In this document: positions 1-64,000 of the stretch, in pieces
How the letters are laid out: every line of letters starts with the position of its first letter
How positions within the stretch are numbered: the first letter of the stretch is position 1
Assembly (NCBI RefSeq): GCF_001641755.2
Contig: NZ_LRFG02000002.1
Coordinates: 372,001-436,000, forward strand
Direction: 5' to 3'
DNA: 64,000 bases
From: Microbulbifer flavimaris
GTDB lineage: Bacteria; Pseudomonadota; Gammaproteobacteria; Pseudomonadales; Cellvibrionaceae
Notes under the pieces: model-generated
The model's input: only the letters and a program-made list of their open reading frames with translations
Databases searched by the model: none
Told to the model about the DNA's origin: nothing
Program-made: the position numbers and the translations under genes

Positions 1-152
1 CCTGCCGCCGACGGTTCGAGATACTGGAACCCGGTACTTCCCCTTATATTCTGACCGAAGGCGCTCAAAAGCGAATTACCTGACTTTCAAATGTCACTTT
101 GATTTTTTAGTTGGCTTCAGGGCGGCTGAGCTGAAGCAAGGCAAAAACACTG
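1..152. other. Left edge, no confident gene
   Basis: No complete gene is visible here. Plus-strand frame 3 is open from the edge to a TGA at 81-83 and could be the last 26 codons of a gene lying mostly outside the window, but the tail is too short to identify. Another frame is open further but runs into the hairpin repeat that follows, so it is probably chance. Confidence 0.25.
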
Positions 153-275
153 GATGCGAAGGGCAAGTGCTTGGCTTGGCGTTTTAAAACCTTCTGCACC
201 AGGGATGGTGCAGAGGAGCTACAGGGAGGTATTCATGCGTTTTTAAAACGCCAAGCCAAGTGGTTGCCCGCCACC
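153..275 (+). repeat. Dispersed hairpin element, copy 1
   Basis: First of five related elements of about 125 bp in this window. The outer arms 170-189 and 241-260 are perfect 20-bp inverted complements (CTTGGCTTGGCGTTTTAAAA and its partner). An inner hairpin pairs 193-200 with 207-214 around an AGGGAT loop, followed by GAGCTACAGGGAGGTATTC. It is bounded by a left GATGCGAAGG and a right CGCCACC motif shared with other copies. It lies just past the 3' end of the symporter gene, antisense to it. No open reading frame is conserved between copies. Confidence 0.85.
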
Positions 276-308
276 AAAGGCTGGACCTGGCAACCACGTT
301 CAAAGGAG

Positions 309-1727
309 TTATGCACTAGCCCGACTCGGCTCCGGTACGCCCACCGCAAAGCGCGCAATCCCGTACACAGCGAGACCCGCCAGAATACCCGGCATGCCCT
401 CGTAGATATGGCTGTGCCAGCCCACCCAACGCCACAGTAGCGCCACCGCGAGCCCGACCAGGCTCATCAGGATATAAACACGCTGTGTTGGTCGACCACC
501 CAGGGCAAGTACGATCAGAACCGGGGCAAAGGCGGAAGCCAGGGACGACCAGGACATCACCACCAGGCTGAAGACACTCTGTTGATTCACAAGCGCCCAA
601 ACTACCGCCGCCGCGGTGATAGCCACCGTGGTCAGTTTCAGCACCCAGGTTTTTTCCGTGCGCTGCGGGTGAATGTCGTGGGTAATGGCCGCAGAGCAGC
701 TGAGCACCAGGGAATCTGCCGTGGACATGGTGGCTGCAAATACCCCCGCCAGAATCAGGCCCACCATCACCGGGGATAGCAGTTCCATCGCCATCATCGG
801 CAGCGCCAGCTCCGCATCAAAGCTACCTGCATCGGTCAGCATGATCCGCGCCAGCATACCGACGCCGGTGGCCATGAAATAGAAAGCAGTGAACCAGAGG
901 TAATACCAGATGCGCGCATGAATCATACGGTGATGGGATTCGAGCGCCATAAAGCGCACCATTACATGGGGCTGACCGATCACCGACAGGCCGGCAAACA
1001 GCCAGCCCACCGCAAACAGCACACCGCCCGCAAGCCCAGGCAGCAGCATATTGTCCGGATACCAGTCCAGGAAGCCGTCAACCTGACTCATGGACTGCAC
1101 TGCAGCGCCGATGCCGCCGACGGACTGCGTCGCCACTACCAGTAGCGTTCCCATGGCCACAATCATCACGATGGATTGTGCCGCGTCGGTCCAGATAGAG
1201 GCTCGAATACCGCCCGCCAGACAATAGGCGGCCACGATGATGCCGCCGATCACCGCCCCGCTCCAGATGGGCAAGTCCAGCAACACATACAACGCCTTGC
1301 TACCCGCCACCAGCTGGGCGCTGGCATAGGCCAGCAGGAAGATCAGAGAAAGCACCCCCGCGAGGCGCTGCCAGTAAACAAAGCGGGGACCGGTCCAGCA
1401 GCTGATCACCCCGGCGTAGCTGGATTCCCCGGTCTTGTGCGTGGCACGACACAGGGACTTGTGCACCCACAGCGAGCCGAGAAAATCACCCAGGATCCAG
1501 CCCACCATCAACCACACGGACGCGAGGCCGGTAGCGTAGGTGTACCCGATGACACCAATAAACATATAACCACTGTTATTGGTGGCGACGGCGGAGAGCC
1601 CCACCAGGAACGGGGAGACATCCCGGCTGGCAAGGTAGTAGTCCTGCTTGGTGCCGCGGCTTTTCAGATAGGAGCTGACGCCGATGGCGGCAAACATGGC
1701 GAGAAAAAACAGAAAACTGGCGAGCAC
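309..1727 (-). CDS. Sodium:solute symporter (SSS family)
   Basis: Predicted inner-membrane Na+/solute symporter of 472 residues, the usual size for the SSS family (PutP/PanF type). It is hydrophobic throughout, with about 13 helices, and has the conserved N-terminal segment with LVGLSAVATNNSGYMFIG and the AATMSTADSLVLSCSAAI stretch that in this family lies near the Na2 sodium site. The start is GTG at 1727, preceded by AAGGAGAG at good spacing. It lies downstream of the ectoine operon and on the same strand, with hairpins in between, so an osmolyte-related substrate is possible, but the substrate cannot be read from sequence. A proline- or other amino-acid-type transporter is equally likely. 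Confidence 0.85.
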   Translation of the reverse strand: MLASFLFFLAMFAAIGVSSYLKSRGTKQDYYLASRDVSPFLVGLSAVATNNSGYMFIGVIGYTYATGLASVWLMVGWILGDFLGSLWVHKSLCRATHKTGESSYAGVISCWTGPRFVYWQRLAGVLSLIFLLAYASAQLVAGSKALYVLLDLPIWSGAVIGGIIVAAYCLAGGIRASIWTDAAQSIVMIVAMGTLLVVATQSVGGIGAAVQSMSQVDGFLDWYPDNMLLPGLAGGVLFAVGWLFAGLSVIGQPHVMVRFMALESHHRMIHARIWYYLWFTAFYFMATGVGMLARIMLTDAGSFDAELALPMMAMELLSPVMVGLILAGVFAATMSTADSLVLSCSAAITHDIHPQRTEKTWVLKLTTVAITAAAVVWALVNQQSVFSLVVMSWSSLASAFAPVLIVLALGGRPTQRVYILMSLVGLAVALLWRWVGWHSHIYEGMPGILAGLAVYGIARFAVGVPEPSRASA

Positions 1728-1762
1728 GGGTCTCTCCTTTCGTCGTTATTATTTTCGGGATA

Positions 1763-1811
1763 GGCGGGCTTCCCTGCGCGCCCGCCGTATACGGCCACTG
1801 CCGGTATACGG
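1763..1811 (-). terminator. Paired hairpins after TPR gene
   Basis: Two adjacent inverted repeats: GGCGGGC (1763-1769) with GCCCGCC (1780-1786), and CCGTATAC (785-792 of the second kb) with GTATACGG (1804-1811). They lie just past the TPR gene, before the symporter start. There is no strong T run on the minus strand, so a factor-assisted terminator or mRNA-stabilising structure is as likely as a classical terminator. Confidence 0.4.
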
Positions 1812-1813
1812 TA

Positions 1814-2776
1814 TCAGGAAACTTCCTGCTTTTCGGCATTCTCTTCTGAGTCACGTTCCATCCCGGTGGACTCAATGCCCATCAGGCGCGCAAACGGTGG
1901 ATACTCGTGCAGCCCGTCCAGGGCTTCGTCTTCCATTGCTTCATCACGGTAGGCCGTGGAGATTTCCAACGCCTTGGACAGGTAATCCACCGCTTCCTCC
2001 CAGTGCTCCTGGCTGGCATGAGCACAGGCCAGCTGGTAATAGGCATTGCCATTCTCCGGGTCGATTTCCAGCGCGCGCAGGCACAGGTGGATGGCCCACT
2101 GGGGCTCGCCCAGTTCCAGCACCGCATCGGCCTTGTAGGTGAGCGCCTCCCCGTCGTCGGCGCGCACAGCAAGAATCTGGTCGTAAACCGCAATCTTGCC
2201 CACTGCCGTGTGCTCGCGGCCGGCCCGCAGCCACAACGACTGGATCTCTTTGGTCAGCTCAATCTCGTCCCGGTTGTCTTCGATATGACGCGTCTTCTCG
2301 CTGAGCTGCTCCTCGATGCTGCGCAGGCGCCCCTCATACTCACTCACCAGCTTGGAAATCTCCTCGTTGGCGAGTCCGTGCACCTTTTCCTTGATATCAC
2401 GAATCGAGGTCCAGCCCACCAGCACCAGCAGGGAACTGACGCCGGCAATCAGGTAGAAAAAATAAGTGACCGTATCGGTGGCGTAACTGATGGCCTTGTC
2501 GGCAACGTTGATCTGCCGGTCGACAAACTGCTCGGTGAGGTTTACCCGCTGCGCAGCCATGTCCTTGCGCAACTGCTTGAGTTCATCGAGCACGTAGCGC
2601 TCTACAAACGGGTTGTAGAGCGGCTCCTGCAGGTTGTCGACACGCTCCTGCGCGGCCTGTTGCTGCGCGCCCTGCGGCTCGGATTGCGTATCATCCTGCT
2701 GATCCTGGGCCCAAACGGAAAGCGGCAGCCAAAAGGCTGCCACTGTGAACATCAATGCGGTAATCAGGCCGCGCAT
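1814..2776 (-). CDS. Membrane-anchored TPR/coiled-coil protein
   Basis: Protein of 320 residues with a signal peptide (about 1-23, ending VWAQ), a Gln-rich stretch, one transmembrane helix at about 99-122, a charged coiled-coil segment (about 125-175) and TPR-like helical repeats at about 185-270. The topology suggests a periplasmic N-terminal part and a cytoplasmic coiled coil and TPR scaffold. Its ATG lies inside the last codons of the ectoine aspartokinase (13-bp overlap), so it is very probably translationally coupled and made with the ectoine enzymes. TPRs mediate protein-protein contacts; no catalytic motif is visible. Its role in osmoadaptation, if any, is inferred only from the overlap. 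Confidence 0.8.
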   Translation of the reverse strand: MRGLITALMFTVAAFWLPLSVWAQDQQDDTQSEPQGAQQQAAQERVDNLQEPLYNPFVERYVLDELKQLRKDMAAQRVNLTEQFVDRQINVADKAISYATDTVTYFFYLIAGVSSLLVLVGWTSIRDIKEKVHGLANEEISKLVSEYEGRLRSIEEQLSEKTRHIEDNRDEIELTKEIQSLWLRAGREHTAVGKIAVYDQILAVRADDGEALTYKADAVLELGEPQWAIHLCLRALEIDPENGNAYYQLACAHASQEHWEEAVDYLSKALEISTAYRDEAMEDEALDGLHEYPPFARLMGIESTGMERDSEENAEKQEVS

Positions 2777-4212
2777 ATCGCCTCACCGTGGTCGTAGACT
2801 TCAACCAGGGCGTGGTGAAGACTTTTCACCGCTTCCTCGTAGTCGCTTTCGTTGACCACGAACTGCATATCCACCTGGCGCATGGACTGGTGCACCGCCA
2901 GTACGCTGATACCGGAACGGGCCAGTGCCGCAACGGCGCGGGACAGCATGCCCGGCACCTTCATGTCACTGCCGATAGCGGAGACAACCGCCACTTTGCG
3001 CACCTGAATATCACAGTCCGGATACTCCTCACAGACCGCCGCGCGAATACGCTTCACCGTCTTCAGGTTGGTAGCCAGGAAGTTGGTGATGGTGTTCGCG
3101 TTGATGTCCTTGGTTACCACGCTCCCTTTGAAACGACGGATGATGTCGTTAATGGTGCGATCGTAAGTGGTCATCAGGCCCATCATGTCCTGGTCAAAGC
3201 ACTCCACCGCATAGATATTCTTGCGGCCGGCAATAATCTCGACACAGGGCGTCTCACTCACATAATCCCCTGTCACCAAAGTACCGGAGTGCTCAGGCTC
3301 AAAGGTATTCATGATTCGCAGCGGAATTTCCTGCTGGCGCAGGCCCTTGGCCGCGCGGGGGTGGATCGCCTCCATACCCAGGTTGGCCAGCTGATCTGCC
3401 ACGTCATAGTTGGTGCGGCCAATCGGAACCGCTTCATTCTCCCCAACCAAGCGCGGATCGGCGCTGCTCAGGTGGTATTCCTTATGAATGATAGCTTCTC
3501 TTGCACCGGTGACCACCGCGATGCGGCTGAAGGTCATCTCGCTGTAACCGCGCGCAAAGGTACCCATCAGGCCCTCGCGGGTATGGGCATAACCGGTAGT
3601 AATCGGCAGCTCGGTGGCCAGGTCGATATCCTTGAACGCGCGTTCGATACGCTCGTCCAGAGTCAGGTGCTCGCCATCGCGCCAACCGGTCAGATCCACA
3701 AAGCGCGCATTGACGCCCTCCTGCTGACGCAGCAGTTCAGCGGTATTCCAGGCACTGTGCGCCTCACCGATGCTGGCCAGCATCTCGCAGACAACATTCA
3801 GGTGCCCTTCCAGGGCGAAGTGACCGTGCTGGCAGACCCGCTCAAGGTCCCCCAGGCAACGTTCGGCATCTTCCAGGCGCTCACCGATAAAGTCGTTGGC
3901 GCGGGCCAGCTGCTCGGCATCGGTAAACAGCTCGGCATTGATCTCGTGCACGCGGTTGCGCACCGCCTCAATGGCCTCAACCCAGCTGTGATCCTCGTTG
4001 GCATCGGCAAACAGGGCAAAGATACCCGGGCGACCGGACTTCTTGTGCTCCAGCAGCATGTCGGTGATGCCACCGTATGCGGAAACCACAAAGACGCGCT
4101 GATAAAGCCCCTCTTTGTCGGTCTCGCCGTTTTTGAAAATGATGTTGTCGCGAACTGCGGCATAGTCACTCATTGACGTGCCGCCGATTTTTTCTACCGT
4201 ATGGAGATTCAT
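2764..4212 (-). CDS. ask_ect: Ectoine-type aspartate kinase
   Basis: Aspartokinase of 482 residues that phosphorylates L-aspartate, feeding aspartate semialdehyde to EctB. The N-terminal kinase domain starts with VEKIGGTSM, the family nucleotide-binding KxGGTS motif, and two ACT-like regulatory segments follow in the C-terminal third (IRAAVCEEYPDCDIQVRKVAVVSAIGSDM and later). The specialised Ask_Ect isoform is usually encoded next to ectABC and is less feedback-inhibited than housekeeping isoforms. The ATG at 4212 is preceded by AGGAAG. A terminator-like hairpin separates it from ectC, so its expression may be a read-through fraction of ectABC. It overlaps the TPR gene at its 3' end. Confidence 0.95.
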   Translation of the reverse strand: MNLHTVEKIGGTSMSDYAAVRDNIIFKNGETDKEGLYQRVFVVSAYGGITDMLLEHKKSGRPGIFALFADANEDHSWVEAIEAVRNRVHEINAELFTDAEQLARANDFIGERLEDAERCLGDLERVCQHGHFALEGHLNVVCEMLASIGEAHSAWNTAELLRQQEGVNARFVDLTGWRDGEHLTLDERIERAFKDIDLATELPITTGYAHTREGLMGTFARGYSEMTFSRIAVVTGAREAIIHKEYHLSSADPRLVGENEAVPIGRTNYDVADQLANLGMEAIHPRAAKGLRQQEIPLRIMNTFEPEHSGTLVTGDYVSETPCVEIIAGRKNIYAVECFDQDMMGLMTTYDRTINDIIRRFKGSVVTKDINANTITNFLATNLKTVKRIRAAVCEEYPDCDIQVRKVAVVSAIGSDMKVPGMLSRAVAALARSGISVLAVHQSMRQVDMQFVVNESDYEEAVKSLHHALVEVYDHGEAICAA

Positions 4213-4244
4213 GGTCTTCCTGTAAGGTTTGTCGTTGTCTCGGG

Positions 4245-4272
4245 TGAAAAAGCGGCGCCCTCAGGCGCCGCT
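4245..4272 (-). terminator. Intra-operon terminator/attenuator between ectC and ask
   Basis: Perfect 9-bp stem AGCGGCGCC (4251-4259) / GGCGCCGCT (4264-4272) with a 4-nt loop. Read on the minus strand it is followed by TTTTTC, as in a Rho-independent terminator. It sits between ectC and the aspartokinase, so it probably lowers expression of the distal genes relative to ectABC rather than ending the operon. Confidence 0.75.
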
Positions 4273-4288
4273 TCAGGACACAACACCT

Positions 4289-4693
4289 TTACTTGTTGTC
4301 GGAAACCTCTTCGGCTTCCAGTTCGTAAGCGCCTTCCGCGTTGTGGACTTCCTTGCCGTGCAGCGGTGGGTTGAAGACGCAAGCCATTTTCATTTCTTTC
4401 CGGGCGCGCAGGATGTGCTTGTCATTCTTGTCGAGGATATAAATGGTGCCCGGCTGGATCGGGTAAACCTTGCCATCCTCTACCGTTTCCACTTCACCCT
4501 CACCGGAGATGCAGTACACAGACTCCAGATGGTTCTGGTAATGCAGGTTCAGGTTGGCACCTTCGTAAATCGTGGTGATATGGAAAGAGAAGCCCATGTT
4601 GTCGTTTTTCAGCAGCAGGCGGGTGCTCTCCCAGCCCTCCGAAACAATACGACGATCACTTTTTTCGGCTTCGTGAAGATTTCTAACAATCAT
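4289..4693 (-). CDS. ectC: Ectoine synthase
   Basis: L-ectoine synthase of 134 residues, the typical length. It cyclises N-gamma-acetyl-L-2,4-diaminobutyrate to the compatible solute ectoine in the cytoplasm. The protein is a single cupin. Visible family signatures are the N-terminal [10 protein letters not shown], then [20 protein letters not shown] and [19 protein letters not shown], with the metal- and substrate-binding residues of the cupin core. The C-terminal extension ([15 protein letters not shown]) is acidic, as expected of a halotolerant cytoplasmic protein. Third gene of the ectABC operon, 57 bp after ectB. No ectD hydroxylase is present in the window, so 5-hydroxyectoine formation is not supported here. 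Confidence 0.97.
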
Positions 4694-4750
4694 TACTGGT
4701 CTCTCATCAAATCCTGTTAATTCGGCAATCTCAATGGCTGGGCGCTGCGA

Positions 4751-6073
4751 TCAAGCAGCACCAGCCAGAGTCTCTTCGATGCTTTCATCGGAGAAGAAGT
4801 CGTGCTCTTCCGGCACGTCATTGCTCTTCAATACTTTCTGTACAGCGGCTTCAACGATGTCCAGGCCGCGTTTCAGGTTTTCGTCGCTGGTGGTCAGCGG
4901 GCACAGGGTTTTCACAACCTGGTCGTCAGCACCACTGGTTTCGATTACCAGACCGTGCTTGAAAGCTTCCTTGGTGATCTGGCCAGCCAGGTCACCACTG
5001 ATGCAGTTCAGACCGCGCATCATGCCGCGACCGCGAGTGGTCATGTTGCCGTCACCGTATTTCTCGACGATGGCTTCCATGCGCTGCTCGATGTACTCAC
5101 CCTTGCGCTGGACTTCTTTGGCGAACTTGTCGTCGCTCCAGTAATGATCGATGGCAGCCTTGGCGGTAATGAATGCCAGGTTGTTGCCACGGAAAGTACC
5201 GTTGTGCTCACCCGGCTTCCACTGGTCCAGCTCCGGGCTCATCAGTACGACCGCAAACGGCAGGCCGTAGCCACTCAGGGATTTGGACAGGGTAATGATG
5301 TCCGGCTTGATGCCCGCTTCCTCAAAGCTGAAGAAGCTACCGGTACGACCACAGCCCGCCTGAATGTCATCGACGATCAGCAGAACGTCGTGCTTGCGGC
5401 AGACTGCTTCCAGGTTGCGCAACCATTCCATGCTGCACGCATTGATACCGCCCTCGCCCTGCACGGTTTCAACCATGACAGCTGCCGGGTGGTCCACACC
5501 GGAGGAGGAATCGGACAGCACTTTGTCCAGGTAGGCAGTAGTGTCGATGTCCTCACCCAGGTAACCCTCGTAAGGCATGCGGGTGATGCCACTCATGCTG
5601 ACGCCGGCCGCACCGCGGTGGTGGGAGTTGCCGGTGGCAGCCAGTGCACCCATGCTGCAGCCGTGGAAACCATTGGTGAAGGAGATGATGTTCTCGCGAC
5701 CCTTGTACTTACGGGCGATCTTCAGCGCCGCTTCGACGGCGTTGGTGCCGGTAGGGCCAGTGAACTGCATGACATAGTTCATGTCGCGCGGCTTCAGGAT
5801 CTTCTCGGAGAAGGACTCCAGGAACTCGCCCTTGGCCTTGGTGTGCAGGTCCAGGCCGTGGGTAATGCCGTCGGCCATGATGTATTCCAGCAGGGCTTCC
5901 TTGAAGACCGGGTTGTTATGACCGTAGTTCAGGGTGCCGGCGCCGCCGAGGAAGTCCAGGTACTGGTTACCTTCCTCGTCATACAGGTATTCGCCCTGTG
6001 CCTTGTTGAAAATACGCGGGAAAGCGCGGGCATAGCTTTGTACTTCTGATTCGATCTCGTCAAAAACTTTCAT
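4751..6073 (-). CDS. ectB: Diaminobutyrate-2-oxoglutarate transaminase
   Basis: Class-III PLP aminotransferase of 440 residues that converts aspartate semialdehyde to L-2,4-diaminobutyrate with glutamate as amino donor, the first committed step of ectoine synthesis. Recognisable segments are [17 protein letters not shown] near the N-terminus, the PLP phosphate-binding [15 protein letters not shown], the cofactor-contacting [13 protein letters not shown], and the Schiff-base lysine in [10 protein letters not shown]. The C-terminus is acidic ([16 protein letters not shown]), consistent with salt adaptation. Middle gene of ectABC. The start ATG at 6073 follows the family N-terminus [19 protein letters not shown], so the start is well supported. 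Confidence 0.97.
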
Positions 6074-6140
6074 GTTGGCAACCTTTGGTTGGTTAATTTC
6101 AGTTCGCAGTAATTAAGAAAAGGGGTGCGTGTTACCCGCC

Positions 6141-6764
6141 TCAGCCCCGGGTCTCTACGTCGAAGGGGCCGATTCGGAGCAGCATCTCGCTGTCGTGGGC
6201 GCCCTTGAAGTGACGCTCGCGGTCGAACATCACAGACTCTTCAAGCTCGGCACCCAGCTTGCGGGCAAGACCGCGGAACAGGGCCCAGGAGGCTTCGTTG
6301 TCGGGGGTAATCGTCGTTTCCAGGTAGCGGACCTTTGCGCAACCCGAGCGACCGAGGATGTCGCGAATCATGCGGCCGGCGAGACCCATGCCGCGGCCTT
6401 CCTCTGCTACCGCCACCTGCCAGACAAACAGGGTGTCGGGACGCTGTGGGATCAGGTAGCCGGAGACAAAGCCTCCCAGTTCACCGTCAATTTCGGCGGC
6501 GACGCTGGTGTCGGCAAAGTGGCTGGCCTGCAACAAATTGCAGTAGATGGAGTTTTCATCCAGTGGAGGGCAGCGTTTGATGAGCTGGTGCACTGCGGCA
6601 CCGTCTTCACTGACCGGTCTGCGCAGCAGGGCTTCCTTCTTTGCGGTGGAACCCTGCCGCGCGGTGACCTTTTCTTCCGGAGACTCGTCAGATTTGCTAT
6701 CCGAGCTTCCGCTCTGCGGCTTGCTAACGCTTGTGGCGCTCAAATCAATACCTTTAGTTGTCAA
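6141..6764 (-). CDS. ectA: Diaminobutyrate acetyltransferase
   Basis: GNAT-family acetyltransferase that acetylates L-2,4-diaminobutyrate from acetyl-CoA, the second step of ectoine synthesis. The core from about residue 46 (LLRRPVSEDGAAVHQLI...CPPLDENSIYCNLLQASHFADTS in segments) matches EctA; the acetyl-CoA loop is EEGRGMGLAGRM. No ATG lies between the upstream stop and the core. The open frame begins with TTG at 6764, and a second TTG at 6743 has AAAGG seven bases upstream and is the better start. The 38-45 residue Ser/Lys/Glu-rich N-terminal extension before the core is longer than in most EctA proteins and is probably disordered. First gene of ectABC. Confidence 0.95.
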   Translation of the reverse strand: MTTKGIDLSATSVSKPQSGSSDSKSDESPEEKVTARQGSTAKKEALLRRPVSEDGAAVHQLIKRCPPLDENSIYCNLLQASHFADTSVAAEIDGELGGFVSGYLIPQRPDTLFVWQVAVAEEGRGMGLAGRMIRDILGRSGCAKVRYLETTITPDNEASWALFRGLARKLGAELEESVMFDRERHFKGAHDSEMLLRIGPFDVETRG

Positions 6765-6813
6765 ATAGTTCGTTGTCGTTCAAATGAGGCCTTTTGCGCC
6801 TCACCTTAAACAA

Positions 6814-6835
6814 AAAAGGTCAAATTTGACCTTTT
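6814..6835. promoter_or_regulatory. 22-bp perfect palindrome, ect operator candidate
   Basis: AAAAGGTCAAA followed by its exact reverse complement, centred between 6824 and 6825, in the intergenic region between ectA and the divergent MarR-type regulator. MarR-family dimers bind palindromes of this size, so this is a candidate EctR operator on the ect promoter. It is not the published Methylophaga EctR site sequence; the assignment rests on position and symmetry. Confidence 0.6.
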
Positions 6836-6843
6836 ATGAAGAT

Positions 6844-6889
6844 AATTGTTTACTGCTCTAAACAATTTTTTGCATAGTACTCTAAACAA
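6844..6889. promoter_or_regulatory. Inverted repeat plus direct repeat upstream of ectR
   Basis: A perfect inverted repeat AATTGTTT-N8-AAACAATT spans 6844-6867. A 10-bp direct repeat CTCTAAACAA occurs at 6856-6865 and again at 6880-6889, a 24-bp interval. Both lie immediately before the regulator's ATG at 6915, so they could serve autoregulation as well as control of the ect promoter. Confidence 0.55.
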
Positions 6890-6914
6890 CGACGACAACG
6901 CAAGGCGCGCCCCA

Positions 6915-7619
6915 ATGGAAGCTGATCAAAAAGTACGCAACACCCGCAGTGAGACAGACGCCTCAGCGCCTGCCAGCGGCACTGCGCGCAGAAGGGATTC
7001 AGCAGCGCACACAACAATTGACAATCTCCGGGCAGGGCATAAAGTCGCGCACAGGCAACTTTCCCGCCGCGAACTGCAGAGCCTGCTCCTGATGGACAAA
7101 ATTGAAGAAGTATTGATCACCCTGCGGCGCCTGATCCGCGCCACCGACCTGCACTCCAAACAGCTAGTAAAGACCGCCGGCCTGACCGCGCCGCAGCTGT
7201 TGCTGCTGCAGGCGATTCGCGAGAAGGGCCAGGTGACCATCGGCGCCCTGGCCAAGGAGATCAGCCTCAGCCAGGCGACCGTGACCACCATCCTCGACCG
7301 CCTGGAGAAACGCGGCCTGGTCTACCGGGAGCGCTCTTCCGAGGACAAGCGCAAGGTGCACGCCTACCTCACCGATAAGGGGATGGAGTTCATCCGCGAT
7401 GCCCCCACCCCTCTGCAGGAGCACTTCGTGCGACAGTTCCGCGACCTGCGTGACTGGGAACAATCCATGATCATCTCCTCCCTGCAGCGGGTGGCCCTGA
7501 TGATGGACGCCGAGCATATCGATGCCTCGCCGGTGCTCGATGTGGGCGACCTGGACAGAAAGGACAGCCGCCAGCTGCCGCCGGAGCAACAGGCAAAAAC
7601 GGGTAGCGGCGATTCCTGA
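6915..7619 (+). CDS. ectR: MarR-family regulator of ectoine genes
   Basis: Winged-helix MarR-type transcription factor, 234 residues from the ATG at 6915. A TTG 69 bp upstream in the same frame would put the start inside the operator palindrome and is unlikely. The N-terminal 60 residues are polar and probably flexible; the MarR fold spans about 70-205 with the recognition region VTIGALAKEISLSQATVTTILDRLEKRGLVYRERS (in parts) and the wing SSEDKRKVHAYLT. EctR/CosR proteins repress ect genes in methylotrophs and vibrios. Divergent placement from ectA with palindromes between them supports the same role here. Its C-terminal tail is unusually long for MarR. Confidence 0.88.
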   Translation: MEADQKVRNTRSETDASAPASGTARRRDSAAHTTIDNLRAGHKVAHRQLSRRELQSLLLMDKIEEVLITLRRLIRATDLHSKQLVKTAGLTAPQLLLLQAIREKGQVTIGALAKEISLSQATVTTILDRLEKRGLVYRERSSEDKRKVHAYLTDKGMEFIRDAPTPLQEHFVRQFRDLRDWEQSMIISSLQRVALMMDAEHIDASPVLDVGDLDRKDSRQLPPEQQAKTGSGDS

Positions 7620-7710
7620 CCGTCGTAAAATTCCTTGCCATTCAGTGACATAGCCGAACTTTTATTCGGATAACCACCTCGTTGATGCAAGCTTTCGTCG
7701 ATTTATTCAA

Positions 7711-7754
7711 ATTGCTTAAGCAATCATTGCATTCCCGCCCGAGTCCGGTATAAA
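7711..7754 (+). promoter_or_regulatory. Promoter with palindrome before kinase cluster
   Basis: A 14-bp perfect palindrome ATTGCTTAAGCAAT (7711-7724) abuts a sigma70-like promoter: -35 TTGCAT (7727-7732), 16-bp spacer, -10 TATAAA (7749-7754). Transcription from here would read the FHA/kinase cluster after a leader of about 330 nt. The leader (about 7762-8092) holds no recognisable riboswitch or gene. Confidence 0.5.
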
Positions 7755-8092
7755 AAGGCCCAACAACACTGGGCGGCCTCCAGTCACGTACTGCAGCCGC
7801 CGATCAAGACAGGGCGCGAAAAAACAAAAAATGTCCCGGAACTGCAACTCCCGATAAGAGGAACCAGTCTCCGCAAGAGGCCATGAGCCTCGCTCAAATG
7901 GGACCAGCAGCGCCAGCACAAGGCCCGGCCGGAAATAGCCGGCCACTCCAAGACCCTACGGGTTACCCCCGTTGCGCGCAGGCTATAGACCCGCGGCCCT
8001 GATCTGCCCAGTGTGAACGGAAATCGCCAACAAAAAGAGTTCCCGGCACCAAGCGGGATCTCAAAAAGAAGGCAGGGCGAGGGGATCACATC

Positions 8093-9076
8093 ATGGCCTG
8101 TTTACAGCATCCGGACACGGAGCAGTCCGTCTATCTGCTGGCACACCACACCATCGGCCGCCGCCAGGGCGCGGCGGACACCCGCATTGCGAGCGCGGAA
8201 ATCTCCGGGATTCATGCTGCCATCCAGTGGACCGGTACCCACTGGAATATCCGCGACCTGAGCCGCAACGGTACCTGGCTCAATGGTCAGCAGCTGGTGC
8301 CGGCGCGCAATTACCAGTTACAGCTGGGTGACAAGCTTGCCTTTGGCCGCGCCAATAATCCCGCCTGGCTGGTAGAGAACCTCGATCCGCCTGCAAACCT
8401 TCTTGTCGACCTGATTTCCGGGGATGCCCAGGAACTGGAGCAGTATCACCTGCTGCCGGATGAGGACGACCCCATCGCCAGCCTGCACTTCAATCCGGTC
8501 TCCGGCCAGTGGCTGTTCGAACTGACCGGTCATGACGGTGCGGGCGAACACGCCGCCCCGGTCAAGCATGGCCAACGGCTCGACTGTGGAGCCCACAGCT
8601 GGCAGCTTTTCCTCGCCAATAACGAGGGCGCCACCAGCGAGGTCGCCCTGCAGCAGCTCTCTGTGGCCGATTTCAACCTGCGCTTTGCCGTCAGCCACCA
8701 TGAAGAACACGTGCAGCTGCGCATCGCCCGCGATGACATCGTCATCGACCTGCCAGCCCGCAGTCACAACTACCTGCTGCTCTATCTGGCCCGGGCGCGT
8801 ATCCGTGATATGGAAGACGGCGCCGACCCGGACGCCCAGGGCTGGATCCCGATCCAGGTGGCCACCCGCGAGCTGGGGATTACCGTCAATCACCTGAACA
8901 CCCAGATATTCCGCGCCCGCAAACAGATCGGCGACGCCCTGCCCGACGCCATCGACACCTCCAACCTGGTGGAGCGGCGCTCCTGGGAGATGCGCCTGGG
9001 CTGCCGGCAGCTGGAGATTTACAAGGGCTCCAGCCTTGAAGCGAGTACCGCAGCAGAGACAGAACCCACCGCCTGA
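8093..9076 (+). CDS. FHA-domain protein with winged-helix-like C-terminus
   Basis: Protein of 327 residues. An N-terminal FHA phosphothreonine-binding domain (about 15-85) shows IGRR, the SGIHA motif and LSRNGTWLNG, the conserved loop residues that contact phosphothreonine. The middle region (about 95-205) is unassigned. The C-terminal 110 residues, from LRIARDDIVIDLPARSHNYLLLYLA, resemble a transcription-regulatory winged helix, with a helix-turn-helix-like TRELGITVNHLNTQIFRARKQI. No membrane segment is present, so the protein is cytoplasmic. It precedes two Ser/Thr kinases, which suggests a kinase-controlled DNA-binding or scaffold protein. GAGGGG precedes the ATG. The DNA-binding assignment is inference from pattern only. 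Confidence 0.8.
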   Translation: MACLQHPDTEQSVYLLAHHTIGRRQGAADTRIASAEISGIHAAIQWTGTHWNIRDLSRNGTWLNGQQLVPARNYQLQLGDKLAFGRANNPAWLVENLDPPANLLVDLISGDAQELEQYHLLPDEDDPIASLHFNPVSGQWLFELTGHDGAGEHAAPVKHGQRLDCGAHSWQLFLANNEGATSEVALQQLSVADFNLRFAVSHHEEHVQLRIARDDIVIDLPARSHNYLLLYLARARIRDMEDGADPDAQGWIPIQVATRELGITVNHLNTQIFRARKQIGDALPDAIDTSNLVERRSWEMRLGCRQLEIYKGSSLEASTAAETEPTA

Positions 9077-9174
9077 CAGCGGTGATACCCGGCTGTGGGG
9101 AGGTCGGAACAGGAAAGAGAAATACTCATGGCCAGGGATGGCAGAGCGCAGCACAAGGGCAACTCAGCCAGACC

Positions 9175-11781
9175 ATGACGTCAGAGCAGCAACCGTTTTA
9201 CATCGGCCGCTACAAGGTGACTGCCCGCCTGGGTGCAGGCGGCATGGGCGTGGTTTACCTGGCCACCGATGAACGCCTGCACCGGCAGGTCGCCATCAAG
9301 TGCCTGCAGGAAAACCCCACCAGCACCAACGCGCCGCAGCGCATCCGCCAGGAAGCGCTGCTGCTGGCGCAGCTCAACCACCCAAATATCGTCCAGATCT
9401 ATGACGTTGTAGAGAACGGCGACGACCTCGCGCTGGTGATGGAGTATGTGAACGGCTGTACCCTGAACCTGTGGCAGCGCGAACACACACCCAGCCTGCG
9501 CCAGATGGTGGCCCTGCTGAAACAGATCTGCCACGGCCTGGCCCGCGCCCATGGTGCCGGCATCATCCACCGGGACCTGAAAGCCGACAACATCCTGGTG
9601 GACGAAAACAATACCGCCAAGATCACCGACTTCGGCATCGCCAAGCACTGGCGCGAGCACAGCGACCTGACCCGCGAGCAGCACATCGCCGGCAGCTGGG
9701 GCGCCATGTCTCCCGAACAGGCACTGAACAAGCCGCTGGATAACCGTTGCGACCTGTTCGCCCTGGGCGTGCTCGCCTACCGCCTGCTGTGCGGCCAGAA
9801 CCCGTTTGGCGACCATGAAAGCGCGTTCGTGATCGTCGATCGCATCGTCAACAATCCACATCCACCCGCCAGCAAACTGAACCCGGACCTGCCCGCGGCA
9901 CTGAGCCAGCTCCTGGACTGCCTGCTGGCCAAGGACCCGGACAAACGGCCACTGCACGCCAGTGCCGTGGCCGAGGAGCTGGGCAACATCCTGCAGCAAC
10001 TGGCCGGCGATGCCGGCGAGCGCACCGTCAGCCTGACCGCCACCGTCACCGCCGAAGCCTTTCACTCCCGTCGACGGCGCTTCGGCAACCTGCGCCACTG
10101 GCTGGCGGGCGGTGGCATTGCCGCCGTCGCCGGTTCTGTCCTGGCCGGCGCCCTGCTGCTGGGGCAATCGAAGCCTGCGCTCTCCGGGCAGTACATCGCC
10201 ATCGTCGCGCCGGCAGAGAGCCAGCTGCAAACCCGCGAGAGCCGACAGCTTGGCAACAATGTGCTCAGCGCCCTGAAGCAGGACCTCTCCAACCGCGAGG
10301 GCCTGCTGCTGGTGCCCTATTCCGAATCCCGGCAGCTCGCCGGCAAGCCATTGCGGGATCAGGCCGAGGCGCTGAACGCCGACCTGCTGCTGCACCCCTC
10401 CCTGAATTGCAATATCGAGCAGTGCGAAACGTCACTGGAACTGATCGACGCCGACAGCCTGGCGGTGATCGCCAGCCGCAGCACTTTACTCGCCGTGGAC
10501 GAGAGCACCGAGAGCCGCGCGCGCATGCTGCAGCAGATGAACAAATTGCTGCCGGCCCACACCCCCCGCTCCCGCACCGTAGCATTTGATCTCAGCGACG
10601 CCGATTACCAGCGCTACCTGCGCGTGTTCGAACACCGCGATGACGACGCCCATGTGCCGCAATATCTCGACGAACTGGAGCAACTGCAGCAACACTCGCC
10701 CGCCTTCACACCGCTTTACCGCCTGTTCGCCGAGCTGGCCATCGACCAGCGTTACAACAGCCGCGACCCGGCAACTACCCAACGGCTGCAGCGGTTTATT
10801 GACCGCGCACCGGCAAAAATCAGCGATCACCCGGATGTTATCAGCGCACGGCTGCGCCTCGCCGTCTACCGCGAGGACCGCGCGCAGGCGGAGCACCTGC
10901 TGGAGCGCCTCAAGCTGATCCTGCCAGACCGGGCCAACTACCACTTCCTCAAGGCCGCCTTCCACCAGCACCTGGGGGATTACGACGAGGCACTGGCCAA
11001 CGCCGATCGCGCACTGACCCTGCGTCGCAGCTACACCCATATGGTGCAGAAAGCCATGGCACTGAGCGCGGGCGGACAGATGGATGCTGCCAAGCCGCTT
11101 CTGCAGCAGGCGCTGGCCATGAGCGAAAACAACATCGACGCCCTGTCGCTGCTGGCCGCCAACGAGCTGGACGCCGGCCGCCCGAAGACAACGCTTCGCC
11201 TGCTGACGCGCGTGGGGCTTGAAAACCTGGGGCCGATGGATCTCTACAACCTCTGCCTGGCCCATTACATCGAGCGCCAGTTCGAACGGGCGGACCAGTG
11301 TTTCGCCAACCAGTCGGAACGATCGCCGGGGGATGCCGAGACCCTGCTCTACCGCGCCGAGATCGCCAACGCGCAACAGAAACCCGAGCGCGCCAGAACA
11401 TTCGCCGAGCAGGCCCTGGCCACGGTGAAAGGGCGTGACGACTGGGAAGGACTGCTGATGCAGGCCCGCGCCCATGCCGAACTGGGCGATGCCGCACCGG
11501 CGATCGAGAAACTGATCCGTATCGGGCGCGATGCCCCGGATGATATCTACGTGAACTTCGCCCGCGCCCAGGTGTACGTCACCACCGGTGACCTGTACTC
11601 CGCCAAGGCGCACCTGCGCAAGACCCTGGACCTGGGGCTCTCCCCCATCTGGTTTCAGACCGCGCCGTTTGCGCCGGTGTGCGGGCAGGAAGGGTTCGCC
11701 GACCTGCGCCGGGACTACCCGGACCTGTGCAGCGGCACCCGCATCGCCGACAGCCAGGTAGCGGGCACTGGCGGGGGCTGA
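9175..11781 (+). CDS. Membrane Ser/Thr protein kinase with TPR sensor region
   Basis: PknB-type eukaryote-like kinase, 868 residues from the ATG at 9175; an upstream in-frame GTG at 9082 is possible but adds an atypical tail. The kinase domain (about 13-280) is intact: glycine loop GAGGMGVVY, Lys42 in VAIK, catalytic HRDLKADN with Asp134, and DFG Asp152. A transmembrane helix lies at about 309-330. The large C-terminal half is presumably periplasmic and contains TPR-like repeats, for example PNIL-type helices around DYDEALANADRALTLRR. The activation segment lacks the common GTPxYMSPE form and reads AGSWGAMSPE. It follows the FHA gene by about 100 bp, probably in one operon. Confidence 0.93.
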   Translation: MTSEQQPFYIGRYKVTARLGAGGMGVVYLATDERLHRQVAIKCLQENPTSTNAPQRIRQEALLLAQLNHPNIVQIYDVVENGDDLALVMEYVNGCTLNLWQREHTPSLRQMVALLKQICHGLARAHGAGIIHRDLKADNILVDENNTAKITDFGIAKHWREHSDLTREQHIAGSWGAMSPEQALNKPLDNRCDLFALGVLAYRLLCGQNPFGDHESAFVIVDRIVNNPHPPASKLNPDLPAALSQLLDCLLAKDPDKRPLHASAVAEELGNILQQLAGDAGERTVSLTATVTAEAFHSRRRRFGNLRHWLAGGGIAAVAGSVLAGALLLGQSKPALSGQYIAIVAPAESQLQTRESRQLGNNVLSALKQDLSNREGLLLVPYSESRQLAGKPLRDQAEALNADLLLHPSLNCNIEQCETSLELIDADSLAVIASRSTLLAVDESTESRARMLQQMNKLLPAHTPRSRTVAFDLSDADYQRYLRVFEHRDDDAHVPQYLDELEQLQQHSPAFTPLYRLFAELAIDQRYNSRDPATTQRLQRFIDRAPAKISDHPDVISARLRLAVYREDRAQAEHLLERLKLILPDRANYHFLKAAFHQHLGDYDEALANADRALTLRRSYTHMVQKAMALSAGGQMDAAKPLLQQALAMSENNIDALSLLAANELDAGRPKTTLRLLTRVGLENLGPMDLYNLCLAHYIERQFERADQCFANQSERSPGDAETLLYRAEIANAQQKPERARTFAEQALATVKGRDDWEGLLMQARAHAELGDAAPAIEKLIRIGRDAPDDIYVNFARAQVYVTTGDLYSAKAHLRKTLDLGLSPIWFQTAPFAPVCGQEGFADLRRDYPDLCSGTRIADSQVAGTGGG

Positions 11782-11907
11782 AATTAAACGGCGCTGTGGC
11801 ACGCTTGCGCAGAATTAGTCGCCACGGCAGAAAACAGTTAAACTGGCGCCTGCTCTCTCAGGGACGACGGGAGCACCCAAACAGGCTGGCAAGAAGAATA
11901 AACCGCC

Positions 11908-14460
11908 ATGGAAATCGCCGAACCCGAACAACAGCAGCTTGGCCGCTACCGCATCGAGCGCACCCTGGGCGCCGGTGGTATGGGTGTGGTTTACCTTGCG
12001 CACGACACCAAGCTGCACCGCCCGGTGGCCATCAAGAAACTGCGCGACGACGCCACCAGCGCCACCGCCCGCGCGCGCATCCAGTCCGAGGCGCAGCTGC
12101 TCGCACGCCTGAACCACTCCAACATCGTGCAACTGTACGACGTGCTGGAAGAGCGCGACGGCATCGCCCTGGTGATGGAATACGTCGAGGGCACCACCCT
12201 CAAGCAGTGGATGCGCGAGGCCAGCCCCAGCCTGCGGGACAAGCTCAGCCTGCTGATCCAGCTCTGCCACGGCCTCACCGAAGCACACTCGCTCGGCATC
12301 ATCCACCGCGACCTGAAACCGGACAACATCCTCATCACCCGCGGCGGCGCCGACGGCTTTACGGCCAAGATCACCGACTTCGGCATCGCCAAATCCCTGC
12401 AGGCGGACGAGAGCATCACCCGCGAGGACCACGTGGCCGGCACCGTCGAGGTTATGTCACCGGAGCAACTGCAGGGCTACCCGCTGTGCCCGCGCAGCGA
12501 CCTGTTCAGCCTCGGCACCATCGCCTACGAACTGCTGTGCGGCAGCCGCCCGTTCGATAAAGGCGACAGGGGCGAAAACGGCCCCATGGCCCTGGCCCAG
12601 CGCGTCGTGCACGACCCGCACACGCCGCCGCAGCAGGCCAACCCGGATCTGCCGGAACCCTTCGCCGCCCTGCTCGACCGATTGTTGAGCAAGAACCCGG
12701 AGCAGCGCCCGGAGTCTGCCGAGCAAGTGGCCGAAGCGCTGGGCTTTTTGCGCACCGAGGGCTCCAACACCATCACCGGCGACTACTCCGAAACCGTCAC
12801 CCGCCTGCTGCGCAAACCGCCCAACAAGCGCAAGCGTCTGCTGGCCACACTGGCCGGCCTAGTCGTACTCGGCAGCGCCGGCTACTGGGGCTGGAAGGAA
12901 ATTACAAAATTAGAGCCGCAATATATCGCTGTGCTACCGGTACAGATCGAAGGTGAGATCCGGGGAGGCCAGGAACTCAAATCCCTTACGAAAACAATGG
13001 TTAAGCAGGCACTAATCGGTTCAACATTGAACTTAAAGACCTCAGCACTTGTTGCTTATGAACCAGAGAAAGCTTCAACCCTCGAAACACAGCTCAGCGC
13101 CCTCAGGGATAAAGGGGCTACTGGTGCTATTTCCGCGAAACTTGATTGCGCACAGCAACGCTGTGACATCAACATAGAATTGATAAACCCAGCTAATGAA
13201 AAAATAATCAATCAAGCCGGATTCACCATTCTCCCACTTAAGAGACCGGAATCGTCCTATCGAATATCAAGCGCTGCGCGGGAGCTTTTTACCAAGAAAT
13301 ACCGAAAAGAAACGCTCCCCCCTCCCATGCAGAAAGACGATTACGATACCTACCTTGCTATTGCTTCTCGAATAGAGAATAAAAATTCGTTCGCTTCGGA
13401 TGAAGCCAGCCTTGTAAGGCTACTCAACAAGTACCCAACCCACCCAAACCTCTACAGAGCAGTTGCGTGGCTTGCCATCAATCTATATATCGCGAATAAC
13501 AACCTGGACTTTATTACTAAAGGCTTGGTAAACCTTGAAAGGGCGAAAGCACACAACGTCGATCAAGCACTGATTCTAGAGCTGGAGTTCCTGCTAAAGA
13601 GCCAGCAAGAAAACCCAGAAGGTCTAGACAGAATGATTGCAGACCTTCAGGCTCTAGACTTTCCATCTGCATCCTTACTGACAGAATACGCTCGACTTTT
13701 GTACAGAAAGGGAGACCACAAGGAAAGCCTTCAAATTGCGAAAGATGCTTCCGTAATTAACCCTACTCCCGAAAGCCTCTACTTATTGGGTATAAACCAG
13801 TACATTCAGGGGGAGTACGAAAAGTCCATAAATACACTAATGAGGTGCATAACACTTAACCCACAGCACTGGAGTTCGCAGTCGCTACTGGCAAGCATTT
13901 TTGTTGAGCAAGGTGATTACTTCAAGGGAGAGCAAGTTCTACTTAAAATACCAGCTGAGCAACTGACATGGTATGAGCATACAAATTTTGGCACCATTTA
14001 TTTTTTCCAGAAAAAGTACAAAAAAGCGCTTCAATCATACAATCAAGCGCTAATCATATCGCCTGACAACGCGACAACCCTCGGAAATATAGCGGACACT
14101 TATTTGTCGCTAGGTGACCATGAAGCGGCAAGAGAAACATTTCTGAAGTTGAAAAACGTTACCGCCAGCGCCAGCGACGCAGAAGGGAAAAAGTTCTTTG
14201 CGTTATCGTTGGCATATCTCGGAGAAATTGACCCCGCTATCAAGCTCACACATGCTCTAATCCAAGAATATCCAAACAACACAAACATAAAGTACATGGC
14301 GGCGCAAATATATGCTCTTGCGGGAGAAAACCGCTCAGCATCTTATTACATCGAGGAGCTGATAAACCAAGGCATGGACAGAGAGTGGTTCTCACTGCCA
14401 GTATTTAGCCAAGCCTGTGTAAGCGCGAGCGCAGCCGTAAAGGCTGCGCTATGCCAGTAA
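11908..14460 (+). CDS. Second membrane Ser/Thr kinase, mosaic base composition
   Basis: PknB-type kinase of 850 residues paralogous to its upstream neighbour. Visible motifs are GAGGMGVVY, Lys43 in VAIKK, HRDLKPDN with Asp135, DFG Asp157 and AGTVEVMSPEQ. A membrane helix at about 311-330 leads into a C-terminal region with TPR-like repeats (for example DYFKGEQVLLKIPAEQLTWYEH-type helices and KALQSYNQALIISPDNATTLGN in parts). The first 330 codons are strongly GC-rich; from about 12900 to the stop the gene is clearly AT-richer with different codon choice, which points to a replaced sensor region. A 9-bp hairpin (14428-14436 with 14442-14450) lies in the last codons. The stop is directly followed by the stop of the convergent gene. 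Confidence 0.93.
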   Translation: MEIAEPEQQQLGRYRIERTLGAGGMGVVYLAHDTKLHRPVAIKKLRDDATSATARARIQSEAQLLARLNHSNIVQLYDVLEERDGIALVMEYVEGTTLKQWMREASPSLRDKLSLLIQLCHGLTEAHSLGIIHRDLKPDNILITRGGADGFTAKITDFGIAKSLQADESITREDHVAGTVEVMSPEQLQGYPLCPRSDLFSLGTIAYELLCGSRPFDKGDRGENGPMALAQRVVHDPHTPPQQANPDLPEPFAALLDRLLSKNPEQRPESAEQVAEALGFLRTEGSNTITGDYSETVTRLLRKPPNKRKRLLATLAGLVVLGSAGYWGWKEITKLEPQYIAVLPVQIEGEIRGGQELKSLTKTMVKQALIGSTLNLKTSALVAYEPEKASTLETQLSALRDKGATGAISAKLDCAQQRCDINIELINPANEKIINQAGFTILPLKRPESSYRISSAARELFTKKYRKETLPPPMQKDDYDTYLAIASRIENKNSFASDEASLVRLLNKYPTHPNLYRAVAWLAINLYIANNNLDFITKGLVNLERAKAHNVDQALILELEFLLKSQQENPEGLDRMIADLQALDFPSASLLTEYARLLYRKGDHKESLQIAKDASVINPTPESLYLLGINQYIQGEYEKSINTLMRCITLNPQHWSSQSLLASIFVEQGDYFKGEQVLLKIPAEQLTWYEHTNFGTIYFFQKKYKKALQSYNQALIISPDNATTLGNIADTYLSLGDHEAARETFLKLKNVTASASDAEGKKFFALSLAYLGEIDPAIKLTHALIQEYPNNTNIKYMAAQIYALAGENRSASYYIEELINQGMDREWFSLPVFSQACVSASAAVKAALCQ

Positions 14461-14925
14461 TTAGACTGGCCTCACGGCCATGGTAGGGTCTGCCGACAAT
14501 ACGACAGCTCCAGTAGCATCTTGAGCGGCCCACTTGAAGGAAAAGCCATTGGCGGACTGCTTATTGGCCTTCAGCTCAATCTCGAGGAACTGCGGACTGC
14601 CGTTCATCTTCTTGGCTTTCTTGATCGCGCCCAGACCACCGTTCACTTCGTCATAGGTCTCAATGCCATCGTCATTGCCGCCGATCTTCTGGTGATCCGC
14701 AAAGACCTGCTCGGTACCAATTAGCTCAACGACCAGCGTGGCCTTGCCGGAATTGCCCGGATTCGCCTTTGCACCTTCGAAAATGATGTGGATAGTCTCG
14801 ATGGCTTCACCACTGTTCTTATCCTTGAACTCCCACTGCTGGTCAGCGCCGGTGGGCTTGAGGGTGAAGTTGAAAGTTACATCCTGCTTTTCCGGTACAG
14901 TGTAAGCGGTTGCTACGTCTGTCAT
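14461..14925 (-). CDS. Unknown 154-aa protein beside kinase cluster
   Basis: Small soluble protein of 154 residues that I do not recognise. It has no signal peptide or membrane helix. It is rich in beta-prone segments (VTFNFTLKPTGADQQWEFKD, LEIELKANKQSANGFSFKW) with alternating polar and hydrophobic residues, so a beta-sandwich fold is plausible. The start ATG at 14925 has AGGAG seven bases upstream, a good ribosome-binding site, and codon use fits a real gene. It converges on the second kinase with zero intergenic bases. The neighbourhood suggests a possible kinase substrate or partner, but nothing in the sequence shows it. Confidence 0.7.
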   Translation of the reverse strand: MTDVATAYTVPEKQDVTFNFTLKPTGADQQWEFKDKNSGEAIETIHIIFEGAKANPGNSGKATLVVELIGTEQVFADHQKIGGNDDGIETYDEVNGGLGAIKKAKKMNGSPQFLEIELKANKQSANGFSFKWAAQDATGAVVLSADPTMAVRPV

Positions 14926-15075
14926 GTTCCACTCCTGGAAATCTTCTGGTTGTTGTTTCCCTGAATACCGCGCAGGGCAATGATTCTGTTCGTCACCGGC
15001 GCCCCCAAGACCCCGGTGGAAATTCGCGCTGGATAGGATAATGCTAACCGCGACCGGAACTCCATCACAAATTCA

Positions 15076-15109
15076 TAAAAAAACCGGCAGTCAGAAGCCT
15101 GACTGCCGG
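15076..15109 (-). terminator. Rho-independent terminator, leftward
   Basis: Perfect 11-bp stem CCGGCAGTCAG (15084-15094) / CTGACTGCCGG (15099-15109) with an AAGC loop. The A run at 15076-15083 becomes a T run on the minus strand. It would stop leftward transcription coming from beyond 15110 before the 154-aa gene. I see no clear gene supplying that transcript. Confidence 0.75.
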
Positions 15110-15492
15110 CCTTAAATGATGGTCCCAGCCATCGACGGTTACAACAACACTATCAAGAGCGAAATGGAGCCTCCTTGCCCCCGCCAGGCCCTTCCCCATA
15201 ACGCCGGCAGCTTGGGCTCTGTGGTTGCCGGGCCGGCCTGGCGATCCAGCTTGCGCTGAATCCTTTTTCCTTTACCGAGCTGTGCCACTGGGTGCACAGG
15301 ATTCCGGTCCTTCGGAAAAGCGTTGAGGAGTGGCATCCTGCCGGGGCACCGCGTAAACCCCCTACGCTGCCCGCTCCTCAACCTCGATGTGTACTTTACG
15401 GATGGAGCCATTACAGGTCGATCACACGCCATTACACGCCATTACACGGCACCACTTTCGGCCAGTTCAGCACGAATAAAGTCACAGCACCC
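15110..15492. other. Intergenic region, no gene recognised
   Basis: Open frames here (for example a 97-codon minus-strand frame) have no family resemblance and no good ribosome-binding site. The only pattern is a short tandem repeat of a 10-bp unit, ACACGCCATT, at about 15424-15446, with a partial related copy CCATTACAGG just before it. Confidence 0.5.
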
Positions 15493-15616
15493 AATGCGAA
15501 GGCGGGGCGCTGGGGCGGGCATTTCGAAACCGTCGGTGCCAGGGACGGCACCGACGGAGCTACAGGGATGTATTCATGCGTTTTCGAAATGCCCGCCCCG
15601 GTGCCCTGCCGCCACC
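15493..15616 (+). repeat. Dispersed hairpin element, copy 2
   Basis: Outer arms 15512-15529 and 15582-15599 are perfect 18-bp complements (GGGGCGGGCATTTCGAAA), extended outward by G-U-tolerant pairing. The inner stem 15530-15540 / 15547-15557 is a perfect 11 bp around loop AGGGAC, followed by CTACAGGGATGTATTC. That single-stranded segment matches the CsrA SELEX consensus RUACARGGAUGU at 11 of 12 positions. It lies about 100 bp upstream of the PLP-enzyme ATG, in the sense direction, so it may be in that gene's leader. Confidence 0.88.
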
Positions 15617-15716
15617 CCGCCCAGAACAAACACCGAACCAACGTTCCCCGCCAGCCAGCTATAACAAAAGGAAGGACATTCACTGCCTGATCCCACGCAG
15701 CACGGACAGCGAGGCC

Positions 15717-17501
15717 ATGACCGACCCCATCGACGACGCCAAACGCCTCTCCCCCAGACGCAACAGCTCCCACGCCACCAGCATGGCCGAGCTCGCCTAT
15801 GAACAGCTGCGCCATTTCGGCATTGCGCCAGAGAGCGAGCACGGCGCCCTGCTGCAGGATGCGGCGCAGCAGCTGTACCGCGCCCAGGGTAGCCTGGCGG
15901 AACTGTGCGCCCGCAGCGCCGAACTGCTGAAAGGCCTCGATCGCAACGACCGCATCGCCTATTTCAACGCCAAGCGCTTTATGAGCTTCCAGCTGGCCAA
16001 GATGCTGCATGATCTGCAGGGTCCACTGCGGGAGAGCTTCCGTGCGTTACAAGGGGAGGAGGATTTCAACGCGACGACAAGGGGCGGCTATCCGCTGTTC
16101 GACAATATCCCCGCGATCTTTGCCGCCACCCCGGTGATCGCCCGCACCGCCACCTATATCTACGCCTGCACCGAATGGATCGACGACGCCTTTCGCGGCC
16201 GCGAGCCCAGCCACGATATCTATTCGCGCCTGCTGAACCCCACCTCCATCGCGCTCGCCAACGCCATGGTCACGCTGGAATGCGGACCGTATGCGGGGGA
16301 ATACCTGGCGTGGAATTTCAATTCCGGCATGGCCGCCATCGACGCGCTGCTGGCCAACCAGCTGTGCCGTGGCGACATCCTGATTGTCTCCCGTCATATC
16401 TACGGCGGCGTGCACCAGCTGCTGTGTGACCACTATGCCCGCGCCGACAAGCTGGGAATTATCCTGGTGTGGTTCGATGGCATCACCGGGGAGGACTTCC
16501 AGCAGTGCCTGGACGCCGGCCGCCACACCCACCGGGATGCGCTGGCCAATGGCGCGCGGATGCACGTGTATATCGAATCCCCCTGCAACCCCCACGGCAC
16601 CATGCTGGATGTGCCGGATATCTGCACCATCGCCCACGACCACGAACTGCTGGTGACGTTGGACTCCACCCTTGCCACCCCCTACCTCCACCAGCCCCTG
16701 CGGCGCACCGACCGCAACCGGCGGCCGGATTTTGTCGTGCACTCCTACACCAAAGATATCGACGGCGGCGGCACCGCTACTGCGGGCGTGGTGATCGGCC
16801 CGGTGCACCGCATGTTTATCCCCAAGGGCGACACCGTGCAGGGGCTCGACTGGAGCCAGTGCCTGTTCTGGGACGTGTATTACATCAAGGGCGCCTTCCT
16901 GGATGCGGACAAGGCCTGGCAGGTGCATGAGGGTATGCGCACGCTGGAAATGCGCATGTTGAAGAAGTGCATCAATACGCTGTGCCTGAGCCACTTCCTC
17001 GCCAGCCACAGCAAGATCCGCGTCAACAGCCACGCGCTGGAAACCGACACCAACGCGCCGCTGCGGGAAAAACTGCTGCGCTTCAAATTGCCGGTGCCGC
17101 TATTCACTATCGACATGGAAGCGGCGCAGATTCCCACCGATGCCTTCAAGCGCTTCTTCGACGCGCTGGAACCGGCCTTCGGCCAGATGGTGAGTCTGGG
17201 CCAGACCAACACCATGGTGCTGTGTCCGGCGTTGACCTCGCATTCCGAGCTATCGCCGGAGGACCAGCGCGCGGCGGATATTTACCCCACCACGCTGCGG
17301 ATTTCTGTCGGCGACGAGGACATGGCACAGCTGGTGGCACACCTGATCAGCTGCGCCAAGCTGCACCTGGACCCGGTGAGCCCGCATTTCAGCAGTGGCT
17401 TTATGGGGCCACGGGAGGCGGACGAGATTTTTGCGCGCTTTTACCTGGAAGTACACGAACGGGTAGCGCGGCATTTTCCGCGGGTGGCGGATTATTTGTG
17501 A
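15717..17501 (+). CDS. PLP-dependent Cys/Met-metabolism family enzyme, long form
   Basis: PLP enzyme of 594 residues from the ATG at 15717, related to the trans-sulfuration (cystathionine gamma-synthase/methionine gamma-lyase) family but about 200 residues longer. The PLP site shows the substrate-loop-like HIYGGVHQLL, the aspartate in TLDSTLATPY, and Lys346 in VVHSYTKDIDGGGTATAG, the Schiff-base lysine. The extra length is mainly an N-terminal helical region of about 150 residues (LAELCARSAELLKGLDR...). The substrate is not predictable; a C-S or C-gamma lyase or synthase reaction is likely by family. It stands alone between a hairpin element and the REP array, so there is no operon context. 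Confidence 0.82.
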   Translation: MTDPIDDAKRLSPRRNSSHATSMAELAYEQLRHFGIAPESEHGALLQDAAQQLYRAQGSLAELCARSAELLKGLDRNDRIAYFNAKRFMSFQLAKMLHDLQGPLRESFRALQGEEDFNATTRGGYPLFDNIPAIFAATPVIARTATYIYACTEWIDDAFRGREPSHDIYSRLLNPTSIALANAMVTLECGPYAGEYLAWNFNSGMAAIDALLANQLCRGDILIVSRHIYGGVHQLLCDHYARADKLGIILVWFDGITGEDFQQCLDAGRHTHRDALANGARMHVYIESPCNPHGTMLDVPDICTIAHDHELLVTLDSTLATPYLHQPLRRTDRNRRPDFVVHSYTKDIDGGGTATAGVVIGPVHRMFIPKGDTVQGLDWSQCLFWDVYYIKGAFLDADKAWQVHEGMRTLEMRMLKKCINTLCLSHFLASHSKIRVNSHALETDTNAPLREKLLRFKLPVPLFTIDMEAAQIPTDAFKRFFDALEPAFGQMVSLGQTNTMVLCPALTSHSELSPEDQRAADIYPTTLRISVGDEDMAQLVAHLISCAKLHLDPVSPHFSSGFMGPREADEIFARFYLEVHERVARHFPRVADYL

Positions 17502-17532
17502 GTGATTACTTGAGGGTGCAGTGCGCTGTTCA

Positions 17533-18117
17533 CTGGATACCGGCCTTCGCCTGTATGACGATATTCGTTGTTTGCCACTTCTGTCGTCACCCCGGCGCAG
17601 GCCGGGGTCCAGGTGTCGCGGGGTTGCGACTTTGCACAGGGTCTTGTGCCACATCCGCTGGATACCGGCCTTCGCCGGTATGACGACATAAGTAGTTAAT
17701 CACTCGCGCGGTAACGGCCATTACTACTCCGTCATCACCCCGGCGAAGGCCGGGGTCCAGGTGCCGCAGCGTCCCGACTTCGCACAGAGCCATGTGCCCC
17801 ATCCGCCGGTATGACGGCATTCGTTGATTCCCTCTCCCCTCGTCACCCCGGCGCAGGCCGGGGTCCAGGTGTCGCCGCGTTCCGACTTTGCACAGGGCCT
17901 TGTGCCACATCCGCTGGATACCGGCCTTCGCCGGTATGACGATATCCGTTGTTTGCCACTTCCGTCGTCACCCCGGCGCAGGCCGGGGTCCAGGTGTCGC
18001 GGGGTTCCGACTTTGCACAGGGTCTTGTGCCACATCTGCTGGACACCGGCCTTCGCCGGTATGACGATATCCGTTGTTTACCACTTCCGTCGTCACCCCG
18101 GCGCAGGCCGGGGTCCA
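17533..18117. repeat. REP/BIME-like palindrome array
   Basis: Ten alternating palindromic units between the PLP gene and the protease gene. Type A reads CTGGATACCGGCCTTCGCCG then GTATGACGA (17533, 17658, truncated at 17800, 17914, 18038). Type B reads CGTCACCCCGGCGCAGGCCG then GGGTCCAGGTG (17585, 17730, 17841, 17965, 18090). Linkers are also repeated (CGACTTTGCACAGGGTCTTG), giving a period of about 110-145 bp. It is comparable to bacterial interspersed mosaic elements. No cas genes or spacer-like uniqueness are present. The following 260 bp up to the protease gene show nothing beyond a likely promoter region. Confidence 0.9.
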
Positions 18118-18376
18118 CAAACCCGGTGCGAGGACTGACAGTCACTGTGCTAAATGCCGCCAGTAAGTACTCGCTTTACACAATCGACAGGAAACTCCGC
18201 GCACTCTGAACTAACTTATGGGTGCACGCATTACCGCCACCGCACGCAGTGAGTGCGGCCTGGCGGAGCATAGAGCAAAGATAAATTGGACGATGCCCGA
18301 CACCGGGGCGATGCTTGTTGCGCCTGCCCTTATCCCGTAAGATCAAAGCCTTTCTGCCCATAATTTAAACAAAGCA

Positions 18377-19666
18377 ATGCCGAATCTTCGCGCCCGACTG
18401 CTGGCCCTGTTGTTGTGTTGGTTTCCCGGCTTCGCCCTGGCGCAAAGCTACGAACAGCTTTACAGCGACTACCGCGGTGCCCTGTACCAGATCCGCCTGA
18501 TTGAAAAATCCTCCAACTCCAAAGCCGGGCTCGGCTCCGGTTTCCAGATTTCCCCCGACGGGCTGATCGCCACCAATTACCACGTGGTGGCAGAAGCAGT
18601 CAGCGATCCGGAAAAATACCGGCTGCAATTCCGTTCCGTGGACGGCGCTGAGGGTGCGCTGACCCTGCTGGATATCGACGTGATCAACGACCTGGCCATC
18701 CTGCGTATGGACAAGCCCGGCAGCCAGCACCTGATTCTCGCGGATAAAACACCACGCAAGGGCGAGACCATTTTTGCCCTGGGCAATCCGCTGGACCTGG
18801 GCATGACCCTGATCCCCGGTACTTATAACGGCATCGCCAGCGGCAGCTTTTACGACCGCATCCACTTCGCCGGCTCCATCAACCCGGGCATGAGTGGCGG
18901 CCCGGTGATCAACGCCGCCGGTAAAGTCGTGGGTATCAATGTGGCTACTGCGGGCAACCAAGTGAGCTTCCTGGTGCCGGTGGAAAAACTGGCCTCACTG
19001 CGCCAGCACCTGGGCATCGAGGGCAAGGCGAAAAACCTGCAAGAGGTGACCCACGAGCAACTGCTGGAGAACCAGCAGGACATCATCGACCAGGTATTGA
19101 CGGCAGAATGGAAACTGCGCCCGCTGGGCGATGCCGAGGTGGTGGGCGAAATCGTCCCCGCCATCCAGTGCTGGGGCAATACCCAGGAGGGGGACGATAA
19201 TCCGGTCACCCGTATCGACAAGGGCTGCACTGGCCAGGATGTGGTGTACCTCTCTGAAACCTTCAATACCGGCCGCATCGAGTACGAATTCTTCTGGCTG
19301 GAAGCGAAGGACGGCCTGCTACCGACACGCTTCTACAACTATTACGAAGAGCAGATGAGCCGCTTCGCCCCAGGTAATGATGCGGGCGAGGACGATGTGA
19401 CCGAATTCAAGTGCCGCCAGGCCTTCACCGAGCAACCGCGACCCGCCGGTGAGAACGGTGAGGAGGGCGAGCCCATCGTCGCCCGCACCAGTTATTGCGT
19501 GCGCCGTTACAAGGAGTTCCCGGATCTGTACGACGTCTTCTACCTGAGCCTCAGCGTCGACAAGGAAGACCGGGCACTGGTGAGCCATTTCACCCTGTCC
19601 GGTTTCACCAAGGAATCTGCCGCCGCATTCTCTGAGAAGTTCACGAGCGAGATCCAATGGCACTGA
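18377..19666 (+). CDS. Periplasmic S1C (DegP-like) serine protease
   Basis: Trypsin-like protease of 429 residues with a signal peptide (1-22, ending ALAQ). The catalytic triad is readable: His69 in ATNYHVVAEA, Asp105 in DVINDLAILRMD, Ser173 in NPGMSGGPVIN. Unlike DegP it has no obvious PDZ domain. The 200-residue C-terminal region, with several cysteines (IQCWGN, KGCTG, FKCRQ, SYCVRR), is unassigned and may be disulfide-bonded. Its 3' end overlaps the next gene, a membrane FHA protein, by 10 bp, implying co-translation. Together they suggest an envelope protease connected to an FHA signalling partner, but substrates are unknown. Confidence 0.88.
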   Translation: MPNLRARLLALLLCWFPGFALAQSYEQLYSDYRGALYQIRLIEKSSNSKAGLGSGFQISPDGLIATNYHVVAEAVSDPEKYRLQFRSVDGAEGALTLLDIDVINDLAILRMDKPGSQHLILADKTPRKGETIFALGNPLDLGMTLIPGTYNGIASGSFYDRIHFAGSINPGMSGGPVINAAGKVVGINVATAGNQVSFLVPVEKLASLRQHLGIEGKAKNLQEVTHEQLLENQQDIIDQVLTAEWKLRPLGDAEVVGEIVPAIQCWGNTQEGDDNPVTRIDKGCTGQDVVYLSETFNTGRIEYEFFWLEAKDGLLPTRFYNYYEEQMSRFAPGNDAGEDDVTEFKCRQAFTEQPRPAGENGEEGEPIVARTSYCVRRYKEFPDLYDVFYLSLSVDKEDRALVSHFTLSGFTKESAAAFSEKFTSEIQWH

Positions 19667-20739
19667 TTATCGAAGAGCTGAACCGCGCCCAGCGAGTGCA
19701 GGCCCGCTACCGCATGGACGGCGACCGCTTCACCATCGGCCGCGGCTATGACAACGACGCCATTCTCGAAGACGCGCATGCCGACGCCCACCATGTGGAA
19801 ATCGTGCGCGGCGAAGACGGCGGTTACCTGCTGCGGGACAGGAACTCCACCAACGGCACCCAGCTGGTGCGCAACCAGCGCGACGCCGATGTACAGGCCG
19901 GCGAGGTACAGGAGCGCCGTATCGTGTCCGGCGACGAGATCCAGCTGGGCCGCACCCACCTGCGCCTGGTGGACAGCGAGGCGCCGATGGCAGAGGCCGT
20001 GCCCCTGCACTCGCTGGAAAACCTGTTCTCGCGCCTGGCCAGCCCGGCCAAGGCCGTGACCCTGCTCATCCTGGCGGGCCTGACCACCCTGCTGATCGCC
20101 TACCTGGGTACGGCGGAGGAAGTCCGCTGGACCGGGGCGATCAATCTGTTCTTTGGCAGCATTATCGGCCTGCTGATCTACGCCGGCGCCTGGGCGCTGA
20201 TCGGGCGCGTGGTGCACCACGAGTCGCTTTTTTTTACCCAGCTGGCCATTGCCGCCCTGGGGGCGCTGCTCTTTGCCGGCTGGGAATGGTTCAGCACCTT
20301 CCTGGATTACAACTTCGCCATGGGCAACCTGGTGGAAATCATCAATGTGGCCATCCTGGCCATACTGCTGCCGGCGATGCTGTGGTCCGCTATTTACCTG
20401 GCGACGAATATAACGCCGAAGTGGCGGCTGGCGGCCGCGGTGGCCCTGCCGTGGGGCTTCCTCGGCCTGACGCTGATGGAGCAGATCGGCGATATGGCTC
20501 AGTTCGACGGCATCCCGCAGATCAGCACCGAGATCAAGCACAAGGACATGCTGCTGCGCTCGCCGGTGCCACTGGACGAATTCGTCGCCAAGAGCCCGTC
20601 ACTGTTCGATATCGAGATCGAGCAGGAGGAGACGGGCACCGAGGCCGAGAGCCAAGCCGAACCGGAAGCAAAAGCCGCCAGCGGCGACGACAACACCTAT
20701 CACCACACTGCCGGCAGTCGAGAGGAGGCAGCGACTTGA
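19657..20739 (+). CDS. Membrane protein with N-terminal FHA domain
   Basis: Protein of 360 residues. The FHA domain spans about 22-106: FTIGRG, the DAHADAHHVEI segment where the usual serine of SxxH is replaced by alanine, and RDRNSTNGTQL, the intact phosphothreonine-contact loop. About five transmembrane helices follow (133-151, 160-182, 191-210, 224-248, 257-275). The C-terminal tail of about 75 residues is acidic and low-complexity. The FHA domain would be cytoplasmic. Its start overlaps the protease stop, and its own stop overlaps the hisC start. It is a plausible reader of phosphorylation by the two nearby Ser/Thr kinases; this link is inference. Confidence 0.87.
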   Translation: MALIIEELNRAQRVQARYRMDGDRFTIGRGYDNDAILEDAHADAHHVEIVRGEDGGYLLRDRNSTNGTQLVRNQRDADVQAGEVQERRIVSGDEIQLGRTHLRLVDSEAPMAEAVPLHSLENLFSRLASPAKAVTLLILAGLTTLLIAYLGTAEEVRWTGAINLFFGSIIGLLIYAGAWALIGRVVHHESLFFTQLAIAALGALLFAGWEWFSTFLDYNFAMGNLVEIINVAILAILLPAMLWSAIYLATNITPKWRLAAAVALPWGFLGLTLMEQIGDMAQFDGIPQISTEIKHKDMLLRSPVPLDEFVAKSPSLFDIEIEQEETGTEAESQAEPEAKAASGDDNTYHHTAGSREEAAT

Positions 20740-21824
20740 CCAACCCATTCTGGAGCCCCGCCCTGGCGGACCTGCAGCCGTATGTCCCCGGGGAACAGCC
20801 CCGTGGCCGCAAGCTGATCAAACTGAATACCAACGAAAACCCCTATCCACCCTCGCAGCACGCCATGGCAACCCTCGCCGACCCGGCGCTGCCGGAGGCC
20901 CTGCGCCGCTACCCGGACCCGGAGTCTGTGGACCTGTGCGCGACCATCGCCACGCACTGTGGCGTACAACCGGAACAGGTGTTTGTGGGCAATGGCTCCG
21001 ACGAGGTGCTGGCGCACGCGTTTTACAGCTTCTTCCGCCGCGAGGAACCGCTGCTGTTCCCGGACATCACTTACAGCTTTTACCCGGTTTACTGCAATCT
21101 GTACGGCATTGAGTACTGCACACCGGCACTGCGCGACGACTTCACCGTAGATGTGGATGACTACGCCGGTCCGGCGGCCGGTGTGATCCTGCCGAACCCC
21201 AATGCCCCCACCGGCCGTATTCTGCCGCTGGAGGAAATCGAGCGCCTGCTGCAGCTGCACCCGGCCCGCGTGGTGGCGGTGGACGAAGCCTATATCGACT
21301 TCGGTGGCGACAGCGCCGCCACATTGATTGATCGCTACCCCAACCTGCTGGTGATTCGCACCCTGTCCAAATCCCACGCCCTGGCGGGACTGCGCCTGGG
21401 TTATGCCCTGGGTCAGGCCCATCTGATCGAGGGGCTGCAGCGCACCAAGAATTCTTTCAACTCCTACCCCATCGACAGCGTCGCCCAGCACCTTGGCGCT
21501 GCCGCCATCAGTGATGAGGCATGGCTGCAGGAGAGCAGTGGCAAGGTTATCGATACCCGCACCCGGGTTGCCGAGACGCTGCACGAGCTGGATTTTGAAG
21601 TGGTGCCGTCCATGGCCAATTTCGTTCTGGCCCGCCCGCGCGGCATGGGAGCGGAGGCGGTCTATGGCGCACTGCGGGAAAAGGGCATACTGGTACGGTA
21701 TTTCAACAAGCCCCGTATCAGTGAGTACCTGCGCATTTCCATCGGTACCGATGAAGAAATGGATGCTCTGCTCGGGGCGCTGCGGGAAATCCTGGCGGCG
21801 CCGGGCACTTCGCAGAATCGCTGA
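20736..21824 (+). CDS. hisC: Histidinol-phosphate aminotransferase
   Basis: PLP aminotransferase of 362 residues, normal HisC length, converting imidazole-acetol phosphate to histidinol phosphate in histidine synthesis. Signatures are LNTNENPYPPS at the N-terminus, LPNPNAPTGR, VVAVDEAYIDFGG and the Schiff-base region RTLSKSHALAGLRLGYA. The start is TTG at 20736, inside the TGA stop of the FHA gene (TTGA overlap), with GAGGAGG eight bases upstream. No upstream start fits: the open frame continues far into the FHA gene but is only its shadow. HisC paralogues can also act on aromatic amino acids. The link to the FHA/protease genes is translational, not metabolic. Confidence 0.93.
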   Translation: MTNPFWSPALADLQPYVPGEQPRGRKLIKLNTNENPYPPSQHAMATLADPALPEALRRYPDPESVDLCATIATHCGVQPEQVFVGNGSDEVLAHAFYSFFRREEPLLFPDITYSFYPVYCNLYGIEYCTPALRDDFTVDVDDYAGPAAGVILPNPNAPTGRILPLEEIERLLQLHPARVVAVDEAYIDFGGDSAATLIDRYPNLLVIRTLSKSHALAGLRLGYALGQAHLIEGLQRTKNSFNSYPIDSVAQHLGAAAISDEAWLQESSGKVIDTRTRVAETLHELDFEVVPSMANFVLARPRGMGAEAVYGALREKGILVRYFNKPRISEYLRISIGTDEEMDALLGALREILAAPGTSQNR

Positions 21825-21937
21825 GGTCTGTTCTTATAATGGAACTGCTGGCGCGTATTGATACGCAGCACCACCCGGCTGTATCGCTGGCATGACTTGT
21901 ACTGCTTGTACTGAAAAGGAACCTTACCCGCGGGCCT

Positions 21938-22807
21938 ATGCTATTTAGACACCTCACATCGCTGCTGACAGCTCTTCTGCTCGCCCCTGCCGCGCTGCCC
22001 ACCCAGGCGCAGCAGCAGGAAGGCAACCCCTGGGCAGAAGTGGAGCGCCCCTCCTCCCAGCAATCCGCCAGCATCGGCAGTTATACCAACGGCTGCCTGG
22101 CGGGCGCCGAGCAGATGTCAGAACGCGGTGAGGGCTTCCAGCTGGTGCGCACAGGCCGCAACCGCCACTTCGGCCACCCGGACACCATCCGTTTCCTGGA
22201 GGAATTTTCCCGCCGGGTCGCCCGCAACGACCTGGGACGCATCCAGATTGGCGATATGTCCATGCCCCGCGGCGGCCCGTTTAATTCCGGCCACCGCAGC
22301 CACCAGATGGGGCTGGATATCGATATCTGGTACAGCCAGGACTGGCGCGCGCAGAAGCGCCCACTGACCGAATGGGAGCGGGATAATATCTCTCCCAAGC
22401 CGCTGGCGGATGAACAGGAACACCGCCTGGTGGACGAAAACTGGGATCCGCGTATACCCAAAATCCTGCGCATTGCCTCCGAGGACGACCGGGTCGCGCG
22501 CATCTTCGTCCACCCCACCATCAAGCGCAAAATGTGCCAGCTGGCCGGCGACGACAACGAGTGGCTGCGCAAGGTGCGCCCCTGGTGGGGGCACAATTAT
22601 CATTTCCACGTGCGGCTCGCCTGCCCGGAGGGTGACCGCAGCTGCAAACCACAGCGCCCGCCCAGCGGCGATCCCTGCGGACCGGACCTGGACTGGTGGT
22701 TTAGCGATGAGTTCTACGCCATGCTGCGCGGCGAAACACCGGCGCCGGAGCGGCCTGAGCCCAAGCCCCTGCCGCGCCAGTGCCAGCAGGTGCTTATCTC
22801 CCCCTGA
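21938..22807 (+). CDS. mepA: Penicillin-insensitive murein endopeptidase
   Basis: Periplasmic peptidoglycan DD-endopeptidase of 289 residues in the LAS metallopeptidase family. It has a signal peptide (about 1-25, ending PTQAQ) and the zinc/active-site motifs GHRSHQMGLDIDIWY and GHNYHFHVRLACPEGDRSC. Six or so cysteines late in the sequence match the disulfides of MepA. It cleaves D-Ala-meso-DAP cross-links during cell-wall turnover. It is followed by ddl, which makes the D-Ala-D-Ala end of the same peptide, so the pair has a shared cell-wall theme. It starts 113 bp after hisC and has its own weak upstream region. Confidence 0.93.
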   Translation: MLFRHLTSLLTALLLAPAALPTQAQQQEGNPWAEVERPSSQQSASIGSYTNGCLAGAEQMSERGEGFQLVRTGRNRHFGHPDTIRFLEEFSRRVARNDLGRIQIGDMSMPRGGPFNSGHRSHQMGLDIDIWYSQDWRAQKRPLTEWERDNISPKPLADEQEHRLVDENWDPRIPKILRIASEDDRVARIFVHPTIKRKMCQLAGDDNEWLRKVRPWWGHNYHFHVRLACPEGDRSCKPQRPPSGDPCGPDLDWWFSDEFYAMLRGETPAPERPEPKPLPRQCQQVLISP

Positions 22808-22888
22808 TTCCCCGGGGCGGCAAACTCCGACTAAGCTGAATCTCGCCGACAGGCCACAGAAACAAGGCCGACGATAAAAGGGAATTCC

Positions 22889-23899
22889 ATGAGCCAGCTA
22901 AATCCGATCCAGACGCTACTGATCTGCGGCGGTGGCAGCAGTGAGCACGACGTGTCACTGCGCACGGCGGACTTTATCGAGCAACAGCTCCAGGGCTTCG
23001 ACGACATTCACATCACGCGGGTGGAGATGGACGCAAACGGCCGCCTTACCGATACCAGCGGCGGCGTGCACTACCTGAGCCAACAGCGCCAGCTGGTGGC
23101 CGAAGACGGCAGCACCCGGGATGTGCACTATGTAATCCCCGCCATTCACGGCTACCCGGGGGAGACCGGCGACCTGCAGAGCCAGCTGGAACTCTTCCGC
23201 ATCCCCTACTTCGGCTGCGGGCCCGAGGCCAGCAAACTCTGTTTCAACAAGATCACCACCAAGCTGTGGCTGTCGGCACTGGGTATCGACAACACCCCCT
23301 ACCAGTTTCTGTTCAGCAACAACGGCGAGGAAGCTGCCAAGGCCACCATGGCCCTGCAGGAATGGGGCGCGGTATTTGTGAAGGCCTCCAACCAGGGCTC
23401 CTCTGTCGGCTGTTTCAAGGTGACGGATGAGAAAGAGATGGCGGAGGCGCTGGAGCAGGCATTTGCCCTTTCCCCCTATGTACTGGTGGAAAAGTGCCTG
23501 AAAGTGCGTGAGCTGGAAGTGGCCGCCTACAGCTACGAGGGCGAACTGGTGATCACCCCGCCCGGCGAGGTTTGTGCGCCGGAGGATACTTTCTACAGCT
23601 ATGAAGAAAAATACGCCGAAGCCAGCCGCGCCAAAACCTTCGTCGAGGCAGAAGGCCTGAGCGAGGCACAGCTGGGCTGGATTCACGAAGCGTCCAGGCG
23701 GGCGTTTATGGGGCTACAGCTCAAGGACCTGTCGCGGATCGACTTCTTTCTCACCGATGAGGGCGATATCTACCTCAACGAGGTGAACACTTTCCCCGGC
23801 ATGACGCCGATTTCCATGTTCCCGAAAATGCTCGCCAATGCCGGGCACGATTTCAGCCGCTATCTCTCCAACCTGATCCGCGCAGCTGTCGCAGCCTAG
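22889..23899 (+). CDS. ddl: D-alanine-D-alanine ligase
   Basis: ATP-grasp ligase of 336 residues that makes D-Ala-D-Ala for the peptidoglycan pentapeptide. Family features include the N-terminal ICGGGSSEHDVSLRTA, the mid segment HGYPGETGDLQSQLELFRIPYFGCG, the ATP-binding KASNQGSSVGCFKV and the C-terminal metal- and substrate-binding DFFLTDEGDIYLNEVNTFPGMTPISMFPKM. The ATG at 22889 has AAAGGG just upstream. It sits outside the usual mur/fts cell-division cluster and next to mepA, so this may be the stand-alone DdlA-type copy. Confidence 0.93.
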   Translation: MSQLNPIQTLLICGGGSSEHDVSLRTADFIEQQLQGFDDIHITRVEMDANGRLTDTSGGVHYLSQQRQLVAEDGSTRDVHYVIPAIHGYPGETGDLQSQLELFRIPYFGCGPEASKLCFNKITTKLWLSALGIDNTPYQFLFSNNGEEAAKATMALQEWGAVFVKASNQGSSVGCFKVTDEKEMAEALEQAFALSPYVLVEKCLKVRELEVAAYSYEGELVITPPGEVCAPEDTFYSYEEKYAEASRAKTFVEAEGLSEAQLGWIHEASRRAFMGLQLKDLSRIDFFLTDEGDIYLNEVNTFPGMTPISMFPKMLANAGHDFSRYLSNLIRAAVAA

Positions 23900-23936
23900 T
23901 AGACCACTCGCCAGCGATGCGTGTTACCGCCACCAC

Positions 23937-24123
23937 ATACTGGACCCCGGCCTGCGCCGGGGTGACGACGGAGCGAGTGAAACGCCACCGCCTACACACC
24001 GATCACCAACACACCGATCACGCCCAGCCCTCGTCATACCGGCGCAGGCCGGTATCCAGTGAATCTGGCACCGGGCTGACTGCAAACTGTGGATTAGATC
24101 GGCCCCGGCCTGCGCCGGAATGA
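23937..24123. repeat. Three REP-like palindromes
   Basis: Three copies of the same family as the 17.5-18.1 kb array: CTGGACCCCGGCCTGCGCCG then GGGTGACGAC (23938-23970), CGTCATACCGGCGCAGGCCG then GTATCCAG (24032-24060), and a degenerate GGCCCCGGCCTGCGCCGGAA (24101-24120). They fill the space between ddl and the convergent HNH gene and may form terminator- or mRNA-end-protecting structures. Confidence 0.85.
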
Positions 24124-24150
24124 GGAAGAGTCCAGGTCGCTATCCGGCGT

Positions 24151-24726
24151 TCAGACCAGCCAGCCCTCCTGACGCACGTTGGCAAACTGGCCGCGCAGGA
24201 ACTCCATCTGGTCACCGCGGATCCGGTCGCTGTTGATCAGGGCCAGATACTCGGCCGGATTGGGGCAGAACGGCAGGGCCAGCAACTCCATATCGATATC
24301 CTGCAGCAGACGGTTGCCCTTGTGCTGGTTACAGCGGCGGCAGGCAGTCACCACGTTCTCCCACACATCCTTACCACCGCGTGAGACCGGCTGTACGTGA
24401 TCGCGGGTGAGCTCCGCCAGGATGAAATCCTTGCCGCAGTACAGGCAGGTATGGGCATCGCGGAAAAACAGCGCCCGGTTGTTCAGTGGCGGGCGACGGC
24501 GCGGGCGCGCCATGCGCTCACCGCCACAGGCGATGATGGCGGCCAGGTCCAGCGTCGAGCGCTCGCCCAGGCGATTGATACCGCCGTGCACACGCTGCAC
24601 CACACCACCCAGTGACCAGGTCACCAGCTCACGCACATAGAGGCAGGCCGCCTCTTGCCAGTTGAGCCATTCCAGGGGCTGCCCGGCCAGGTTCAGCCGC
24701 AGGATTCTCGCTTCTCTCACTTGCAT
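24151..24726 (-). CDS. HNH endonuclease family protein
   Basis: HNH nuclease-fold protein of 191 residues from the ATG at 24726; a longer frame upstream lacks a ribosome-binding site and crosses a hairpin. The HNH domain (about 95-150) is complete: two CxxC knuckles, TCLYCGKDF and ACRRCNQHKG, and the active-site DHVQPVSRGGKDVWENVV. The N-terminal part (VREARILRLNLAGQPLEWLNWQEAACLYV) is typical of chromosomal HNH proteins common in marine gammaproteobacteria and not tied to phage or restriction modules. Its cellular role is unknown. No methyltransferase or phage gene lies near, so restriction is unlikely. Confidence 0.85.
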   Translation of the reverse strand: MQVREARILRLNLAGQPLEWLNWQEAACLYVRELVTWSLGGVVQRVHGGINRLGERSTLDLAAIIACGGERMARPRRRPPLNNRALFFRDAHTCLYCGKDFILAELTRDHVQPVSRGGKDVWENVVTACRRCNQHKGNRLLQDIDMELLALPFCPNPAEYLALINSDRIRGDQMEFLRGQFANVRQEGWLV

Positions 24727-24816
24727 GTCCGCTACTCCCCGGTTTCCCTGCTCCACGTTAACCGTTTCCCTGCCCGGGCTGTGCGGGCCGGTACAAGGGG
24801 CGCAAAAAGTGCGCGC

Positions 24817-24859
24817 CTGAAAAGCAACAGGGCCCCACCGGTTGACCGGCGGGGCCCTG
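24817..24859 (-). terminator. Strong hairpin upstream of HNH gene
   Basis: CAGGGCCCC (24828-24836) pairs with GGGGCCCTG (24851-24859), with CCGG/CCGG continuing the stem to a TTGA loop. Read on the minus strand it is followed by TTGCTTTTC, a weak T run. It could end leftward transcripts coming from the small-RNA region or act in the HNH leader. Confidence 0.55.
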
Positions 24860-25106
24860 GATAGAATTCGAGGTAGAAAGGGCTGCCACTCGCGTAGACA
24901 TTGTGCGCGAGAAAAGGACATAACCTATCGGCGCTGACTTACTGAATGCTTCACCCTCCGCCGGTCGCCTGAAAAAAACTGACCGGTACGGTTTGATTAA
25001 AGCGGATAATTATTACAGTTTCCAGACCGCCCCTCCCCCGCGTAGCCGGGATATGGCGGCAGATTCATGCTTTTGGAATCCCGGCGTTGTATCCGGGGCT
25101 GAATGT

Positions 25107-25396
25107 AAAAACACCGCCGGGGCAATCCGGCCCGGGCGGTGCGTCTCACAGGATGGTGCCCGGTTCCCTTGGGCAAGTGGCTCAGTCCCTTTGAGCCTGT
25201 CGCTCAATTCCCTTGAGCGTGTAGCTCGTTTCCCTCGAGCTTGCGGCGCAATCCCTATTTCCCTTGCCGCTGTACTGCAGTCCCTTTTGCTTCCGTGCTC
25301 CTTTATCGTCCCTGACGTTTCGCTTCCATGCTTGCCGGCGTCCTTGCCTTGTTTGCTTCCGTGCTTCCTGGCGTCCCTGCCTTTCCGCGTCCTTGC
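25107..25396 (-). ncRNA. CsrB-like small RNA with about 17 GGA motifs
   Basis: Predicted leftward small RNA of about 290 nt. A -10 box GATAAT (25403-25408) sets the start near 25396. A terminator hairpin (CACCGCC 25112-25118 with GGCGGTG 25135-25141) followed on the minus strand by TTTTT ends it near 25107. I count 17 GGA motifs on the minus strand between these points. Several lie in loops of short hairpins whose stems change together: GCTCAAAGGGACTGAGC, GCTCAAGGGAATTGAGC, GCTCGAGGGAAACGAGC. Dense GGA loops, a Rho-independent end and this length are the defining features of CsrB/RsmZ RNAs, which sequester the translational regulator CsrA/RsmA. There is no convincing protein-coding content. 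The family is called by architecture, not by alignment. Confidence 0.82.
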
Positions 25397-25451
25397 AATT
25401 TCATTATCGGCAACCCGGCAGAAGCTGCCAGAGGAAAAAAGCTGAATTTGA

Positions 25452-25469
25452 TGTGCGAAATATCGCGCA
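25452..25469 (-). promoter_or_regulatory. GacA/UvrY-type upstream palindrome for sRNA 1
   Basis: Minus-strand TGCGCGATATTTCGCACA, an imperfect 18-bp palindrome of the same layout as the GacA/UvrY site (TGTAAG-N6-CTTACA). Its centre is about 64 bp upstream of the predicted start of the long RNA, followed by AAATTCAGC, which is also conserved before the second RNA. Confidence 0.65.
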
Positions 25470-25543
25470 GGCTGCGGATATTGGCTTGGCTATACAAGAT
25501 AAGCGGGAGGGTAATACGAGAAGAAAAGCGAGGGGTAAAATGT

Positions 25544-25668
25544 AAAACACCGCCCAGGCAATCCGGCCCGGACGGTGCGTCTCACAGGATGGTGCTCAGT
25601 TCCGTTGAGCTGCGGAGCAGTCCCTTTTTCCCTTGCCGCGGTTTTTGCAGTCCCTTAAGCATCCTTGC
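25544..25668 (-). ncRNA. RsmZ-like small RNA with 5 GGA motifs
   Basis: Predicted leftward small RNA of about 125 nt, the size of RsmY/RsmZ. The -10 box is CATAAT (25675-25680) and the start is near 25668. It shares with the longer neighbour the first bases (GCAAGGA), a GCTCA-loop-TGAGC hairpin with a CGGA loop (25594-25610), the stretch CACCATCCTGTGAGACGC, and the terminator, which again ends in a T run (25544-25547). Five GGA motifs occur before the terminator. The two loci look like a duplicated pair of Csr/Rsm-type regulators. Their promoter faces away from the dehydrogenase gene to the right. Confidence 0.8.
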
Positions 25669-25723
25669 ACCTTCATTATGGACATTAGCGGAAAGATTTG
25701 TAGGGGAAATCGGCTGAATTTCT

Positions 25724-25758
25724 TGTGCGAGATATCTCACAAGGTGGAGACATGTCTC
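25724..25758 (-). promoter_or_regulatory. GacA/UvrY-type upstream palindromes for sRNA 2
   Basis: Minus-strand TGTGAGATATCTCGCACA at 25724-25741, close to the UvrY/GacA binding site, centred about 64 bp upstream of the predicted start, the same distance as for the first RNA. A second perfect palindrome GAGACATGTCTC lies immediately upstream at 25747-25758 and may be a second site. Confidence 0.7.
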
Positions 25759-25863
25759 ACACGAGCCTGGAGGAAGGACGAGGCGACGCCGCATGTGGTA
25801 CAAAAGGCCCACGTCGCGAACGGCCTTACTATAGGCGTAATAATTACCGGATCAACCTTCACC

Positions 25864-27369
25864 GTGAATAAACTGTTGAAATACGCGCTCATTTTTATCG
25901 CATTTGTCATCCTGGGCGTAGTATCCCTCGTCGCATTTATCCCGGGGGTCAATGTGCCCTGGCAGCAACTGACGGGTACCGCGGACACCGACGATGAGAC
26001 GGTGAAGCGCCAGCTGAGCGCAGCAGACGGCTTTGGCGTCACCCTGTTTGCCGATGACGTGCCCAATGCACGCTGGCTGGCAATCACTCGCAATGGCGAT
26101 GTGCTGGTCTCGCAACCGAAGCGCGGACAGGTCAGCCTGTTGCAGGCGGATGCCGATCAGGATGGCCGCACCGATGGCCAGCGGGTGCTGATCGACGGAT
26201 TGCGCCGCCCCCATGGCCTGTTCCTGCACGAGGACTGGCTGTACATCGCCGAAAGCGATGCTGTGGGCCGTGTGCCATTCGACCACTCCGACGGCCGGCT
26301 CGCCGGGCGCTACCAGCGCATCGTTGAGGGCCTGGACGACAGTGGCAACCACTGGACCAAGACGATCGGCCTGGGCCCGGACGGCCGGGTCTACCTGAGC
26401 AGCGGCTCCAGTTGCAACGTATGTGAGGAAGAGAACCCGCGCCGGGCCACCATCATGCGCTTTGATCTCACAGGCGGCGAGCCGGAAATATTCGCCAGCG
26501 GCCTGCGCAACAGCGTCGGTTTCGACTGGTCGCCGGTGAGCGGTGAACTCTACGCCACCGACAATGGCCGCGACTGGCTCGGCGACGATTTCCCGCCGGA
26601 CGAATTGAACCGGGTACAGCAGGGCGCCTTCTACGGCTGGCCCTATGCCAACGGCAACCGGGTGCCAGACCCGGACTTCGGCGCAAACGCTGACGCGGAA
26701 ATCCAGCAAAAGATCGCGGAGTCAGTGCCGCCGGTGCACGGCTTTCCCGCCCACAATGCCCCGCTGGGCATCCACTTTCTGGAGAGCCCCACCCAGCCGG
26801 CACAGTATCGCGACGCGGCTCTGGTCGCCCTGCACGGCAGCTGGAACCGCAGTGAAAAAGATGGCTATAAGGTGGTCTCACTGCACTGGAATGACAGCGG
26901 CGACATTAGCCAGCGTGATTTCCTCTGGGGTTTTCTCGGTGACGACCGGGAAACGGTCTATGGCCGACCGGTGGCATTCGCCGAGGATGGCAATGGCAAC
27001 ATTTATGTCTCCGACGATTACGCCGGGGCGGTCTATCGCGTAACCCCGGGCAGAAAGGGCAGCGGCGCCACCGTCGCCGCTAACCGGCCGCCAATTCAGG
27101 CACCGCCGAAACCCCAGCCGATCGATAGCGGCGCCGCCCAGCGGGGCGAGGAGCTCTACCAGCGCTTTGACTGTGCCCGCTGCCATGCCGAACAGGCCCC
27201 GCTGCGAAACCTGACGAAAAAGTACACCGTGCAGACGCTGGCGGACTACTTCGACAGCCCCACACCGCCCATGCCCAAGTATGATTTCAGCGCGACACAG
27301 AAACGGGCGCTGGCCCACTACCTGATCTCCCGCGAGCACGGGATCGACAACATCAACCCACTCAATTGA
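25864..27369 (+). CDS. PQQ-type sugar/sorbosone dehydrogenase with cytochrome c domain
   Basis: Protein of 501 residues from a GTG at 25864; the frame is open further upstream but there it only crosses the small-RNA promoter. An N-terminal membrane anchor or signal (about 5-27, LKYALIFIAFVILGVVSLVAF) leads to a six-bladed GSDH/sorbosone-dehydrogenase beta-propeller (about 45-400), with RRPHGLFLHEDWLYIAESD, SGLRNSVGFDWSPVSGELY and LVALHGSWNR. A C-terminal cytochrome c module has the haem motif CARCH and a distal Met in PPMPKY. It probably oxidises a sugar or aldehyde in the periplasm and passes electrons to the respiratory chain through its own haem. The substrate is unknown. Confidence 0.88.
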   Translation: MNKLLKYALIFIAFVILGVVSLVAFIPGVNVPWQQLTGTADTDDETVKRQLSAADGFGVTLFADDVPNARWLAITRNGDVLVSQPKRGQVSLLQADADQDGRTDGQRVLIDGLRRPHGLFLHEDWLYIAESDAVGRVPFDHSDGRLAGRYQRIVEGLDDSGNHWTKTIGLGPDGRVYLSSGSSCNVCEEENPRRATIMRFDLTGGEPEIFASGLRNSVGFDWSPVSGELYATDNGRDWLGDDFPPDELNRVQQGAFYGWPYANGNRVPDPDFGANADAEIQQKIAESVPPVHGFPAHNAPLGIHFLESPTQPAQYRDAALVALHGSWNRSEKDGYKVVSLHWNDSGDISQRDFLWGFLGDDRETVYGRPVAFAEDGNGNIYVSDDYAGAVYRVTPGRKGSGATVAANRPPIQAPPKPQPIDSGAAQRGEELYQRFDCARCHAEQAPLRNLTKKYTVQTLADYFDSPTPPMPKYDFSATQKRALAHYLISREHGIDNINPLN

Positions 27370-27467
27370 CCACCTGTGCGCCAGCGGCTAAGGTTGCGCG
27401 CACGATGAATCCCGGGCATTGAGGTCTCAGTCACCAGCCCGTTGCCAGAGACAAAGGCAGGAACCCA

Positions 27468-27728
27468 ATGGCGGCAAAGAAGAAAGCAGCAACCTTCGAG
27501 CAGGCGCTGGAAGAACTGGAACAGCTGGTGGAACGGCTGGAGGCGGGTGACCTGCCCCTCGAGGAAGCCCTTGCCGACTTCGAACGCGGAGTGAAACTCA
27601 CCCGTGAATGCCAGCAGAAGCTGGCCAGCGCCGAGCAGAAGGTCAAAGTACTGATGGAGCAGAACGGCACCGTGCAGGAAACGCCTTTCGAGAACGGCGA
27701 CAACGGCGAAACCGGGCAGGATCTCTAA
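27468..27728 (+). CDS. xseB: Exodeoxyribonuclease VII small subunit
   Basis: XseB, 86 residues, the usual size. It assembles with XseA into exonuclease VII, which degrades single-stranded DNA. The sequence [37 protein letters not shown] is the family's helical hairpin. A basic N-terminus and an acidic C-terminal tail flank it. It is followed after 3 bp by ispA and then dxs, the xseB-ispA-dxs order seen across gammaproteobacteria, so these are co-transcribed. xseA is not in the window. AGGAAC precedes the ATG. Confidence 0.95.
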
Positions 27729-27731
27729 CGC

Positions 27732-28637
27732 GTGACTCTCACCAACCAGGCGTCCCTGCCAGCTTTCCTGAAGGCAGCGACCGAGCGGGTGGAAACCCGC
27801 CTCAAGGCAGCCCTGGCGCCCGCGGTGCCCGCCGCCGATACGCTGTTTGCTGCCATGCACTACGGCGCCCTGGGCCCGGGCAAGCGGCTGCGCCCGGCAC
27901 TGGTGTACGCCTGCGCGGGTATCGTGCAGGGTGAGCATTTCGATCCGGCCCGCTGCGACAGTGCCGCCGCCGCACTGGAGTGCATTCACGCCTACTCCCT
28001 GATTCACGACGACCTGCCGGCAATGGACGATGACGACCTGCGCCGCGGACGCGCCACCTGCCATATAGCCTACGACGAGGCCACTGCGATTCTCGCCGGC
28101 GATGCACTGCAGACCCTGGCATTCGAGTTACTGCTGCACTCGGAGGCGGAAGCCCACCTCAAGGTGCGGTTGATGGAAGAACTGGCCGCCGGCTCCGGCG
28201 CCCGCGGCATGGTATCGGGCCAGGCCATCGACCTGGCGGCGGTAGACCACCAGCTCGACCTCGAGCAGCTGGAGCAAATGCACCGCCTCAAGACCGGCGC
28301 CCTGATCTGCGCCAGCGCCCGTATCGGCGCCCTGCTCGGCGGTGCGGACGAAGTGCAACTGGGGGCCGTGAGCCGCTATGCGGACGCCATCGGGCTGGCC
28401 TTCCAGGTGCAAGATGACATTCTCGATGTTACGGCTGACACCGCCACCCTCGGCAAGACCCAGGGCGCCGATGCCGCGCGCAACAAGCCGACTTATGTCT
28501 CCCTGCTGGGGCTCGATGGTGCCCGGCAGAAGCTGGAGGGACTCTATCAAGAGGCCCTGGACGCGCTGGACGCCGTGCGTGGTGATACAACCCTGCTGAA
28601 GCAGCTGGCCGACTATGTTGCCCATCGCAGTCACTAA
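27732..28637 (+). CDS. ispA: Farnesyl diphosphate synthase
   Basis: Prenyltransferase of 301 residues that condenses IPP with DMAPP and GPP to FPP for ubiquinone, undecaprenyl phosphate and other isoprenoids. Both aspartate-rich motifs are present: the first in [18 protein letters not shown] and the second in [29 protein letters not shown] is the IPP-binding N-terminal segment. The start is GTG at 27732, three bases after xseB, and is coupled to it. It supplies downstream product for the pathway begun by dxs, the next gene. Confidence 0.95.
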
Positions 28638-28801
28638 TACCGTTAGTTAACGGCTACTGGGGACAGGCAGCGCCGGTTCCGGCCCCGCCACCTCGCGTCA
28701 CAGCAGGTGGCGCAGTCCGCCCCGTGGCCCGTTCAGGATGCAATCTCCCCCCTGCGGGCATACAATCCCTTTTCACACTTTTGTTGCAATTGATACGTTC
28801 G

Positions 28802-30721
28802 ATGTTCGACGAAATTCCCCGTACTCGACCGCACACGCCGCTGCTCGATGCTATCGACAGCCCGGCCCAGCTGCGCGCCCTCGATGAGCGCCAGCTGCCG
28901 GAGCTTGCCAGCCAACTGCGCGAGTACCTGCTTTACTGCGTGGGCCAGACCGGCGGCCACTTCGGTGCCGGCCTCGGCGTGGTGGAGCTGACCATTGCCC
29001 TGCACTACATCTACAACACCCCGGACGACCGGCTGGTGTGGGATGTGGGCCACCAGACCTACCCGCACAAGATCCTGACCGGGCGCCGCGAGGAGATGCT
29101 GTCGATCCGCCAGCAGGGCGGCCTGTCCGGCTTCCCCAAGCGCAGCGAGAGCCCCTACGACACCTTCGGTGTCGGCCACTCCAGCACGTCCATCAGCGCC
29201 GCCCTGGGTATGGCGCTGGGCTCACCGGACGAGCGCAAGGTGGTGGCAGTGATCGGCGATGGCGCCATGACTGCGGGCATGGCCTTTGAAGCACTGAACC
29301 ACGCCGCCCATACCGGCAAGGACATACTGGTGGTGCTGAACGACAACCGCATGTCGATCTCCAAGAATGTGGGCGGCCTCGCCACCTACTTCGCCAAGAT
29401 CCTCGCCAGCAAGACCTACCTGTCCATGCGCGAGGGCAGCCGCAAGATTTTGTCCAAGATTCCCAAGGCTTGGCAGCTGGCACGGCGCACGGAAGAGCAC
29501 GTAAAGGGCATGATCACCCCCGGCACCCTGTTCGAGGAGCTGGGCTTCAATTACGTGGGTCCGGTGGACGGCCACAACATGCACGATATGGTGCACACCC
29601 TGCGCAACCTGCGCAGCCAGCGCGGCCCGCAGTTGCTGCATATCGTCACCACCAAGGGCAAGGGCTTCGGCCCCGCCGAGGAAGATCCGGTGGGCTACCA
29701 CGCACTGAACAAGCTGGAACCGGAGCCCAAGGTACAGGTGGCCGTTTCCAATAGCGGCAAGCGGAAGCTACCCAAATACCAGGACATCTTCGGCCAGTGG
29801 CTGTGCGATACGGCCGAGCAGGATGAGCGCCTGGTGGGCATTACCCCCGCCATGTGCGAGGGGTCCGGCATGGTGGAATTTGCCGATCGCTTCCCGGAGC
29901 GCTTCCACGATGTGGCAATCGCCGAACAGCATGCGGTGACCCTGGCTGCCGGCCTGGCCTGCGAGGGCCAGAAACCGGTGGTGGCGATTTACTCCACCTT
30001 CCTGCAGCGCGGCTACGACCAGATGGTCCACGATGTGGCCATCCAGAACCTGGATGTCACCTTTGCCATCGACCGCGCCGGGCTGGTGGGCGAGGACGGC
30101 CCCACCCACGCCGGCAGCTTCGATCTCACTTTCATGCGCTGCCTGCCCAATATGGTCATCGCCGCGCCCAGTGACGAGAACGAGTGCCGCCAGCTGTTGT
30201 TCACCGCCTATGCGCACGAGGGGCCGTCCGCGGTGCGCTACCCGCGTGGCACCGGCCCCGGCGTGAAGATTGAGCAGGACATGACGGCACTACCCATCGG
30301 CAAGGCCCGCCCGGTGCGCGAGGGCAGCCAGGTGGCGATCCTCAATTTCGGCACTCTGCTGGAACCTGCGCTGGCCGCAGCGGAGAAACTCGGCGCTACC
30401 GTGGTGGATATGCGCTGGGTCAAACCCCTCGATGAGACACTGATCGACCAGCTTGCCGCAAGCCACCAGCTACTGGTGACTCTGGAGGAGAACACCATTG
30501 CCGGCGGCGCCGGCAGCGCGGTGATGGAATACCTGAACAGCACCGGCACACTGATCCCGCTATTACAGCTCGGCCTGCCGGACAGGATCATCGAGCACGG
30601 CAAGCATCCCGACCTGCTCGCCGGTATCGGCCTCGACGCCAAAGGCATCGAGGAAAGTATCCGTCGGCGCCTGCAACAACTCGACGACAAGCATTTTCGC
30701 GGACAGGCCGCGGCGCTCTGA
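28802..30721 (+). CDS. dxs: 1-deoxy-D-xylulose-5-phosphate synthase
   Basis: Thiamine-diphosphate enzyme of 639 residues that joins pyruvate and glyceraldehyde 3-phosphate, the first and rate-controlling step of the MEP isoprenoid pathway. The TPP-binding motif is [19 protein letters not shown]...LNDN; other family segments are [31 protein letters not shown], the catalytic-domain [14 protein letters not shown] and [16 protein letters not shown]. The start at 28802 ([16 protein letters not shown]) matches family N-termini; the frame is open upstream but without a start that fits. About 165 bp separate it from ispA, with no clear terminator. Confidence 0.96.
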
Positions 30722-30847
30722 GCTCTTGGCTCTCAGGCCGCGGGCTGGCCGCAGCTCTGCCCGAATTACATCAAAAAATATCTTCATAAGATCCGATCGC
30801 TTCAGAGAACACTGCGATCGAACTGCGACCAGATTGAAGGGGGGACC

Positions 30848-32707
30848 ATGTCCTTACTGCGCAAAACCGCACTGGCCGCGGTGGCCTGCTTTGCCACCGC
30901 CGGCGCCGCCGCCATGGAACAGGAGGCCTTTGACAAGGCTTTTGACGCCCTGCCGAAAAAAGGGGCCGAGGCGAAGCTGGAGGCCCTGCAGGACCTTCGC
31001 TATCAGTGGCTGATGGAGAGCTTTCCCAACTGGGCCACCTACCAGGGCTACCCCGGGGTCAATGACCGCTGGACGGATGTCTCTATCGAGGGCATCAAGC
31101 GCCGCCGCGAACAGACCCGCCGCCTGCTGGCCGCCAGCCGCCATATCGAGGCGGACAAACTGCCGGAAGCGCGCCAGCTGGATCACCAGTTGCTGTATCA
31201 GGACCTGCTCACGGAAGTAAAAGGTTTCCAGTTCCCGGAGCACCTGCTGCCGGTAACCCACATGTCCGGTATTCAGCGCAACGTCCCCGGTGTGCTGGCG
31301 GCCATGCCCAGAGACAACGCTGCAGATTATGACCAGCTCATCGTGCGCCTGGACGGCCTGCCGCGGTTGATTCAGCAGACGCGCACCCTGATGGAAGAGG
31401 GACTGGAACAGCAGATCACTCCGCCGCAGATCACCCTGCGGGACCTGCCGGCGCAGATTCGCGCCCTGATTCCCGCAGACCCGAATGAAAGCCCGCTGAT
31501 GAAGGCTTTCGTGGAAATGCCGGAAACCATATCGGCGTCACAACAGAAGCGCCTGCGCAACCGCGCTTTCGCCCTGTATCACCGTGAGCTGGTACCCGCC
31601 TGGCGTGACCTGGCGGAGTTTGTCGAGCGCGAGTACATCCCCGGCGCACGGGTAAATACCGCCTTTACCAGCCTGCCGGACGGCACGCGCTGGTATGCCC
31701 ACAAGGTGCGCGACAATACCACCACCGCCCTGAGCCCTGCGGAGATTCACCGGATTGGCCTCGAGGAAGTGAAGCGCATCCGCGGTGAGATGGACAAGAT
31801 CATCGCCAAGACCGGTTTCGAGGGCGACTTTGCCGCCTTCACCGACTTCCTGCGCAATGATCCGCAGTTCTACCACAATAGCCGCGAAGACCTGATGCGC
31901 GACTACCGGGATATCGCCAAGCGCATCGACGGCGAGCTGCCCAAGCTGTTCCGCACGCTGCCGCGCCTGCCCTACGGTGTTAAGCGCATCCCCAGCTACT
32001 CGGAAAAATCCCAGACCACCGCCTACTACCAGCCGGGCTCCATGGAAGCCGGCCGCGCGGGCATCTTCTACGCCAACACCTACAACCTGGCGAGCCGCCC
32101 CAAGTGGGAGATGGAAGCACTGACCGTGCATGAAGCCATGCCCGGCCACCACCTGCAGATCGCCCTGGCCCAGGAAATCGAGGACGTGCACCCGCTGCGC
32201 CGCCTGAGCATGTACACCGGCTTTGTCGAGGGCTGGGGACTCTACTCGGAGAGCCTTGGCTACGACCTGGGCCTGTATACCGATCCCTACAGCGAGTTCG
32301 GCGCCCTGACCTATGACATGTGGCGCGCGGTGCGCCTGGTGGTGGATACCGGTATGCACCAGCTGGGCTGGAGCCGCGAGCAGGCCATTGAGTACTTCAT
32401 GAATAACAGTGCCAAGCCACGCCACGACATCACCGTGGAGATCGACCGCTACCTGGTGTGGCCCGGCCAGGCACTCGCCTACAAGCTGGGCCAGCTGAAG
32501 ATCAAGGACCTGCGTGCCACTGCCGAGGAGCAGCTGGGCAACAACTTTGATGTCCGCAGCTTCCACGACCACCTGCTGGGTGCCGGCGCGCTGCCGCTCA
32601 ACGTGCTCGAAAGCCGTATGAATGACTGGATCGTGGCCCAGGGCGGCGAGACGGCCGCCACGCCCAGCGAGCCGGCCCAGGCGGGCGAAGTGACGCCCAG
32701 CAACTGA
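30848..32707 (+). CDS. DUF885-family secreted metallohydrolase-like protein
   Basis: Protein of 619 residues with a signal peptide (about 1-22, ending AGAAAM). It belongs to the DUF885 family, which is distantly related to M32-type metallopeptidases. The putative zinc site is VHEAMPGHHLQIALAQE, followed by a conserved glutamate region FVEGWGLYSESLGYDLG. Other family signatures are PGSMEAGRAGIFYANTYNL and DTGMHQLGWSREQAIEYF. A strong Shine-Dalgarno GAAGGGGGG lies directly before the ATG. Probably a periplasmic or secreted peptidase; the substrate is unknown. It is single-cistron, ended by a good terminator. Confidence 0.88.
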   Translation: MSLLRKTALAAVACFATAGAAAMEQEAFDKAFDALPKKGAEAKLEALQDLRYQWLMESFPNWATYQGYPGVNDRWTDVSIEGIKRRREQTRRLLAASRHIEADKLPEARQLDHQLLYQDLLTEVKGFQFPEHLLPVTHMSGIQRNVPGVLAAMPRDNAADYDQLIVRLDGLPRLIQQTRTLMEEGLEQQITPPQITLRDLPAQIRALIPADPNESPLMKAFVEMPETISASQQKRLRNRAFALYHRELVPAWRDLAEFVEREYIPGARVNTAFTSLPDGTRWYAHKVRDNTTTALSPAEIHRIGLEEVKRIRGEMDKIIAKTGFEGDFAAFTDFLRNDPQFYHNSREDLMRDYRDIAKRIDGELPKLFRTLPRLPYGVKRIPSYSEKSQTTAYYQPGSMEAGRAGIFYANTYNLASRPKWEMEALTVHEAMPGHHLQIALAQEIEDVHPLRRLSMYTGFVEGWGLYSESLGYDLGLYTDPYSEFGALTYDMWRAVRLVVDTGMHQLGWSREQAIEYFMNNSAKPRHDITVEIDRYLVWPGQALAYKLGQLKIKDLRATAEEQLGNNFDVRSFHDHLLGAGALPLNVLESRMNDWIVAQGGETAATPSEPAQAGEVTPSN

Positions 32708-32732
32708 TCCTTTCTCATCTTTTCACTGCGTA

Positions 32733-32758
32733 GGGCGAACCTTGTGTTCGCCCTTTTT
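32733..32758 (+). terminator. Rho-independent terminator of DUF885 gene
   Basis: GGGCGAAC (32733-32740) pairs with GTTCGCCC (32746-32753), followed by TTTTTC on the plus strand. Confidence 0.9.
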
Positions 32759-32799
32759 CGTTTTGCAGCTTTCCCGATCGCCGGTAGAGCTATATCCCC

Positions 32800-32923
32800 G
32801 ATGCGAAGGCGCTGAAGCCGATAGGTGTTTGCCAGACCTTATGAGGCAGGGATGCCGATTAGAGCGCACAGGGACGTGTGTACAGCGTGTCTGGCAAACA
32901 CCTATCGGCATCAGTGCCGCCAC
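32800..32923 (+). repeat. Dispersed hairpin element, copy 4
   Basis: The left arm GCCGATAGGTGTTTGCCAGA (32817-32836) and its exact complement 32890-32909 form a 20-bp stem, extended outward by GGCGCTGA / TCAGTGCC. The inner stem is imperfect, with an AGGGA loop (GAGGCAGGGATGCC), followed by GCACAGGGACGTGTGTACAGCG. The flanks GATGCGAAGGC and GCCGCCAC match the other copies. It lies after the DUF885 terminator, between it and the convergent TlpA-like gene. Confidence 0.85.
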
Positions 32924-32982
32924 TGCTCCCACTGACGAGCCCCACGACCCGGAGCCAATCAAAAAAGTGTAAGGCTTCGCCT

Positions 32983-33447
32983 CTACATCGACAGCAGCTG
33001 CCCCACCATCGCCCCCAGTTGCATATCACTCAACGTACCGAAATGGCTGAAGCGGATATTGCCGGCGCGATCCACCAGTACCGTGGAGGGTGTGCCCTGC
33101 AGCCCCAGTTTGGCCATGGTGACCGGCACCGGGCCATTTTCTGCGGGCTGGTCGATCGCGATGGGGAACTGCAGACGGAACTCCGCCGCATAGACGCGCA
33201 GGGCATCAGGGGTCATGACGCTGTGATGTTCGAACACGGTATGCAGACCGATCAGCTGAAAGTCATCGCCGGCGAAGCATTCCGCAACCGCCGCAGCCTG
33301 TGGCGTGGCCTGGCTGACACAGGCCGGGCACAGCATCTGGAAGGCGTGCAGCATCACCACGTTGCCCTGCAACGCCTGCATGGAGAGCGGAACGTCGACG
33401 TTGAGCCAGGCAGCGGCGGTAATTTCGGGAGCGGCTGGGAAGTTCAT
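32983..33447 (-). CDS. TlpA-like thioredoxin-fold protein
   Basis: Thioredoxin-fold redox protein of 154 residues from the ATG at 33447, which has GGGAGG ten bases upstream. The active-site pair is in FQMLCPACVSQ (CPAC), and the cis-proline region is LQGTPSTVLVDRAG, as in TlpA/ResA and AhpC-TSA relatives. There is no signal peptide, so it is probably cytoplasmic unless exported by another route. The segment FLAGDDFQLIGLHTVFEHHSVM (in parts) places it near bacterial TlpA disulfide reductases. It precedes no redox operon; rsgA upstream on the same strand is unrelated. Confidence 0.85.
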   Translation of the reverse strand: MNFPAAPEITAAAWLNVDVPLSMQALQGNVVMLHAFQMLCPACVSQATPQAAAVAECFAGDDFQLIGLHTVFEHHSVMTPDALRVYAAEFRLQFPIAIDQPAENGPVPVTMAKLGLQGTPSTVLVDRAGNIRFSHFGTLSDMQLGAMVGQLLSM

Positions 33448-33525
33448 CGCAAAGTGGCCTCCCGCACTAACGGAATGATGCATTCATCCCAATCAGTTTA
33501 GGCGGCCACGTTTGCCCGCTGCCTG

Positions 33526-34674
33526 TCAATCCCCGCCCTGCTTGCGCGACCTGGCGTGCCCCTGCACCTCCCGATAGAACTGCCCCAGGGCGCGATCGTC
33601 CGCGCGCTGTTCGGCCAGGGTCCGCTGGTTGCGGGCGATCTCCCGCAGCAGTTTGCGCCAGTTATTCAGGCGCCGTTCGTCCAGCTCACCACGCTCGAGG
33701 GCGGCCTGCACCGCGCAGCCGGGCTCTGCGCCGTGGGCGCAATCACTGAAGCGACACTGCTGTGCAAGCGCATCGATATCATCAAATGCCGCGGCAACCC
33801 CCTCTTCCCCGCTGGCCAGACCCAGCTCCCGCATACCGGGACTATCCAGCAGGAGGCCACCACCGGGGAGCACATAGAGTGCGCGTTGGCGGGTGGTATG
33901 GCGGCCCTTGCTGTCGTCCTCGCGAATGGCAGCGGTCTGTGCCTGCTCGGTGCCGGAAAGGGTATTCAGGAGTGAGGACTTGCCCACCCCGGAAGAACCC
34001 AGCATGGCCACGGTCTCACCGGGGGCCAGCCACTGGCGCAGGGAGGCAACACTGTCAGCCTGCAAAGCATTGACCGCCAGCACCGGCAGGTCGCGCAGAC
34101 CGTGCAGTGCATCCAGGTATTGCCCGGTGTCGCCACAGAGATCGGCTTTGGTCAGCACCAGGTAGGCGCGGCTGCCCGCCGCACGGGTCAGCGCCAGGTA
34201 GCGTTCGATCCGCGACAAATTGAAATCCTGGTTGCAGGACGCGACGATCAGCACGCTATCCACATTGGCGGCGATCAACTGTACCCGCTCCGCACCCGGC
34301 GCCATCCGCTTGAACAGGCTGCTGCGTTCCAACAGCCGTACAAAGCCGCCACTCTCTTTTTCCAGCAGCAACCAGTCCGCCACCGTGGGGCGCAACTCCG
34401 CTGCCGCCGCCAAATTGACACCGTCCAGGGAAAGGGATTTCTCCCCACCTTCACCGGCGACTTCGAGACGGTTGCGATGCACAGCCATGACCCGCACCGG
34501 CTCACAGTGCTCGTATTCATGCAGGCTCAGCTGCTGCTGAAAGAAAGGTTTCCAGCCCAGTTTGCCCAGGGGGGACTGCTCGTGCGCTTCCGGGGTGCGC
34601 CCGGAAACAGTTTTGCCGCGCCCGAAGGGGGAGCGGCGAGAAATCGAAGATCGACTCACGGTACTTAACCTCAT
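33526..34674 (-). CDS. rsgA: Ribosome small-subunit-dependent GTPase A
   Basis: Circularly permuted GTPase of about 382 residues that checks late 30S maturation. The order of motifs is permuted, as expected: G4 LTKADLCG, then G1 GSSGVGKSSLLN, then G3 DSPGMRELG. The N-terminal OB-fold region (PVRVMAVHRNRLEVAG) and C-terminal zinc knuckle (CRFSDCAHGAEPGCAVQ) are intact. The LGWKPFFQQQLS beginning is the alternative RsgA subtype, distinct from the E. coli form. The exact start is unsure: ATG at 34674, GTG at 34683 or GTG at 34659 are all possible, the last having GAGG upstream. No orn or psd neighbour is present. Confidence 0.92.
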   Translation of the reverse strand: MRLSTVSRSSISRRSPFGRGKTVSGRTPEAHEQSPLGKLGWKPFFQQQLSLHEYEHCEPVRVMAVHRNRLEVAGEGGEKSLSLDGVNLAAAAELRPTVADWLLLEKESGGFVRLLERSSLFKRMAPGAERVQLIAANVDSVLIVASCNQDFNLSRIERYLALTRAAGSRAYLVLTKADLCGDTGQYLDALHGLRDLPVLAVNALQADSVASLRQWLAPGETVAMLGSSGVGKSSLLNTLSGTEQAQTAAIREDDSKGRHTTRQRALYVLPGGGLLLDSPGMRELGLASGEEGVAAAFDDIDALAQQCRFSDCAHGAEPGCAVQAALERGELDERRLNNWRKLLREIARNQRTLAEQRADDRALGQFYREVQGHARSRKQGGD

Positions 34675-34683
34675 TGCGCTCAC

Positions 34684-35255
34684 AGCGCACTGGTTGCCAC
34701 TGTCCTGCTGACAATGGCAGAGGATAAATAGGATATAAGGCTTCCGGAGAGGGGAAACCCGACGTCAGGAAAAAACCGTAATGCCGGGCTCAGACGCAGT
34801 TCAGCGGGGAACCCGGCGAAGGTTACACACAATCATTTGCTGTCCTCCGCTGGTAATAAATTCTGGGGAGAATGTACCACCACCTTCGATGGTGGACAAT
34901 TCTTCAAAAAGCGAAAAGCCGGCAAAAGCCGGCTTTCGTTATCCGACCTCCGCGAGTGCATCACCTTTCTCGACTCGCGACGATCTGATGGGTTTGAGTG
35001 TAGACGCTGGGAGAAGTTCCGTACGAGCTTCACTCGATACTCAGCATCACTCAGGCAGATTGCGACGCCGTGACGTTTTTATAAAAAATTTGTGACACAC
35101 CTCAAACCTTCTGTGTGCCCCCGGCAAATTCTCGTCTCCCTCCCCCGGGGGTGGGAGGCCCGGTCATCACCAGTCGGGTTTCAATGGGCCGATAGGGAGA
35201 AATACGCGGTACCCCAATACCCGAACAGCAATAACGATAACCCCGGATTCCTATT
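34684..35255. other. Intergenic region with terminator hairpin
   Basis: No convincing gene in 570 bp. A clear hairpin AAAGCCGGC (34915-34923) / GCCGGCTTT (34928-34936), flanked by A/T runs, could terminate in either direction, and a smaller CCACC/GGTGG stem-loop lies just before it (34880-34895). The last 100 bp hold the probable promoter and leader of the pullulanase gene. A 104-codon plus-strand frame here crosses both hairpins and is not credible. Confidence 0.6.
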
Positions 35256-38200
35256 ATGCGATTGATGAAAACCCCGCTGGCAGCCGGCCGCCTGCCCTTT
35301 GCCCTGGGCGCGCTGGTGCTTGCCTTTCACCAGAGTGGTCATGCCGCCGACACGCCAGATCCCTCTGCCGTCAACATCCCCGGCACACTCCAGAGCCAGA
35401 TCGGCTGCCTTCATAACTGGCAGCCGGAGTGCGCCGCCAGCATGCTCAGCTACGACAGCAATGACGACAAGTGGCAGGGCAGTTTTTTCATCCCCGCCGG
35501 CTACTGGGAGTACAAGGCGGCCTTGAACGGCAGCTGGGAAGAGAATTACGGCCTCGGCGGCTGGCGAGACGGCGCCAACATCCCGCTCAACCTGGATACG
35601 GGCCGTGAAGTGAAATTTATCTACGATCACGAAACTCACTGGATCACGGACAACGTCAACGCCACCATCGCCACCGTTGCCGGCAATTTCCAGGACCAGC
35701 TGGGCTGCCCCGGCGTCTGGCAGCCGGACTGCCTGCAGAGCTGGATGCAGGACGCGGACGGCGACGGTATTTACACATTTATCACCCGCGGCCTGAAAGC
35801 CGGTAATTACGAGTTCAAGGTAGCGCTGGATGAGGGATGGAGCGAAAGCTACGGCAGCAATGGCGGGAACGCGTCGTTCACCGTGGCCAATGACAACGAC
35901 GAAATCTATTTCGCCTTCGACAGCATCAGTAAACAGGTCACCGTCAGCGCCGATGGCATCCCGCGCGGCGACCTAACCCTGGACAAGGCCCACTGGGTCG
36001 ATGGCGACACCTTTGCCTGGAATATTCGCCTGCTAGAGGGCGAGACCGTCAAACTGCATTACAGTGCCGAAGCCGAGCTGCAACTCACTCCTGACGGTGT
36101 CAGCGGTGATGGCGAGGTAGTGCTGCAGTATCGCGCTGACAATCTGCCGGAAGAAGCCGCAGAGAAATTCCGGCACCTGAGCGACTTCACCAGCTTCGAG
36201 CTGCCGGCGGAAGCGCCTTCAGCGGCTGAGCTCGCCACCCAACAGCTGGCGCTCGCGGTTTACTCCGCCGACGGCAAGGTGCGCGACGCGACAGGTATCC
36301 AGATGGCGGGTGCACTGGATGACCGATTCTCCTACGACGGTGCATTGGGGGCCAGCGTTGGCGACGCCGATGTGGGCTTCAAACTGTGGGCGCCCACGGC
36401 CCGTTCAGTAAAACTGCACTTGTTCAGCGAAGCCGGGCAGGAAACCGCTGACATGGTTGTACCCATGTCTCGCGACGATGCCACCGGCACCTGGTCTGCC
36501 AGCGTCGGCAAGGACTGGGACCGCAAGTTCTACCTGTACGAGGTGGAAGTCTATTCCTACTTCAGCCGACAGCTCGAAACCAATCTGGTGACCGACCCCT
36601 ACTCAATGAGCCTGTCCATGAACAGCGGCAAGAGCCAGGTGGTCAATCTCGATGACGCCGACCTGAAACCCGCGGGCTGGCAGCAGGTGAAAAAGCCGGC
36701 GCTCGCCAGTGCGGAAGACATTTCCATTTATGAGTTGCACGTGCGCGACTTCAGCATCGAGGATGAAACCGTCCCCGAAGATGCCCGCGGTACCTTTGCC
36801 GCCTTTGGCGAGCGTGACAGCCTCGGTATGCAACACCTGGGCAGCCTGGCCCGCGCCGGCCTGACGCACGTACACCTGCTGCCGGCCTTCGACTTCGCCA
36901 CCGTCAACGAGGACCGCAAAGCCCAGGCGGAGACACCGGACTTATCCGCGTTCGCATCAGACAGCACCGAGCAACAGGCGGCGGTCAACGCCATCCGCGA
37001 TGCAGACGGCTTCAACTGGGGCTACGACCCGTTGCACTTCACTGTGCCGGAGGGCAGCTACAGCACCGACCCTGACGGCGTTGCGCGCATCCGCGAGTTC
37101 CGCGAGATGGTGCAGTCCCTGAGCCGATCCGGCCTGCGCGTGGTGATGGACGTGGTCTACAACCACACCAGCTCCTTCGGCCAGTACCAGAACTCGGTGC
37201 TCGACAAGATCGTGCCCGGCTATTACCACCGCCGCAATCTGGAAGGCGGCGTGGAAATGAGTAGCTGCTGTGCCAATACCGCCAGTGAGCACATCATGAT
37301 GGAAAAACTCATGGTGGATTCCATGGTGACCTGGGCCAAAGCTTATAAGGTGGACGGCTTCCGCTTCGACCTGATGGGGCATCACAGCCGCGACAATATC
37401 CTCAACACTCGCGCAGCCCTGCAAACGCTCACGCTGGAAGAGGACGGTGTCGACGGCGACAGCCTCTACCTGTACGGCGAGGGCTGGAATTTCGGTGAGG
37501 TAGCCGACGACGCGCGCTTTGACCAGGCGCGCCAATCCAACATGGCCGGCACCGGTGTGGGTACCTTCAATGACCGCCTGCGGGACAGTGTGCGCGGCGG
37601 CAATCCGTTTGGCGGCTTCGAGGAACAGGGCTTCGGCACCGGCCTCTTCACTGACTCCAATGGTAAGTTCGGAGGCTGGGATGAGCGCGGCACGCTGCTG
37701 ACCCTGGCGGACAAGGTACGAGCCTCCCTGGCCGGCAACCTGCGCGACTATCCGTTGCAGGATTCCCTCGGCAACGTCATCACCGGCGAGCAGCTCATCT
37801 ACAACGGCCAACCTACCGGCTACGTGGACGACCCGCAGGAATCCATCAACTACATCGCCGCCCACGACAACGAGACCCTGTTCGACGGCGTGCAGCTGAA
37901 AGCCAACAGCACGGCCTCGCTGAAAGAGCGGGTACGCATGCAGGTATTCAGCAATTCTCTGGTGCTGTTTGCGCAGGGCATTCCGTTTATTCACGCGGGC
38001 CAGGAATTTCTGCGCTCCAAGTCCATGGATCGCGACAGCTACAACTCCGGTGACTGGTTCAACGCGCTGGACTGGAGCTTCGAGAGCGGCAACTGGGGTG
38101 TGGGGTTGCCGGTCGCGGACAAAAACGAGGATAAGTGGCCACTGATGGCACCGCTGCTGGCGAACCCGGACATCGCGCCGCAGAAATCACACCGCCTGTG

Positions 38201-38609
38201 GACCAGCGCCATGTTCCGCGAGCACCTGGCAATCCGCAACAGCTCGCCGCTATTCCGCCTGCCCACAGGGATGGCCGTCATCGACCACGTCAGCTTCCTG
38301 AATACCGGACCGGAACAGATACCGGGGCTGATTGCCATGCAGCTGGACGACGCGGTGGGCACGTACGATGACAAGCATCGTCGCATTCTGGTCCTGTTTA
38401 ACGGCGACGACGACCTGGTGGAATTCAGCCATGATGCCGTGGCCGGTCTAGCCTATCGCCTGCACCCGCTGCAACAGGACAGCGCTGATCCACGACTGGC
38501 TAATGTGGCCCTCGATAGCGAAACCGGCACCTTCTCCCTGCCGGGCCGCACCACGGCGGTGTTCGTACTGGGACGCAACCAGCGGGTGGAAAAGCTGCTG
38601 GCTGAGTAA
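35256..38609 (+). CDS. pulA: Secreted pullulanase-type alpha-1,6-glucosidase
   Basis: GH13 debranching enzyme of 1117 residues that hydrolyses alpha-1,6 bonds of pullulan, starch or glycogen. A signal sequence (about 1-31, ending SGHAAD) is followed by two similar carbohydrate-binding-like modules of about 90 residues, each with a Cys pair ([10 protein letters not shown] and [10 protein letters not shown]). An immunoglobulin-like module, CBM48 and the GH13 barrel follow: [11 protein letters not shown], the nucleophile in [12 protein letters not shown], the acid Glu in [11 protein letters not shown], and [10 protein letters not shown]. The C-terminus matches the DUF3372 pullulanase tail. Exported to the periplasm or beyond; no lipobox is obvious. 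Confidence 0.94.
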
Positions 38610-38637
38610 ACACTTCTCCCTGATGAGGAGGTATGGA

Positions 38638-38665
38638 GGGCGGCCCAGTGGCCGCCCTTTCTTAT
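38638..38665 (+). terminator. Rho-independent terminator of pulA
   Basis: GGGCGGCC (38638-38645) pairs with GGCCGCCC (38650-38657), followed by TTTCTTATT. Confidence 0.88.
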
Positions 38666-38684
38666 TATCGAAGCGCGAGTTTTG

Positions 38685-38809
38685 CTGTGAAGGCAGAGTG
38701 GCGGGGCAAGATTTTCGAAACCGTCGGCGACAGGGACGTCGTCGATGGAGCGTGCAGGGATGCATTCACAGCGTTTTCGAAAGTCTTGCCCCGGTGCTCT
38801 GCCGCCACC
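38685..38809 (+). repeat. Dispersed hairpin element, copy 3
   Basis: Arms 38703-38720 and 38775-38792 pair over 18 positions with one G-U (GGGGCAAGATTTTCGAAA), with a further outer stem GGCAGAG/CTCTGCC. The inner stem CCGTCGGCGAC / GTCGTCGATGG keeps pairing through G-U changes around loop AGGGAC, then GTGCAGGGATGCATTCACAGCG in two parts. It lies between the pullulanase and ribA terminators. Confidence 0.87.
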
Positions 38810-38835
38810 ACACCGGTTCACAGCCAACCAACAAA

Positions 38836-38859
38836 AAAGGACGGCCATTGCCGTCCTTT
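38836..38859 (-). terminator. Bidirectional terminator after ribA
   Basis: AAAGGACGGC (38836-38845) pairs with GCCGTCCTTT (38850-38859). A runs on one side and T on the other make it functional in both directions, ending ribA on the minus strand. Confidence 0.88.
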
Positions 38860-38886
38860 TCTCTTACCCATCAAGACGCGAAGGCC

Positions 38887-39501
38887 TTACTCTTTCTTGC
38901 CGGCCTCGTCCTCATCCTCAAACAGGTGCCCCAGCTTGCCCTTCTTGGTGGACAGGTATTTCACATTGTGGGGATTGCGCCCGGTTTCGTGGGGCAGACG
39001 CTCGGTAACCTCGATACCCAGTTCCTCCAGCGCCTTCACCTTGCGCGGGTTGTTGGTCATCAGGCGGATGGATTTTGCCCCCAGATGCTTGAGCATTTCT
39101 CTCAGAATCGAGTAATCGCGCATGTCGGCACCGAAGCCCAGCTGCTCGTTGGCCTCGACGGTATCCGCACCACAATCCTGCAGGTGATAGGCGCGGATCT
39201 TGTTCAGCAAACCGATACCGCGGCCCTCCTGGCGCAGATAGAAAATCGCCCCGCGCCCCTCCATGGCAATGCGATGCATGGCGTGCTGTAACTGCGCACC
39301 GCAGTCACAGCGCAGTGAGAACAGCGCATCCCCGGTCAGGCACTCGGAGTGAATACGGGCCAGCAGTGGCTCGTCCGTATCCATGTCTCCCATAGTCAGG
39401 ACGACGTGCTCCTTGCCGGTTTCTGTCTCCTCAAAACCGTGCATTTCGAACATGCCCCAGGGCGTGGGCAGTTTCGAGGATTCCACGAAACGTATGGTCA
39501 A
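38887..39501 (-). CDS. ribA: GTP cyclohydrolase II
   Basis: Enzyme of 204 residues opening the riboflavin pathway by converting GTP to the diaminopyrimidinone phosphate. The zinc site is complete: Cys in [18 protein letters not shown]. The catalytic and substrate-binding segments [14 protein letters not shown] and [16 protein letters not shown] are present. The C-terminal tail is acidic. This stand-alone copy matters because the RibB fusion gene in the neighbouring operon has lost its cyclohydrolase zinc ligands. It precedes the retropepsin-like gene on the same strand by about 50 bp and ends at a strong terminator. Confidence 0.95.
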
Positions 39502-39552
39502 ATTCTTACCTCATTCACTCACTGGCGGCGCCGCAAAACTGCGCCAAGTTAT

Positions 39553-40188
39553 TCAGTTGCGGGCGCGGAGAATCAGCACACCGCGCTGCTGCTGCATCTC
39601 CACCCGGCTAAGGAAGCTGTTACCCAGCAGGGTGATCTCCGGGAAGTCGCCGCCGTGCACTGTTGCGTCCACGTTATGCAATTTGATTCCCCCGATCGTT
39701 ACACTGTCGAGGGTCAGGCGATATGCCCTGGCGATACCGCTGGCGGTGGAAACCCGGATCGGTTTCGCCCGCTCCAGGTTGAGCCCGAGCCGACGCGCCG
39801 TCGGATAGTTAAACGCGATACTGGTGGCTCCGGTATCCACCATCATATTGACCCTGCGCCCGTTGACCCAGGCACTGGTACTGTAATGACCACGGCTGTC
39901 GGGCATCAGGCGTACTTCCGCTCGCGAGGCTTCCGCATAGCGTGCCGCCACCGGTGCGTCGAGGGTCAGCTTCTGTTGGCGACCACCGACGCGAACCACG
40001 GCAAAGCCGGCATTAGCCTCCACCAGCTTTACCCCCTCGGGCGAGGTCTGCCCCGATTTGAGCAGTCGCTGCTGGCCGTCCACCTCAAGCATCGCACTGG
40101 TGCCAAACAGGGCCTTCAGTTGCACTTCCTGGGCCGCTGCAAGGGAAGCGAACAGCAGGGAAAACAATAGAAAAGCAAGTTTATGCAT
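39553..40188 (-). CDS. Periplasmic retropepsin-like aspartic protease
   Basis: Clan AA aspartic protease-like protein of 211 residues with a signal peptide (1-20, ending LAAAQ). The single catalytic motif is VDTGATSIAFN (Asp118), followed by the flap-like and hydrophobic-glycine segments and ITLLGNSFLSR at the C-terminus, the pattern of the TIGR02281-type bacterial family, which should work as a dimer. The N-terminal 90 residues (QLKALFGTSAMLEVDGQQRLL) form a small beta domain. Targets are unknown. It lies between pgpA and ribA and may be co-transcribed with both. Confidence 0.86.
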   Translation of the reverse strand: MHKLAFLLFSLLFASLAAAQEVQLKALFGTSAMLEVDGQQRLLKSGQTSPEGVKLVEANAGFAVVRVGGRQQKLTLDAPVAARYAEASRAEVRLMPDSRGHYSTSAWVNGRRVNMMVDTGATSIAFNYPTARRLGLNLERAKPIRVSTASGIARAYRLTLDSVTIGGIKLHNVDATVHGGDFPEITLLGNSFLSRVEMQQQRGVLILRARN

Positions 40189-40197
40189 CGGTCTTTC

Positions 40198-40677
40198 CTA
40201 ACCAATGAACCACGCGGTGAGCTGCAGGACCAGCGCCGCATAACCGGCCGCCAGTATATCGTCCAGCATGATTCCCACACCACCGTGCACCCGGCGGTCT
40301 ACCCAGCCGATGGGCTGGGGTTTGGCAATATCAAAAATCCTGAACAACACGAAGCCATATAGTGCCCAGCCCCAACCTGCGGGCGCCATAAACATGGTGA
40401 GCCAGTAGCCCACCATTTCGTCCCAGACGATACCACCGTGGTCGTGCACGCCCATTCGGCGCGATGCCGCACCACAGAGGTAACAACCCAGGATGCCCGT
40501 GACGACCACTACGCTCAGATACAGGGCCGGCGACAAATGCTGCAGGGGCCACCAGAGGGGAATTGCAGCCAGGGTGCCGAAGGTACCCGGGGCTTTTGGC
40601 GAAAGACCCGAGCCGAAACCGAACGCCAGCAGCATGGTGGGGCTGCGCAGCAGCTGGGAAAAGGTTGGCTGATTCAT
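40198..40677 (-). CDS. pgpA: Phosphatidylglycerophosphatase A
   Basis: Integral membrane phosphatase of 159 residues from the ATG at 40677, dephosphorylating phosphatidylglycerol phosphate to phosphatidylglycerol. Family segments include GFGSGLSPKAPGTFGTLAAIPLWW, the acidic WDEMVGYWLTMF and FRIFDIAKPQPIGWVDRRVHGGVGIMLDDI (in parts), with three or four membrane helices. A longer frame reaches 40776 but would run into the end of thiL. It closes the conserved nusB-thiL-pgpA group, 52 bp after thiL. Confidence 0.94.
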   Translation of the reverse strand: MNQPTFSQLLRSPTMLLAFGFGSGLSPKAPGTFGTLAAIPLWWPLQHLSPALYLSVVVVTGILGCYLCGAASRRMGVHDHGGIVWDEMVGYWLTMFMAPAGWGWALYGFVLFRIFDIAKPQPIGWVDRRVHGGVGIMLDDILAAGYAALVLQLTAWFIG

Positions 40678-40729
40678 GGAGATTTGCTGTTCCGTTTCCG
40701 CAGTGCGCCCACGGCGCAGGACCAATGCT

Positions 40730-41680
40730 TCAAAAATGCTGGTAGCCAGACTCTTTGGGCGACCAACTTTGCCCACGCCAGCGCGTCAGCACTTGCGGCT
40801 CGCCGGCGGCGTCCACCAGAGTCCCGATACGCACGGCGCCACTGTTCAGCTGTTCCAGCTCCGGCACCTGTGCTGCAGGCACGGTGAAACAGAGCTGGTA
40901 ATCGTCGCCACCGGTGGCGGCCAGTTCCCGCGCGGACTCTCCGGCCAGCTCCCGCGCCAGCGCCGCCACCGGCAGCGATTCGAGATCCACTGTTGCCGAT
41001 ACACCGCTGGCGCGGCAGATATGCCCCAGGTCGGCAAGCAGCCCATCCGAAATGTCGATGGCGGCAGTGGCCAGCGGCGCGATGGACTGTGCCAGCTGCA
41101 GCTGGGGTTCCGGCCAATAGAATGCCGCCTCCGCCGCCTGCTGCAATTCGGCATCCACTTTCCGCTTCCGCTCCACCACCGGCAATGCCGCCGCCGCGGC
41201 GCCCAGCGGTCCGGAGACGTACACTGCGTCACCGACACTGGCGCCATCGCGGCGCAGCGGTTTTGCTGCATGTCCGGTCACCTGCACGGTGATCGACAGG
41301 GGACCAGCTGTGGTGTCGCCGCCCACCAGGGAAATCCCGTACTCCCGCGCGGTTTCCAGTAGCCCGTGGGAAAAACCCCGCAGCCACTTCCGGTCTGCAG
41401 ACGGCAACGTCAGTGCCAGCGTGAACCACAGCGGCGCGGCCCCCATTGCCGCCAGGTCACTCAGGTTGACCCGCAGCGAGCGGCTGGCAACTTTGGCTGC
41501 ATCGGTACCCTCGGGAAAGTGACGGCCCGCCACCAGGGTATCCACACTGGTGGCGAGTACCGACCCTGCCGGCGGTTGCAGCAGGGCGCAGTCGTCACCG
41601 ATACCCAGCAACACACTCTCGCCCGTGGGGGCGCCGGCAAAATAGTCACGGATAATGTCGAATTCACCGACGCCGGCCAT
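40730..41680 (-). CDS. thiL: Thiamine-monophosphate kinase
   Basis: Kinase of 316 residues making thiamine diphosphate from thiamine monophosphate and ATP; AIR synthase-type fold. Segments seen are the N-terminal GEFDIIRDYFA, LGIGDDCALLQPP, the magnesium-binding DTLVAGRHFP and VNLSDLAAMGA, and the later AIDISDGLLADLGHICRASG. The gene starts 6 bp after nusB. In this operon nusB, ribH and thiL are commonly co-transcribed in gammaproteobacteria. No TPP riboswitch is visible here. The TPP it makes is the cofactor of Dxs encoded 10 kb away. Confidence 0.95.
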   Translation of the reverse strand: MAGVGEFDIIRDYFAGAPTGESVLLGIGDDCALLQPPAGSVLATSVDTLVAGRHFPEGTDAAKVASRSLRVNLSDLAAMGAAPLWFTLALTLPSADRKWLRGFSHGLLETAREYGISLVGGDTTAGPLSITVQVTGHAAKPLRRDGASVGDAVYVSGPLGAAAAALPVVERKRKVDAELQQAAEAAFYWPEPQLQLAQSIAPLATAAIDISDGLLADLGHICRASGVSATVDLESLPVAALARELAGESARELAATGGDDYQLCFTVPAAQVPELEQLNSGAVRIGTLVDAAGEPQVLTRWRGQSWSPKESGYQHF

Positions 41681-41686
41681 GCTGGC

Positions 41687-42127
41687 TTACTGCTTGTCCG
41701 CCTTGACTTCGGCGGCGCGGAGATCCGCGGCAGTCTTGTCGAGGATACCGTTGATAAACTTGAATGCATCGGTGGGACCGAACTTCTTCGCCAGTGCCAC
41801 CGCCTCGTTGATCACCACCTTGTAGGGGACGTCGATACGATTTTTCAGCTCGTAAGTGGACATGCGCAGCAGGGCCCGAGAGACCGGGTCCAGATCATCG
41901 ATATTGCGATCCAGGTGCGGCTCGAATGCCCCCTCCACTTCGTCGAGATTTTTTGCCACGCCTTGGAACAGGTCGTGGAAGTAGTCCACGTCAGTTTTGC
42001 TCATATCGTTATCAGTGCGGAACTCCGCCTCAATCGCATTGAGGCTGGCACCGGCCATCTGCCATTGATAGAGCGCCTGCATGGCGTAATGGCGCGCCTT
42101 ACGGCGCGCAGATGCGGTAACGGTCAT
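41687..42127 (-). CDS. nusB: Transcription antitermination factor NusB
   Basis: All-helical RNA-binding protein of 146 residues that binds boxA with NusE/S10 in rRNA antitermination. The family N-terminus [21 protein letters not shown] and the helix [37 protein letters not shown] (in parts) are clear, followed by [15 protein letters not shown]. It lies between ribH and thiL, the standard gammaproteobacterial order. The ATG at 42127 is the only credible start. Confidence 0.96.
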
Positions 42128-42164
42128 AACCTTCTATATCCAGTAAAAGCCGTCTTCAGACGGT

Positions 42165-42635
42165 TTAGATCTTGCCCAGCAGGGAAACCATCTCCAGCGC
42201 GGTTTCCGCTGCTTCGCAGCCCTTGTTACCGGCCTTGGTGCCGGAGCGCTCGATGGCCTGCTCTATGGAGTCAACGGTCAGCACGCCGAAGGTGACCGGG
42301 ATGCTGGCGTCCAGGGACACCTGGGCCAGACCCTTGGTGCATTCGCCCGCAACGTATTCGAAGTGCGGGGTACCGCCGCGAATCACTGCGCCGAGCGCGA
42401 TGATGGCGTCGAACTTGCCGGAGGCTGCCAGCTTCTTGGCCGCCAGCGGAAACTCGAAGGCACCGGGAGCGTAGTAAATGGTGATGTCCTCGTCCTTGAT
42501 GCCCTTGCGGCGCAGTGTGTCCAGGGCGCCGTCTTTCAGGCTCTCCACCACAAAGCTGTTCCAGCGGCTCACCAGCAGTGCGTACTTACCGCCGCAGTTA
42601 ACGAAATCGCCTTCGATGGTTTGGATATTGCTCAT
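42165..42635 (-). CDS. ribH: 6,7-dimethyl-8-ribityllumazine synthase
   Basis: Lumazine synthase of 156 residues, the penultimate riboflavin step; it forms hollow capsid-like or decameric assemblies. Visible signatures: [19 protein letters not shown], the substrate-binding VPGAFEFP equivalent [15 protein letters not shown], and [23 protein letters not shown] with the catalytic His. It stands between ribBX and nusB. It uses the ribulose-derived butanone phosphate made by the neighbouring RibB domain. Confidence 0.96.
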
Positions 42636-42704
42636 GGTCTGTTTTCCATTTCTCAGCGGGCGGGTTCAATATCAACCCTGCCCGGCGCGGTTCCCGCGCG
42701 GGGC

Positions 42705-43820
42705 TCAGGCGTCCCCGGCGTTGATGATTTCTTCCACTTCCAGGTCGAAACCGGAGATGGCGTTGAACTTGAACGGGGCGCTCATCAGGCGCATTTTGCG
42801 CACCTTCAGGTCCCGCAGGATCTGGGAGCCGGTGCCCACCTGCTTGTAAACCAGGTCGGAACTGGGCCGCTGCTGCTTGCCGCTGATCAGCCAGTCGATA
42901 CTCTCCTCGATCTCTTCGGTAGTCTCGTTGTGGCAGATCACTACCACGACTCCCTTGCCCTCTTCAGCCACCCGCTTCATGGCGCGACGGAAGGTCCAGG
43001 GCTCAAATTTTTCGTCCCCGCGACGGATGGTGAGGATGTCCTTCAGGGTGTTGGCCACGTGCACCCGCACCAGGGTCGGCTCTTCCGGGGTCGGCTCGCC
43101 GAGGACAAAGGCAAAGTGCCGCTCGCGGCGGGCCTTGTCGAGGTAGGTGCGCAGTTTGAACTCGCCGAACTCGGTGTGCACCTGGCGCTCGTTGGTGCAC
43201 TCGACGGTCTTTTCGTTGAGGGCGCGATAGTTAATCAGGTCGGCGATAGTGCCGATCTTCAGGCTGTGCTTCTTGGCGAAGGTCTCGAGATCCGGGCGGC
43301 GCGCCATGGTGCCGTCCTCGTTCATGATCTCGACGATCACCGCCGAGGGCTCGAAGCCTGCCAGGCGGGAGAGGTCGCAACCGGCCTCGGTGTGGCCGGC
43401 GCGGCTGAGGACGCCGCCGGGCTGCGCCATGATCGGGAAGATATGGCCCGGCTGGACGATATCGCTGGGCTTGGCATTGCGGGCCACCGCGGCGCGCACG
43501 GTGCGGGCGCGATCGGCGGCGGAAATACCGGTGGTCACCCCTTCGGCGGCCTCGATGGACACGGTGAAATTGGTACTGAACTGGGCGCCGTTATCGCGGG
43601 ACATCAGCGGCAGATCCAGCTGCTCGCAGCGCTCGCGGGTCATGGGCATACAGATCAGGCCGCGGGCGTGGGTGGCCATGAAGTTGATGTCTTCGGCGCG
43701 CACCTGTTCCGCCGCCATCACCAGGTCACCCTCGTTCTCGCGGTCTTCGTCATCCATCAGGATCACCATCTTGCCCTGGCGGATGTCGTCGATCAGTTCT
43801 TCAACCGTATTCAGTTCCAT
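42705..43820 (-). CDS. ribBA: RibB with degenerate GTP cyclohydrolase II domain (RibBX type)
   Basis: Fusion of 371 residues from the ATG at 43820. The N-terminal 3,4-dihydroxy-2-butanone 4-phosphate synthase domain is intact: ILMDDEDRENEGDLVMAAE, MATHARGLICMPMT, and RAGHTEAGCDLSRLAGF. The C-terminal region is cyclohydrolase-like by position but lacks the CX10CXC zinc ligands (compare [18 protein letters not shown] in ribA), so it should not open GTP. This is the RibBX form known from pseudomonads and others; the real cyclohydrolase is the separate ribA. A longer frame reaching 43961 only crosses a hairpin repeat and has no sensible start. Confidence 0.93.
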   Translation of the reverse strand: MELNTVEELIDDIRQGKMVILMDDEDRENEGDLVMAAEQVRAEDINFMATHARGLICMPMTRERCEQLDLPLMSRDNGAQFSTNFTVSIEAAEGVTTGISAADRARTVRAAVARNAKPSDIVQPGHIFPIMAQPGGVLSRAGHTEAGCDLSRLAGFEPSAVIVEIMNEDGTMARRPDLETFAKKHSLKIGTIADLINYRALNEKTVECTNERQVHTEFGEFKLRTYLDKARRERHFAFVLGEPTPEEPTLVRVHVANTLKDILTIRRGDEKFEPWTFRRAMKRVAEEGKGVVVVICHNETTEEIEESIDWLISGKQQRPSSDLVYKQVGTGSQILRDLKVRKMRLMSAPFKFNAISGFDLEVEEIINAGDA

Positions 43821-43859
43821 AAAACTCTCTAGTCTGTGATTTTCTGCCTGCAGTGCAGG

Positions 43860-43986
43860 CCTTGGCGGCTCTGCTACCGGAGCTTGCTTGCGGAACACGC
43901 CGTAGATCCATCCCTGGTGGCTTGTCGGCGAGGTCCCTCCCGCCGAGAGTCCCGCAAGCAAGCTCCGGCATCAGCGCCTTCGCATC
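43860..43986 (-). repeat. Dispersed hairpin element, copy 5, in the ribBX leader
   Basis: Arms 43877-43893 and 43952-43968 are perfect 17-bp complements (CCGGAGCTTGCTTGCGG). Read on the minus strand the order matches other copies: GATGCGAAGGCGCTGA, left arm, inner stem CTCGGCGG / CTCGCCGA-type with a GAGGGAC loop, CCACCAGGGATGGATC, ACGGCG, right arm. It lies between ribE and the ribBX start, in the sense direction of the rib operon, so it should be present in ribBX mRNA. No FMN riboswitch consensus is found. Confidence 0.85.
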
Positions 43987-44002
43987 ACCTGCGAGTGTTC
44001 GT

Positions 44003-44665
44003 TCAGGGTTTGTAAAACCCGTGTTGTGCCAGAAACTCCACTGTCATCCCCTCGCTCTGGGGCTCGGCGGCCTTGTCGCCCAGAAGCAGCCGTTCAAGGT
44101 AACGGGCAATCAGATCCACTTCCAGGTTCACCCGGGTGCCGGCCTGATAGCCGCCCATGATGGTTTCCTGAAGGGTGTGCGGCACGATCGTCAGCTCGAA
44201 CTCGGTGCCTTCCACCGCATTCACCGTCAGGCTGGTGCCATCGACGGTAATGGAGCCCTTGTGGGCAATGTATTTTGCCAGCTCATCCGGGGCCCGCAGA
44301 CGGAAGCGCTCGGCGCGGGCTTCCCGCTTGCGCCATACCACCACGCCAATACCATCCACGTGGCCGCTGACGATGTGGCCGCCGAGACGGGTCTGGGGCG
44401 TCAGCGCCTTTTCCAGGTTGACCAGCCCCCCCTGCTTCCAGTCGCCGACCGTAGTCACCGCCAGGGTCTCGCCGGAGACGTCGGCCCAGTAGCCGTCCCC
44501 CGGCAGGTCCACCACGGTCAAGCAGACGCCGTTGGTGGCAATGCTGTCCCCGAGCTGGACATCGGACAGGTCGAGCTTGCCGCTCTTCACTCGCAGGCGC
44601 AGATCGCCGCCCTGGGGCTTGAGCTCGGTGATTTGGCCGACGGCCTCGATAATGCCGGTAAACAT
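44003..44665 (-). CDS. ribE: Riboflavin synthase (alpha subunit)
   Basis: Trimeric riboflavin synthase of 220 residues, dismutating two lumazines into riboflavin. The start MFTGIIEAVG at 44665 is the universal family N-terminus; three extra codons upstream are not needed. The two lumazine-binding repeats are visible, the first with GDSIATNGVCLTVVDL and the second with KGSITVDGTSLTVNAVEG. It sits between ribD and the hairpin-containing leader of ribBX. Confidence 0.96.
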   Translation of the reverse strand: MFTGIIEAVGQITELKPQGGDLRLRVKSGKLDLSDVQLGDSIATNGVCLTVVDLPGDGYWADVSGETLAVTTVGDWKQGGLVNLEKALTPQTRLGGHIVSGHVDGIGVVVWRKREARAERFRLRAPDELAKYIAHKGSITVDGTSLTVNAVEGTEFELTIVPHTLQETIMGGYQAGTRVNLEVDLIARYLERLLLGDKAAEPQSEGMTVEFLAQHGFYKP

Positions 44666-44702
44666 CGCGGGCACCTCTGGGTTATTCGGTTACGGTCGGG
44701 CG

Positions 44703-45836
44703 CTAGCGCTCGATATCCGTAGTGGCGGTAATCCGCCAGTCGTGCCCGACGGCACGCATATCTGTAATGGTAATCGGCAACACCGAGCCCATACGTTCGA
44801 TCGGCAGTTCAAACAGGGGCCGGGCGGTGCTGCCGAGCAGTTTGGGCGCCATATAAACGATCATTTCATCCACATGGCCGCGGTAAAGGAATTCACCGGA
44901 CAACGTGGCGCCGCTCTCCACGAGCACCTCGTTACACTGGCGCCGCGCCAGCTCCTGCAGCAAAGCCAGCAGGTCCACACGGCCGTCGGCACCGGCCGGC
45001 AGCTCGATGACTTCGGCGCCGGCCTTTTCCAGGCGCTCGCGCCGCCCGGCGTCAGCGCCCGGTGTCGTGACCACCAATGTGGGGGCATCGCCCTGCAATA
45101 TAAAGGCCCGCGCGGGCGTGCGCAGGCGGCTGTCTACGATGACCCGCAGCGGTTGCACTTCTGCCGCGGATTCTGCCGCGAGCAGCTCCAGCGCCATCTC
45201 GTCTGCGCGTACATTCAGATTCGGATTGTCGAAGCGCACCGTCTCCACCCCGGTGACAATGGCACAACTGCGGGCCCGCAGCCGCTGCACATCGGCGCGC
45301 GCCGCCGGGCCGGTCACCCACTTGGACTCACCACTGGCCATGGCGGTGCGGCCGTCGAGACTCATGGCGGACTTGCTCCGTACCAGTGGCAGCCCCAGGG
45401 TCATGCGCTTGATAAAGCCCGGGTTCAGGGCCCGGCACTGCTCTTCCAGCAACGGGCCCTCGACTTCGATGCCCGCCTCTTTCAGCTTCTGCAGACCACT
45501 GCCGGAGACAGCCGGATTCGGATCTTCCATGCCGTACACTACCCGGGCGACCCCCGCCTGGATCAGCGCGTCGGCGCAGGGACCGGTCTTGCCGGTGTGC
45601 GAGCAGGGCTCCAGCGTGACATAGACAGTGGCGCCGCGGGCCCGGTCGCCGGCATCCGCCAGCGCCTCGATCTCCGCATGGGGCAGCCCGGCACGGCGGT
45701 GCCAGCCCTCGCCGAGGATGTTACCTGCGGCATCAGCAACCACGCTGCCGACGCGGGGGTTGGGCATGGTGGTAAAAAGACCGCGCTCGGCCAGCTGGAT
45801 TGCACGGGCCATCAATTCCTGTGGGGAAAAGCTCAT
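44703..45836 (-). CDS. ribD: Bifunctional riboflavin deaminase/reductase
   Basis: RibD of 377 residues. The N-terminal deaminase domain has the zinc motif [11 protein letters not shown] and [16 protein letters not shown]; the C-terminal reductase domain begins about residue 150 with [28 protein letters not shown] (in parts). The enzyme carries out the second and third steps from the pyrimidine made by RibA. Its ATG overlaps the nrdR stop (ATGA type, 4 bp), so it is translationally coupled to nrdR. Confidence 0.96.
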
Positions 45837-46303
45837 GGTGTCTCCGTGCGCTTCTTGGTGGTCAGGCGGTCGATCTCTTCCGCAAATTCACTGACATCCT
45901 CAAACCGACGATAGACGGAAGCAAAGCGCACGTACGCGACCTGGTCCAGCTCCCGCAACTGCTCCATCACCAGCTCGCCGACGGTGCGGGCCGGCAGCTC
46001 ACGCTCACCGGTGGCCTGCAGGGCGTGCTTGATCTGGGCCACTGCGGACTCCACGCGCTCGGTGCTGACCGGGCGTTTCTCTACTGCCCGCTGGATACCG
46101 GCGCGGAGCTTGTCCTCGTTAAACGGCTCACGCTGGCCGTTTTCCTTGATGACGCGGGGTAGCAACAGTTCGGCGGTTTCGAAGGTGGTAAAACGCTCGT
46201 GGCAATCGAGACACTCGCGCCGCCGGCGCACCTGGTCGCCCTCGGCCACGAGGCGCGAATCGACCACCTTGGTTTCTTCTGCGCCGCAGAAAGGACAGTG
46301 CAT
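45833..46303 (-). CDS. nrdR: Ribonucleotide reductase repressor NrdR
   Basis: Zinc-ribbon/ATP-cone repressor of 156 residues that senses nucleotide levels and represses nrd genes. The zinc ribbon is [17 protein letters not shown]...CLDCHERF and the ATP cone begins at [22 protein letters not shown]. First gene of the nrdR-ribD-ribE-ribBX-ribH-nusB-thiL-pgpA block, a conserved gammaproteobacterial order. No NrdR box was recognised in this window. Confidence 0.97.
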
Positions 46304-46390
46304 GGGAGTTAGGCCCTTGGGGAAATGGGCCGCAGTTTACCATAGCCGGCGCCCGACAGGGCGCCGATAGATCGCGGGCAAAAGCCGTGA

Positions 46391-47488
46391 TTACAGGTTT
46401 TCGCGCTCGATGATGCGCTGCCAGAGCCGGTGGCGCAGGGCCAGCACGCGGCTCTTGGTTGGCTTGGGGATCCAGGAGTTGGCGAGACTCTGCGAATCCG
46501 GGTAGACAACGGGATTGCGCAACAGCTCTGGATCCACCAACCCGCGGGCTTCCAGGTTGGCATTGGCAAACTGGGTCTCATTGGTGATTTTGGCGATCAC
46601 CTCCGGGCGCAGCAGGTAGCTGAGGAACTGGTAGGCGTCACTCTTGTTAAGGGCGTTACTGGGTATCGCCAGCACATCGATCCAGAGCGGGAAGCCCTCG
46701 CGCGGGGTGATGTAGCGAATATCAAACGGCTGGCCCGCCTCCCGCGCCATCTCCTGCGCTTCGAGAATGTCACCGTTCCAGCCATGCACCATGCAGTGTT
46801 TGCCACTGGCCAGGTTTTCCACGTAATCACCGGAGTCAAAATCCGTCACATGCAAGCGCACCTTGGCCAGCAGGTTAGCCACCATGTACTGGTGCGCCAT
46901 GCTCATGCTGTTCGGGTCTTTGTCGAGGAACTTGAGGCCCACATCAAAAATCTCTTCCGGCGAGCGCATCAGGGTTACGCCGCAGTGGTCGAGTAGTGCG
47001 AGGCGATCAGGATCGAAGAGCAGATCCCAGCTGTCCTCGGGCAGGCGGCCACCAAAGGCTTTCTGCACTGCCTGCACGTTGTAACCAATACCTACTGTGC
47101 CCCACAGGTAGGGGAAGGCGTATTTATTTTCTGGATCTGAATAATGCAGCCGCTGCATGAATGAAGGGTCGTTACGCCCCCAGCCCGTCAAGCGGTTGCG
47201 ATCGAGCGGCTCCAGCAGGCCGGCACTGATATAGCTGGCGATGTTGTCAGAGCCCGGCACAATCACATCGAAACGCTTGCCCTCGTCGATCCACATCTGC
47301 TCGAGCTCTTCAATATCATCGAACTCGGTGTAGTGGACTTTGATCCCGGTCTCCGCCTCGAACTCTGCCAGTGTGTCCTCGGCGATATAGTAAGACCAGT
47401 TCGCAACATGCAGCTCCCTGGCGTCGACCTGCAGGGCAGCAGCCAGTGTCAGCAGAAGTGCGTACGTGAGCAATTTCAGCGCTTGCAT
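46391..47488 (-). CDS. PotD/PotF-like polyamine-binding protein
   Basis: Periplasmic solute-binding protein of 365 residues from the ATG at 47488, with AGGAGG exactly placed before it. A signal peptide (about 1-22, ending LQVDA) is followed by ELHVANWSYYIAEDTLAEFEAETGIKVHYTEF, the classic PotD/PotF start, and later PYLWGTVGIGYN and AYQFLSYLLRPEVIAKI. The family binds spermidine or putrescine, yet no ABC permease or ATPase genes are nearby, so it is an orphan receptor here. Downstream of a flavin amine oxidase on the same strand, which suggests a polyamine-catabolism theme. Confidence 0.9.
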   Translation of the reverse strand: MQALKLLTYALLLTLAAALQVDARELHVANWSYYIAEDTLAEFEAETGIKVHYTEFDDIEELEQMWIDEGKRFDVIVPGSDNIASYISAGLLEPLDRNRLTGWGRNDPSFMQRLHYSDPENKYAFPYLWGTVGIGYNVQAVQKAFGGRLPEDSWDLLFDPDRLALLDHCGVTLMRSPEEIFDVGLKFLDKDPNSMSMAHQYMVANLLAKVRLHVTDFDSGDYVENLASGKHCMVHGWNGDILEAQEMAREAGQPFDIRYITPREGFPLWIDVLAIPSNALNKSDAYQFLSYLLRPEVIAKITNETQFANANLEARGLVDPELLRNPVVYPDSQSLANSWIPKPTKSRVLALRHRLWQRIIERENL

Positions 47489-47594
47489 GATGTCCTCCTG
47501 TTTGCGGGCCAGCAAAGATTTTTCAGCGGCACCGCAACCGACCTCGGGCGCTCCGGCCGGTCGTCCAGTCCGAGTGAAAACGCCACTCGGCAGA

Positions 47595-47630
47595 AAAGCC
47601 TGTGGCCCTCACCCAGGTGAGAGCCACAGT
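47595..47630 (-). terminator. Hairpin between amine oxidase and binding-protein genes
   Basis: CTGTGGC (47600-47606) pairs with GCCACAG (47623-47629), with CTCAC/GTGAG inside around a CCAG loop. On the minus strand it is followed by GCTTTTC. It may end or reduce read-through from the amine oxidase gene. Confidence 0.6.
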
Positions 47631-47707
47631 TTACATCGTTTTTATTCAGGAGCTGCCAGCCGACGCCGGCAACTCCTGCCTCTCCCACTTCGATTGCGGG
47701 AGGCTGG

Positions 47708-49378
47708 TCAACCCTGGTGAATCTCCTGGGCAGCACGCTCACCGGTGCTGATGGCACCGTCGATATAGCCGAACATTTCCAGTGCGGTGTGCTCACCACA
47801 GAAGTGGATGTTGCCTTCCTTCAGGCCAGCAGCGCCCCACCATTCGGTGTAGTCACCGAAGGTCTGGGTTGAGTAAGAGCCCTTGGACCAGGGGTTGGCA
47901 GCCCATTTGGACAGCATGGCCTTGCCGGTAAAGGCGGCGCTGGTACCCGGGAATACGTTGTCGACGATTCCAAAGAAGTGATTCAGGTCCTCGGAGGACG
48001 GCGCCGCAAACGGGGTGTCACCGCCGATCTGCTTGCCATAGTCACCACCAAAGAAGTTCACCAGGATACCGTCGGTGGAACCGGTGATGGAGGTGGAATC
48101 CCAGGTGTCGAACAGCTCCGGACGGCCCACATAAGTGACGCCATTCGGGGTGAACTGCTGACCGTTGATCACGCTCGGCTGGGTCCAGGGTCGGGTGGCG
48201 CCGTGGATGGCCAGCTTACCGTTGGAACCAAACGCCATACGCTCGATGGCCATGCGCTTCTGCGGGCGGAAACCGTTATAGATGCGCGGATCGATATCCA
48301 CGTCTTTCAATACGGAGAACGGCATCGCCAGCACCAGGCGATCGCAATTGTATTCGTAACCGTCTTCGAAGCTCAGCTGGTAGGGGCCGTCCAGGTCACC
48401 CTTGATGGCCACCAGCTTGCGACCGGTTTCGATGGTGCCCTCCGGCAGCTCCTCGACCATACGGGTTACCAGCTGGTCGTTACCGCCGGCAATGCGGAAG
48501 CGCTCATCGGTGCCCGCCAGGGGCAGTGCGGTATTGATAGGGTTCCATGCCAGCAGGTAAATCAAGTTCAGCGCGGTGGTGTGCTCCGGCTGAATGCCGT
48601 ACTCGGCAACGATGTCCGCCTGGAAAACCTGGCCCATATTGGAGTTGGCACCGATACCCACGTGATCCAGCCAGCTGTTTACATCGATGTAGTCCAGCTC
48701 GCGGTGGAAGGCGTTATTCCACTCGTATGTCGGTACCCACGGCGCATCCTGCTGGGCGCGTTTGAAGATCTTGTAGACCTCGCGCCACTCCTCATTGAGC
48801 TGGTGCTCGGTATAGCGCTGGCCATTCACGTAGTAGAGCTCGTTGCCACCAGGCACCGCGTTGCCGTTTACGTCTTCGACATCCAGGCCGAGATTGTTGG
48901 CCAGGTTGCGGGCGTAGCTGTGCTCGGTAGAGATCAGCTCACCACCGCGCTCAACCGGGCGGCCGAAGATACTGCGGTTGGTATTCACGCGGCCACCGAG
49001 GCGAGTATTGCCCTCGAAAACCTTGGAGGTGGCACGGTTGTACTGGTAAAGGCGGTGGGCACAGCGGATACCGGCAATACCGCCACCGATAATGGCCACA
49101 CGCCCAGGATCAGTGGCGCCCCCGGCAATCGCCTGTGCAGGACGGGATACCGTGCTCGCAGCGCCTGCAGTACCCAGCACCGCCGCACCCAGGCCCAGCT
49201 GCTTGAGGAACTGGCGACGCCCCTCTTCCGAGGCATTCTTGCCAGCGAACTTGGTACCCTCGTTGATGATGTCGAGACTCTCGTCGGCGGAGATGCCGGT
49301 CTTGTCGGAGAGTTCTTCGGCAGCGCTCAGACGGCGCAGGAGCCCCGCGATGGAGGACTGGGACTTTCGGCTCTTCAT
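47708..49378 (-). CDS. Flavin amine oxidase with internal Tat signal
   Basis: FAD-dependent amine oxidase (monoamine/polyamine oxidase family) of 556 residues. A twin-arginine motif RRQFLKQLGLGAAVLGTAG lies at residues 54-72, unusually deep, after a polar N-terminal stretch (SSIAGLLRRLSAAEELSDKT). The FAD dinucleotide fold is VAIIGGGIAGIRCAHRLYQ at about 94-112, and the C-terminal FAD-covering segment is IHFCGEHTALEMFGYIDGAISTGERAAQEI. Export by Tat would place folded enzyme with FAD in the periplasm. With the PotD-like gene next to it, an amine such as a polyamine is the likely substrate, but no residue fixes it. Confidence 0.9.
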   Translation of the reverse strand: MKSRKSQSSIAGLLRRLSAAEELSDKTGISADESLDIINEGTKFAGKNASEEGRRQFLKQLGLGAAVLGTAGAASTVSRPAQAIAGGATDPGRVAIIGGGIAGIRCAHRLYQYNRATSKVFEGNTRLGGRVNTNRSIFGRPVERGGELISTEHSYARNLANNLGLDVEDVNGNAVPGGNELYYVNGQRYTEHQLNEEWREVYKIFKRAQQDAPWVPTYEWNNAFHRELDYIDVNSWLDHVGIGANSNMGQVFQADIVAEYGIQPEHTTALNLIYLLAWNPINTALPLAGTDERFRIAGGNDQLVTRMVEELPEGTIETGRKLVAIKGDLDGPYQLSFEDGYEYNCDRLVLAMPFSVLKDVDIDPRIYNGFRPQKRMAIERMAFGSNGKLAIHGATRPWTQPSVINGQQFTPNGVTYVGRPELFDTWDSTSITGSTDGILVNFFGGDYGKQIGGDTPFAAPSSEDLNHFFGIVDNVFPGTSAAFTGKAMLSKWAANPWSKGSYSTQTFGDYTEWWGAAGLKEGNIHFCGEHTALEMFGYIDGAISTGERAAQEIHQG

Positions 49379-49725
49379 TTTCTTCTTCCTAAAGCCAGTA
49401 AGTTTCCGACCCCCGAACCGCGGGGCCGCTGGTGAATCTGATCCTTAACGCTGAGCACAAGCTGCGCGTCCGGGAGGAATAGCTTCCCAACGCCTCTGCA
49501 GTCATCGCGATATCAGGCTTATTTTTTATTCAGATTAGAAATATGTTGCGCTAGATTCTACATAACTGCCCGAAAAAATCGAACAATGATTCGAAAAAGT
49601 TCACAAATTGAAAAATTCCTGAGAACAGAAAACTCGTCGCGGGACGGCGGATAGCCGGCGGAAAGGGAGGCAAGATGGGCAGGGAAGCTTTGAGCAGCGG
49701 AAAGGCGGATGCGCCCAACAGGACA
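49379..49725. other. Intergenic region, promoter of amine oxidase
   Basis: About 350 bp without a gene. The segment 49500-49620 is distinctly AT-rich and probably holds the leftward promoter of the amine oxidase gene. No motif is strong enough to name. Confidence 0.45.
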
Positions 49726-49728
49726 AAA

Positions 49729-49755
49729 AAAAGCGGCTCATTGAGCCGCTTTTTG
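49729..49755. terminator. Bidirectional terminator after glyA
   Basis: AGCGGCTCA (49732-49740) pairs with TGAGCCGCT (49742-49750), flanked by an A run on the left and TTTTT on the right. It ends glyA on the minus strand. Confidence 0.9.
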
Positions 49756-49771
49756 ACCGAACAGAAAAGGA

Positions 49772-51040
49772 TCAGCCTTTCTTGTACACGGGGAACCTGG
49801 CGCAGACATCCAGGACCTTCTGCTTCACTTCCTCGATAGTCGCCTCGGCCTTACCTTGCTCCAGCGCGTCCAGCACATCACAGATCCAGTGAGTGAGCTG
49901 TTTGGTCTCTTCCACACCGAAGCCGCGGGTGGTGATGGCCGGAGTGCCGACACGCAGGCCGCTGGTGATAAAGGGCGAGCGCGGATCGTTGGGCACCGCA
50001 TTCTTGTTCACGGTAATGTTGGCACGGCCCAGGGCCTCGTCTGCATCCTTACCGGTGTACTCCTTGCCGATCAGGTCCACCAGCATCAGGTGGTCGTCGG
50101 TACCGCCGGAAACGATGTTGATACCGCGATCCAGGAAGGTCTCCGCCATAGCGCGAGCATTTTCCACCACCTTCTTCTGGTAAGCCTTGTACTCGGGGCT
50201 CATGGCCTCTTTAAAGGCGACTGCCTTGGCGGCAATCACATGCATCAACGGGCCGCCCTGGCCGCCCGGGAATACCGCAGAGTTGAGTTTCTTCTCGATC
50301 TCGGCGTTGGCGCGGGCCAGGATGATGCCACCACGCGGACCGCGCAGGGTCTTGTGGGTGGTGGAGGTTACGACATCGGCGTAGGGCAGCGGCGACGGAT
50401 ACTCACCGGCGGCAACCAGGCCGGCCACGTGGGCCATGTCCACCAGCAGGTAGGCGCCCACTTTGTCCGCGATCTCGCGGAAGCGCGCCCAGTCCATGAT
50501 GCGGCTGTAGGCGGAGAAACCACCGACAATCATTTTCGGCTTGTGCTCCAGCGCCAGGCGCTCCACTTCCTCGTAGTCGATCTCACTGGTTTCCGGGTTC
50601 AGGCCGTACTGGACCGCGTTATAGGTCTTGCCGGAGAAATTCACACGGGCACCGTGGGTCAGGTGGCCGCCGTGAGCCAGGCTCATGCCCAGCACAGTAT
50701 CGCCCGGTTCGCACAGCGCCTGGTAGACCGCGGCGTTGGCCTGGGAGCCGGAATGCGGCTGCACGTTGGCGTAGTCGGCGCCAAACAGCTCCTTGGCCCG
50801 CTCGATCGCCAGCACTTCCACCTTGTCTACAAACTCACAACCACCGTAATAGCGCTTACCCGGGTAGCCCTCGGCGTACTTGTTGGTCATGGAGCTGCCC
50901 TGAGCTTCCATCACCATCGGGCTGGTGTAGTTCTCGGAGGCAATCAGCTCGATATGCTCTTCCTGGCGACGATTCTCTTCCTCGATGGCTCCCCAGACTT
51001 CCGGGTCAAAGGAGGAAAGTGTGACTGATGAATCAAACAT
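49772..51040 (-). CDS. glyA: Serine hydroxymethyltransferase
   Basis: PLP enzyme of 422 residues interconverting serine and glycine with tetrahydrofolate, the main source of one-carbon units. Family landmarks: [52 protein letters not shown], and the Schiff-base lysine segment [15 protein letters not shown]. The start [16 protein letters not shown] at 51040 is standard for marine gammaproteobacteria. Single gene with its own promoter and terminator. A leader of about 140 nt separates the -10 candidate from the ATG; I see no riboswitch fold in it. Confidence 0.97.
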
Positions 51041-51187
51041 GGTTTTCCCTCGGTAAAGCGAGCTGATGACTGACTGGATCTAACGGGAGCGGCCACACCA
51101 CGGGGCCGGGATCGCAAGGGCCGCTGAATGCAGAGCCATGCGGGCCGGAGCCGCTACCGAAAACTTGGGTATTTTAGAAAGGCGCGC

Positions 51188-51193
51188 ATTGTA
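51188..51193 (-). promoter_or_regulatory. glyA -10 candidate
   Basis: TGTACAATG on the minus strand gives an extended -10 (TACAAT). No good -35 is visible at the right distance. Position fits a leader of about 140 nt for glyA. Confidence 0.4.
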
Positions 51194-51225
51194 CACCAAG
51201 GTGGGGGCCAGTGCGCCAGAACGAA

Positions 51226-51247
51226 AACGCGGCCCGGAGGCCGCGTT
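51226..51247 (-). terminator. Terminator of OMP gene
   Basis: AACGCGGCC (51226-51234) pairs with GGCCGCGTT (51239-51247), followed on the minus strand by TTTTCGTT. Confidence 0.85.
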
Positions 51248-51258
51248 GAGGGGGCAGT

Positions 51259-51756
51259 TTAGAAGGTCAGGGTCATGGTGCCGGACCAGAAACCGATGTC
51301 TTCCTCGATCATGGTGTACTCCAGCTCCACATTGGTATTCGGGCTCATGTCCAAGCCGATGCCACCACCCAGGGAGATGCCGGTGTCATCGCTGCTGGCG
51401 CTGCCGACAGTCACGTCTTCATACAGCAGGCCAAAACGGCCCTTGAAGTAGATATCGCCGTAGGAGCGGTAGGTGCCGTAACCGGCCAGGGTCTGCACGT
51501 CGACGTCCACATCGTTGTCGAATACGTCCGCTTCACCGCTGATCAGGGAGTTGGTGTATTCGGCCTCAAAGCCCCAGCCGGACGGCAGGGTGTAACCGCC
51601 ACGCAGGCCGACGTTGATCGGGCTGTCGGCATTGCGGAAGTCGATATCCATCAGGCCGGCGGTCGCGCCCCAGTAAGCAGTGCCCTGGCTCTGGGCGTTG
51701 ACGCCAGCAGAGCAGGCCAGCAGCAGCGCCGCGGCGCCAGTCGTAATCTTACGCAT
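51259..51756 (-). CDS. Small outer-membrane beta-barrel protein
   Basis: Protein of 165 residues from the ATG at 51756 (MRKITTGAAALLLACSAGVNAQ). A signal peptide of about 22 residues precedes an eight-stranded OMP-like barrel: alternating strands such as GTAYWGATAGLMDIDF, YTLPSGWGFEAEYTNSL, TYRSYGDIYFKGRFGLLYE and TNVELEYTMIEEDIGFWSGTMTLTF, ending in the C-terminal Phe expected for BamA recognition. Similar in size to OmpX/Ail- and porin-family proteins. Function unknown. It has its own strong terminator and sits tail-on behind glyA. Confidence 0.85.
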   Translation of the reverse strand: MRKITTGAAALLLACSAGVNAQSQGTAYWGATAGLMDIDFRNADSPINVGLRGGYTLPSGWGFEAEYTNSLISGEADVFDNDVDVDVQTLAGYGTYRSYGDIYFKGRFGLLYEDVTVGSASSDDTGISLGGGIGLDMSPNTNVELEYTMIEEDIGFWSGTMTLTF

Positions 51757-51933
51757 AGGATTTCCCCAATACTTGTTGTTCATGAAATTTGCGCGGATTC
51801 TAGCCGCGTTTCATCCCGCAGAACAGTTACCAGAGTCACAGTCGTGCGCAGTAATCGCCGCAGGGCACTCTCTGACTGCCCTCAGTCAGGATTGGTTCCC
51901 CCCGCCAAACTCCCTTTTCCGAACCCAAAATGA

Positions 51934-51959
51934 AAAGCCCGGGTACTGGCCCGGGCTTT
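51934..51959 (-). terminator. Terminator of OmpW-like gene
   Basis: AAAGCCCGGG (51934-51943) pairs with CCCGGGCTTT (51950-51959), followed on the minus strand by TCATTTTGG. Confidence 0.85.
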
Positions 51960-51978
51960 AGGAAAAAGTTCCAGGCGA

Positions 51979-52662
51979 TCAGAAGCGGTAACCGATACCC
52001 GCCATGTACACCAGGGGATCGACTTCTACATCCGCCCTGATAGAGCCCACACCCGGCACCTTCACTTCGGCGTCGGTGTCGATATCCATCCACCACACCG
52101 CCACATTGAACAACCAGCGCTGGTCCGCACCGAAGGCAAAGTCCACACCCGCTTCCGCCGCGAGGCCCACAGAGTCGCCGAGGGTCAGGTCTGCGCCGCC
52201 GCTTGCACCGAGGCCGGCAAACAGGTCGTTCGCTTCCCGGCTCACCTCTTCTTCAAAGAAAATCGTGTAATTAACTCCCAGACCGACATAGGGCTGCACA
52301 CCGGCAAGCGGCAGATCCGGGTAGTACTGCAGCAGCAGAGTCGGGGGCAGGTGCGTGGCCTCACCGAGGTCAAAAGTTTCTCCCAGTCCGGACACCGACA
52401 GATCGTGACTGAACGGACTCGCGGCTACCAGTTCCACCCCCCAGCGATTATTCAGCATCAGAGTGGCGGTGATGCCCATTGCGGAGCCGTCGTCCACATC
52501 TGCCGCTGTACCGGCCAACTCGGTATCACCCAGGGAAAGTGTGCTGGAACTCACATCGGGGCTCACAGTGGCTGCGCCACTGCGCAGGATGACTTCGCCC
52601 GGCTGGTAGGCCAGCGCCGGCGCGGTCAGAAATACGGTTGCCAGTACAGCAAGAAATCTCAT
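51979..52662 (-). CDS. ompW: OmpW-family outer-membrane protein
   Basis: Outer-membrane barrel of 227 residues from the ATG at 52662, signal peptide about 1-18 (ending PALA). Family features are AYQPGEVILRSGAATVSPD at the mature N-terminus, ATLMLNNRWGVELVAASPFSHDL, LPPTLLLQYY and the closing PLVYMAGIGYRF. OmpW forms a hydrophobic channel for small molecules; in enterobacteria its expression is tied to oxygen limitation through FNR. Here a perfect FNR box lies 136 bp upstream of the start, with a suitable -10, matching that regulation. Confidence 0.93.
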   Translation of the reverse strand: MRFLAVLATVFLTAPALAYQPGEVILRSGAATVSPDVSSSTLSLGDTELAGTAADVDDGSAMGITATLMLNNRWGVELVAASPFSHDLSVSGLGETFDLGEATHLPPTLLLQYYPDLPLAGVQPYVGLGVNYTIFFEEEVSREANDLFAGLGASGGADLTLGDSVGLAAEAGVDFAFGADQRWLFNVAVWWMDIDTDAEVKVPGVGSIRADVEVDPLVYMAGIGYRF

Positions 52663-52797
52663 TGGGTTCTCCAGTAACCTGTTCAGGATCAATCTAAATA
52701 GATCGTCCCGCCCGCTCAGAGACACCCGTTATTTTTATGTCGATGCCATCGACCCGGGCGAGACAGGGCTAGAGTAATTCCGGCTGCGATATCGTTC

Positions 52798-52811
52798 TTG
52801 ATGCAAATCAA
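52798..52811 (-). promoter_or_regulatory. FNR/Anr box upstream of ompW
   Basis: TTGATGCAAATCAA, a perfect match to TTGAT-N4-ATCAA. Reading toward ompW, TACTCT (52771-52776) lies where the -10 of a class II FNR promoter is expected, with a start near 52763. The site could also influence the divergent lipoprotein gene. Confidence 0.8.
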
Positions 52812-52965
52812 TGGCACGCCACCTCTGCAACAAATCTGCCATCAGGCAGTCACTTCCCAGCGCTCTCCTGTCACCGCCGCAATCTTAGCCATAAGACTCA
52901 GAGGGCTAGTCCGCGCTGACTGCGCGAACAAATGAAAAATAACATGATCAACAAAAGGTCCTGCC

Positions 52966-53241
52966 ATGCGTATTGCCATCCCGTTGATTTCCGCCCTGAT
53001 TTTTACTGCCTGTGCAGACAGCCCGGTTACCGAGGTAGTGACCATCAATGGCACTCTGACCGAGCGCAGCGGCCAGTGTTATGTACGCACCGATGAAAAC
53101 GGAAGCAGCATCACCCGACTGGCTGCCATGCCACAGCTGGATTACAGCGACTACCTGGGCAGAGAACTCTCCGTTGAAGGAGCGAAATGTATCAGCCCCC
53201 TGCCGCAAACTGCCTGGAACCGCGAAAAGTCAGGCTGGTGA
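52966..53241 (+). CDS. Small lipoprotein-like unknown protein
   Basis: Protein of 91 residues with a signal sequence ending in IFTAC at Cys16, a loose lipobox, so it may be a lipoprotein. The rest (VTEVVTINGTLTERSGQCYVRTDENGS) looks like a small beta domain with two more cysteines. AAAGG precedes the ATG. Its last codons overlap another small frame. It lies between ompW and the hemerythrin gene and may be part of the microaerobic group, but its function is unknown. Confidence 0.6.
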   Translation: MRIAIPLISALIFTACADSPVTEVVTINGTLTERSGQCYVRTDENGSSITRLAAMPQLDYSDYLGRELSVEGAKCISPLPQTAWNREKSGW

Positions 53242-53306
53242 ATGATGATCGACTGGAGCTGGTCTACGACTGGCAGCAGATCGACCTGGAAGACTACTTC
53301 TTTTAA
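53187..53306 (+). CDS. Overlapping 39-aa small protein
   Basis: Short gene candidate in a different frame from the lipoprotein it overlaps by 55 bp. The ATG at 53187 has GAAGGAG four bases upstream, a strong ribosome-binding site. The C-terminus reads LVNDDRLELVYDWQQIDLED, an acidic helical stretch that looks protein-like. It may instead be the original C-terminus of the lipoprotein after a frameshift. Too short to assign. Confidence 0.4.
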   Translation: MYQPPAANCLEPRKVRLVNDDRLELVYDWQQIDLEDYFF

Positions 53307-53354
53307 TTGCTCCAGCTGCCCAGCTGCCGGCACCACTTGGGGTACAAAACTGAA

Positions 53355-53543
53355 ATGCGTACCAGCCGCCGCGGCAATGGCGGGTACAACTTCTCTCCTC
53401 AGCCATCGGGATTCGCTGCTTACGACCATGCCTGGCGCAAGGAACCTCGAGTGCCGGCATCACTGAAGCGCCGATCCAACGGTGAATTGATCCAGGTCAA
53501 GCGTGTCCAGCCCCGCTCTTCCAGAATGATGGTAAATCACTAG
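53355..53543 (+). CDS. Basic 62-aa hypothetical protein
   Basis: Open frame from ATG 53355 to TAG 53541-53543, rich in Arg, Lys and Ser (PASLKRRSNGELIQVKRVQ). No family is recognised. It ends 23 bp before the hemerythrin start and overlaps a probable FNR site, so it may be an RNA leader region rather than a gene. Confidence 0.3.
   Translation: MRTSRRGNGGYNFSPQPSGFAAYDHAWRKEPRVPASLKRRSNGELIQVKRVQPRSSRMMVNH
53487..53500 (+). promoter_or_regulatory. Probable FNR half-matched box before hemerythrin gene
   Basis: TTGATCCAGGTCAA, one mismatch from TTGAT-N4-ATCAA, about 67 bp upstream of the hemerythrin ATG. The downstream -10 is weak, so the site is plausible but not certain. Confidence 0.5.
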
Positions 53544-53566
53544 CGCTGACCTCTGGGGAGATCGCC

Positions 53567-54139
53567 ATGCACACCCTTTACCGCCAACTCTGCGATGACC
53601 ATCGCAACATGCAGCGCCTCCTCGACGCGTTCGACCAGCTACTGCGGGATCTTTCCCGCAGAGATCGGGATCCCGAAACACTGAGCCTGATTCTCGATGC
53701 ACTCGATTACATCAGCATCTATCCCGACCGCTGGCATCATCCCGTGGAAGACCTGGCAATGAAACAGCTGCTGGGACATGCCGACGCGGATCGCGAGGCC
53801 ATCGAAATCACTCAGCGGGAACACCGAAGCATCACCGCCACCACCCGCCGCATGAACGCACTTTTCTACGCCGTCGCCAACGATGCAGCGGTAGAGCGCA
53901 GCCAGCTTTTCCGCGCGACCCGGGATTACCTGCAACTACAACGTGCCCATATGCAGCGTGAGAACGAGCGTATTTTCCCGCAGTTTGCCAGCCTGCTTAC
54001 CGCGGAGGACTGGGCGCTGGTGGAAGCGCAACTGAAACGCCAGCAGGACCCGCTGTTCAGCTCCGACCTGAAACGCCTCTATGAATCTCTGCATCACTAC
54101 ATTGTTGGTTTATATGAACCCAAACGGGCCAGCGCCTGA
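53567..54139 (+). CDS. Hemerythrin-domain protein
   Basis: Hemerythrin-like four-helix protein of 190 residues. Diiron ligands are apparent as His12 in CDDHRNMQ, His57/58 and Glu61 in WHHPVED, His86 in REHRSI, and HMQRENERIFPQF (H and E). The family binds O2 or NO or serves in iron and redox sensing. It lies between FNR-type regulatory elements and the FNR gene itself, so oxygen- or nitrosative-stress-linked function is likely. A cytoplasmic, soluble protein; no signal peptide. The start ATG at 53567 has TGGGGAG upstream. Confidence 0.9.
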   Translation: MHTLYRQLCDDHRNMQRLLDAFDQLLRDLSRRDRDPETLSLILDALDYISIYPDRWHHPVEDLAMKQLLGHADADREAIEITQREHRSITATTRRMNALFYAVANDAAVERSQLFRATRDYLQLQRAHMQRENERIFPQFASLLTAEDWALVEAQLKRQQDPLFSSDLKRLYESLHHYIVGLYEPKRASA

Positions 54140-54190
54140 ATTGCTGCGGTGCAACGCAGTTCACTCCCATCACAACCAGGAAAAGAAGCC

Positions 54191-54625
54191 ATGACGACGA
54201 GCACAATAGAGAACCATGGACTGTCCATCGGCATCGAGCGTATCGGTGCAGATTTTTTCCTTTACATCAAAGTGGTGGGCAAGCTCACTCACGAAGACTA
54301 CGAGATCATCACCCCCATGCTGGAAAGTGCGCTCAGCGCCGTGGCCAATCCCCGCGTGAAGGCGCTGGTGGATGTCACCGATCTGCGCGGCTGGGAACTG
54401 CGGGCAGCATGGGACGACCTGAAGCTGGGCCTGCGCCACGGCAGCGAGTTTTCACATATTGCCGTAATCGGAGACGAGGGCTGGCAGCAGCTGGCAACCA
54501 GGGTAGCCGGCTGGTTTACCGCAGCAGAAACCCATTACTTTGAGAATCGCAGCGACGCGCTGGAATGGCTGGCAGATCAGGAAAAGACCGGAGAGAAAAA
54601 CGAACAGGAACAAGCCGGCGCTTAA
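54191..54625 (+). CDS. SpoIIAA-like (STAS-fold) protein
   Basis: Protein of 144 residues from the ATG at 54191, with AGGAAAAGA ahead. Segments ADFFLYIKVVGKLTHEDYEIITPMLESAL and RVKALVDVTDLRGWELRAAWDDLKLGL match the SpoIIAA-like family related to STAS domains, which bind lipids or partner proteins. It follows the hemerythrin gene by about 50 bp and is probably co-transcribed with it. The function is unknown. Its stop codon overlaps that of the convergent fnr gene within a 20-bp palindrome. Confidence 0.85.
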   Translation: MTTSTIENHGLSIGIERIGADFFLYIKVVGKLTHEDYEIITPMLESALSAVANPRVKALVDVTDLRGWELRAAWDDLKLGLRHGSEFSHIAVIGDEGWQQLATRVAGWFTAAETHYFENRSDALEWLADQEKTGEKNEQEQAGA

Positions 54626-54633
54626 GCGCCGGC
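54614..54633. terminator. Palindrome spanning two convergent stop codons
   Basis: GCCGGCGCTTAAGCGCCGGC is a perfect 20-bp palindrome. Its central TTAA contains both stop codons (TAA on each strand). It could form a shared bidirectional hairpin ending both genes; no T run follows. Confidence 0.55.
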
Positions 54634-55356
54634 ATCTTCGTAGCTGCAGTGGGTACCGGCCAGTTCGCTCAGCGCAATCAGGTCGAGGATCTCCACCTCG
54701 CGACCGCGAACGGCGATCAATTGCTCGCGCTGGAACTTGCTCAGCAGTCGACTGACAGTCTCGGCAGTCAGGCCGAGATAATTGGCGATATCTGTCCGCG
54801 GCATCGACAGTACAAATGCGGTGGCGGAATAGCCACGACGGGAATAGCGGCTGGAGATATTCATCAATAATGCCGCCATGCGCGTCTCTGCCGAGCGCTT
54901 GCCCAACAGCAACAGCGTTTCATTTTCCTTCTTCAATTCTTCGGAAAATATGTTGTAGATCTGGTGCTGCAGAGCGGGCACTTCCTGGGCGAGGCTCTCC
55001 AGCTGGGCAAACGGCATTACGCACACGGAGCTGTCTTCCAGCGCTTCGGCAAAGCTGGAATGCATGCGGCCACTGTAGGCGTCCAGGCCAAGCAGTTCCC
55101 CCGGCAAGGCAAAATGCGTCACCTGGGTATCGCCGTCGGCGGCGATGACCGTGGATTTGAAACTGCCGGAGCGGATCGCATACAGGTTGGCGAACGGGTC
55201 GCCGGCCCGATAGAGGGTCTCTCCGGCCCGCAGCAAGCGCCGCTTGCCGGTAATGTTTTCCAGGCGGTCGATCTCTTCTGCAGACAGGTCCGCGGGCAGG
55301 CACAGGCGCCTGACCGAGCAGTTTCCGCAATTTACCGCTGAGAGTGACTCTTTCAT
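54622..55356 (-). CDS. fnr: FNR/Anr oxygen-sensing regulator
   Basis: Crp/FNR-family regulator of 244 residues from the ATG at 55356. The [4Fe-4S] ligands are visible: Cys10, Cys13 and Cys19 in NCGNCSVRRLC, and Cys112 in SSVCVMP, so it should sense oxygen as FNR/Anr do. The recognition helix carries LTAETVSRLLSKF with the ExxSR motif that reads TTGAT half-sites. Candidate targets in this window are hemN, ompW and possibly the hemerythrin gene, each with an FNR-type box. It precedes hemN's 3' end on the same strand; an upstream extension of the frame would overlap hemN and is rejected. Confidence 0.95.
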   Translation of the reverse strand: MKESLSAVNCGNCSVRRLCLPADLSAEEIDRLENITGKRRLLRAGETLYRAGDPFANLYAIRSGSFKSTVIAADGDTQVTHFALPGELLGLDAYSGRMHSSFAEALEDSSVCVMPFAQLESLAQEVPALQHQIYNIFSEELKKENETLLLLGKRSAETRMAALLMNISSRYSRRGYSATAFVLSMPRTDIANYLGLTAETVSRLLSKFQREQLIAVRGREVEILDLIALSELAGTHCSYEDAGA

Positions 55357-55424
55357 GGGTGGGCCATCGACAGAGGGTGTAAAAGCGCCATTGTAACGCC
55401 TCGGCGCAGAGCTGTCGCAACCCA

Positions 55425-56792
55425 TCAGATGACCTTCGAGTAGCGCGGTGTTTCATCCCGGCGAGCCAGGTGGGCATCGAACGCCGCCGCCACATGCCGG
55501 ACAAACCAGCGCCCCAGAGGGGTTATCCACAGCCGGTCGGCATCCTCGTCGATCAGACCATCGGCCTTGAGGGGCGCCAGCCGGGCCCGCTCCAGGGCAA
55601 AATAGTCATCGAAAGCGGCACCCGCCCGGCGCGACACTTCAGCCTTGTCGAGACTCAGACGACACATCAGCTCAATGATCACGTACTGGCGCAGGCGGTC
55701 GTCCGCGGACAGCTGCCAGCCGCGGAACACGGCGGAACCCCGTTCGGCAATGGCAGTGTTGTAGTCCTTGAGGCGGTGATGGTTCTGCCAGTAGCCGTCG
55801 GCGCTGTAACTGATCGCCGAGGCACCCAGCCCCACCAGCGCATCCGCCGGCATCAGGGTATAGCCCTGGAAGTTACGCTGCAGCTCACCATCGCGGGCAG
55901 CCCGGGCCATGGTGTCCTCGCGGAGGGCGAAGTGATCCATCCCCAGATAGTCATAACCGGCCTCCTCCAGTGCCTGCACCGCCGCCAGCTGCATCTCCAC
56001 CTTCTCCTGCGCGCCCGGCACCGCATCGGTGTCGATCAGGCGCTGGGCCTTGAAGCGCTCCGGCAGATGGGCATAGTGATACAGTGCGATGCGGTCCGGT
56101 GCCAGTTCCATCACCTGCTCGATGGTGCCGCGCAGGGTCTGCAGGTTCTGGTGTGGCAGGCCGTAAATCAGGTCGTAGGAGATGGACTCGAAACCCTGCC
56201 GCCGCGCCTCCTCGGTCAGCTCGCGCACCTGCTCGGCAGTACAGATTCGATTGATGGCCCGCTGCACAGTCAGGTCGAAATCCTGGATGCCCAAGCTGAG
56301 CCGGTTGAACCCCAGCTCCCGCAGGGTGGCGAGGCTCTCCAGCTCCAGGGTGCGCGGGTCAGCCTCGATACCATACTCGCGCCCCTCCCCACCCAGGTTG
56401 AAGGTCTCCCCCAGCCCCTCGACCAGCCGTCGCAAGTCGCCGTCATTGAGGAAGGTCGGCGTGCCGCCACCCAGGTGGAGCTGCACCACCGGCACATCGG
56501 CCACACGCCCCCGATAACTGCGCGCCTCCGCCAGCAGCTGCTCCAGGTAGCCGGACGCCAATCCGTACTGCTGGGTCACCACTTTGTTGCAGGCACAGAA
56601 ATAACACAGCGAACGGCAGAACGGCACATGCACATAGAGCGAGAGCGCACGGATATCCGCCAGCGCCGCCCAGGGCTCGGCCCCGTCCAGGTCGCGGAAC
56701 CGGTCGGCGGTGGGGTAGGACGTGTAGCGCGGGCAGGAGGCGCCGTAGCGATTGAGGAGCGCCGCGCTGGGTATGGAGTCGGCCTGCAGCAT
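55425..56792 (-). CDS. hemN: Oxygen-independent coproporphyrinogen III oxidase
   Basis: Radical-SAM enzyme of 455 residues making protoporphyrinogen IX without oxygen, needed for haem under low oxygen. The Fe-S/SAM motif is HVPFCRSLCYFCACNK with Cys59, Cys63 and Cys66. Later segments include QLHLGGGTPTFLNDGDL and EADPRTLELESL, then YDLIYGLPHQ and MDHFALREDTMARA, typical of true HemN. A perfect FNR box lies 60 bp upstream. It is the gene before fnr on the same strand, the common fnr-hemN pairing of gammaproteobacteria. Confidence 0.96.
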   Translation of the reverse strand: MLQADSIPSAALLNRYGASCPRYTSYPTADRFRDLDGAEPWAALADIRALSLYVHVPFCRSLCYFCACNKVVTQQYGLASGYLEQLLAEARSYRGRVADVPVVQLHLGGGTPTFLNDGDLRRLVEGLGETFNLGGEGREYGIEADPRTLELESLATLRELGFNRLSLGIQDFDLTVQRAINRICTAEQVRELTEEARRQGFESISYDLIYGLPHQNLQTLRGTIEQVMELAPDRIALYHYAHLPERFKAQRLIDTDAVPGAQEKVEMQLAAVQALEEAGYDYLGMDHFALREDTMARAARDGELQRNFQGYTLMPADALVGLGASAISYSADGYWQNHHRLKDYNTAIAERGSAVFRGWQLSADDRLRQYVIIELMCRLSLDKAEVSRRAGAAFDDYFALERARLAPLKADGLIDEDADRLWITPLGRWFVRHVAAAFDAHLARRDETPRYSKVI

Positions 56793-56823
56793 GTCTTTAC
56801 ACCTGTGGTAAATCGATGCGGCA

Positions 56824-56865
56824 AGCCTAAGCGGGGGAGGCGGGGCGGCTCTTGATACATATCAA
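56824..56865 (-). promoter_or_regulatory. FNR-dependent hemN promoter
   Basis: A perfect FNR box TTGATACATATCAA at 56852-56865. TAGGCT (56824-56829) sits where the -10 of a class II promoter should be, with the box centred near -41.5. This predicts induction of hemN by FNR under low oxygen. Confidence 0.85.
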
Positions 56866-56877
56866 GCCCCCGCAGAG

Positions 56878-57777
56878 TCAGTCCCCGGCGGGGCGGCGGA
56901 ACAGGTTCTGGATACTGGAGAAGTCCAGCCGGCGATTGACTTCATCGCCGCCGTGCAGCTGGTACAGGTTTTTGGCCAGGGCACCCAGCGGTGTGGAGGT
57001 GGCACTACCGGCGGCAGTGTCCATGGCCAGCCCCAGGTCCTTCAGCATCAGTGCCACGGAGAAACCGCCACTGTAATCACGGGAGGCGGGCACGCCCTCC
57101 ATCACCCCGGGATAGGGGTTGTACTTGTCCAGCGACCAGTTGTCGCCGGAGCTGGCTTTCATGATATCGGACAGCACCCCGGGGTCGAGGCCGTTATCCA
57201 CGCCCAGTTGCAGCGCTTCCGCGGTGCCGATCATATGAATGGCCAGCAGCATGTTATTGCAGATTTTGGCCACCTGGCCGCAACCCGCTGGCCCGGCATG
57301 AAAGATGTTGGCCCCCATGGCCGCGAGCACCGGGCGTGCGGCCTCCACCGCCGGCGCTTCGCCGCCGCACATAAAGGACAGGCTGGCGCCGGCGGCGGCC
57401 GCGGTGCCGCCGGAGACCGGGGCATCGATGGCACGGATACCCCGTTCACCGGCGGCAGCGATCAGCTGACGGGCATCGCTGGCGGCGATGGTGGAGCAGT
57501 CGATCACCAGCGTGTCGGTGTCCAGCGCCTGCAGGATGCCGCGCGCGCCCAGGTAGAGCTCCTTGACGATAGCGCCACTGGGCAGCATTGAAATCACGGC
57601 GTCGGCACCGCCAACAGCATCGTGCGCACTGGCGACCGTTTCGCAACCATTCTGCCGCGCTTGCTGCAGCGCCGGCTCGGCGGGATCGAAAGCGGTTACG
57701 GTAAAACCCGCCTTCACCAGGTTCGCGGCCATCGGGCCACCCATATTGCCCAGGCCGAGAAATGCGATTTTTTCCAT
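56878..57777 (-). CDS. mmsB: 3-hydroxyisobutyrate dehydrogenase
   Basis: NAD-dependent beta-hydroxyacid dehydrogenase of 299 residues in valine catabolism, oxidising 3-hydroxyisobutyrate to methylmalonate semialdehyde. N-terminal Rossmann motif is AFLGLGNMGGPMAANLVKAG; the substrate-site DAPVSGGTAAAAGASL and the catalytic lysine in CGQVAKICNNMLLAI are present. The start at 57777 has AGGAGGAGCC before it. The next gene upstream is a hydroxyisobutyryl-CoA hydrolase-type protein, the preceding step in valine breakdown, so the two are likely one operon. Confidence 0.94.
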   Translation of the reverse strand: MEKIAFLGLGNMGGPMAANLVKAGFTVTAFDPAEPALQQARQNGCETVASAHDAVGGADAVISMLPSGAIVKELYLGARGILQALDTDTLVIDCSTIAASDARQLIAAAGERGIRAIDAPVSGGTAAAAGASLSFMCGGEAPAVEAARPVLAAMGANIFHAGPAGCGQVAKICNNMLLAIHMIGTAEALQLGVDNGLDPGVLSDIMKASSGDNWSLDKYNPYPGVMEGVPASRDYSGGFSVALMLKDLGLAMDTAAGSATSTPLGALAKNLYQLHGGDEVNRRLDFSSIQNLFRRPAGD

Positions 57778-57844
57778 GAGGCTCCTCCTCGTTCTTTTAT
57801 TCTTTTCTTCCTTCTCTCCGGCAGCTACGCCTGCGTGATGGAGT

Positions 57845-58951
57845 TTAAAGGTCAGCCAGCGGGTGCTCCCCCGGCCAGGGGGTGGCGAAACAGCGCTCCA
57901 CCTCTCTCCATTCGATGTCTTTGAGGCTCGCCGGCTGCCACTGGGGCGAGCGATCCTTGTCAATCAGCAGCGCCCGCACCCCTTCGCGGAAATGCCCGCT
58001 GGCACACAGGTTCACCGCCAGCGACAGCTCCATGCGGAATACCTCCGCCAGGGACTGGTGCCGTCCACGGCGCAGCTGCTCCCAGACAACCCAGGGAGTC
58101 AGGGGAGAGCCCCCTGCGAGGGTTTTGGCCGCCTTTTGCAGCCACTCGTCGTCACCGTCATAGCCGGTGATGGAGTCGCACACCTCGGGCAGGGTGGAAA
58201 AGTCCGTGAGCGCCTGGATCTGGTCGTAGTGGGCGCGCAAATTGGATGCCGGCTGTCGGTCCTGGCGCAGCTCCTGGCCTTTCAGGCAGTCACTGACAAG
58301 CCGGTGATTTTCAGCAGCTTCTCGAGTAAACGGTAGGTCGGCCAGAACATCGAGGGTGGCCAGGCGCTCATTGTCGGCGATCAGGCGGTCGGCCAGCCCG
58401 GCAAACAGGGCATCGCTGCCATTGAACTGGGCCCCGCTCAGGCCGAGAAACAATCCCAGTCGACCGGGCATGCGATTCAGGAACCAGCTGCCGCCCACAT
58501 CCGGGAACAGGCCAATTGTCACTTCCGGCATGGCCATGCGGGTGCGCTCGGTGACAATACGGTGGCTGGCGCCGGCCATGATGCCGATACCGCCACCCAT
58601 AACAATACCGCCCCCCCAGACCACGACCGGCTTGGGGTAAGTGTGAATGCGATAATCCAGGCGGTATTCCCGGGAAAAGAACTCGGTGGTGTAGTCGGTT
58701 TGCGGCGCTTCGCCGTAGGCGCTGGATGCCTTGTACAGGGAGACCACATCGCCACCGGCGCAAAAGCCCTTTTCGCCGCTGCCCTCGATCCAGACACAGG
58801 CGACGCTGTCATCCTCTGCCCACTCCTGCAGCTGCCGGTCCAGCAGTTTGATCATCTCCAGGTTCAGCGCGTTGAGCGCCTTGGGCAGGTTGAGGGTCGC
58901 CAGCGCCATCGCGCCGCGGCGGGAAAACAGTACGGGGGAATCCTGATCCAT
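57845..58951 (-). CDS. Enoyl-CoA hydratase/3-hydroxyisobutyryl-CoA hydrolase family
   Basis: Crotonase-fold protein of 368 residues, the length of 3-hydroxyisobutyryl-CoA hydrolases rather than the shorter hydratases. It contains SGEKGFCAGGDVVSLY near the oxyanion hole, GGGIVMGGGIGIMAGASHRIVTE, MPEVTIGLFPDVGGSWFLNRMPG, and a C-terminal extension characteristic of HIBCH (AVNLCASGHFREGVRALLIDKDRSPQW). Next to mmsB this points to valine degradation: HIB-CoA to HIB to the semialdehyde. Only two of the pathway genes are in view. Confidence 0.9.
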   Translation of the reverse strand: MDQDSPVLFSRRGAMALATLNLPKALNALNLEMIKLLDRQLQEWAEDDSVACVWIEGSGEKGFCAGGDVVSLYKASSAYGEAPQTDYTTEFFSREYRLDYRIHTYPKPVVVWGGGIVMGGGIGIMAGASHRIVTERTRMAMPEVTIGLFPDVGGSWFLNRMPGRLGLFLGLSGAQFNGSDALFAGLADRLIADNERLATLDVLADLPFTREAAENHRLVSDCLKGQELRQDRQPASNLRAHYDQIQALTDFSTLPEVCDSITGYDGDDEWLQKAAKTLAGGSPLTPWVVWEQLRRGRHQSLAEVFRMELSLAVNLCASGHFREGVRALLIDKDRSPQWQPASLKDIEWREVERCFATPWPGEHPLADL

Positions 58952-59129
58952 CGCTCTTCATTATTCTCTGCTGTGGCGGGCAGAAGAGTTAAACATACAT
59001 AGCCCCCGCCGTCAGCCGGGCACCATAGTCCGGGGCCGGACGGGGCCGGTTGCACTTTTCCCGCAACCTGATAAGTTGCGCGCAAAATCTGAGCGATTCC
59101 AACCGTCTTCTTATACGGAACCCCTATCA

Positions 59130-60794
59130 ATGGCTGAATACGTATACACCATGAATCGGGTGGGCAAGGTAGTGCCGCCCAAACGCGAAATCCTCAAGGA
59201 CATCTCCCTGTCCTTTTTCCCCGGTGCCAAGATCGGCGTGCTGGGCCTGAACGGCGCCGGTAAATCCACCCTGCTGCGCATTATGGCCGGTGTCGACCAG
59301 GACTATAACGGCGAAGCCCGCGCCATGCCCGGCATCAAGGTGGGCTACCTGCCCCAGGAACCGCAGCTGGACCCGGCCAAGACTGTGCGCGGCAACGTCG
59401 AAGACGGCATGCGCGAGGCCATCGATGCACTGGCCGGCCTGGAACAGGTCTATGCCGACTACGCCGAGCCCGACGCCGACTTCGATGCCCTGGCCAAGAA
59501 GCAGCAACAATATGAAGACGTGATCCAGGCCTGGGACGCCCACAACCTGGAGCACCGCCTGGAAGTGGCCGCCGACGCCCTGCGCCTGCCGCCGTGGGAT
59601 GCCGATGTAAACAACCTGTCCGGTGGTGAGAAGCGCCGTGTGGCCCTGTGCCGCCTGCTGCTGTCCCGCCCGGACATGCTGCTGCTGGACGAGCCCACCA
59701 ACCACCTCGACGCAGAGAGCGTGTACTGGCTCGAACGCTTCCTGCACGATTTCGACGGCACTGTGGTGGCCATCACCCACGACCGCTACTTCCTCGACAA
59801 CGTCGCCGGCTGGATCCTGGAACTGGACCGCGGCCACGGCATTCCCTGGGAAGGTAACTACACCACCTGGCTGGAACAGAAAGAGAAGCGCCTGGAGCAG
59901 GAGCAGAAGGGTGAACAGGCCCGTGCCAAGGCGATGCAGAAAGAACTGGAGTGGGCCCGCCAGAATCCGAAAGGCCGCCAGTCCAAGAACAAGGCCCGCC
60001 TGTCCCGACTGGAAGAAATGCAGTCGCAGGAATTCCAGGCCCGCAACGAGACCAACGAGATCTACATTCCGCCCGGCGAGCGCCTCGGCGACAACGTGAT
60101 CGAACTGGTCAATGTGAGCAAAGCCTTCGGCGATCGCGTACTGATCGACGACCTGTCCTTCCGTGTACCGAAAGGTGCCATTGTCGGTATCGTCGGTGGT
60201 AACGGCGCGGGTAAGTCCACCCTGTTCCGTATGATCAATGGCACCGAAAAGCCGGATTCCGGTGAGATCAAGATCGGTGAAACCGTACAGATCGCCAGCG
60301 TCGACCAGAGCCGCGAAAACCTGGACGACAACAAGACCGTGTGGGAAGCCGTGTCCGACGGTCACGACATGCTCAAGATCAACAACTATGAAGTGGGCTC
60401 GCGCAACTATATCGGCCGTTTCAACTTCAAGGGTTCCGATCAGCAGAAGCGCGTGGGCGAGTTGTCCGGTGGTGAGCGCGGCCGCCTGCACCTGGCCTAC
60501 ACCCTCAAGCAGGGCGCCAACGTACTGCTGCTGGACGAACCGTCCAATGACCTGGATATCGAAACCCTGCGCGCACTCGAAGAGGCCCTGCTGAGCTTCC
60601 CCGGCTGTGCCATGGTGATCTCGCACGATCGCTGGTTCCTGGACCGGGTAGCGACTCACATCCTGGCCTACGAAGGCGACAGCAACGTGGTGTTCTTCGA
60701 GGGTAACTACACCGAGTACCACGAGGACTTCGTCCAGCGTAAAGGTGAAGATGCGGCGCCGCACCGCATACACTACAAAAAGCTGAAGACTTAA
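59130..60794 (+). CDS. ettA: Energy-dependent translational throttle EttA (ABC-F)
   Basis: ABC-F ATPase of 554 residues from the ATG at 59130, gating the first peptide-bond step on the ribosome in response to ATP/ADP. Both nucleotide sites are present: Walker [13 protein letters not shown] and [12 protein letters not shown]; signature [16 protein letters not shown] and [13 protein letters not shown]; Walker [13 protein letters not shown] and [12 protein letters not shown]. The P-site tRNA-interacting linker ([27 protein letters not shown]) is long and charged. No membrane segment. Ends at a strong terminator. Confidence 0.97.
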
Positions 60795-60807
60795 GTCACC
60801 TCCCCTG

Positions 60808-60836
60808 GAAGCCCGCACACTGCGGGCTTCTTTTTA
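60808..60836 (+). terminator. Rho-independent terminator of ettA
   Basis: The stem is 60809-60817 (AAGCCCGCA) with 60821-60829 (TGCGGGCTT), loop CAC, followed by TTTTT after a C. Confidence 0.93.
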
Positions 60837-60982
60837 TCCTCTGCTTTTTCGCTTTCTCGCCCTTCAAGCGCGCCCAGAGCTGCCTCCGGCCGATCGCTAA
60901 CACCAATCAAAGTATCTGCGCACCGGACAGAGGGTTTAGGCGCCAGCAAAATCGGGATGCTGTCAGCGCACTGTCTGCCGCA

Positions 60983-62878
60983 TTGCAGGGATTATTGAGT
61001 TTGGGTAGGGTTACCGGGTGGTACAAAAATCAACCTGCGCACGCCCCCCAACACAGGAGTGGTTGCCCCTTGCATCGTACCCGACTTGTTTTCGGGCCAC
61101 TCTTTGTAGTCGCCGCAATAGTCCTTTTTGGCCTCGCCGAGTGGGGCATGCCTGCCTATCTGCCCCAGGAGCCGGGGTGGCTGGTTCCCACGTTCAGAAT
61201 CTTACTGATGGGCCTTGTGGCCGGTGGCGGCTTTTACTTCGCGCTGCGCCAACAGCAACGCATTTACCACCAGCACCTGCAACAACTTGCGGAGCAGGAA
61301 GCTGCCCGCAAAGCCCTTACTGATCACCTGCAGTTTTTGCAGACTCTCATCGATTCCATCCCCGCGCCGATTTTCTACAAAAATGCCGAGGGAATTTACA
61401 CCGGATGCAACCGCGCATTCGAGGCATTCCTGGGCAAGCCCCGCGAGGAGATCGTCGGCCGCTCGGTTTATGGGGTTTCCCCCGGGCCCCAAGCCAGTGT
61501 TTACCACGAGAAAGACCTTGAGTTGATGCGCGAACGCGGTCACCAGGTCTATGAATCCTCTGTGGTCTACGCTGACGGCAGCCTGCACGACGTCATCTTC
61601 CATAAAGGCGCCTATGAGCTGGAAGATGGGCGGCTTGGCGGGTTGATCGGTGTGATACTGGATATTTCCGAGCGAAAGGCACTGGAGCGAGAACTGGTAC
61701 AGGCGAAGGAGCGGGCAGAATTTTTCAGTCGCTCCAAGACCCAGTTCCTCACCAACATGAGTCACGAAATCCGCACGCCGCTAAATGCGATCGTTGGATT
61801 CAGCGAGGTACTGCGCAACCGCAGCAGGGAAATGCAGCTGCCTGCGGATTTTCATGAATTCCTGCACAAAATCGACATCAGCGGCCAACGGCTGGCAGAG
61901 CTGGTCAACGATGTACTGGACATCTCCCGTATCGAGGCGGGCAAGATCGAGGCAAGCGAGGAGGACTTTCATCTACGCCGGCTGCTGGAGTGTATCCTCG
62001 TCTCCTGTGAAGTTCTGGCGAGCCGCCACAACATCACATTTGACTGGAAGTTAGACCCGGAGCTCCCGGCATTCATCCGTACGGACAGGGGCAAGCTATC
62101 GCAGGTTCTCATCAACCTCATTGGCAACGCGATAAAATTTTCACCATCCAATTCGTCAATCGACATCAGACTGGAGCGCCTCTCCGACAGGGAATTCACC
62201 ATCGAGATTGCCGACAAGGGAATCGGTATCCCGCCTGAGCAACAGGCGATCATCTTTGAGCCGTTCGAACAGGTCGATAAATCAACCGACGGACAGTCAC
62301 GGGGTACCGGCCTGGGCCTTCCAATAACCCGCAGCCTGGTACAACTGCTCGGCGGTGAAATTTACCTGGTGAGCCAGGAAAACGTCGGTACCCGCTTCCG
62401 CGTCAGCCTGCCCCTGCGAGAGGGCAAGGCAGTGACCCCCGGCACCACCGAGCTATCCATGTCATCGGGCCTTCTGCAGGGTAAACGGGCAGTCATTTTC
62501 GAGGACAATCCTCTCAACCAGGCTCTGATGCAGGCCTTCTGTGATGATCTGGAGCTTGATGCAGTTTTCGTGTCCGACGGGCGCACTGGCATCGAGCGGG
62601 TGCTGGAGATCCAGCCTGACTTGATCTTCATGGATGTCCAGCTGCCCGGTCTCAATGGCCTGGAAGCCACCGAACAAATTCGCAAACACCCGGCCATCAG
62701 TAATATACCGATCATCGGGCTGTCAGCCGCCGCTTTCAGCGAGCAGAGAGCAGCGGCTTTGCAAGCGGGGATGAACGACTACCTGAGCAAACCGGTCAGC
62801 TTGCCACAGCTGGCAGCTGCCATAGACAGGCAGCTTCGCGAGCCTGTCGCGGTGCTGGATGCGAACGACGAGAGCTGA
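60983..62878 (+). CDS. Hybrid sensor histidine kinase with PAS and receiver domains
   Basis: Membrane hybrid kinase, up to 631 residues. The start is uncertain: TTG at 60983 or TTG at 61070, the latter with AGGAG upstream. Two helices frame a short periplasmic loop (LVFGPLFVVAAIVLFGL and FRILLMGLVAGGGFYFAL). A PAS domain follows (TLIDSIPAPIFYKNAEGIYTGCNRAFEAFLG), then the histidine kinase (NMSHEIRTPLNAIVGFSEVL, ATP lid DKGIGIPPEQQAIIFEPFEQ and GTGLGLPITRSLVQLLGG) and a C-terminal receiver (DLIFMDVQLPGLNG). No HPt or output domain, so it should pass phosphate to an unlinked partner. It is not GacS-like in lacking an HPt. Confidence 0.9.
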   Translation: MQGLLSLGRVTGWYKNQPAHAPQHRSGCPLHRTRLVFGPLFVVAAIVLFGLAEWGMPAYLPQEPGWLVPTFRILLMGLVAGGGFYFALRQQQRIYHQHLQQLAEQEAARKALTDHLQFLQTLIDSIPAPIFYKNAEGIYTGCNRAFEAFLGKPREEIVGRSVYGVSPGPQASVYHEKDLELMRERGHQVYESSVVYADGSLHDVIFHKGAYELEDGRLGGLIGVILDISERKALERELVQAKERAEFFSRSKTQFLTNMSHEIRTPLNAIVGFSEVLRNRSREMQLPADFHEFLHKIDISGQRLAELVNDVLDISRIEAGKIEASEEDFHLRRLLECILVSCEVLASRHNITFDWKLDPELPAFIRTDRGKLSQVLINLIGNAIKFSPSNSSIDIRLERLSDREFTIEIADKGIGIPPEQQAIIFEPFEQVDKSTDGQSRGTGLGLPITRSLVQLLGGEIYLVSQENVGTRFRVSLPLREGKAVTPGTTELSMSSGLLQGKRAVIFEDNPLNQALMQAFCDDLELDAVFVSDGRTGIERVLEIQPDLIFMDVQLPGLNGLEATEQIRKHPAISNIPIIGLSAAAFSEQRAAALQAGMNDYLSKPVSLPQLAAAIDRQLREPVAVLDANDES

Positions 62879-62902
62879 CGTGCTGGGAGTTGCGGCTGAG
62901 CA

Positions 62903-64000
62903 CTAATGGCGCTTCGCGAGAACCAGGATGTTACGCGGTGTAAGCTCGCGATCACAGAATTCTCCCAGCTCAACCTGCGCACCGGATTCGCAGAGAAACA
63001 GTGCCCGGTCGAGAACCAGCCACAACTCCAACGGCCGGCGGAATACATGGGTTACCAACTCCATGCGTCGCACCTGACGCAGCCGCTGCAGGCCGCGAGC
63101 CAGCCAGCGTTGCTCGTCGATGACCGCCGGCAGCTCCAGTTCCTTTCGCGCTGCGGCCCAGCGGGCAAACTCCGAGAAGCTCCCCTTTAACAGGCTCTTG
63201 CGGATATTGGGCACCGGCAAATAGTGGTCTTCACCGCGGATCTCCCGCTGCAGCTCATCGAAGGCCAGTCGCCAGTGCAACTCGCTCTCCCTGAGTCGGC
63301 GTACGCCAGCCCCCGCGGTCACCGTTTCCTGCAGCGGCAGTTGCAGGTCTTCCCTGCCGAGACGCACTGCCGCCATTCCACCGGCCTGCGACATCGGTAC
63401 GTACTCCTCTGAGCGGATCAGGTGATAACAACAGGGGGACAATGCCAGCTGCGCGCCGCCGTTTTCTGCCCAGTGTTGCATCAGGGTGGTGTGCAGGTCG
63501 CCGCAGGCGTGCAGGGCCACGGCGTGGCCGCCGGGCCTGACCCATCCGGAGGCATCGGAAGAAAAGGCATCACAGTGCACAAAGCGCATTGGTATTGCCA
63601 ATCGCCGGGCCAACGTCTCGCCCTCTTCACAGAGGCGGGATTGCCATTCCAGGCTGGTGACCGGCCGCTGATCCAACGCGGCCAGCAAACGGCCCAGATG
63701 CCCCTTGCCCGCGCACCACTCCAGCAATGGGGCAGAACTTGGGGCGAGGCAACCAGCAAAGGCGAGGATCTGCTGCCACTTGCGCCCGGGGATACCGTGA
63801 TCGAGTCGCTCGGGTGGGGAGACTTCACGGGTAGAGAGGCGCGGCAGTGCACAGAGCGCCTGCAATTGCCCGCCTTCCGCGATCCAGGGGGACAGCCAGC
63901 GCACGGCCGCCACCGGATCACGCTGCAGGCTCAGGAGCTCCGCATCCGGGAGGGCATCCAGCGTCTCGCACAGCTGCGGGTGACTGCCCTGCCAGCAATA
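62903..64000 (-). CDS. SAM-dependent methyltransferase (5' end beyond window)
   Basis: Partial gene open to the right edge of the window; at least 365 residues. A methyltransferase Rossmann core is visible: PLLEWCAGKGHLGRLLAALD (motif I), SLEWQSRLCEEG, VALHACGDLHTTLMQHW, and the LSPCCYHLI segment typical of the Methyltransf_32-type family of putative RNA methyltransferases. A GTG at 63913 is internal: the frame continues upstream with protein-like sequence (LLSLQRDPVAAVRWLSPWI). The substrate is not assigned. Confidence 0.85.
   Translation of the reverse strand, partial: YCWQGSHPQLCETLDALPDAELLSLQRDPVAAVRWLSPWIAEGGQLQALCALPRLSTREVSPPERLDHGIPGRKWQQILAFAGCLAPSSAPLLEWCAGKGHLGRLLAALDQRPVTSLEWQSRLCEEGETLARRLAIPMRFVHCDAFSSDASGWVRPGGHAVALHACGDLHTTLMQHWAENGGAQLALSPCCYHLIRSEEYVPMSQAGGMAAVRLGREDLQLPLQETVTAGAGVRRLRESELHWRLAFDELQREIRGEDHYLPVPNIRKSLLKGSFSEFARWAAARKELELPAVIDEQRWLARGLQRLRQVRRMELVTHVFRRPLELWLVLDRALFLCESGAQVELGEFCDRELTPRNILVLAKRH

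Follow-up and report, generated by a model that had tools for sequence, protein, structure and literature searches.

A candidate CsrA-sponging small RNA of Microbulbifer and its expanded tandem paralogue

We have analysed a stretch of 64,000 nucleotides from the genome of Microbulbifer flavimaris (the window), in which two related putative small RNA genes lie in tandem on the minus strand (Table 1). The best explanation for this locus, in which we have high confidence, is that it encodes a GacA-activated CsrA sponge of the Rsm type together with an expanded paralogue of CsrB size. A preliminary description made from the sequence alone had pointed out two related minus-strand loci of about 290 and 125 nt, which we place at 291 and 126 nt. 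Its counts of 17 and 5 GGA motifs are correct when the one in each terminator loop is left aside, and become 18 and 6 with it. The -10 boxes GATAAT and CATAAT and the GCAAGGA starts that it described are present in both genes, and both RNAs begin with TGCAAGGA, five bases 3' of the -10 box (ends predicted). Terminator-like sites were found where it had placed Rho-independent terminators, the 3' ends of the two RNAs having in common the pre-terminator GCACCATCCTGTGAGACGCACCG and the terminator stem (for the long gene the terminator scan scored just the inner part, 25116-25131). Neither gene has a convincing protein frame. The central proposal of that description, a duplicated pair of CsrA-sponging RNAs, appears well supported, and to it we add the upstream palindromes, the conservation and synteny, the candidate partners, and a polarity of the pair in which the short gene is widespread and the long one is found in three genomes only.

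Table 1. Features of the small RNA locus, in positions of the window
Feature	Position	Strand	Remarks
Long Csr/Rsm-type sRNA gene, tandem paralogue of the short	25107..25397	-	ca. 291 nt, 18 GGA; ends predicted
Intrinsic terminator of long gene	25111..25142	-	stem from predicted fold
Four successive 19-nt hairpins with GGA-bearing loop, long RNA	25157..25241	-	
Expanded 5' region of long RNA, degenerate repeats around GCANGGA(A/C)GC	25286..25396	-	TRF periods 8, 16, 33
-10 box GATAAT of long gene	25403..25408	-	
GacA/UvrY-type palindrome TGCGCGATATTTCGCACA of long gene	25452..25469	-	one core mismatch; 43 nt from -10 box
Short Csr/Rsm-type sRNA gene	25544..25669	-	ca. 126 nt, 6 GGA; ends predicted
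Intrinsic terminator of short gene	25547..25578	-	terminator scan
Single GGA-loop hairpin of short RNA, counterpart of the long-RNA hairpins	25594..25610	-	
-10 box CATAAT of short gene	25675..25680	-	
GacA/UvrY-type palindrome TGTGAGATATCTCGCACA of short gene	25724..25741	-	43 nt from -10 box
Degenerate second palindrome TGTGAGACATGTCTCCAC, short gene	25744..25761	-	20 bp further upstream

The strongest evidence comes from the palindromes upstream of the two genes, which the preliminary description had missed. They are 18 bp long, with a core of eight positions (TGT..G......C..ACA). The reported consensus of UvrY sites is TGTAAGN6CTTACA, and the UvrY site of E. coli csrB, TGTGAGAGATCTCTTACA, is nearly identical to the one found here, although its centre lies at -183/-182 (PMC4682653), as against about -64 in the window, counted from the predicted start (25669). 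In the genus, 51 copies from 47 genomes were compared (a set that leaves out G007, found by covariance model R1 alone); the palindrome is present in every one of them with at most two core mismatches, and its distance to the -10 box is 43 nt in 50 and 46 nt in one. At the 43-nt offset all eight core positions are matched in 48 copies and seven of eight in the long gene from the window and in that from genome G035; the last copy is the one with the 46-nt spacing. In many relatives the palindrome reads TGTAAGACATCTCTTACA and fits the consensus fully. The second, degenerate palindrome has at least four of the eight core positions in 34 of the 51 copies, with control offsets averaging 2.1.

We have also scanned the whole genome for this palindrome, allowing one mismatch, and obtained 50 matches, while the reversed control gave 25 (24 places, treated as 30 oriented sites, came with a locus). 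Apart from the two RNAs, the sites richest in GGA were L151 (10 in 150 nt), L157 (7) and L062 (5). All three fall within frames on the same strand that run for 150 codons or more without a stop, and none was kept as a further sponge. At L151 (G000:C1:816640) a palindrome-like site is followed by a very GGA-rich leader whose GGA run leads into the start codon of an open frame, and this leader is a possible mRNA target of CsrA.

Candidate genes for the partners that such RNAs would need are found in the same genome. There is a GacA-like regulator (277.5 bits, below the NCBIfam cut-off of 280; next match 68.6), and the frame 3' of it on the same strand is, as recognised by eye, what we take to be UvrC. 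The best BarA/GacS-like kinase scored 589 bits, below the NCBIfam cut-off of 890, with the next match at 197. A single CsrA gene was found (89.6 bits; Pfam cut-off 27), with a product of 64 amino acids that carries R44, a residue whose mutation is reported to alter the RNA-binding surface of CsrA (PMC7652899). For the relative Teredinibacter turnerae, GacS, GacA and CsrA are named in its genome paper, with no occurrence there of "csrB" or "small RNA".

The short RNA was aligned in 48 copies from 47 genomes, ranging from 124 to 138 nt with frame-breaking indels. All 48 have the CATAAT box, compensatory changes are seen in the terminator stem, and columns with GGA are identical to the window in 90% of cases, versus 69% for the other columns. 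The number of GGA motifs is by itself near chance (6 against a shuffle mean of 3.4, a count that 51 dinucleotide and 69 mononucleotide shuffles reached out of 1000 each) and, because this count is weak, the case for the short RNA rests on conservation and promoter. In the predicted fold three of the six GGA are open at all three bases and the first one is paired. There is also a likeness between the 5' hairpin, GCA-AGGA-UGC, and the SELEX ligand RUACARGGAUGU (PMC7652899).

Counted per 290 nt, GGA motifs are nowhere in the window, on either strand, as numerous as in the long RNA, the next separate peak on the minus strand having 13 and the plus-strand maximum being 12. Its 18 GGA compare with a mean of 10.0 in dinucleotide shuffles, none of which out of 1000 reached this value (4 of 1000 for mononucleotide shuffles), and 15 of the 18 are open at all three bases in the predicted fold. 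Two modules of the short RNA are repeated in it, the 5' GCANGGA(A/C)GC unit and a 3' hairpin whose loop carries GGA, the latter four times in a row at a spacing of about 22 nt. We compared 13 hairpin units, leaving out the third hairpin of G021 (six-base loop) and the short-RNA hairpin of G035 (identical to that of the window). Standard pairs made up 89.7% versus 81.4% in shuffles and covariation was 0.329 versus 0.189, values that none of 500 shuffles reached, while slid versions of the units paired at most 33.8%. Two of the five measures do not exceed shuffles, namely pairs in which both sides have changed (244 of 500) and pair types (119 of 500). Because related units were compared, on a structure of the analyst's own choice, we take the covariation as supportive and not as proof.

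Homologues of the long gene were seen in only three genomes, those of M. flavimaris, M. guangxiensis (G021) and G035, with 18, 18 and 24 GGA and lengths of 291, 306 and 361 nt, respectively. These three genomes group together, with local support of 1.0, in a tree of the HNH and dehydrogenase-like proteins encoded beside the RNAs (46 genomes). The genome of M. hainanensis (G034), placed elsewhere in the same tree, has two short copies in tandem (L008), a separate duplication in which each copy has its own palindrome. Two separate tandem duplications are the simplest account, and loss elsewhere is possible. The long RNA looks like a recent tandem duplicate of the short one in which the hairpins bearing putative CsrA sites have multiplied.

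The short RNA family, judged by sequence searches, is apparently widespread, both across Microbulbifer and in related genera. Scanning named genomes for the 19-mer CATCCTGTGAGACGCACCG gave 27 stretches, of which 26 were from Microbulbifer; the remaining one, from Paraburkholderia, is without palindrome, has 3 GGA in 200 nt and was taken as chance. By BLAST, matches were found in 48 of 116 genomes, i.e., 47 of the 48 of the genus (own genome included) and one elsewhere in the order. The short gene itself could be read from 47 of the genus's 48 genomes. The match elsewhere in the order, 28 nt long and in another family (L051 in G072; E 7e-4), covers the pre-terminator and terminator element only, and the core pattern is absent from it. 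The covariance model R1 matched all 48 genus genomes and 7 genomes of four other genera, 55 of 144 in the family; it understates the spread, because it has no match in G052 and G059 although synteny shows the RNA in both. At E values up to 10 it found three places in the M. flavimaris genome, all at the locus described here, in a search that could miss sponges unrelated in sequence. R2, run on 390 genomes of the order, matched 12, all within the family (10 from the genus and two from its training set); only nine first-look candidates per genome were scored, and the automatic structure of R2 misplaces the terminator of the rows from outside Microbulbifer.

Synteny in related genomes, which the preliminary description had suggested as a check, was found across the genus. 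A PQQ-dehydrogenase-like gene, with weak model similarity below cut-off, flanks the locus in all 47 BLAST-positive genus genomes and an HNH gene does so in 46 of them, within the stretches examined. Both RNAs are co-directional with the HNH gene, which lies downstream, and the dehydrogenase-like gene is divergent. The HNH-endonuclease-like protein (24151-24834, minus strand) has a weak HNH-domain similarity to IscB/Cas9d models, below cut-off, and its gene stays near the small RNA across the genus and in several other genera. We searched for this protein in 26 chosen genomes from other genera of the family and found it in 21, at 28 places. Nine of the 21, from nine genera, have within ca. 1.5 kb upstream of the HNH gene an RNA that combines a palindrome (at most one core mismatch) with TCCTGT and with 4 or more GGA in 150 nt; in the other 12 no RNA with all three was found there. 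Among these 12, g5 has the palindrome and 8 GGA without TCCTGT, and in G179 R1 matches at a distance of 4.4 kb from the HNH gene. In G070 the RNA is at a contig end and the HNH gene starts another contig, so that their linkage cannot be judged. The remaining nine show none upstream of the HNH gene.

It was also claimed in the preliminary description that one RNA is CsrB-like and the other RsmZ-like. This holds for size and architecture only, because neither RF00018 nor RF00166 is matched. The covariance-model search for CsrB and RsmZ that it had suggested went the other way, without any Rfam Csr/Rsm match above cut-off. At gathering thresholds no Csr/Rsm family was found in the window and no family in ten loci of relatives, nor did a permissive search (E up to 10) find a Csr/Rsm family at the locus; as a positive control, E. 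coli csrB scored 380.4 bits against the Rfam CsrB model. Neither RNA exceeds the gathering score of RF00018 (CsrB/RsmB; 71 bits), and in a difference from Pseudomonas RsmZ no match above that of RF00166 (PrrB_RsmZ; 44 bits) exists in 143 genomes of the family. Weak sub-threshold matches to the RsmZ model occur in 9 of the 143 and also in 2 of 14 control genomes. Eight such loci (of 10 places) were inspected and set aside: they lie elsewhere, have 2-7 GGA on the matched strand and show no palindrome in the 250 nt upstream. On the grounds of anatomy and predicted action we class the two RNAs of the window as putative Csr/Rsm sponges; by sequence they belong to no Rfam (Rfam 15) family.

In size class and in its many GGA repeats, the long RNA is reminiscent of E. 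coli CsrB (RF00018), which has about 369 nt as against 291 nt here. The likeness to RsmX, RsmY and RsmZ of Pseudomonas lies in the size of the short RNA, the GacA upstream sequence, the GGA hairpins and the tandem duplication. Tandem duplication of Csr/Rsm genes is already known from published accounts. In P. brassicacearum rsmX-2 is described in tandem with rsmX-1, 75% identical to it, the copies being equal-sized at 111 and 110 nt (PMC7911923), whereas here one copy has more than doubled in length. In Aliivibrio salmonicida csrB3 is reported to adjoin csrB2 (PMC6262261); the csrB genes of Vibrio and Aliivibrio likewise rise in copy number by duplication, but the duplicate described here is also internally expanded. 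The apparent novelty lies in this RNA family, which Rfam 15 does not contain, and in its strongly expanded tandem paralogue. A literature search for Microbulbifer together with CsrB, with most subscription journals outside its scope, found no paper. Such RNAs may have been predicted earlier in relatives, for example by Kulkarni et al. in 2006, whose work is said to deal with the prediction of CsrA-regulating sRNAs.

There are other possible explanations for this arrangement. One would be that the short RNA alone works as a CsrA sponge and that the long copy, a duplicate in decay, is drifting through slippage of its repeats. Its presence in three genomes only, its richness in repeats, its variable length, the core mismatch in the palindromes of the window and G035 and the interrupted T-run 3' of the terminator stem in G035 would agree with decay. 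However, all three long copies keep the 43-nt spacing, the GATAAT box, the terminator stem and at least seven of the eight core positions of the palindrome, and the hairpin stems covary. Positions of GGA also appear better kept than others, clearly in the comparisons with G021 (45 of 51 GGA positions kept between it and the window versus 128 of 188 others, p=0.0024) and marginally between the window and G035 (48 of 51 versus 160 of 189, p=0.056). We consider a decaying long copy improbable.

A cis-acting role of the GGA repeats, as leader or antisense RNA for a neighbour (the HNH gene downstream or the divergent dehydrogenase-like gene), is in our opinion very improbable. In its favour, the RNAs point the same way as the HNH gene and stay near it across genera. 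Against it, intrinsic terminators stand between them and that gene, the RNA of G179 is 4.4 kb away from it, and both the promoter and the GGA anatomy correspond to those of Csr/Rsm genes. That the locus is just a chance purine-rich repeat or protein-coding sequence has a next to negligible probability. It might be suggested by the mechanical open reading frames that overlap both RNAs and by the near-chance GGA number of the short one, and it is largely contradicted by conservation despite frame-breaking indels, by the GacA-type palindromes and compensatory stems, and by the genus-wide synteny.

We thus favour a GacA-activated CsrA sponge and its expanded paralogue, which would act as follows. 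Phosphorylated GacA would bind the 18-bp palindrome 5' of each -10 box and switch on transcription, and each RNA would stop at its own intrinsic terminator. The GGA repeats, in hairpin loops and single strands, would then bind CsrA dimers, so that free CsrA would fall, the protein being sequestered in trans, and its mRNA targets would be freed. The short RNA would be the older, RsmZ-sized sponge, from which a tandem duplication in one Microbulbifer clade presumably produced the second gene. In this duplicate the two kinds of hairpin with CsrA sites would have multiplied, and the result would be a sponge of CsrB size that has about three times as many GGA motifs.

A further-reaching version, which we find unlikely, is that a sponge has been caught in the course of evolution, passing from RsmZ to CsrB size by local repeat expansion, and that it has an AUCCUGU lock. 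Since the hairpins would have multiplied by repeat expansion, the capacity of the sponge might be tunable through the number of repeats. The conserved AUCCUGU 5' of the terminator could pair with the first GGA hairpin, in a lock to be opened by CsrA or another factor. It is an idea only, because folding predicts this pairing (first GGA with UCC above 0.5) in just 24 of the 48 short RNAs and, for the other genera, in 3 of the 9; as a general feature we have rejected it.

For Microbulbifer, and apparently also for related genera, the locus provides a candidate sponge arm of the Gac/Csr system in a form that is unrecognised by Rfam 15. Genomes with a single short RNA, with two short RNAs in tandem, and with a short RNA beside an expanded long one form a natural series in which it may be seen how sponges of Rsm size become CsrB-sized.
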